From a virus: a DNA stretch of 23,261 bases. Below, in pieces: positions 1-23,261 of this stretch. The translations under genes were made by a program, and so were the position numbers. The notes beneath the pieces are model-generated. The model was not told the origin of the DNA and ran no database searches. It saw nothing but the letters and a program-made list of their open reading frames with translations. The stretch lies in IMG/VR virus record IMGVR_UViG_3300037153_001020, positions 1 to 23,261 of that record; one strand, written 5' to 3'. Position 1 is the first letter of the stretch; the number at the start of each line of letters is the position of its first letter.

Positions 1-62
1 CCCGCGTGGTAGACGAACGCCCCGCGCGGCAGCTTGCGCCGCTGCGCGGCGGTCAGCGCCAC
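1..62 (-). CDS. N-terminus of a phage head-region protein (partial)
   Basis: Only the first 20 or so codons lie in the window. A GTG start at 62 gives a peptide beginning VALTAAQRRKLPRGAFVYHA. The pattern 'ALTAAQRxxLPxxAFVY' is one I associate with a small domain (DUF6582-like) found in actinophage head-region proteins, often near the portal, protease or capsid genes. The position after the terminase genes agrees with that. The start follows the preceding stop (66-68) by three bases. The rest of the gene is off the left edge, so its product cannot be decided. The family call comes from memory of the motif, not from a search. Confidence 0.55.
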   Translation of the reverse strand, partial: MALTAAQRRKLPRGAFVYHA

Positions 63-65
63 GGC

Positions 66-224
66 CTAGTCGGACTCGGGCTCGTGCGGCTCCTCGCCCT
101 CGCCCGCTCGTTGCTCGTTGAGCTCCTTGTCGGTCAGCCCCTCGCTGCCCGCCTCCGGCTCCTCGTTCGGGTTCGGGTCGGCAGTCGACTCCGCCTGCTC
201 GCCCTGCTGCTCCTGCTCGTTCAC
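66..224 (-). CDS. Small acidic hypothetical protein (52 aa)
   Basis: A GTG start at 224 is preceded 7 bases upstream by a very good Shine-Dalgarno sequence (AGGGAGG, about 232-238), which decides the start. The product is extremely acidic and hydrophilic: Glu, Gln, Asp, Pro and Gly dominate and no hydrophobic core is visible, so it is probably disordered. It lies between the terminase and the truncated head-region gene, with its stop 3 bases before that gene's GTG. Small acidic proteins here could serve head assembly or be accessory, but no domain is recognised and I assign no function. Confidence 0.6.
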   Translation of the reverse strand: MNEQEQQGEQAESTADPNPNEEPEAGSEGLTDKELNEQRAGEGEEPHEPESD

Positions 225-250
225 GGCGACCTCCCTGGTCGTCAGTCCAC

Positions 251-269
251 GGTCTACGGATCGTAGACC
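251..269 (-). repeat. Perfect inverted repeat (8-bp arms, 3-nt loop)
   Basis: GGTCTACG and CGTAGACC are separated by GAT. The hairpin covers the TAG stop of the 47-residue gene and sits upstream of the Shine-Dalgarno of the next gene. There is no T-run after it on the minus strand, so it is not a textbook intrinsic terminator. It could be an attenuating or RNA-processing hairpin, or a protein-binding site. Confidence 0.5.
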
Positions 270-397
270 TTGCCCGCCGGCGTCAGCACGAATCCCTCGG
301 CCGGGTGATCCGGGGCGCACGCCCACACTCCTACGCTGCGGCTGAGCCGGGCGACGCGCTCCGGGGCGACGCGGAGCTGCGGCAGGTCCGCGCACAT
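254..397 (-). CDS. Small hypothetical protein (47 aa)
   Basis: An ATG at 397 opens a short frame beginning MCADLPQLRVAPERV and ending GFVLTPAGKVYDP with TAG at 254-256. It starts about 45 bases after the large-terminase stop and in the same frame as it. No convincing Shine-Dalgarno sits right before the ATG; a GGAAGGGG stretch lies about 25 bases upstream, so the true start may differ. The ending 'GFVLTPAGKVY' reads as plausible coding sequence rather than a shadow frame. The stop codon lies inside an inverted repeat (251-269). No family recognised. Confidence 0.5.
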   Translation of the reverse strand: MCADLPQLRVAPERVARLSRSVGVWACAPDHPAEGFVLTPAGKVYDP

Positions 398-442
398 GAG
401 GAGGAGCGGCGCCGCCCGGCCCCTTCCACGGTAGCGCCCGGC

Positions 443-1891
443 TCAGAAGGTGAGCAGCTCGCGCGAGGGCTCCGGCTGCTGCTCGGCCAGCGCGTCGGCG
501 CGCGCCTCGTAAGCAAGGATCGCCGCCACCGCCGCGTCGATCTTGTCCGGCGAGCTCGGGCGCGCCTTCGCCAGCCAGTAGCCGCCACGCGTGTTGTGCA
601 CGTGCGCGTTGAGCACGTGCGCGCTCAGCCGCTCGTCCTGCGCGTGCGGCAGCTCGCCGCTTGCCACGTCGGTCCTGAACCGCTCGGTCGCACCCTGGAA
701 GCGGCGGCGGTTGGTCGCGAAGCGCATCACCGCCGTCTCGCCGAACTCGCGCGCCCAGCCGTCGATCTCGCTCTGCCAGAGCGGCGGGTCGAAGTAGCCA
801 CGCACCACCCGGTACTCCTCGTTCGCCTCCGCCACCGCCGCGTCGACCTCCTCGCGCGGCACTTCCCACTCCAGCTCGCGCTGCCCCTTCTCCGTCCGAG
901 GCGCCTCCCACAGCGCCAGCACCTGCACCAGCCCGTCCTCGACCCGGCAGGCGACCAGCGCGGTCGCGTCATCGAGGCGCGAGCCGTCGAAGCCGAGCGC
1001 GATCCGGTCGCCGCGTTGCAGGCGCTCCTCGCTCGCCGCCGCGTGCCACTGCTCCGGGTCCATCCAGCGGTGCTCCGCGCTCACCCACAGCCCGCAGGCG
1101 AACCGCTGCCACTGCCACTCCAGCATCGAGGGCGAATCGTGCCGCTGCTGGAGCTCCTCGGCCGTCTGCCAGCTCGCCGGGTTCACCTGCTTGACGACGC
1201 GCATGTCGTGGTAGTCGTCACCCGCCTCCAGCGCCCACTCGTGCATCGCGAAACCGCCGTCCTCGCTGCGCGCGTAGACGTAGCGCCCGCGCCGCCGCAG
1301 ACTCGCCAGCCGCCGCGCCGCCGCCCGCATCTCCCCGAGCGGACTCAGCTCGTGCTCGCCCGCGACGCTGATCGCCACCATCTGTCCGGCGCGCGGTCCG
1401 AGCCCGTCGCGGAAGATCCCGTACAGCCCCGCGCTCGCCGCCCGGTGCAGCTCGTCCATCAGCGCCAGCGTCGGGATGATCCCGTCCGCCGTGTCCACAT
1501 CCGCCGCCAGCACGCGGATCCGGCCCGAGTCGCGCCGCGAGCGGATCTCGCGGTAGCCCCGGCGCACGAGCAGCCGCGTCTGGAGTCCCGGCGAGCGGCG
1601 CACGAACCCGGTCGCCTGGTCGAACAGGATCCCCGCCTGGTCGCGGCTGGTCGCGCCGATCACGCACTCCGCGTCGTCGGTCACGAGCAGGTGCCAGAGC
1701 GCGAGCGCAGCGAGTATCGTCGTCTTGCCGTTCTTCTTCGACAGCAGGATCAGCGTCTCGCGCACGCCCGCGAAGTAGTCGCGCAGCATCGCCCGCTGGA
1801 ACGGCTCCAGCACGAGCGCCCGCCCACTGTCCAGCCGCAGCGCCGCACAGAACCGCTCGAAGGCGGGCAGGTCAGTCGCCCGTGCGGGCAC
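443..1891 (-). CDS. terL: Terminase large subunit (DNA packaging ATPase/nuclease)
   Basis: This is the motor subunit that pumps DNA into the prohead and cuts genome-length units. The 482-residue length is normal for phage large terminases. The ATPase half shows a Walker A-like loop, SKKNGKT at residues 51-57, and a Walker B strand with paired acids, LALMDE ending at D146-E147. The C-terminal half has the acidic residues expected for the RNase H-like nuclease: D302 in 'GFDGS', D368 in 'GYFDPP' and D449/D452 in 'DKIDAA'. The GTG start at 1891 overlaps the end of the small-subunit gene by 20 bases and follows a weak GCGAGG, the usual coupled TerS-TerL arrangement. Family identity is very secure; exact nuclease residues are inferred from position. 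Confidence 0.95.
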   Translation of the reverse strand: MPARATDLPAFERFCAALRLDSGRALVLEPFQRAMLRDYFAGVRETLILLSKKNGKTTILAALALWHLLVTDDAECVIGATSRDQAGILFDQATGFVRRSPGLQTRLLVRRGYREIRSRRDSGRIRVLAADVDTADGIIPTLALMDELHRAASAGLYGIFRDGLGPRAGQMVAISVAGEHELSPLGEMRAAARRLASLRRRGRYVYARSEDGGFAMHEWALEAGDDYHDMRVVKQVNPASWQTAEELQQRHDSPSMLEWQWQRFACGLWVSAEHRWMDPEQWHAAASEERLQRGDRIALGFDGSRLDDATALVACRVEDGLVQVLALWEAPRTEKGQRELEWEVPREEVDAAVAEANEEYRVVRGYFDPPLWQSEIDGWAREFGETAVMRFATNRRRFQGATERFRTDVASGELPHAQDERLSAHVLNAHVHNTRGGYWLAKARPSSPDKIDAAVAAILAYEARADALAEQQPEPSRELLTF

Positions 1892-2411
1892 GCCGCCTCG
1901 CCGCCAGCTCGTCTACCTCGGCGAACGGGTCGGGCTCGTGTCCTGCCGCCGGCGCCGAGGCATCTTCCTCCGGCGGGACGCTCGCAGGCGCGCGCAGCCG
2001 GGTCGACACCCTGCCCCACCGCTCCGGGTAGCCGCGCTCCAGCAGCCACGCCGCCGCCTGCCAATTCTCGCGCGCGGCCGAGGCGATCTGCGCCACGTTG
2101 CGGACCTCGCCCTCGGCCAGCGCCTGCTCGATCCGCCCGACCAGCTCGCGGTAGAGCTCGTCGCCCGGCCGCTCGCTGCGCCCGCGCACCATCCAGTCGC
2201 GGAAGGTGCGCGGCGCCACCCCGGCCGCACGGCAGGCGACCTCGATGTAGTTGCCCGCCTTCAGCATCGCCTCCAGCCGGTCGATCACGTCCGGCTCCAG
2301 CAGGCTCGCCCGGCCGACCCGTTGCAGGTGGAAGGCGCAGAGCTCGTGCCCGCGCATCGCCGCCTTCTTGCAGGGCTCGCCCTTGGCGGTCGTCGCGCTA
2401 CACGAGGGCAC
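1872..2411 (-). CDS. terS: Terminase small subunit with N-terminal zinc-binding motif
   Basis: The small terminase recognises the packaging site and hands DNA to the large subunit. Its 179 residues include a helix-turn-helix at about residues 55-78 ('EVACRAAGVAPRTFRDWM') and the segment 'AAAWLLERGYPERWGR' typical of phage small terminases. At the N-terminus C4, C13, C25 and H28 form a probable zinc-binding knot, common in actinophage homologues. The GTG at 2411 lies inside the end of the glycosyltransferase gene (14-base overlap) and follows GGAGGG at a good distance. The gene is therefore translationally linked to both the DNA-modification genes upstream and terL downstream. Whether the zinc knot reads modified DNA is unknown. 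Confidence 0.88.
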   Translation of the reverse strand: MPSCSATTAKGEPCKKAAMRGHELCAFHLQRVGRASLLEPDVIDRLEAMLKAGNYIEVACRAAGVAPRTFRDWMVRGRSERPGDELYRELVGRIEQALAEGEVRNVAQIASAARENWQAAAWLLERGYPERWGRVSTRLRAPASVPPEEDASAPAAGHEPDPFAEVDELAARRRARTGD

Positions 2412-3162
2412 GCTGCCGCCCTCCGACCAGCCGCATCTCCGGGAAGCCGTACCGCTTCGTGCGCGCCCGGCGCACGTAGGCGGGCCACTGGCGCTCGATC
2501 GCGGCGATGTTCGCCTCGACCACCGCCACCGTCCGTCCCAGCCGGTCGCCCTTGGGCCCCGGCCGGTAGTAGGCCGTCGCCGGGCAGATGTAGTCGAGCC
2601 GCGCGAGCACGCCGTCGCGCTGCCAGTAGCGCAGCGTGCGCTCGTAGTCCTCCTTCGGGTCGCCCAGGCGCGGGTGCAGCTCCTCCTCGTGCCGGATCAC
2701 CGTCCCGTAGAAGCAGCCGATGATGTAGCTCAGGTCGGCCCGGATCCGGGCCCGCATGAAGAAGGCGTTGTGCACCGGGTAGATCCCCCACAGGTGCGCA
2801 CCGGTCCGTGCCGCCGCCCGGAAGCCCTCCTCAGCCACCGCCCGCAGGTCGACCGGGCGCAGCTCCTGGTCGGCGCCCAGCCGGTAGAGGCCGCGCACGT
2901 CGTCGTCCATCCAGACGACCTGCTCGCCCGCCGCGAAGTAGGCGTGCCCCAGCTTCCGCGAGGCCATCAGCCCCGGCGCCGTCACGATCAGCCGCTCCTC
3001 CCAGGCAGGCACCGCCGCCGCGTACAGCGCGCGCTCCTGCTCGTCGGCAACGAACAGGCAGACGCGCTCGTGCTCGACTCGCGCCTGCTCGATCAGCGCC
3101 AGCGTCTGCTGCCCGATCAGCGGCGCATGATCGTAGGTCGGCACGGCCACCTTCCAGCTCAT
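2398..3162 (-). CDS. TET-associated-type glycosyltransferase (GT-A fold), predicted DNA-base glycosylation
   Basis: A 254-residue GT-A-like glycosyltransferase. It opens with a nucleotide-sugar-binding type strand (KVAVPTYDHAPLI, residues 4-16), has a metal-binding acidic triad DDD at 86-88 within 'VVWMDDDVRGL', and a second acidic motif 'DPKEDYERTLRYW' at 168-180 where the catalytic base would sit. No signal peptide or membrane segment is present, so it acts in the cytoplasm. The ATG at 3162 overlaps the methyltransferase stop by ATGA and follows GGGAGG. Beside a TET dioxygenase and a C5-methyltransferase, the natural prediction is sugar transfer onto 5-hydroxymethylcytosine in DNA, as proposed for the TET-associated glycosyltransferase (TAGT) family. 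The sugar donor and linkage cannot be read from sequence. Glycosylation of a virion protein is an alternative. Confidence 0.82.
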   Translation of the reverse strand: MSWKVAVPTYDHAPLIGQQTLALIEQARVEHERVCLFVADEQERALYAAAVPAWEERLIVTAPGLMASRKLGHAYFAAGEQVVWMDDDVRGLYRLGADQELRPVDLRAVAEEGFRAAARTGAHLWGIYPVHNAFFMRARIRADLSYIIGCFYGTVIRHEEELHPRLGDPKEDYERTLRYWQRDGVLARLDYICPATAYYRPGPKGDRLGRTVAVVEANIAAIERQWPAYVRRARTKRYGFPEMRLVGGRQRALV

Positions 3163-3815
3163 GCCGCCTCCCGCAGCGCCTCGCGGAGCTGCGCCCCGAT
3201 CCAGTGCGTGAAGGCGGGCGGGATCGCCTCGCGCAGCTCCTCGCGGTTCGTCCAGCCGATCCCGAGCGCGCGCCGCTTCGTCCCGGTCGAGACGCCCTGC
3301 CGGTAGCGCCGGTAGAAGTCGCGCGGCGGGTTGTGCCCGAACACCGGCAGCGCCGGTAGCTCGTGGCGGCACGGCGGCGGTCGCCCGGCCGGGCTCCAGC
3401 CGCCCAGCTCGAAGATGCGGTGCCGCCGGACCTCGAAGCCGTCCGCCCGCAGCCCGAACATCGTCCCGCAGAGCAGCAGGTCGGCCCGCAGCGGCGCGGC
3501 GGGCACGTTCTCGATCACGTAGGGCAGCCCCGCCTGCTCCAGCAGCTCGCGCGTCGGGCCGATCAGGTCCGGGTAGTGCTCGCGCTCGTGCCACTCGCCG
3601 CCCTCGGCCCAGCGTTGACAGGGCGGGCTCGCATGGATCGCCTCGAACGGGCCCGCCAGCTCCAGCCACCGCTCCAGCGCGAGCGCGCTGCCACGCAGGA
3701 AGTTGAACGGGTAGCGCGGCTGCGGCGCGATGTCGACGCCGACCACCGTGAACCCGGCGCGCATGTAGCCGGTCGCCGAACCGCCCGCGCCGCAGTAGAG
3801 ATCGAGCAGCCTCAC
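3159..3815 (-). CDS. C5-cytosine DNA methyltransferase, compact phage type
   Basis: Predicted to transfer methyl from S-adenosylmethionine to C5 of cytosine. Motif I, DLYCGAGG, is at residues 5-12; motif IV, SPPCQ, at 63-67 with catalytic C66; motif VI, ENV, at 102-104; motif VIII, RRHRIFEL, at 130-137; and a late motif 'AIPPAFTHWIG' at 197-207. At 218 residues it is much shorter than typical bacterial C5-methylases, with only about 60 residues available for target recognition. The GTG at 3815 overlaps the TET stop (GTGA) and follows GGAGG at 8 bases. Upstream in-frame codons lie inside the TET gene and are not needed. No endonuclease partner is present, so it is not a restriction system; its product would be the substrate of the neighbouring TET enzyme. 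Confidence 0.9.
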   Translation of the reverse strand: MRLLDLYCGAGGSATGYMRAGFTVVGVDIAPQPRYPFNFLRGSALALERWLELAGPFEAIHASPPCQRWAEGGEWHEREHYPDLIGPTRELLEQAGLPYVIENVPAAPLRADLLLCGTMFGLRADGFEVRRHRIFELGGWSPAGRPPPCRHELPALPVFGHNPPRDFYRRYRQGVSTGTKRRALGIGWTNREELREAIPPAFTHWIGAQLREALREAA

Positions 3816-4624
3816 GCGAACCGCCTCCGCTCGCGCTCCGTCCGCCGCCGCTGCGCCAGCGCGACGCCCTCCGCCTTCGTCTCGCAGCGCCACATCTGCT
3901 GGAGCGAGTAGAAGACGATCGAGTAGCGGTAGCCGTCCGGCCGGGTCAGCCGGAAGGGGCTCACCCCGTGCAGGATCGCCTGCCCGTCGAACATGAACAG
4001 GGAGTGGTCGCCCAGCCGGAAACAGAGGTCGAGCTCCGGGCAGACCAGGTCGCCGCCGGTGCAGGCCTGCTTGAAGACGAGCATGTTGCTCCAGACGCCA
4101 GGGAAATTGCCCCGGTCGTAGTGGTAGGGGAGCTTGTTGTTGCGGTTGATGATCCCGCTCGTGAAGACGCCGCCGCCCAGCCGCCACTCGTCCAGCACCT
4201 TCGCGACCGTCTGCTCGTGCTCGGCGTATAGCTCCGGGTTGAGCTGCTGGTAGGCCTCCTCGACCACGGCCGCGAGCCGCGCGATCGCCTCGTGCGCGGC
4301 CGGGTCCTCCTGGGCCAGCTTCGCGCTGCGGCACGTCTCCTCGCCGCGCACGGTCAGCTTCGGCGCGTAGCCGAAGGTGCGCGAGCGCGAGCGCATCCCA
4401 CTCGTGCGCGCCGTCTCAGCGAAGCGGATCCGCCGCAGCGCAGCGACCGCCTCGGGCAGGCGCTCGTCCAGCTCGAGGTAGACGGCGCTCGGCCGCTCGC
4501 CGCCGTCGACGTGCACGACGCACGGGCCCGCGATCGCTCGCCCGACGTGCCGCTCGTCGGCGTAGGCGCCCCGGAACCGCTCGGGCTCGACCGGGTGCCG
4601 CTTCGCCTCAACCCGCAGCAGCAT
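3812..4624 (-). CDS. TET/JBP-family 2-oxoglutarate/Fe(II) dioxygenase, predicted 5-methylcytosine hydroxylase
   Basis: Predicted to oxidise the methyl of 5-methylcytosine in DNA to hydroxymethyl. The 270-residue protein carries the double-stranded beta-helix iron site: H168 and D170 in 'LPYHYDRGNF', H219 in 'AILHGVSPF', and R233 in 'GYRYSIVFYS' to bind 2-oxoglutarate. The surrounding pattern ('TSGIINRNNK', 'VWSNMLVFK', 'GGDLVCPE', 'LFMFDGQ') is that of phage TET/JBP proteins, as is the upstream 'SRTFGYAPKL...CRSAKL' segment. The ATG at 4624 follows GGAGG by 9 bases and overlaps the ParB-like gene by 17 bases. Its place directly before the C5-methyltransferase and the glycosyltransferase strongly supports a DNA-base role over a protein-hydroxylase role. 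The extent of oxidation and any sequence preference are unknown. Confidence 0.9.
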   Translation of the reverse strand: MLLRVEAKRHPVEPERFRGAYADERHVGRAIAGPCVVHVDGGERPSAVYLELDERLPEAVAALRRIRFAETARTSGMRSRSRTFGYAPKLTVRGEETCRSAKLAQEDPAAHEAIARLAAVVEEAYQQLNPELYAEHEQTVAKVLDEWRLGGGVFTSGIINRNNKLPYHYDRGNFPGVWSNMLVFKQACTGGDLVCPELDLCFRLGDHSLFMFDGQAILHGVSPFRLTRPDGYRYSIVFYSLQQMWRCETKAEGVALAQRRRTERERRRFA

Positions 4625-5195
4625 CGAGCAGCGCCTCCACGGTCGCCGAGTAGGACTCGTGCCCGCCCGCTGCCGCCAGCTCGTCCAGCCGCTCGGTCAT
4701 CGCCTGGTAGAGCTCGCGCTCGTAGCTGAGCACGACCCGGAAGATGGGCGCGCCGTCGCCGGCGGCACCGACGACCGGCGGTTCCAGGTAGAGCAGCAGC
4801 GCATCCACGTCCTCGAACGAGTACCCAGTGCCCTCCAGCTCGCCGCGCTCGCGCATCGGCGCCAGCAGCTCGCCGAGCAGCTCCTCGTCGTAGACGCCCA
4901 GGTCGCCGAGCCGGTTGTCAGCCAGCAGGTAGGCCTCGACCTCCGCCTCGGGCAGGTCGGACTGGACTACCGCGACGTGCGTCCAGCCCTCCGCCTGCGC
5001 TGCCCGCCAGACGTGATGCCCCGCCACGAGCGTCCCGTCCGGCAGCGCCAACAGCGGGCGCTGCTGCCCGAAGCGGCGCAGGCTCTTGCGGATCTCCTCG
5101 ACCGCGCCCCGGCGTGGGTTGCGCGGGTGCTCACGCAGCTCGCCGAGCGGCACGAGCAGCCCACGCAGCGCGTTCGGGCCCGACCAGCGGCTCAC
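4608..5195 (-). CDS. ParB/Srx-fold (ParB-like nuclease domain) protein, copy 1
   Basis: A 195-residue protein whose first ~110 residues form a ParB-like domain: 'HPRNPRRG' at 23-30, 'GQQRPLL' at 43-49, 'GTLVAGHHVWRAA' at 54-66 and 'LLADNR' at 90-95. The C-terminal part has no recognised domain. The GTG at 5195 overlaps the preceding stop (GTGA). It is clearly a paralogue of the protein encoded at 5449-6084, sharing motifs, spacing and the 'GTGYxxxDV' segment. Chromosomal-type ParB normally has a partner ParA and a helix-turn-helix; neither is seen, so plasmid partitioning is unlikely. Family members include nucleases, nucleotide-binding switches and small-molecule kinases. Position next to TET suggests a role linked to DNA modification, as inference only. 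Confidence 0.85.
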   Translation of the reverse strand: MSRWSGPNALRGLLVPLGELREHPRNPRRGAVEEIRKSLRRFGQQRPLLALPDGTLVAGHHVWRAAQAEGWTHVAVVQSDLPEAEVEAYLLADNRLGDLGVYDEELLGELLAPMRERGELEGTGYSFEDVDALLLYLEPPVVGAAGDGAPIFRVVLSYERELYQAMTERLDELAAAGGHESYSATVEALLDAAAG

Positions 5196-5452
5196 TCGTC
5201 CTCGCCTCGCTCGCCCGGCTCCAGCGACCAGCGCCGCGCCCACTCGACCAGCCCGAGCGCGCGCCAGGTCGTCATCTCGCGTGGGCCGTAGAAGGTGCCC
5301 GCGTGCGCGGTCGCCTCCTCGCCCAGCGCCGCCGTCTCATAGCAGACGACCCAGCCGGTGAGCACGAGCCCGTCGAGCACGCCCTCGCCGTGCAGCGCCT
5401 CCTCGATCGCCTCGTGCAGCCGCTGCTGCCGCTCCGCCTCGGCCTCGTTCAC
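5192..5452 (-). CDS. Hypothetical protein (86 aa) between the two ParB-like genes
   Basis: Begins VNEAEAERQQRLHEAIEEAL with a GTG at 5452 that overlaps the stop of the second ParB-like gene (GTGA), and itself overlaps copy 1 by 4 bases. The N-terminal 20 residues look helical and charged; the middle (LDGLVLTGWVVCYETAALG) reads as beta strands, and the end contains 'MTTWRALGLVEWARRW'. This resembles small unassigned actinophage proteins in general style, but I do not recognise a family. Being sandwiched between two paralogous ParB-like genes suggests it belongs to the same functional unit. Confidence 0.75.
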   Translation of the reverse strand: MNEAEAERQQRLHEAIEEALHGEGVLDGLVLTGWVVCYETAALGEEATAHAGTFYGPREMTTWRALGLVEWARRWSLEPGERGEDE

Positions 5453-6084
5453 CCGAGCACCAGCCTCGCCACCGTCTCCGAGGGAGTCTCGCCCTCGCGC
5501 GCGAGCTCGCCCAGCCGGGCCGCGACCCGGTCGTAGGCCTGCTCGTCGTAGCTGAGCACGATCCGGAACGCCGCCGCCGTGCCGGTTGCGTACGGCGCCT
5601 GCGCAGGCGCGAGCGCCCGCTGCGCCTGCTCCAGCTCGGCGGGCTCCAGCGTGAAGGCGAGCAGGCCGATCACGTCGTCCGGCGTGTAGCCGGTCCCGTC
5701 GAGCCCATCCGCCGCCGCCAGCGGCTGGAGCACTTCGGCCAGCGTGCGGTCGTCGTAGAGCCCGAGATCGGCCAGGCGGTTGTCGGCCAGCAGGTAGGCG
5801 TCGACCTCGTGCTCGGCGAGCTCCGTCCGCACGGCGGCGATCTGCGACCAGCCCTCGACCAGCGCCGCCTTCCAGACGTGATGCCCGGCGACGAGCGTAC
5901 CGTCCTCCTGCGCGAGCACCGGCCGCTGCTGCCCGAAGCGGCGCAGCGAGGCGGCGATCGCCGGGACGACGCCGCGCCTCGGGTTGCGCGGGTGCGGGCG
6001 CAGCTCCGCGATCGGCACCAGCAGCGCCCCGAGCGCCGCGTTGCCCTTCCAGGCGGGCGCGCTCGTCTCTCCGCCGCCGACCAC
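5449..6084 (-). CDS. ParB/Srx-fold (ParB-like nuclease domain) protein, copy 2
   Basis: A 211-residue paralogue of the protein at 4608-5195. The ParB-like motifs are 'HPRNPRRG' at 31-38, 'GQQRPVLA' at 51-58, 'GTLVAGHHVWKAA' at 62-74 and 'LLADNR' at 98-103. A GTG at 6084 is chosen because GGGGGAG sits 8-9 bases upstream and the start lies just after the HNH stop (6087). Upstream in-frame codons are also open but overlap the HNH gene without a ribosome site. The duplicated copies flank a small unknown gene, so the block may have arisen by tandem duplication. No ParA, Walker motif or DNA-binding helix-turn-helix is seen. Confidence 0.85.
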   Translation of the reverse strand: MVGGGETSAPAWKGNAALGALLVPIAELRPHPRNPRRGVVPAIAASLRRFGQQRPVLAQEDGTLVAGHHVWKAALVEGWSQIAAVRTELAEHEVDAYLLADNRLADLGLYDDRTLAEVLQPLAAADGLDGTGYTPDDVIGLLAFTLEPAELEQAQRALAPAQAPYATGTAAAFRIVLSYDEQAYDRVAARLGELAREGETPSETVARLVLG

Positions 6085-6086
6085 GC

Positions 6087-6485
6087 TCAGATCTCCCCCG
6101 GACTCTTTCTCGCGGAAGCTGACCCCGCCGGGGTCGCCGAGCCGGGCGGGGGGAGGGGCCACCCCTCCCTCCGCGCACGCAGCTCACGCTTCGTCTTCGC
6201 ATCGTGACAGCCAGCGCAGAGCAGACGCAGAGGCGAGCGCGGCTCGCCCTGGACCAGGTGGTCGACGCCGCCGCTTCCACGTGGAACCGCAGCACCACAC
6301 TCCGCGCAGCGGTGACCGAAGGCGCGCCGAACGGCAGCGCGCACGCTCGGCGTGAGCGCGAGCCCGAGCCGCTCGCGCCGCTCACGGTTGCCAGCCCAGG
6401 GCGCGGGCGCGTGCTGCGCACACAGCCCACGGCGCACGGCCGGGCGCGGGCAGCAGTCGCGGGCACAGGTCGACGCAGCCCTCAT
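6087..6485 (-). CDS. HNH endonuclease
   Basis: A 132-residue HNH-type nuclease. The core runs from about residue 56 to 102: zinc cysteines C60/C63 and C90/C93, the catalytic 'VDH' histidine H76, and 'LLCAGCHDAKTKRE' at 88-101 closing the fold. An additional Cys/His group at the N-terminus (C7, C11, C12, C22, H25) may bind a second zinc. HNH proteins often assist terminase or act in recombination; this one sits upstream of the modification block rather than beside terL, and could also be a homing-type nuclease. The ATG at 6485 overlaps the preceding stop (ATGA). The C-terminal tail from about 108 is low-complexity Pro/Gly/Ser/Ala and is encoded by hairpin-forming DNA. Confidence 0.85.
   Translation of the reverse strand: MRAASTCARDCCPRPAVRRGLCAQHAPAPWAGNRERRERLGLALTPSVRAAVRRAFGHRCAECGAAVPRGSGGVDHLVQGEPRSPLRLLCAGCHDAKTKRELRARREGWPLPPPGSATPAGSASARKSPGEI
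6121..6169 (-). repeat. Two adjacent perfect hairpins in the 3' part of the HNH gene
   Basis: GACCCC/GGGGTC with loop GCC (6121-6135) and GGGAGGGG/CCCCTCCC with loop CCA (6151-6169) lie 15 bases apart. They fall in the low-complexity tail of the HNH coding sequence, shortly before the next gene's start. High GC makes chance hairpins likely, but two perfect neighbours are notable. They may stabilise or process the mRNA. Confidence 0.4.
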
Positions 6486-6658
6486 CGCTCGTCCTCGCTC
6501 GGCACGACCACGAGCCCGGCGTCGGGCTCGACCAGCATCCGCAGTTGCGCACGGATCTTCGCCGCCTCCGACCAGCCGTTGACCCAGGCGAGCGCGACCC
6601 ACAACCCGGCGACCTCGCCGACCAGCCCGAGCACCAGCACCACCGACTGCCAGCTCAC
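6482..6658 (-). CDS. Small predicted membrane protein (58 aa)
   Basis: A GTG at 6658 gives a protein starting VSWQSVVLVLGLVGEVAG and ending VVVPSEDER at TGA 6482-6484. Residues about 5-26 are continuously hydrophobic and would form one membrane helix with a short N-terminus. A basic/amphipathic stretch follows (NGWSEAAKIRAQLRM). It overlaps the preceding gene by GTGA and the HNH gene by ATGA, so it fits the tiled gene layout exactly, which is the main evidence that it is real. A single-helix protein in a phage could be a holin-like, superinfection-exclusion or regulatory protein, but nothing decides between these. Confidence 0.65.
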   Translation of the reverse strand: MSWQSVVLVLGLVGEVAGLWVALAWVNGWSEAAKIRAQLRMLVEPDAGLVVVPSEDER

Positions 6659-6939
6659 CGCGCCGCCTCCGCGCTACCCCCCCGTGCTCCTCCCCCCGGT
6701 ACCCCTCCCCTGGAATCCTCCCCCCGGTTTGCCCTCCCCCCGGTCGTCACCCCTACCGTCCCCCCTGGTCGGGCCCGCCGGCGGCAGCGCACGCACGCGA
6801 CCATCACGTAGCCGTCGCCTCCGACCAGCCGGGGTTGCGGGTGCGTGCAGGTGCACGTCTCGCGCGGGCGGTAGCCGTCGCGCTCCGGGTTGACGAACCG
6901 TTGCGCGATCCTCGCCTGCCGCTTCGCCGCCGTCCTCAT
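6655..6939 (-). CDS. Small zinc-binding-type protein with Gly/Arg-rich tail (94 aa)
   Basis: The ATG at 6939 shares a base with the preceding stop (TGATG). Residues 1-20 are basic (MRTAAKRQARIAQRF). Cysteines C29, C31, C49 and C52 ('CTCTHPQ' and 'CVRC') make a likely zinc ribbon. From about residue 54 on, the protein is a low-complexity Gly/Arg/Ala tail encoded by an exceptional run of G-tracts (see 6677-6765). The tail looks disordered and could bind nucleic acid. Homopolymer slippage in these tracts could alter the C-terminus. No known family recognised. Confidence 0.65.
   Translation of the reverse strand: MRTAAKRQARIAQRFVNPERDGYRPRETCTCTHPQPRLVGGDGYVMVACVRCRRRARPGGTVGVTTGGRANRGEDSRGGVPGGGARGGSAEAAR
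6677..6765 (-). other. Dense G-run tract on the coding strand (candidate G-quadruplex)
   Basis: Reading the minus strand, within 89 bases there are one run of seven G, four runs of six G, three runs of four G and further GG/GGG pieces, joined by loops of 1-8 bases. The 12-mer ACCGGGGGGAGG occurs exactly three times (plus-strand positions 6689-6700, 6717-6728, 6733-6744). Runs of this length are not seen elsewhere in the window apart from 6147-6158. The tract could form RNA or DNA quadruplexes and is also a hotspot for polymerase slippage and sequencing error. Confidence 0.7.
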
Positions 6940-7145
6940 CAGAACGGGATCGCCGCGATGCGCGGGTCGTAGTCCCGCGTCTCCTCGCGCTCCTGGTAGA
7001 CCAGCCCGAGCTGCTCGTCGCGCTCCTCGACCGGCGCCAGGCACGAACAGCAGACGTACAGCGCCGGGTCGATGAACGGGCCCGGCAGCTCGTACACCCG
7101 CCACGTCCAGCCGCAGCGCGTACAGGTCAGCACCCTCCCGTTCAC
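6939..7145 (-). CDS. Small zinc-ribbon protein (68 aa)
   Basis: GTG at 7145 overlaps the preceding stop (GTGA). Two cysteine pairs, C8/C11 in 'CTRCGW' and C32, C33, C35 in 'VCCSCLAP', make a compact zinc ribbon of the kind found in small phage and actinobacterial DNA-associated proteins. The C-terminal half is acidic ('VEERDEQLGL'). No catalytic residues seen. It is one of a set of small cysteine-rich proteins in this operon. Confidence 0.72.
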   Translation of the reverse strand: MNGRVLTCTRCGWTWRVYELPGPFIDPALYVCCSCLAPVEERDEQLGLVYQEREETRDYDPRIAAIPF

Positions 7146-7432
7146 TCGGGTCCACCTGCACCGGCTGCCGTCTGCTCGGGTCCGACTGCGACCAGCGTCT
7201 CGACGTTGTAGGTCGCGTGCTTGCCGTAGTGCTCGCGCGGGACGACGAGCACGACCACGGCGTACAGCTTCCGCGCCGCGAGCGCCGCCTCGTACTCGCC
7301 CGGTCGCGCCCGCTTCGCCGCGATCCCGACCGCCGCCCGCAGCCCACCGAGCGGCGCTGCCTGCCGCTCGACCAGCTTGACCTCGCCGTACCAGCCCTCC
7401 GGCGTACGCACCGCGTCGCCGACCTCGATCAC
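7142..7432 (-). CDS. Hypothetical protein (96 aa)
   Basis: GTG at 7432 overlaps the RecT-like gene's stop (GTGA), and its own end overlaps the zinc-ribbon gene in the same way. The start 'VIEVGDAVRTPEGWYGEVKLV' resembles a small beta-barrel opening (a KOW/SH3-like turn 'GDxVxTPEGxxGxV'), and the rest ('LYAVVVLVVPREHY', 'HATYNVETLVAVG') is strand-rich. A small SH3-like barrel is plausible, but I cannot name a family. Confidence 0.72.
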   Translation of the reverse strand: MIEVGDAVRTPEGWYGEVKLVERQAAPLGGLRAAVGIAAKRARPGEYEAALAARKLYAVVVLVVPREHYGKHATYNVETLVAVGPEQTAAGAGGPE

Positions 7433-8037
7433 GCGGGCACCTGCTCCGGCTCGCGCTGCTCGTCCTTCGCCTCCGGCTCGTCGGGCAGCTCGCGCGCCTC
7501 GCCCTCGATGTAGTCCTCCGCCTCCTCCGTCATCGCCAGCCCGAGCGCCACGTGCGGGATCGCGTCGTTGATCGCCCAGCCCGCCGCCCGCGCCCACAGC
7601 ATCCGCGCCGGGTAGGTCTGCCAGGCCGACTTGTCCTTGACCAGCCCGGCCCGCTTCGCATCCTCCAGCGTGAAGGTCGCGCGGCCGACCTCCTCGCCCG
7701 CCCGGTCGAGCACGGCGGCGGTGCACGAGGTCGCCGTCTCCTCGACCCGCACGACGCGGTAGCCCTCGCGCTCGGCCAGCGCCCGCAACATCTTCGAGCT
7801 GATGTGCAGCCGCCCATGGATCACGGCGATCTCGCTCGCTGCCCGCAGCGGCCAGCCGAGCTCCGCCGCCAACGCGAAGCGCAGCGCCGCCACCATCCCG
7901 TCCTTGCCACGCGGGTCGCTCGATCCCTCCGTCGCCGCCAGCCACGTGCCCAGCCGCGCGAAGCGGTCGTACTCCAGATCGCTCGCCGCCGTCACCGGCA
8001 CCATCGCCTGCGCCTGATCGGGTTGCTTCGCCTCCAC
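7429..8037 (-). CDS. RecT-like single-strand annealing protein
   Basis: A 202-residue protein resembling actinophage RecT-type annealing recombinases. Diagnostic stretches are 'AAELGWPLRAASEIAVIHGRLHIS' (58-80, quoted in two parts: 'AAELGWPL' and 'IAVIHGRLHIS'), 'MLRALAEREGYRVV' (83-96) and 'WQTYPARMLWARAAGWAI' (139-156). Such proteins anneal complementary strands during recombination-dependent replication. The acidic C-terminal tail (from about 171) is typical for ssDNA-binding partners. Start choice: GTG at 8037 has AGGAGG six bases upstream, whereas an in-frame ATG at 8067 overlaps the preceding gene and has no ribosome site. No RecE-type exonuclease is visible next to it; RusA and a winged-helix protein precede it in the operon. 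Confidence 0.78.
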   Translation of the reverse strand: MEAKQPDQAQAMVPVTAASDLEYDRFARLGTWLAATEGSSDPRGKDGMVAALRFALAAELGWPLRAASEIAVIHGRLHISSKMLRALAEREGYRVVRVEETATSCTAAVLDRAGEEVGRATFTLEDAKRAGLVKDKSAWQTYPARMLWARAAGWAINDAIPHVALGLAMTEEAEDYIEGEARELPDEPEAKDEQREPEQVPA

Positions 8038-8050
8038 CTTCTCCTCCTCG

Positions 8051-8758
8051 TTAGAAGTCCGGCTCATCCCACACGGACGAGCCACCGTTGCCGTTGCCGT
8101 TCGCGCCGCCGTGCTCGCGCACCAGCGTCTCCAGCTCCTCGTCCAGCTCCTCTCCGCCCAGCAGCGGCAGCGGCACGACCACGCCGCCGCCGGCGCCGAC
8201 ACCGACCTTGCGCCCGGCGCGCGCCCGGCGTCGACGGCAGTCGCGGCAGAGCACGAACATCCCCAGCGACCAGCGCCGCCGCGCCTCCCGGCCGCACTCT
8301 CCGCACTCACCGCCGTCCTGGTCGGGCTCGCCGATCTCCTCGTCGTAGCGGTCGAGGAAGGCGTAGGCGTGCTTGAGCCCGATCGCCCTGCGCCGCGCCC
8401 ACTCCTCCTCGCTCAGCTCCTCCTCGTCGTCCTCGCTGACAACGGGTTGAGCCGGGGCATCGCCGCTGCTAGTCGCGTCAGCCGGGGTCAGAGAGGTCGA
8501 CCCTCTAGGGGTCGCCTCTCTGCCGCCCTGCTCGCTGCGCGGCGTGGAGGGTGAAGCGAATCGGAAGACCGCTGTTTTGCGGTGCCTTCGGCCGGTGAAG
8601 ATCAGCCGCCCATCCGCGCACAGATCCGCCAGGGCGCTCCGCACCACCGGCTCGCTGAGCTCGGTCAGCACCGCGATCTCCCGCACCGGGGCGCAGACCG
8701 TGCCGTCCGGTCCACCCCACGAGCGCAGCGCCGCCAGCACCACGTCGGCGTCACTCAT
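8051..8758 (-). CDS. Winged-helix and zinc-finger DNA-binding protein
   Basis: A 235-residue protein with an N-terminal winged helix-turn-helix, residues about 5-68 ('TELSEPVVRSALADLCADG' as the helix pair, 'RLIFTGRRHRKTAVFRF' as the wing). A hydrophilic, acidic linker (70-120) follows, then a helical segment and a four-cysteine zinc site, C152/C155 and C171/C174 ('CGECG...CRDC'), and a Gly/Asn-rich tail. ATG at 8758 overlaps the RusA stop (ATGA). In phages such proteins are replication-initiation or regulatory proteins; lying between RusA and RecT suggests replication or recombination. A large hairpin sits in the DNA encoding the linker (8490-8521). Confidence 0.72.
   Translation of the reverse strand: MSDADVVLAALRSWGGPDGTVCAPVREIAVLTELSEPVVRSALADLCADGRLIFTGRRHRKTAVFRFASPSTPRSEQGGREATPRGSTSLTPADATSSGDAPAQPVVSEDDEEELSEEEWARRRAIGLKHAYAFLDRYDEEIGEPDQDGGECGECGREARRRWSLGMFVLCRDCRRRRARAGRKVGVGAGGGVVVPLPLLGGEELDEELETLVREHGGANGNGNGGSSVWDEPDF
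8490..8521 (-). repeat. Long hairpin (13 paired bases, one bulge) within the winged-helix gene
   Basis: AGAGAGG-T-CGACCC pairs with GGGTCG-CCTCTCT around a 5-base loop, leaving one unpaired T at 8497. It lies exactly in the variable linker between the winged helix and the zinc domain. It could be a small inserted palindrome, a regulatory RNA hairpin or a protein-binding site. Confidence 0.55.
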
Positions 8759-9459
8759 GCCGACCTCGCTCTTTGCAGGGATTCGTCCGGCTCCAGGGGC
8801 ACGAGTGCAGCCCGTTTCACCGGCGCGTACTGAGAGAAGGTCGCCCGCCCGCAGCGCACGCAGCTCCGGGCCAGCGGCTCGTAGGTCGCCCCACAGGGGC
8901 ACTCGAACTGTCCGTCGACCAGTCGCAGCACCGTCCCGAGCTGCTCCTCCGGGTCAACCGACTCGCTCGTCTCGCCGATCGCATCCGCCAGCCGGTCGAG
9001 CCGCTCGGCCACGTCGCCTTCGCACGGACGCGGCGGCAGCGCGGGCCCGACCTCCGCCTCCACTCGCGCGGGCTCGCCGTAGCTCTTGCCAACCTCCAGT
9101 TGCACCACCCGCGCGTCGTCCCGCCAGACGACGTGCGTCAGCGCATCGAGCACCGCCCGCGTCAGCTTGTCCAGGTCAGGCTTGCGGTCGGGGTAGGGAT
9201 GCCGCCGCCCCTCCGCGCTCAGCTCACCCTTGGTCGTCCAGTGCCCGGCCGGGCGCACGAGCACGTACCGCAGCGTCAGCCGCAGCCCTTCGTCGTACAG
9301 CGGTCGGGCACCCATCGCCTCGCCCGCCGCCGCCGCCACCTTCTGGCGCCAGAGAGCCAGGCGCGGGTTCGACTCGTACATGCCGCCGTTCGGCGAGCGG
9401 CGCAGGTTGCCCTTGGTCGCCGGGTCGCCGTAGACCGTGAAGCGCAGCAGCTCGCTCAC
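8755..9459 (-). CDS. RusA-type Holliday junction resolvase with C-terminal zinc ribbon
   Basis: RusA family enzymes are dimeric endonucleases that resolve recombination junctions. Residues 1-140 fit the family: N-terminal 'FTVYGDPATKGN' (7-18) and the metal-binding acids in 'KPDLDKLTRAVLDAL' (D95, D97, D105) followed by 'WRDDARV' (D114, D115). Usual RusA proteins are about 120-150 residues; this one continues to 234, with an acidic helical region and a zinc ribbon C187, C189, C200, C203 ('CPCG' and 'CVRCGR'). GTG at 9459 overlaps the preceding stop (GTGA). The added ribbon may aid DNA or partner binding; the fusion is less usual. Confidence 0.85.
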   Translation of the reverse strand: MSELLRFTVYGDPATKGNLRRSPNGGMYESNPRLALWRQKVAAAAGEAMGARPLYDEGLRLTLRYVLVRPAGHWTTKGELSAEGRRHPYPDRKPDLDKLTRAVLDALTHVVWRDDARVVQLEVGKSYGEPARVEAEVGPALPPRPCEGDVAERLDRLADAIGETSESVDPEEQLGTVLRLVDGQFECPCGATYEPLARSCVRCGRATFSQYAPVKRAALVPLEPDESLQRARSA

Positions 9460-9635
9460 CGCCTCACCAGCACCCCCTCGGGCCCCTGGTCGAAGCACTC
9501 CAGGCAGAGCATCCGCCGCCGCGTGATCCCCCGGCAGTCGCGCTGCCGCCCGCAGCCCGCGCAGCGCGTGCGCATCGCGTAGCCCGAGCCCCACACCTTC
9601 CAGAACCGGATCGCCGTCCGCTCGATTGCGGTCAC
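9456..9635 (-). CDS. Small cysteine-rich zinc-binding-type protein (59 aa)
   Basis: GTG at 9635 overlaps the preceding stop (GTGA). Cysteines C25, C28, C34, C44 and C47 in 'CAGCGRQRDCRG' and 'LCLECF' form a treble-clef-like zinc motif. The first 24 residues are basic/aromatic (RTAIRFWKVWGSGYAMR). Too short for an enzyme; likely a nucleic-acid or protein adaptor. Not a recognised family. Confidence 0.68.
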   Translation of the reverse strand: MTAIERTAIRFWKVWGSGYAMRTRCAGCGRQRDCRGITRRRMLCLECFDQGPEGVLVRR

Positions 9636-9859
9636 GACTCCTCCTCCAGCGGCTCGCGCACCGCGACGCCGACTGCGACCTGCCGCCGCTCGACCGGCAC
9701 CGTCAGCAACGGGGCGCTCCACAGGTCGTCGGGCAGGTCGAGCTCTAGCAGCACGACCGCCTCGTCCGAGTCGAGCGCCGGGTAGCCCGCCGTCACCCTG
9801 CGAGCTCGCGGCTTGCCGTTGCGTCCCTCGGTCAGGACGAGGTAGCAGCGGGCGATCAC
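9632..9859 (-). CDS. Hypothetical protein (75 aa)
   Basis: GTG at 9859 overlaps the preceding stop. Sequence begins VIARCYLVLTEGRNGKPRAR, with alternating hydrophobic residues suggesting beta strands, and closes with 'VAVGVAVREPLEEES'. No cysteines beyond one, no motif, no membrane segment. Evidence that it is real is its exact fit in the chain of 4-base overlaps. Function unknown. Confidence 0.65.
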   Translation of the reverse strand: MIARCYLVLTEGRNGKPRARRVTAGYPALDSDEAVVLLELDLPDDLWSAPLLTVPVERRQVAVGVAVREPLEEES

Positions 9860-10155
9860 AGCTCGTCCTCCGGCGGCACTGGCGCCTCGGCCAGCGTCGC
9901 CAGCTCGACCCGGTGCTCGCGCGCGCCGTGCGTCCTGAACGCGCCGTAGGCCGCTTCCAGCATCGGCGCGTAGACCGGCTCCCAGCGCGAGCCCAGCTCC
10001 AGCATCTGCTCGCGCAGCTCGTCGTTGCGGCGGAAGAAGCGGCCGAGCTCCTCGACCAGCCGCTCGCCCTCGCTTACCTGCGCCGCCGCCTGCCGGTGCA
10101 CTCCCTCGGTCCGGTCGCTCGCCGCCAGCAGACGCACGCCCTCGACGCCGCTCAT
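9856..10155 (-). CDS. Hypothetical helical protein (99 aa)
   Basis: ATG at 10155 overlaps the preceding stop (ATGA). The middle (QVSEGERLVEELGRFFRR and LREQMLELGSRW) is strongly amphipathic helix, with a basic/aromatic face. Acidic end 'PVPPEDEL'. No recognised family; could be a small dimeric helical adaptor. Confidence 0.65.
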   Translation of the reverse strand: MSGVEGVRLLAASDRTEGVHRQAAAQVSEGERLVEELGRFFRRNDELREQMLELGSRWEPVYAPMLEAAYGAFRTHGAREHRVELATLAEAPVPPEDEL

Positions 10156-10415
10156 GAGAGCGTCACCCCGTGGATGCGCTCGGTCCAGGCCGGGCGCGCC
10201 GTCGTTTCCGGGTGCCGCCGGAACGAGACACTCGTTACCTCGCCGTCGCCCTCGGCCAGCAGCTCGCCGTCCGCGCCGATCACGCGCACGGCCAGCGGCG
10301 TGCCCATCCGCAGCTCCTCGGCGAGACGCATCCCACCGGTCATCCGGAAGGACGCACCCTCCGGCTCGTCGCCGCCCACGTCCAGCGTGAGCTGGATCTC
10401 CTCGTGCTCGTTCAC
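10152..10415 (-). CDS. Hypothetical protein (87 aa)
   Basis: GTG at 10415 overlaps the preceding stop (GTGA). Starts VNEHEEIQLTLDVGGDEPEG, then 'LAVRVIGADGELLAEGDGEVTSVSF', a repeating beta pattern that suggests a small barrel or sandwich. The end 'ARPAWTERIHGVTLS' is well structured. No motif known to me; function not assigned. Confidence 0.65.
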   Translation of the reverse strand: MNEHEEIQLTLDVGGDEPEGASFRMTGGMRLAEELRMGTPLAVRVIGADGELLAEGDGEVTSVSFRRHPETTARPAWTERIHGVTLS

Positions 10416-10882
10416 CGGCCGACCTCCTCGTAGTGGATGAACCGCACGCCCCACGCCGTCGCGGAGCGCACGCCTAGCCGCCTGACCAGCGCCTCGGTCA
10501 GGTCGAGCTCGCGCCCGTCGATGTACGGGCCCCGGTCGCGCACGCGCGCACGCGCGCAGCGCCGGCGCCAGCAGATCCGCAGGCGCGTACCGCAGGGCAG
10601 GCTCCGGTGCGCGATGCCCACCGTCCCCGGCCACAACCGCCCGCCGCAGGCCAGGTGATTGCCGTACAGACCGGGCCCGTAGGCACTCGCCGTCGTGCGC
10701 CTGCCCCGCTCGGCGCGCTCCGCCCTGCTCACGTCGGGGCTCGCCGACGTTGCGTGAGCAGGATCCGGAGCGCGCCCAGCGGTCGGCTCGTCGTCAGCCG
10801 CCGTGCCCGCCGCCACCAGCGGCAGAGCCAGCAGCGCGGTCGCGCCCGCCGTCGCCGCCGCCTGCGCCGCGCGCTCGTTCAC
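10412..10882 (-). CDS. RlpA-like double-psi beta-barrel protein with N-terminal membrane/signal segment
   Basis: Residues about 64-150 match the RlpA/DPBB fold: 'TTASAYGPGLYGNHLACGG' (63-81), 'GIAHRSLPCGTRLRI' (89-103) and the catalytic-type 'VRDRGPYIDGRELDLT' (114-129). RlpA proteins are lytic transglycosylases or glycan-binding proteins acting on peptidoglycan. The first 30 residues (TAGATALLALPLVAAGTA) form a hydrophobic signal or anchor, so the domain should be outside the membrane. A disordered linker follows. GTG at 10882 overlaps the preceding stop (GTGA). Its position as the second gene of the early operon is odd for a lysis enzyme; cell-wall remodelling, superinfection exclusion or lysis are all possible. 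Confidence 0.75.
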   Translation of the reverse strand: MNERAAQAAATAGATALLALPLVAAGTAADDEPTAGRAPDPAHATSASPDVSRAERAERGRRTTASAYGPGLYGNHLACGGRLWPGTVGIAHRSLPCGTRLRICWRRRCARARVRDRGPYIDGRELDLTEALVRRLGVRSATAWGVRFIHYEEVGR

Positions 10883-11196
10883 CGCGCGACCTCCGCCGCC
10901 TCGTCCTTCACCAGCCGCCGCTGCCAGACGACGCCGCCCTCGATCCGGCGCCCGTACAGGTGCTCGCGGCAGTAGAGCCAGTCGACCGACCAGCGCCCCT
11001 GCCGCCCGTAGTGCGCGCGCGCCAGCGCCGCCTCGGGCGGGTTCTTGCACCCCGGCCGTCGACAGCGCCGCTCGCGGTACTCCTGCGCGCTCGCCGCCCG
11101 CCACTCGCTGCCCGCGACCACCCACTCGTAGTGGAAGCCGCGCGGCGCCTCGTCCGGCCCGAGCGGATCCGGCGGCGGCTGGTCGTAGCGGCTCAC
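10879..11196 (-). CDS. First gene of leftward operon: small zinc-binding-type protein (105 aa)
   Basis: GTG at 11196 has a strong GGAGGG ribosome site about 6 bases upstream, unlike the overlapped genes behind it, marking the start of the leftward operon. Residues C45, C50, C76 and H79 ('CRRPGC' and 'WLYCREHL') form a probable zinc knot, with a basic aromatic surround (WQRRLVKDEA). It is divergent from the integrase, across the intergenic region that holds the attP candidate, so a regulatory or recombination-directionality role is conceivable but not shown. No family recognised. Confidence 0.72.
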   Translation of the reverse strand: MSRYDQPPPDPLGPDEAPRGFHYEWVVAGSEWRAASAQEYRERRCRRPGCKNPPEAALARAHYGRQGRWSVDWLYCREHLYGRRIEGGVVWQRRLVKDEAAEVAR

Positions 11197-11335
11197 GCTG
11201 CCCTCCGCAGCAGCGGCCGGGCGACAGGGCGCGCGCCTCCGCTCAGCGCCTGCCGCGCCCTTGGCGGTTGGAAAAGGGCCGGACCCCGCCGTCCCGCCCG
11301 GTCGCATCTGCCCTTGGCTAGCCGGGTTGCGCCTA

Positions 11336-11385
11336 CGGGGGTGCTAACGCACCCTGCTGGTCTGTGGGTTGCGGTAGCACCCTCG
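11336..11385. other. attP: Candidate attP site of the serine integrase
   Basis: A 50-base imperfect palindrome centred on GT at 11360-11361. The arms match in 18 of 24 paired positions, including the uninterrupted outer eight, GGGTGCTA (11339-11346) against TAGCACCC (11375-11382), and CGCA against TGCG (11348-11351 with 11370-11373). Large serine integrases use phage sites of about 50 bp that are imperfect palindromes with an asymmetric central dinucleotide, normally beside the integrase gene. Here the site ends 47 bases before the integrase start. An inner perfect hairpin (GGGTGC TAAC GCACCC) also exists. An operator is the main alternative. Confidence 0.65.
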
Positions 11386-11397
11386 CTCGTGTAACCT
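11369..11397 (+). promoter_or_regulatory. Candidate integrase promoter
   Basis: TTGCGG (11369-11374) and TAACCT (11392-11397) are exactly 17 bases apart. TAACCT fits the loose TANNNT pattern of actinobacterial -10 boxes; the -35 match is weak. The start codon follows 36 bases later. The promoter would overlap the right arm of the attP candidate and stay attached to the integrase after recombination at 11360-11361. Confidence 0.4.
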
Positions 11398-11432
11398 CCG
11401 GTTTCGTTCGTCCATCCACACAGGAGGTTCTC

Positions 11433-12896
11433 GTGTCCAAGCAGTCCCGCCGTTCGCCCCGCGCCCTGCGCCGGGGCATCGGCTACATCCGTGTCTCCCG
11501 CGTCAACGGTCGCGACGGCGACTCGTTCATCAGCCCCGAGATCCAGCGCGACGCGATCCTCGCGCTCGCGAAGCTGAACGGCGTCAACATCGTCGGCTGG
11601 TACGTCGACCTTGACCAGTCCGGCAAGAAGGAGGACCGGCCCGAGTTTCAGTGCGCGCTCGACGCGATCGACGCGGGCGAGGCCTCGGTCATGGTCGTCT
11701 GGAAGATGAGCCGCTTCGCACGCTCCGTGCTCGTCGCGGAGAAGGCGCTCCGGCGCATCGAGGGCCCGGACAAGAAGCACCCGCGCGGGCAGCTCATCGC
11801 CGGTGACCTCAACATCGACACCACCACCCCGACCGGCCGCATGATGCGCGGGCTCCTGTCGCTCATCGCCGAATGGGAGAGGGAGATCGCCGAAGAAGGC
11901 TGGATCGAGGCGAAGGAGCGCGCGGTCGCGCGCGGGCTCCTGATGACCCGCCGTGCCCCGCTCGGCTACCGCTTCAACAACTGCATCGAGGGCGAGCTGG
12001 TCGACACCGCACTCGCCGCCCGCGCGCTCGTGCCGGACCCCGACACCTGCGAGCTCGCGGTGCAGGTCTTCGTCCGCCGCGCCGCCGGTGCGTCCTGGTC
12101 GGAGCTGGTCGCCTACCTGCGCGAGCACGGCATCCGCATGTCGCGCCAGGGCATCTCCAAGATGATCGCCAACCGCGCCTACCTCGGCCACGTCGTGCAC
12201 GGCACGATCGCCGTCAACGAGGACGCGCACGAGGCGCTTGTCTCGCCCGAGCAGTGGCAGGCTGCACAGTCGCAGCACGTCGCCGCACCGCGCCCTGCGC
12301 GCAACGGCAACGGCGGGTCGCTGCTCGCGGGCATCCTCGTCTGCGGCTCCTGCGGCGGTCGCATGACCGCCTCCAACAACGGCAAGGGCAAGGTGCAGTA
12401 CCGCTGCGCGCAGTCGGGCCACGAGGCCTTCATCTGCCCGCGCCCGCTGCGCGTGCTCGCTGAGCGGGCCGACCCGGTCGTGGAGGAGCGGTTCCTCACG
12501 TGGGCCAAGGGTCGCGCCGAGGTCGAGGGCACCCCCGACGCCTCCGCCCTGGACACCGCCCTGGTCGCCAAGGAGCAGGTCGAGGCAGAGCTGGTCGCCA
12601 CCATCGAGTCGCAGTCCGCTGCCCGGCGCCCGCATCTGTTCAACGCCAAGATCGCACGCCTGGAGGACGACCTCGACGCGGCCGAGGCGCGGGTCGCCGA
12701 GCTGCGCGCCGCCGGTGTCGGCGAGACGCGCCGCACCGATGCGGTCGCCCTCTGGCCGGAGCTGTCCACGCCCGAGCGCAAGAAGCTGATCGCGGCGGCG
12801 GTCGAGGAGGGTCACGGCAAGGTCGTCCTTCACGCGCCCGAGTCCTCCGGTCGTGCCGTGCCCTTCGCCGAGCGGTCCGAGGTCGCCTTCGGCTGA
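11433..12896 (+). CDS. int: Large serine integrase (site-specific recombinase)
   Basis: Catalyses integration of the phage into the host chromosome by serine-linked strand exchange. In the 487-residue protein the resolvase-type domain holds the catalytic serine S22 in 'GYIRVSRVNG', 'EIQRDAI' and the active-site arginines in 'KMSRFARS' (R94, R97). The recombinase domain follows ('APLGYRFNN', 'GISKMIANRAYLGHV'). Then comes the zinc ribbon 'VCGSCGGRM...YRCAQSG...CPRP' and a coiled coil rich in Glu/Ala/Arg with final 'LWPELSTPERKKLI'. This is the normal order for large serine integrases. The GTG at 11433 is chosen because AGGAGG (11422-11427) lies 5 bases upstream; an earlier in-frame ATG at 11364 lies within the attP candidate. 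It is the only plus-strand gene seen. Confidence 0.95.
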   Translation: MSKQSRRSPRALRRGIGYIRVSRVNGRDGDSFISPEIQRDAILALAKLNGVNIVGWYVDLDQSGKKEDRPEFQCALDAIDAGEASVMVVWKMSRFARSVLVAEKALRRIEGPDKKHPRGQLIAGDLNIDTTTPTGRMMRGLLSLIAEWEREIAEEGWIEAKERAVARGLLMTRRAPLGYRFNNCIEGELVDTALAARALVPDPDTCELAVQVFVRRAAGASWSELVAYLREHGIRMSRQGISKMIANRAYLGHVVHGTIAVNEDAHEALVSPEQWQAAQSQHVAAPRPARNGNGGSLLAGILVCGSCGGRMTASNNGKGKVQYRCAQSGHEAFICPRPLRVLAERADPVVEERFLTWAKGRAEVEGTPDASALDTALVAKEQVEAELVATIESQSAARRPHLFNAKIARLEDDLDAAEARVAELRAAGVGETRRTDAVALWPELSTPERKKLIAAAVEEGHGKVVLHAPESSGRAVPFAERSEVAFG

Positions 12897-12923
12897 GCGC
12901 CCGGCTTCACCACACGCAGGTGC

Positions 12924-12949
12924 CAACGGCGGGAGGGATCCCGCCGTTG
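12924..12949. terminator. GC-rich hairpin between convergent genes (bidirectional terminator candidate)
   Basis: An 11-bp perfect stem (arms 12924-12934 and 12939-12949) closes a 4-base loop GGGA. It lies 28 bases after the integrase stop and downstream of the leftward gene ending at 13006, so it could stop transcription from both sides. There is no T-run on either strand, which is common for hairpin terminators in high-GC hosts. Nothing else is seen in 12897-13005. Confidence 0.65.
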
Positions 12950-13005
12950 CGCTACCTGGACGAGCGCGCGCTCGAAGGGCGACAGCGGGGCGCTGCGCTC
13001 GGCGC

Positions 13006-13290
13006 TCACCGCTCCTCCTCGCGGTACTCCAGCATCAGGCCTTCCACCCGTGCCGTGAACCCGCCCACCGTGCCGACCTCCTCCTCGTGCTGCACCCGTA
13101 GGATGCCGCCCTCGTCACGCCGCAGCGTCGAGCGGACCACGGTCGCTTCCGGCCCCTCACCGAGCGCGTAGAGCACGAGCGCCGCGCCCGCCGGCGTCTC
13201 GACCGCCGCCATCATCTGCTCCGTGCGCGCGCCCACCGCCTCGGCGTACTCGGCGAAGCGGGCGCCGCTTCTCCAGAGCGCCCGCGTCAT
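13006..13290 (-). CDS. Hypothetical protein (94 aa), partner of the PAS-domain gene
   Basis: ATG at 13290 overlaps the stop of the PAS gene (ATGA), so the two are translated together. It begins MTRALWRSGARFAEYAEAVG and continues with an amphipathic helix, then strand-rich sequence ('GAALVLYALGEGPEATVVRS', 'GGILRVQHEEEVG') and ends in charged 'LMLEYREEER'. No domain known to me. As the only companion of a sensor-like protein it may be its output or binding partner. It ends just before the convergent terminator hairpin. Confidence 0.7.
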   Translation of the reverse strand: MTRALWRSGARFAEYAEAVGARTEQMMAAVETPAGAALVLYALGEGPEATVVRSTLRRDEGGILRVQHEEEVGTVGGFTARVEGLMLEYREEER

Positions 13291-13889
13291 GGCCGCACCA
13301 CCAGGTGGAACTGGAACAGGCAGGCCGCGAGCCCGGTTGCCAGGCCGACGTACCAGTTGCCGTCCTCCGCCTCGATCACGTGCGTGCGGATGAAGTAGAG
13401 CGTGCGCCCTGCCAGGGTCACCACCCGCCCGCGCCAGCGCACCGGCACATCGTGCCCGCACCGGTGCCGCGCCAGCACCAGCCCCTCGTGATGCCCGTTC
13501 ACCGCCAGCTCCGTGCGCGCCTCGCTCAGGTCCTGCCCCGAGCCGCGCATGTGCTCCGTCGACCGGCCGACCAGCTCCTCCGGCTGGTAGCCGAGGCTCG
13601 CCGCCGCCGCCGGACTCGCCGCCAGCACGACGCGCTGCTCGTCCACCAGCCAGAGCAGCTCGTCACTCCTCTCCAGCCGCGCACCCAGCAGCCGCGTCAG
13701 GTCGTGCCGGGCCCGCCCGCTCATCACCGTCTCGACCACGCCCAGCACGTGCTCGGTCAGGTTCACGTCCGCCGCGTGCGTCCCCCCGATCGCAGCGGCG
13801 AGCCGCCCCATCACCTGCTCGACCTGCTCCTGGTCGTAGACCTCAAGCTCGGCCAGCAGCTCCTTCGTCCCGCGCAGCAATCCCCCCAT
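13287..13889 (-). CDS. PAS-domain protein with C-terminal membrane segment
   Basis: A 200-residue protein. The N-terminal third is helical and charged ('LLAELEVYDQEQVEQVMGRL'). Residues about 75-172 form a PAS domain: 'DELLWLVDEQRVVLAASPAA', 'SLGYQPEELVGRS' (98-110, the hallmark helix), then 'RHRCGHDVPVRWRGRVV' and 'GRTLYFIRTHV'. Residues 178-198 ('GNWYVGLATGLAACLFQF') are hydrophobic and would anchor the C-terminus in the membrane. No kinase, GGDEF or phosphatase output domain is present. ATG at 13889 has GAGGAGG a few bases upstream and begins a new transcription unit. PAS proteins bind small ligands or haem/flavin and sense redox or metabolites; this is uncommon in phages and suggests a lysogeny-expressed accessory gene. 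Ligand unknown. Confidence 0.75.
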   Translation of the reverse strand: MGGLLRGTKELLAELEVYDQEQVEQVMGRLAAAIGGTHAADVNLTEHVLGVVETVMSGRARHDLTRLLGARLERSDELLWLVDEQRVVLAASPAAAASLGYQPEELVGRSTEHMRGSGQDLSEARTELAVNGHHEGLVLARHRCGHDVPVRWRGRVVTLAGRTLYFIRTHVIEAEDGNWYVGLATGLAACLFQFHLVVRP

Positions 13890-13940
13890 GGTCGCCTCCT
13901 CGCTCCTGGTAGCTGCTGCTGCGCCGCAGTCACGTCGTCC

Positions 13941-13969
13941 AGTGTCCACCCGTCGCGTCCAGGTTGCAA
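13941..13969 (-). promoter_or_regulatory. Candidate promoter of the PAS unit
   Basis: On the minus strand TTGCAA (13969-13964) is followed after 17 bases by GACACT (13946-13941), about 52 bases before the PAS start codon. The -35 half is reasonable and the -10 half weak. Spacing and its location just after an operator-like inverted repeat are the support; the motif match alone would not be enough. Confidence 0.35.
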
Positions 13970-13972
13970 ACG

Positions 13973-13999
13973 TGTGGAAGGTTGTCCCCACCTTCCACA
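13973..13999. repeat. Perfect inverted repeat, operator-like or terminator
   Basis: TGTGGAAGGT (13973-13982) and ACCTTCCACA (13990-13999) are separated by 7 bases. It starts 10 bases after the tail operon's last stop codon and ends 4 bases upstream of the proposed -35 of the PAS unit. A third TGTGGA lies at 14015-14020. It may be a repressor operator, or the terminator of the tail operon; the following bases contain only a short TTT, so an operator is slightly favoured. No gene is seen in 13890-14008. Confidence 0.55.
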
Positions 14000-14008
14000 G
14001 GGCTCGCT

Positions 14009-14350
14009 CTAGGGTGTGGACGACTCTACGGGTGCGGGCACATCGCTCAGGCCCGGCGGCGGTTCCGGCCACTGCGGCTCGCGCGGGTCGCTCGTCGCCG
14101 CCGGTAGGTCGCGCAGCTCCTGCCGGTAGCTCGCCCAGGCCGCGCGCTGCTCGTCGCTCAGCGGCGCATCGAGCGCCACCTGCGTCCAGTCGCACAGCGC
14201 CAGCCTTCGATCGCGCTCGGCCCGCAGCTCGCCCCAGGTCTGCTCGACATACTGAGCTCCGTCCGCCTCGCGCTGCGCCTCCTCCTCCGCACTCAACGGC
14301 TCGCGCCGCTCCTCGCCCGTCTCACAGTCGATGATGTGCCGCTCGCTCAT
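14009..14350 (-). CDS. Tail fibre assembly/chaperone-type protein (113 aa)
   Basis: ATG at 14350 overlaps the stop of the fibre gene (ATGA). The segment 'LCDWTQVALDAPLSDEQRAAWASYRQEL' (read as 'CDWTQVALDAPLSDEQ' and 'RAAWASYRQELRDLP', residues about 53-82) is the signature of small phage proteins of the tail-fibre-assembly type, with the usual Pro/Trp-rich end ('PREPQWPEPPPG'). These proteins normally follow the receptor-binding gene and help it fold or attach. It is the last gene of the tail operon. Secure as a family; the chaperone function is by analogy. Confidence 0.75.
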   Translation of the reverse strand: MSERHIIDCETGEERREPLSAEEEAQREADGAQYVEQTWGELRAERDRRLALCDWTQVALDAPLSDEQRAAWASYRQELRDLPAATSDPREPQWPEPPPGLSDVPAPVESSTP

Positions 14351-15030
14351 GTCACCGCCAGCAAGTAGGCGCGCGAGCCGACCACGAAATTGCCCGAGTC
14401 CGGCAGCAGGGTAATGCGGTTGATCGCCGCCTGATTCCGCCAGCCGCCTCCGTACAGGCTCGCGAAGCTAGACGCGACAGCGGTGTTCGGCCCGGCAGAC
14501 TTCGCGCTATATCCCTTGTAGGTCGCCGTGTTCGCGTAGCCGGGAATGTCGATGTCCGCCGCCGCGAACTCGAACGCGGCAGAGAGGTTCTGGCAGCAGG
14601 TCCCCACGCGCATGAACGCCTGCGCCGCGCCCTGCGAGTTAGAGACAGCGCCATTGCTCGACAGCACGCCCTGGTAGTCGTAGCTCGCCGTCGCGTCGCC
14701 GTTGAAGCGCATCAGCGTGATCCCCACCGTCGCCGCCCCATCGGCCCGCACGAGGTACGCCAGGCGCAGGCTGCGATAGCCCGCCGGGATGACCGTGAAG
14801 TCGATGCTCGCAGCCGGCGCCGCCAGTACCGCCTCTGCCACCAGTGTCATGCCACCGCCAGCGGGCGCCCACTTCTTCGCCGTGTTGTCCCAGACCGGAA
14901 CCTGCCCGCCGACCGTGCCCGGCATGATCTTCGCCTCGATCGCGTCGACCAGCTCGTGCAGGTCGGTCGGTACGTCCGCCGGGTCGCCGGGCTCCGGGTA
15001 GGGGAGCTGGTAGACGGCGCTCGCGCCCAC
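14347..15030 (-). CDS. Tail fibre / receptor-binding-type protein (227 aa)
   Basis: The N-terminus 'VYQLPYPEPGDPADVPTDLH' (6-25) with a following 'LVDAIEAK' helix is the attachment segment of many actinophage minor tail proteins, and 'VPVWDNTAKKWAPAGGG' is the repeat-type linker seen in fibres. The rest, from about residue 61, is a beta-sandwich-like region ('RSLRLAYLVRAD', 'YDYQGVLSSNG', 'RITLLPDSGNF') that probably binds the host surface. The DNA for this region is visibly less GC-rich than its neighbours, fitting an exchanged receptor-binding domain. GTG at 15030 with only a weak ribosome site. The host receptor is unknown. Confidence 0.72.
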   Translation of the reverse strand: MGASAVYQLPYPEPGDPADVPTDLHELVDAIEAKIMPGTVGGQVPVWDNTAKKWAPAGGGMTLVAEAVLAAPAASIDFTVIPAGYRSLRLAYLVRADGAATVGITLMRFNGDATASYDYQGVLSSNGAVSNSQGAAQAFMRVGTCCQNLSAAFEFAAADIDIPGYANTATYKGYSAKSAGPNTAVASSFASLYGGGWRNQAAINRITLLPDSGNFVVGSRAYLLAVT

Positions 15031-15063
15031 GGCTCTTAGCCTAGCCCTCGCCGCCGCCGGTGG

Positions 15064-15732
15064 CTAGGCGATCGCAACGACCCAGCCCTCCACCACGCCC
15101 GAGCCCATGAACAGCAGCACGACGTTCGCAGCGTCCCAGCTACTCACGCCGTCCAGGTCGGGCCCGCCGATCCTCGGCGTCACCTGGATCGCCGCCGGCG
15201 CCGTGCCGAGCAGGTGCGCGACCGTCACCTGAAACGAGGCGTCGACGGCAACCGGCCCGTAGTGCGCCCAGGACAGCCTGCGCGCCCCGCCCATGACCTG
15301 CTGGAGAAAGGTCGCCGGGGCGGAGCCACCGAGCGCGTTCGCATTCGCCGCCACCGTCGCCTGCGGCGCCGCGTTCGCCGCGACCCAGGCCGAGCCGTTC
15401 CAGATCAGCACCTGGTTCACGGCGCTGCCCGGTCCAACCGGCGTTGCCGGTGTCGCCCCTCCGACCGCACCCAGGGCGACGACGATGCTCGACCCGCTCA
15501 GGCAGAGCACGCCCTCGCCCACGGTCGGGAAGTAGCCCGCGATCCGGGGCACGACCGTCTGCACGCCCTGGATCTCGACCGTCACGTGGCGCGTGTCCGG
15601 GATCGCCACCACCTTGCCGACCACGAACTCGGTCGCCGAGCTCGGCCGCTCCAGCGCCTCGCGCAGCACGCTCGGCAGCGAGCGGGTCGGCGGGAGGGGC
15701 GCGAGGGCGCCTGCGTCCTGCCCGTTGCTCAC
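15064..15732 (-). CDS. Minor tail protein with an OB/spike-like domain
   Basis: A 222-residue protein. After a Pro-rich start, residues about 36-90 ('EFVVGKVVAIPDTRHVTVEI' followed by 'VVPRIAGYFPTVGEGVLCL') read as a five-strand barrel of the OB type used in baseplate spikes and hub proteins. The 'NQVLIWNGSAWVAAN' segment (105-119) and the C-terminal strands resemble tail-tip proteins. GTG at 15732 overlaps the preceding stop (GTGA). It lies between a hub-like protein and the fibre, consistent with a tail-tip structural role. Weak homology only. Confidence 0.62.
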   Translation of the reverse strand: MSNGQDAGALAPLPPTRSLPSVLREALERPSSATEFVVGKVVAIPDTRHVTVEIQGVQTVVPRIAGYFPTVGEGVLCLSGSSIVVALGAVGGATPATPVGPGSAVNQVLIWNGSAWVAANAAPQATVAANANALGGSAPATFLQQVMGGARRLSWAHYGPVAVDASFQVTVAHLLGTAPAAIQVTPRIGGPDLDGVSSWDAANVVLLFMGSGVVEGWVVAIA

Positions 15733-16946
15733 AGCCGCACCGTGCTCCTCGGCCGGGCCCGCAGCTCGGCCCAGGCCTGCGCACCGGTGTAGGAGCGCCG
15801 CGCCTGCACGCCGCTCAGCGCCTGCGCGCTCAGCAGGGTCGGGCTCCAGACCGCGCGCGTGACCAGCTCGGCGGCCGACTCCACATCCAGCGGCAGGCGC
15901 ATCGACTCGATCACGTGCTGCTCGCTCGTGCCGTCCGGGAAGTCGAGCTGCACCACATCGCCAGGCACGAGCGCCGGGTTCGGCACCATCTGCACGGTCA
16001 GCACCCGCTCCAGCCCGAGCTGATTGTTGAGCAGCGCCTGCGCCGCCGCACTCGCCTGCGCCGTCGACTGCACCGCCGTCGAGGACTCGACCCGCGCCAC
16101 CTTGCCGAACGGTCCGCCCCAGCGGGTCGGACTCGCCGGGTCGGAGTCGACCACCAGCGCGCTCACCGGCGGAGCGCCGCCGTCCGGCTGTCCCTGCATC
16201 AGCACGCCGTTGACGACCGCCGTCCGGTCGAGCGCCTCCACCGCGTCGACCATCACGCCCGCGCCGCCGGCGTCGATCGTGAACACCGGGCTCGCGCTCG
16301 CCGGGTCGGGCAGCGGGTCGAAGCGAAAGTTACCCAGCTCATCGAAGTAGGCCTCGGCCCCGACCACCTTCGCCAGGTCGGCCACCGCCGCTGCCCGATC
16401 GTCCGCGTAGACCACATCGATCAGGCTCGGCTCGCTCGCCGCCGGGACCGTGCTCGTGTAGCTGATCGCCCCGCCGAAGACCTCCGTCACCAGCGCGATC
16501 GCCGCCTGCGAGGGGCGCAGTCCGGTCGGCGCGTAGGGCGCCAGCAGCGGCTCGTTCGCCACCTGCGCCATTCGGTCGGCAAGCTCCAGCCGCGCGACCG
16601 AGTCGTTAGTCGACCAGCTCACCGACTCGACGCGCAGGTGCCCGACCGTGCACAGCTCCTCGCTGCGCGCGTACAGGATCCCGCGCTGGACGCGCGCGTA
16701 GCCGCCGAAGCAGAGCTGCCGCAGGTCCGGGTCGACCAGCAGCTCGCGCAGCTCAGCCGTGTAGGGGATCTGGAGCGAGCCCGTGCGCCTCGTCTGCGCG
16801 CTGCGGTCGAGCACGACCTCACCCGCCGCCGCCTCGACCGGCACCGCCAGCGGGCCCGTGCCGTCCGGCGGGTAGAGCGCGGCGGCGACCGTGACCACGT
16901 GCGACTGGCGCAGGTTGGCGAGGAAGGCATCGGTCACGCTCAGCAT
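15729..16946 (-). CDS. Minor tail protein, baseplate hub-like (405 aa)
   Basis: Begins MLSVTDAFLANLRQSHVVTV, a start common in actinophage tail proteins of the DUF5047/hub-like class. 'RRTGSLQIPY' (53-62), 'VGHLRVESVSWSTND' (101-115), 'YFDELGNFRFDPLPD' (201-215) and 'PNPALVPGDVVQLDF' (324-338) are the pattern of gp27-like hub domains that form the tail-tip ring. It overlaps the preceding gene by one base (TGATG) and the following gene by GTGA. Order after the tape measure and distal tail-type genes is the expected one. No enzymatic domain seen. Confidence 0.75.
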   Translation of the reverse strand: MLSVTDAFLANLRQSHVVTVAAALYPPDGTGPLAVPVEAAAGEVVLDRSAQTRRTGSLQIPYTAELRELLVDPDLRQLCFGGYARVQRGILYARSEELCTVGHLRVESVSWSTNDSVARLELADRMAQVANEPLLAPYAPTGLRPSQAAIALVTEVFGGAISYTSTVPAASEPSLIDVVYADDRAAAVADLAKVVGAEAYFDELGNFRFDPLPDPASASPVFTIDAGGAGVMVDAVEALDRTAVVNGVLMQGQPDGGAPPVSALVVDSDPASPTRWGGPFGKVARVESSTAVQSTAQASAAAQALLNNQLGLERVLTVQMVPNPALVPGDVVQLDFPDGTSEQHVIESMRLPLDVESAAELVTRAVWSPTLLSAQALSGVQARRSYTGAQAWAELRARPRSTVRL

Positions 16947-17815
16947 CAGAGGTCCGCCGGAGGCCAGGGCACCGCCAGCACCTGCGCGCCCGCCGTGGCG
17001 AAGTTGAACATCAGCTCGTCGTAGGAGGCGACGGCCGCTTTGAGCGCGGCGTAGGTCGCGTAGGTCGCCTTCACGTCCGCGTAGCTGGTCGGCGCCACCG
17101 GCGCATACAGGCGCGGGTCGGGCCGGTCGACCTGCACCGTCTCGATCGTGAACCGCCGCTCGGCGTACTGTGCCACCCGGCTCACGCGCGCCTCGCTCCA
17201 GCCGGTGATCGCCAGGTAGATGTTGCCGACGCCCTGCTCGGGCAGCGTCCGCAGCAGCACCGGGCGCCCGTTGCCGAGCGTGTTGCGCACGCGCTCGCGC
17301 GCGGCCTCATCGAGCGTCACCAGCACGAGCTCGGCGGTCGGCGTATGCGCGAAGTCGGAACTGACGATCGGCGTCCGCCGCTCCAAGATCCGGTGCACCC
17401 CGGCGGGCACGTCGTACTCCTGCGGCGCGAACGCCTCGACCACGACCTCACCCGCATTCGTCGGCCGCATCAGGTCGTTGAGCCAGGGGTAGTCGTCCGG
17501 CGGTTCCAGCGTGAAGGGCGCCGCGCTCACCTGCGAGGCCTGCGAGCCGTCCGCCAGCGTCACCTGCGCGGTGTAGACCAGCGGCACGCCGAAGGGCGCC
17601 TCGAAGTCGTGCGCGATCGCGCTGGTCGGCCCGGTGACGGCGCGCTGGTAGGCCGTGCGCACGTAGGCGACCGTCCCGCTCGGGCCGGTCCGCCAGACGT
17701 TGAGCAGCTTCGCCCCGGCCGGAACGCCGACCGTCACCTTCACCCCGTAGACCGGCAGCTCGAGCGCGACCGCGATCGTCGGCGCGGGCAGCGCCAGCTC
17801 GGCGGGCTCGCTCAC
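16946..17815 (-). CDS. Minor tail protein, distal-tail-like (289 aa)
   Basis: Directly follows the tape measure gene, where distal tail proteins are normally encoded. Residues about 12-110 form a fibronectin/immunoglobulin-like strand pattern ('YGVKVTVGVPAGAKLLNVWR', 'VPLVYTAQVTLADGSQAS'), followed by a tail-type region ('GEVVVEAFAPQEYDVPAG', 'RRTPIVSSD', 'LVLVTLDEAARERV') that resembles siphovirus Dit-like proteins. It ends with 'TSYADVKATYATYAALKAAV', a short helical tail. GTG at 17815 overlaps the tape measure stop (GTGA). A structural role at the tail tip is likely; precise family uncertain. Confidence 0.7.
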   Translation of the reverse strand: MSEPAELALPAPTIAVALELPVYGVKVTVGVPAGAKLLNVWRTGPSGTVAYVRTAYQRAVTGPTSAIAHDFEAPFGVPLVYTAQVTLADGSQASQVSAAPFTLEPPDDYPWLNDLMRPTNAGEVVVEAFAPQEYDVPAGVHRILERRTPIVSSDFAHTPTAELVLVTLDEAARERVRNTLGNGRPVLLRTLPEQGVGNIYLAITGWSEARVSRVAQYAERRFTIETVQVDRPDPRLYAPVAPTSYADVKATYATYAALKAAVASYDELMFNFATAGAQVLAVPWPPADL

Positions 17816-20800
17816 GATGCCCTCGTCGCTGCGAGCAGGGTGCGCGCCGTCGCATCGTCCACCGTCTTGACCTCGCTGCGCACGATCCCGCGCAGCTCCG
17901 TCTCGCCGATGAACACGCGCACGACGGTCGGGCCCGCCGCGCCCGGCGCCGCCGACGGCTGGAGCTCGGCCAGCGCCCGCCGCAGCCGGTAACCGACCGG
18001 CATCGGCCCGGCCAGCCCGCCGCCTCCGGCACCCGCACCCAGCAGCCCCGCCTGCGCGCTCGCCGCCGCCGGTGCCGGGCCCGGCGCCGGGGCGCTCAGC
18101 CCGACCGCGCCGAGCACCTTGCTGCCGAGCGAGCCCAGCTTCCCGAGCGCCTTCTGGACCGCCTTGCGCAGCAGCTTGCCCAGCCCCTTAATGCCCTCCA
18201 CGATCCCCTGCTTCAGCCACTCGCCGACCTGCTTGCCCCAGCCGACGACCGTGTCCTTCACGTCCTGGAACGCCGCCCAGATCCCCTTCACCTTCTCCCA
18301 GACCGCGTTCCCGATCCCGACCACGGCGTTGACCGCCGCACCCTTGAGCCAGCCGCCGACGCTCGCGCCCCAGGAGACGATCGTCGTCGCGTACTGCTGG
18401 AGCACGGCCCAGACGCCCTGCACCTTCTCCCAGGCCGCGACCCCGATCCCGCTGAGCGCGTTCACGACGCCGCTCACGATCGAGCCCGCCACGCTCCTGC
18501 CCCAGCCGGCGATCTTGGTCGCGTACTGCCCGAGCACCGCCCCGATGTTGGCGATCACCGCCCAGGCGCTCGTGCCGATCCCCTTCAACCCGCCGACCAG
18601 CCCGCCGACGATCTTCGCGCCCAGGTCGCCTGCCGCCTTCACCAGCCCCTTCGCCTTGTCCCCGATCACACCGACGATCGCATCGAACGCCTTCCCCGCG
18701 CCGTCCTTGATCGCGTCCCAGTGCTTGACGATCTCGACCACGGCCAGCCCGAACGGGCCCGCCAGCAGCCCGGCGATCTCCGGCCAGTGTTTCTTCAGCC
18801 AGTCGAGCACGTACTGGAAGGCGCCCGGCAGCGTCTTCGTGAAGAAGTCCGCCACCACCTGCGCCGCCTTCTGCGCTCCGGCGAGCGCGCCCTGGACGAT
18901 CTTGCGGAACGTCTCCGACCGCTTGTAGGCGACCACGAACGCCGCCGCCAGCGCGGCCAGCGCCACCACGATCAGCCCGATCGGGTTCGCATCGAGCGCC
19001 GCGTTGAGCGCCCACTGGAGCGCGGTGTACGCCTTGGTCGCGGCGGCGGTGATCTTCGTCCAGTAGGCCTGGAGCTTCGCCGCCAGCGCCTGCCGCTTCT
19101 GCATCGTCCAGAGCTTCTTCGACCAAAACTCGGAGACCTTCGTGTAGGCCGCGTAGACCTTCAACCCGGCGTTGACCGCAAGCACGAACCCCGACAGCGC
19201 AGCGATCGCCCCGGCCAGCGCCTGCGCGACGTGCGTGTGTCGGCTGGTCAGCCCGAGCAGCCCCTTCTGGAGCTGCGCCATCTGCTTGTAGGCGGGGAGC
19301 AGGTCCTTGCCGATCTTCGCCGCCGTGTCCTCGGCCACCGCCGCGTTGATCCGCTGCGTGTTCGCCAGGCCCGAGCTCGTCCGCTGGAAGTCGCCCTGCT
19401 GGTCCTTCGTGTCCTTCAAGATCAGCGAGTAGGTCGCCTGCGCCTTCTGCGCAGCGGTCAGGTTGCCCCGCACCTGCTTGCCGATCTTGAGCTCGCGCGC
19501 GTGCGCCTTGGTCAGCGCATCCTGCGCCGCCCGCAGCCGGTCCTTCGACTTCGTGTCCGCATCCTGCGCCGCGCTCAGCTCCGCCTCGGCCGTCTTCGCC
19601 GCCTGCTGCGCCGCCGTCAGCCGCTTCGCCGCCGTCGTGCCCTCCTGCTGCGCGGCGCTCAGCTCCGCCTGCGCCTTGCGCACGTCGAGAGCCGCATCGC
19701 GCGCCTCCCGGTGTGCATCGCGCAGGTCGTGCTGCGCCTTGGTCAGCTTGCGCGCCGCCTCACCGACGGCGTCGCCGGCGTCGGCCAGCTTCGTCTGCTC
19801 GCTCGCCAGTCCGCGCGCCGCCTTCGCCGCATCGTCCTGCGCCGCCTCCAGCGCCGCCTGCGCATCGGTCACCTGCTTCGAGCCGTCGACGCCGCGCTGC
19901 TCGGCATCGGCCAGCTTCGCCGCCGAGTCCGCCCGCTGCTTCTGCGCCTCCTCCAGCCCCTGCTCGGCCTCGGCCACCGCCAGCGCCGCCTCACGCTTGT
20001 CGAGGTCGGTCGAGGTCGAGTCGCTGGTCACCTTGTCCAGGTTCTGGCGGGCCCGCTCCAGCCCGATCTGCGCGCGCTGCTCACCGAGCGCCGCGTCCTT
20101 AGCCGCGTCCTGCATGTCATCGAGCGCCCGCACCGCGTCGATCCGCGCCTGGGTCAACGCCTGCTGCGCGGCCCGCACCCGGTTCTGCGTGTCGGCCAGG
20201 TTCTGCTCGGCGTCGCGCACCCGCTGCGCCGCCGCCGCCTGCTTGTCGCGCGCGTCGGCCAACCGCTCGGTCGAGCTGCGCACCTTCTCCTGCGCGCTGC
20301 CCACGGCCTCGGCCGCACTCGCCGCCTGCTTCTGCGCCTGCTCCAGCTCGCGCGTCGCCTTGGCCGCGTCCGAGCGCGCGGCAGCATCGGCGTGCTCGGC
20401 AGCGGTCAGGTTCGTGGTCGCCTGCTCGTTCGCCTGCCGCGCCGAGGCGAGCCGCTTGTCCGCCGCCGCCGCGTCGTCCTTCGCCTTCGACACGGCTGCG
20501 GTCGCCGCCGCGCTCGCCGCCTCCGCCTTCTTCAACGCATCGGCGCCCTTGATCAGCCCGAGGTTGAGCGCCTCCTGCTGGACGCGCGCCTGCGAGAGGA
20601 AGACGCCGTACTTGCGCAACGGCTCCGTCTCGCCCGCCAGCCCGGAGCGGATCGCATCGAGCGTCTCCTCGGGACTGGCGTTGTTGAAGCTCGCCATGTC
20701 AGCGGCGAGCTGCACCATCCGCTTGCTCATCTTCGCCGCCTGGTCGCGGGCGAAGCCCATCGGCACGAGCATGTTGCCGAAGGTGCCCGCCGCCTCCAGC

Positions 20801-21129
20801 GCCGCCCGCTGCGAGATCCCGATCGCCTTCGCGGTCGTCTGCGCCCACTGCGTGATCGCCGGGCCCGACTTGCCGAACACGACGCTCGCCTTGTTCACCT
20901 GCTCGTTGAGATCGCTCGCCGCGTCGACCGCCTTCTTCGCGCCAAGCGCGACCGCGCCGAAGGCGATGCCCGCCGGGAGCGCCATCTTCTCGAACCCCTT
21001 CTTGAGGTCGGCGCCCATCGAGGTCATCCGCCGCTTCGTCTCGCCCTCGACCTGCGCGAGCCCCTTCTTGATCCCGGTCGGGTCGAGCTCGGTATCGACT
21101 ACTGCGGTGCCGACCTTGCCCGCCGCCAT
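17812..21129 (-). CDS. Tape measure protein with large coiled-coil insert (1105 aa)
   Basis: Sets tail length and later enters the cell membrane during DNA ejection. Residues 1-195 match the tape-measure domain of actinophages ('GTFGNMLVPMGFARDQAAKM', 'SPEETLDAIRSGLAGE', 'PLRKYGVFLS'). That domain resumes at about 550 ('NLTAAQKAQATYSLILKDT', 'QGDFQRTSSGLANTQRI'). Between lie about 350 residues of Ala/Glu/Gln/Lys/Arg/Asp-rich coiled coil (196-548). Hydrophobic, membrane-type segments occur at 637-659 and 716-735. Three related ~45-residue repeats follow (about 850-984; markers 'AAWEKVQGVWAVL', 'AVWEKVKGIWAAF', 'VGWGKQVGEW'). ATG at 21129 shares a base with the preceding stop (TGATG). Confidence 0.95.
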   Translation of the reverse strand: MAAGKVGTAVVDTELDPTGIKKGLAQVEGETKRRMTSMGADLKKGFEKMALPAGIAFGAVALGAKKAVDAASDLNEQVNKASVVFGKSGPAITQWAQTTAKAIGISQRAALEAAGTFGNMLVPMGFARDQAAKMSKRMVQLAADMASFNNASPEETLDAIRSGLAGETEPLRKYGVFLSQARVQQEALNLGLIKGADALKKAEAASAAATAAVSKAKDDAAAADKRLASARQANEQATTNLTAAEHADAAARSDAAKATRELEQAQKQAASAAEAVGSAQEKVRSSTERLADARDKQAAAAQRVRDAEQNLADTQNRVRAAQQALTQARIDAVRALDDMQDAAKDAALGEQRAQIGLERARQNLDKVTSDSTSTDLDKREAALAVAEAEQGLEEAQKQRADSAAKLADAEQRGVDGSKQVTDAQAALEAAQDDAAKAARGLASEQTKLADAGDAVGEAARKLTKAQHDLRDAHREARDAALDVRKAQAELSAAQQEGTTAAKRLTAAQQAAKTAEAELSAAQDADTKSKDRLRAAQDALTKAHARELKIGKQVRGNLTAAQKAQATYSLILKDTKDQQGDFQRTSSGLANTQRINAAVAEDTAAKIGKDLLPAYKQMAQLQKGLLGLTSRHTHVAQALAGAIAALSGFVLAVNAGLKVYAAYTKVSEFWSKKLWTMQKRQALAAKLQAYWTKITAAATKAYTALQWALNAALDANPIGLIVVALAALAAAFVVAYKRSETFRKIVQGALAGAQKAAQVVADFFTKTLPGAFQYVLDWLKKHWPEIAGLLAGPFGLAVVEIVKHWDAIKDGAGKAFDAIVGVIGDKAKGLVKAAGDLGAKIVGGLVGGLKGIGTSAWAVIANIGAVLGQYATKIAGWGRSVAGSIVSGVVNALSGIGVAAWEKVQGVWAVLQQYATTIVSWGASVGGWLKGAAVNAVVGIGNAVWEKVKGIWAAFQDVKDTVVGWGKQVGEWLKQGIVEGIKGLGKLLRKAVQKALGKLGSLGSKVLGAVGLSAPAPGPAPAAASAQAGLLGAGAGGGGLAGPMPVGYRLRRALAELQPSAAPGAAGPTVVRVFIGETELRGIVRSEVKTVDDATARTLLAATRAS

Positions 21130-21455
21130 CAGCTCGTCGCCTCCGTCAGCTCAGCCGTCAGCCCCGGTAGGCGCGCCAGCTCGGCCACGCTCAGGCGCGG
21201 GCCGCGCTCGGGCCCGTCGTCTTCGCGCCGGGCCCGCTGCGGTCGCGCGATCGTCAGCGGGTCGGGCAGGCTGCGCCGCCCGTTGCCGTGCACGCGCAGG
21301 AAGGCGAGAAGCTGCGCGCTCAACAGCTCGACCGTCATCGCCTGGAGCTCCAGCTCCATCGGCCACCGCTCGTCGGCCGCGCTCACGAGCGCCTCGAACA
21401 TCTCGCCGTCGAGCGCGAGGATCGCCTGCGGTGCGATACCCGTCTGCACGCTCAC
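21129..21455 (-). CDS. Tail assembly chaperone-type protein, second gene (108 aa)
   Basis: Sits directly before the tape measure gene, the place of the second tail assembly chaperone (the lambda gpT-like part). It begins VSVQTGIAPQAILALDGEMF, has a helical middle ('MELELQAMTVELLSAQLLAF') and a basic, Pro-rich end. GTG at 21455 lies 5 bases after the preceding stop (21461), with GGGAGG about 11 bases upstream. Its frame is open upstream through the end of the preceding gene in the -1 register, so a -1 ribosomal frameshift fusion is possible. No clear slippery heptamer was found, so I annotate a separate gene. Confidence 0.65.
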   Translation of the reverse strand: MSVQTGIAPQAILALDGEMFEALVSAADERWPMELELQAMTVELLSAQLLAFLRVHGNGRRSLPDPLTIARPQRARREDDGPERGPRLSVAELARLPGLTAELTEATS

Positions 21456-21460
21456 GCGCG

Positions 21461-21829
21461 CTATGACCTCCCGCCAGCCACCGCCTTCAGTTGCTCGTCC
21501 GCCGGATCGGTAGGAGGGCGCTGTCCGTCCTCCTCGCGCGCGAGCTCGCCGAGGGCGACCTTGCGCGCATCCTCGTCACCGGCGCGGATGCGGCGCGCGA
21601 GCGCCACGTCGTCCGGGTCGGCCGAGATCTCCTCCAGCGTGCCGAGCCAGTCGTCCAGCGGCTGCTCGATCCCGAGCGCGTGATGCACGACGAACGCGAT
21701 CTCGCGAATCGTCTCGGGCATCACCTTGCCCTCGTGCGCATCCTCGAACGCGACCAGGCTCGCTGGGCGCGAGGCATTCACGATCATGGCGTTGCCGTCG
21801 CGGTCGATGACCGCCACTTCCAAGCGCAT
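21461..21829 (-). CDS. Tail assembly chaperone-type protein, first gene (122 aa)
   Basis: The gene after the major tail protein and before the chaperone-2/tape-measure pair, in the position of lambda gpG. Sequence begins MRLEVAVIDRDGNAMIVNAS and includes 'EDAHEGKVMPETIREIAFVV' and a highly acidic C-terminal half ('DPDDVALARRI', 'DPADEQLKAV'), typical of these small chaperones. ATG at 21829 follows GGGAGGG about 6 bases upstream. Family call is from position and composition; function in guiding tape measure and tail tube assembly is by analogy. Confidence 0.7.
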   Translation of the reverse strand: MRLEVAVIDRDGNAMIVNASRPASLVAFEDAHEGKVMPETIREIAFVVHHALGIEQPLDDWLGTLEEISADPDDVALARRIRAGDEDARKVALGELAREEDGQRPPTDPADEQLKAVAGGRS

Positions 21830-21843
21830 CGCTCAGCCCTCCC

Positions 21844-22449
21844 CTACGCAGCCTTGGAGCTGCTGCTGCCGCTGCCGCTGCTCGACGCCGCCGCGCCGGC
21901 GGCAGCAGCCGCGAAGCCGGGCAGGTCGGAGATGATCGACCACTTGTCCGTCGAGGCGAGCACGCCGAACTCCATCGCCAGCCGCACCGCGTCGGTCCGC
22001 AGCAGGGCGAACGTCAGGTCGCCCTGGAGCTGCACCCTCGGGAAGCAGAAGCGGAACGTCAGGTCGCCGTCCTTGCCGTCGATCACCATCGCCCGCACGT
22101 CGCTCGTGCCGGGATCCGGCGGCTCGTAGGTGAAGGGCGCCGCCGAGCCCGAGAAGTCGCCGCCTCGGAAGGCGAGCAGTAGCGACTCGCGGTCGAACTC
22201 CAGCAGCTCGAACTCGATCGTCTTCGGCTCGTTCGTGATCAGCACGCGCACCGGGTCACTCGCCTGCCACGCGTTGATCTCCTCCTGGTCGCGGCTGAAG
22301 GTGAACGAGACGCCGTCTTCGCCGACGTAGCCCACGTCCTCCCAGGGCGCCGCGAGGTCGGCCAGGTCGACCGGCATCGCCGTCCCCTCCGGCGCGACCC
22401 AGACCGCGCCAGTCCCGGCGACGGTCACATGAGTAGCTTCCAGGGCCAT
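21844..22449 (-). CDS. Major tail protein (tail tube)
   Basis: A 201-residue protein encoded just upstream of the tail chaperones. 'GTGAVWVAPEGTAMPVDLAD' (12-31) is the characteristic tail-tube opening ('APEGTxxP'), followed by 'WEDVGYVGEDGVSFTFSRD' (36-54) and a strand-rich body ('PKTIEFELLEFDRESLLLAF'). The C-terminal 25 residues are Ala/Ser/Gly repeats, a flexible tail. ATG at 22449 is preceded by GGAGGAG at the right distance, so it is strongly expressed, as expected for a major structural protein. It would polymerise around the tape measure protein. Confidence 0.85.
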   Translation of the reverse strand: MALEATHVTVAGTGAVWVAPEGTAMPVDLADLAAPWEDVGYVGEDGVSFTFSRDQEEINAWQASDPVRVLITNEPKTIEFELLEFDRESLLLAFRGGDFSGSAAPFTYEPPDPGTSDVRAMVIDGKDGDLTFRFCFPRVQLQGDLTFALLRTDAVRLAMEFGVLASTDKWSIISDLPGFAAAAAGAAASSSGSGSSSSKAA

Positions 22450-22460
22450 GCTGCTCCTCC

Positions 22461-22919
22461 TTACCTCGTGGCGGCGAGGGCTCTCGCCGCCGTCTTCGCG
22501 GCGCTCACCGTGAGCGTCACGTCCAGCAGGTAGCGCGGGCGCGGCTGGTCGTAGGTGTCATCCGGCAGCCAGCGCAGCGCGCCGAAGCGCACCGCCGAGA
22601 CGTTGCCCTCGGGACGGACCTGTCCCTCCAGCACCGCCAACTCCGCGCGCGCGGTCGCCGCCAGCTCGTAGGCGAGCACCTTGGGCCCGCCGTAGGCGTC
22701 GAGCTGGAGCTCGGCCGCGTCGACCACCAGCGGGTGCGAGAGCGGCGGTTCCCCGCCGACCCGCTGAATCAGCAGCAGCGCGCCCTCGCCCGCCTGCGCC
22801 GGGAACGCCGTGTAGATCCGCTCGCCGACCAGCGCCTGCATCCTCGGGCGCTCGCGCAGGTAGGCCGAGACGAGCCGCTCGGCGTCCGGGATCAGCGCCA
22901 GCTCGGGCTCGGCGCTCAC
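22461..22919 (-). CDS. Tail terminator / head-tail joining-type protein (152 aa)
   Basis: GTG at 22919 overlaps the preceding stop (GTGA) and gives 'VSAEPELALIPDAERLVSAYL'. The stretches 'RPRMQALVGERIYTAFPAQ', 'GALLLIQRVGGEP' and 'AAELQLDAYGGPKVLAYELA' fit the siphovirus tail terminator pattern (short alpha/beta protein with 'vgdRIyt.fP' and 'lq...rvGg.P' motifs). It is placed between the gp10-like gene and the major tail protein, where that function belongs. An alternative start 12 bases upstream exists but overlaps more of the previous gene. Confidence 0.75.
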   Translation of the reverse strand: MSAEPELALIPDAERLVSAYLRERPRMQALVGERIYTAFPAQAGEGALLLIQRVGGEPPLSHPLVVDAAELQLDAYGGPKVLAYELAATARAELAVLEGQVRPEGNVSAVRFGALRWLPDDTYDQPRPRYLLDVTLTVSAAKTAARALAATR

Positions 22920-23233
22920 CGGGGCACCCACTTCATCCCGAGCGCCTCGACCGCCCGGCGGATCGGCGCGTAGGGCGGGTTCCAGCGCGTGCCGAACTCG
23001 AACCAGTGCCAGTTGCGCGGCAGCCCGCTCACGCGCGCGCTGCCGTCCGGCGCAGCCTCGGCGCGCAGTCCCTGCCGGAACATGCGCCTGCTCGTGCCCG
23101 ACTGCACCGGCACCTTCTCCGGGATCGTCTTGGCGATCGCCTCGGCCGAGTCGAGCACCTGCGGGCCCGCCAGCCGCTTGACCGTCTGCACCGCGTCCGG
23201 CTCCTGCCGGTAGTGGACGCGCGAGGGCATCAC
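22916..23233 (-). CDS. HK97 gp10-like head-tail joining protein (105 aa)
   Basis: The C-terminal sequence 'WHWFEFGTRWNPPYAPIRRA' (75-94) and the middle 'KTIPEKVPVQSGTSRRMFRQ' are typical of the HK97 gp10-like family, which connects the head completion ring to the tail. Start is ambiguous: GTG at 23233 overlaps the upstream stop, and an ATG directly follows it at 23230 (TGATG). Either adds only one residue. The order gp10-like, tail terminator, major tail protein is standard. Confidence 0.78.
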   Translation of the reverse strand: MMPSRVHYRQEPDAVQTVKRLAGPQVLDSAEAIAKTIPEKVPVQSGTSRRMFRQGLRAEAAPDGSARVSGLPRNWHWFEFGTRWNPPYAPIRRAVEALGMKWVPR

Positions 23234-23261
23234 TCGACCCTCAGCACGTCGGCCTCCACGT
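23230..23261 (-). CDS. C-terminus of a head-tail connector-type gene (partial)
   Basis: Only the last nine codons are in the window, ending VEADVLRVE at a TGA (23230-23232) that overlaps the start of the gp10-like gene. The overlap style supports a real gene running in from the right edge. By position it would be a head completion or connector protein. Identity cannot be determined from nine residues. Confidence 0.5.
   Translation of the reverse strand, partial: VEADVLRVE

Follow-up and report, generated by a model that had tools for sequence, protein, structure and literature searches.

A phage operon encoding a TET dioxygenase, a C5-methyltransferase and a glycosyltransferase, with an exchangeable last enzyme and an optional methyltransferase

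Phage gene clusters in which a C5-cytosine methyltransferase (C5-MT), a TET dioxygenase and glycosyltransferases lie and act together have already been published (Burke et al. 2021, PNAS 118:e2026742118, as described by a citing paper, PMC12730594). According to that description, the enzymes are proposed to convert cytosine in finished DNA to 5-methylcytosine (5mC), to 5-hydroxymethylcytosine (5hmC) and then to glycosylated cytosine, with a couple of glycosyltransferases in the clusters, and the phage TETs that have been characterised oxidise 5mC (PMC12730594 and PMC11404850, both citing Burke et al. 2021). The TET-associated glycosyltransferases (TAGT, PF20691), which include the T6-type enzyme, have a GT-A fold and a DDD motif and are encoded beside TET or in phages with modified cytosine; one TAGT is considered likely to make the di-glucosylated cytosine of the T6 type (PMC13390438). 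In the Mycobacterium phages Acadian and Indlovu and the Arthrobacter phages Altadena and Prairie, genes for ParB, TET, TAGT and a PIG-L deacetylase follow each other in this order. Glycosylated 5hmC is also found in phage T4, which builds 5hmC in the nucleotide pool and uses glycosyltransferases of other families. Kinetoplastid base J is made on the DNA as well, by JBP oxidation and a glucosyltransferase, starting from thymine.

The window described here is the whole of the IMG/VR virus record IMGVR_UViG_3300037153_001020, 23,261 bases with a GC content of 73%, and belongs to a probably temperate, GC-rich tailed phage. Its length is about half that of related contigs (43.0-43.9 kb), so that the absence of a gene from the window carries little weight. 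Overlapping frames run on the minus strand from position 6162 to 443, in the order ParB-orf-ParB-TET-MT-GT-TerS-TerL:

5449..6162, minus strand: ParB-like protein 1, a paralogue of ParB-like protein 2 (52% identical)
5192..5452, minus strand: orf of 86 amino acids between the two ParB genes, from the gene call, without a family match
4608..5195, minus strand: ParB-like protein 2, 195 amino acids from the GTG at 5195 (phrog_620, ParB_N, gene call)
3812..4624, minus strand: TET/JBP Fe(II)/2-oxoglutarate dioxygenase (TET), 270 amino acids (Pfam Tet_JBP, fold, residues)
3159..3815, minus strand: small C5-cytosine methyltransferase (MT), 218 amino acids, GTG start (phrog_363, motifs, M.HaeIII)
2398..3162, minus strand: TET-associated glycosyltransferase (GT), TAGT-like with a GT-A fold, 254 amino acids (PF20691 borderline, homologues, fold)
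1872..2411, minus strand: terminase small subunit, TerS (phrog_4102, 113.9 bits)
443..1891, minus strand: terminase large subunit, TerL (TerL_ATPase 63.7 bits, TerL_nuclease 38.9 bits)

The original prediction, made from the sequence, had placed three overlapping cytosine-modification genes at 2398-4624. These coordinates were confirmed on the minus strand, where MT, TET and GT share one operon, and the residues that had been named in each of the three proteins, given below, proved exact. The GTG start of MT lies on the stop codon of TET in an overlap of four bases (GTGA), and the MT stop lies on the GT start in another overlap of four bases (ATGA), which suggests translational coupling. Family matches in the window exceed chance, with 54.3 bits for Tet_JBP, 103.7 bits for phrog_363 and 96.6 bits for phrog_25200. 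ParB-like protein 2 matched phrog_620 with 108.8 bits and ParB_N with 23.3 bits, under the cut-off of 26.3; its mechanical ORF begins at 5243 and the called gene at the GTG at 5195. One weak relative of TerL (38%) was found in an Acidimicrobiia MAG, a search for TET in genome contigs (genome_contigs) gave zero matches, and PADLOC returned type II methyltransferase models only and no defence systems.

Profile and model agree in placing the dioxygenase inside the TET/JBP family, as had been claimed, and oxidation of a 5-methylpyrimidine is predicted for it. Its Tet_JBP score is well over the curated cut-off of 34.9 bits. The iron triad H168, D170 and H219 and the 2-oxoglutarate arginine R233 are present, and all four residues are invariant across 30 diverse TETs with identities to the window TET down to 38%. 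In a fold search with the AlphaFold2 model (pLDDT 92.7), the 26 best PDB matches were all TET/JBP proteins, among them CMD1, CcTet, NgTET1 and human TET2, with E values from 1.3e-12 to 9e-9. The first 2-oxoglutarate enzyme from outside the family was an ABH2-type DNA repair protein (2.4e-7), and AlkB-type and FTO proteins ranked only behind TET/JBP.

The methyltransferase was likewise found to be of the C5 type. It contains motif I (DLYCGAGG at 5), IV (SPPCQ at 63), VI (ENV at 102) and VIII (RRHR at 130) and an X-like motif, IPPAFTHWIG. It matched phrog_363, a DNA methyltransferase family, and a profile of three orthologues found M.HaeIII as top hit in the PDB (E 5.4e-6). With Pfam PF00145 it scored 17.1 bits, under the cut-off of 22; the C5 assignment was kept, since such a cut-off is a score convention and not a mechanistic feature. 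The target-recognition (variable) region is very short, which makes a short target site plausible. The base composition of the window showed no trace of the modified site, the odds ratios of CG and GC (1.23 and 1.19) being like those of relatives without MT. MT has relatives among cultured phages, in 296 records, of which 171 are mycobacteriophages. A search for more TET cassettes by way of MT led to none: no TET lay within 6 kb of any of its 80 nearest homologues in viral contigs.

For the glycosyltransferase the placement with TET-associated phage enzymes was borne out by profile and fold, at a borderline family score: 27.3 bits with TAGT (PF20691) against a cut-off of 27.5, and 27.8 bits in the genome search. 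Of its 27 aligned homologues from TET loci, 20 match TAGT (E up to 0.01), with a best value of 1.5e-38. The DDD motif stands at 86-88, and no variation occurs at D87, D172 or G205 among the 27 aligned sequences. The AlphaFold2 model (pLDDT 88.2) has a GT-A fold with the DxD motif, and its best matches among viral proteins (BFVD) were phage glycosyltransferases, several of them named TAGT, led by one of S-CBWM1 (TM 0.84). The beta-glucosyl-HMC-alpha-glucosyltransferase of Klebsiella phage PKO111, a T6-type enzyme, was matched with a TM of 0.72. That enzyme adds the second sugar, to glucosyl-5hmC, whereas GT would add the first. A PDB search by sequence gave nothing useful with the single protein and one weak GT-A match with a profile. 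The best assignment, from profile and modelled fold together, is thus a predicted DNA-base glycosyltransferase linked to TET.

The nearest cultured relatives of GT, up to 37.6% identical, are in the cassettes of Acadian, Indlovu, Altadena and Prairie, which have the same order of genes after ParB as the window. These cassettes differ in the PIG-L deacetylase, a hint of an amino sugar, which was sought in the window and its close relatives and found in none; for that reason GT was given no sugar. They differ also in MT, as no C5-MT was found in the four genomes with PF00145 or phrog_363.

With a distant TET profile, 555 relatives were detected in viral contigs and the top 80 retained; locus counts were taken over 47 non-redundant TET loci. 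A ParB gene lay at most three genes upstream of TET in 44 of the 47, and a recognised add-on enzyme was near TET in 44 as well. This enzyme was TAGT alone at 23 loci and an FkbM methyltransferase at five; the remaining add-ons were a P-loop kinase, an amino-acid:DNA transferase (ADDT), an FAD oxidase or another glycosyltransferase, alone or combined. The kinds of add-on are scattered over the TET tree. Even the clade nearest to the window TET (eight rows, support 99) holds several: the TAGT of the window is shared with L004, a different TAGT-like glycosyltransferase occurs in L001 and another TAGT group in L009, FkbM is found in L002, L011 and L012, and Ploopntkinase3 in L003. Between the window and L001, its nearest relative, TET is 81%, MT 76% and TerL 80% identical, against 27% for GT, a value to be compared with 22 ± 2% for shuffled sequences. 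In L004, a farther relative, TET is 69% and GT 68% identical to those of the window, the latter being orthologous. The last enzyme has therefore been exchanged between relatives while the neighbouring genes were kept.

The methyltransferase is an optional part of the TET cassette. Its own profile found it at 4 of the 47 non-redundant loci, and of 33 related records 7 had a C5-MT by PF00145. None was recovered with PF00145 and phrog_363 from 16 cultured TET-phage records, which include the complete genomes of Acadian, Indlovu, Altadena, Prairie, Nigel and CaiB. In the window, L001 and L002, MT is the gene that separates TET from the last enzyme, and its divergence follows that of TET (TET 81 and 73%, MT 76 and 61% identical between the window and the two relatives). 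L002 carries MT between TET and FkbM. L012, with 70% TET identity to the window, encodes a TET 76% identical to that of L002 and an FkbM orthologous to the one in L002 (68% identical), and no C5-MT was recognised on its contig. Both contigs have overlapping ends, over 2,330 bases (99.9%) in one case and 54 bases (53 matching) in the other, which makes L002 and L012 probably complete. The TET-FkbM pair of L012 must thus use a substrate other than the product of a recognised phage C5-MT, either host 5mC or thymine.

Because the MT gene lies between TET and GT, and in the same place in relatives, the best single reading of the window cassette is a cytosine series in finished DNA, from C to 5mC, 5hmC and glycosyl-5hmC, which we hold to be reasonably probable. 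The C5-MT would methylate cytosines at a short site in the phage DNA, TET would hydroxylate the methyl group of 5mC, its likely substrate from the gene context, and the TAGT-type enzyme would glycosylate the hydroxyl of 5hmC with a sugar nucleotide as donor; we infer that the three work one after the other on a single base. The order of the genes and their four-base overlaps fit such sequential, post-replicative modification. The genes would be co-translated with those of the ParB-like proteins and the terminase. As the cassette stands in the same gene string as the terminase, modification would probably be late, just before or during packaging. It may shield the packaged DNA from host restriction. 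Marks of this type usually serve for such protection, as is established for other phages.

The product would thus be a glycosylated 5hmC as in T4, made by a different route. A thymidylate-synthase-type hydroxymethylase (PF00303) was absent from the window and from 15 related records, in agreement with the original prediction, and this supports modification on the polymer and not in the nucleotide pool; the argument leans on the relatives, the window being a fragment. The enzymes that had been predicted are supported and the pathway is plausible, but the base is less certain than had been claimed, as most relatives have no recognised C5-MT. In view of the sets reported by Burke et al. (PMC12730594), the pathway is not new. 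Compared with those clusters as the citing paper describes them, the window has a single TAGT where they have a couple of glycosyltransferases, its MT is small, M.HaeIII-like and present in few relatives, the cassette is part of a ParB-terminase string, and the last enzyme swaps. The type of pathway is already known, and the cassette adds to it a member with an exchangeable slot and an optional methyltransferase.

The scarcity of C5-MT among the relatives makes thymine oxidation a live rival, if an unlikely one in our estimation. TET would then hydroxylate thymine like JBP, GT would produce a glycosyl-5-hydroxymethyluracil resembling base J, and MT would be an independent orphan methylase guarding cytosines. 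TET-TAGT pairs without a recognised C5-MT are indeed the rule, the four cultured cassettes included, and identity between TETs that have an MT next to them and TETs that do not is 61-76%, with the same invariant residues in both. Other TET relatives have ADDT, Ploopntkinase3 and FAD oxidase instead of a glycosyltransferase, a set known from thymidine hypermodification. Yet the base J pathway starts from thymine and the window operon contains a C5-MT, which overlaps TET on one side and the last enzyme on the other by four bases each and is found between them in two relatives too. L004, with its orthologous GT, carries a gene resembling C5-MT, apparently with a broken frame, at another place on the contig, and the characterised phage TETs act on 5mC, as the papers cited above report. 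In its wider form, that the TETs in operons of this family hydroxylate thymine, that the TET-TAGT pair makes a base J analogue in bacterial viruses and that the C5-MT of the window is an added, independent mark, the proposal is doubtful. If true, the phage would bear two different modified pyrimidines, and the decoration of hydroxymethyluracil would swap between close relatives among a sugar, a methyl group added through FkbM, a phosphate and an amino acid.

A further alternative, that the cassette acts mainly on 5mC from a host methyltransferase and the phage MT only widens the range of sites, would suit those close relatives in which TET and an add-on enzyme occur without a recognised C5-MT, but it leaves the place of MT inside the operon unexplained and is considered improbable. 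That GT acts on protein, teichoic acid or a surface glycan and stands beside TET by accident is highly improbable: the nearest solved structures are generic GT-A enzymes, many of them cell-wall enzymes (TarP and TarS, for example), but these matches are weak (TM about 0.55) and far behind those to phage TAGTs and the phage beta-glucosyl-HMC-alpha-glucosyltransferase, so that the fold search made a cell-wall identity less likely, and TAGT is the sole recognised add-on at nearly half of the TET loci.

The slot beside TET amounts to a catalogue of candidate enzymes for DNA decoration in surroundings that hardly change, and can serve in the search for new glycosyl, methyl and amino-acid transferases with DNA as their substrate and for new chemistry of escape from restriction. 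The comparison also makes a question testable, namely which pyrimidine is oxidised by phage TETs without a recognised C5-MT. L002 and L012 are a similar pair differing in the presence of C5-MT, and the exchangeable slot and optional methyltransferase measured here bring the question of the substrate within reach of experiments on laboratory phages.

No neighbour of the TET/JBP dioxygenase (TET) gene recurs as constantly as ParB. On the minus strand of the window (4608-6162), two ParB-like paralogues, 52% identical, flank an 86-aa open reading frame, and both proteins also match phrog_498, a ParB portion of phage DNA-methyltransferase families. Around position 6000 in the compared loci L018 and L019, the former on a 327-kb contig, two different TET genes lie near each other with several ParB genes alongside. 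In L005, L006, L008, L175 and L176, and widely in other phage records, TETs of the window's family are labelled 'queuine tRNA-ribosyltransferase' or 'DpdA-like', as is phrog_6059; this conflicts with the Tet_JBP profile and fold.

The first two genes below lie elsewhere in the window; the third, L198, is on the contig of L004, a relative with an orthologous glycosyltransferase, at a distance from the TET locus there:
11433-12896, plus strand, large serine recombinase
13287-13889, minus strand, PAS-domain protein
L198, G004:C1:14389-15337, minus strand, C5-methyltransferase-like gene

The phage is probably temperate, given the serine recombinase, which is on the plus strand among minus-strand genes. 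The adjoining PAS-domain gene is seemingly unusual for a phage. The L198 gene spans two reading frames and is apparently frame-broken.

An FkbM-type methyltransferase fills the slot beside TET in L011, L043 and L045, and also in:
L002, 7478-8158
L012, 6804-7490
These enzymes are candidates for O-methylation of hydroxymethylated bases.

Cultured Mycobacterium and Arthrobacter phages have the gene order ParB, TET, TET-associated glycosyltransferase, PIG-L deacetylase:
L175, 1707-3025
L176, 1727-3048
L007, 6720-8068
L177, 4001-5331
In these phages, an N-acetylhexosamine may be transferred to DNA and deacetylated there, yielding an amino sugar.
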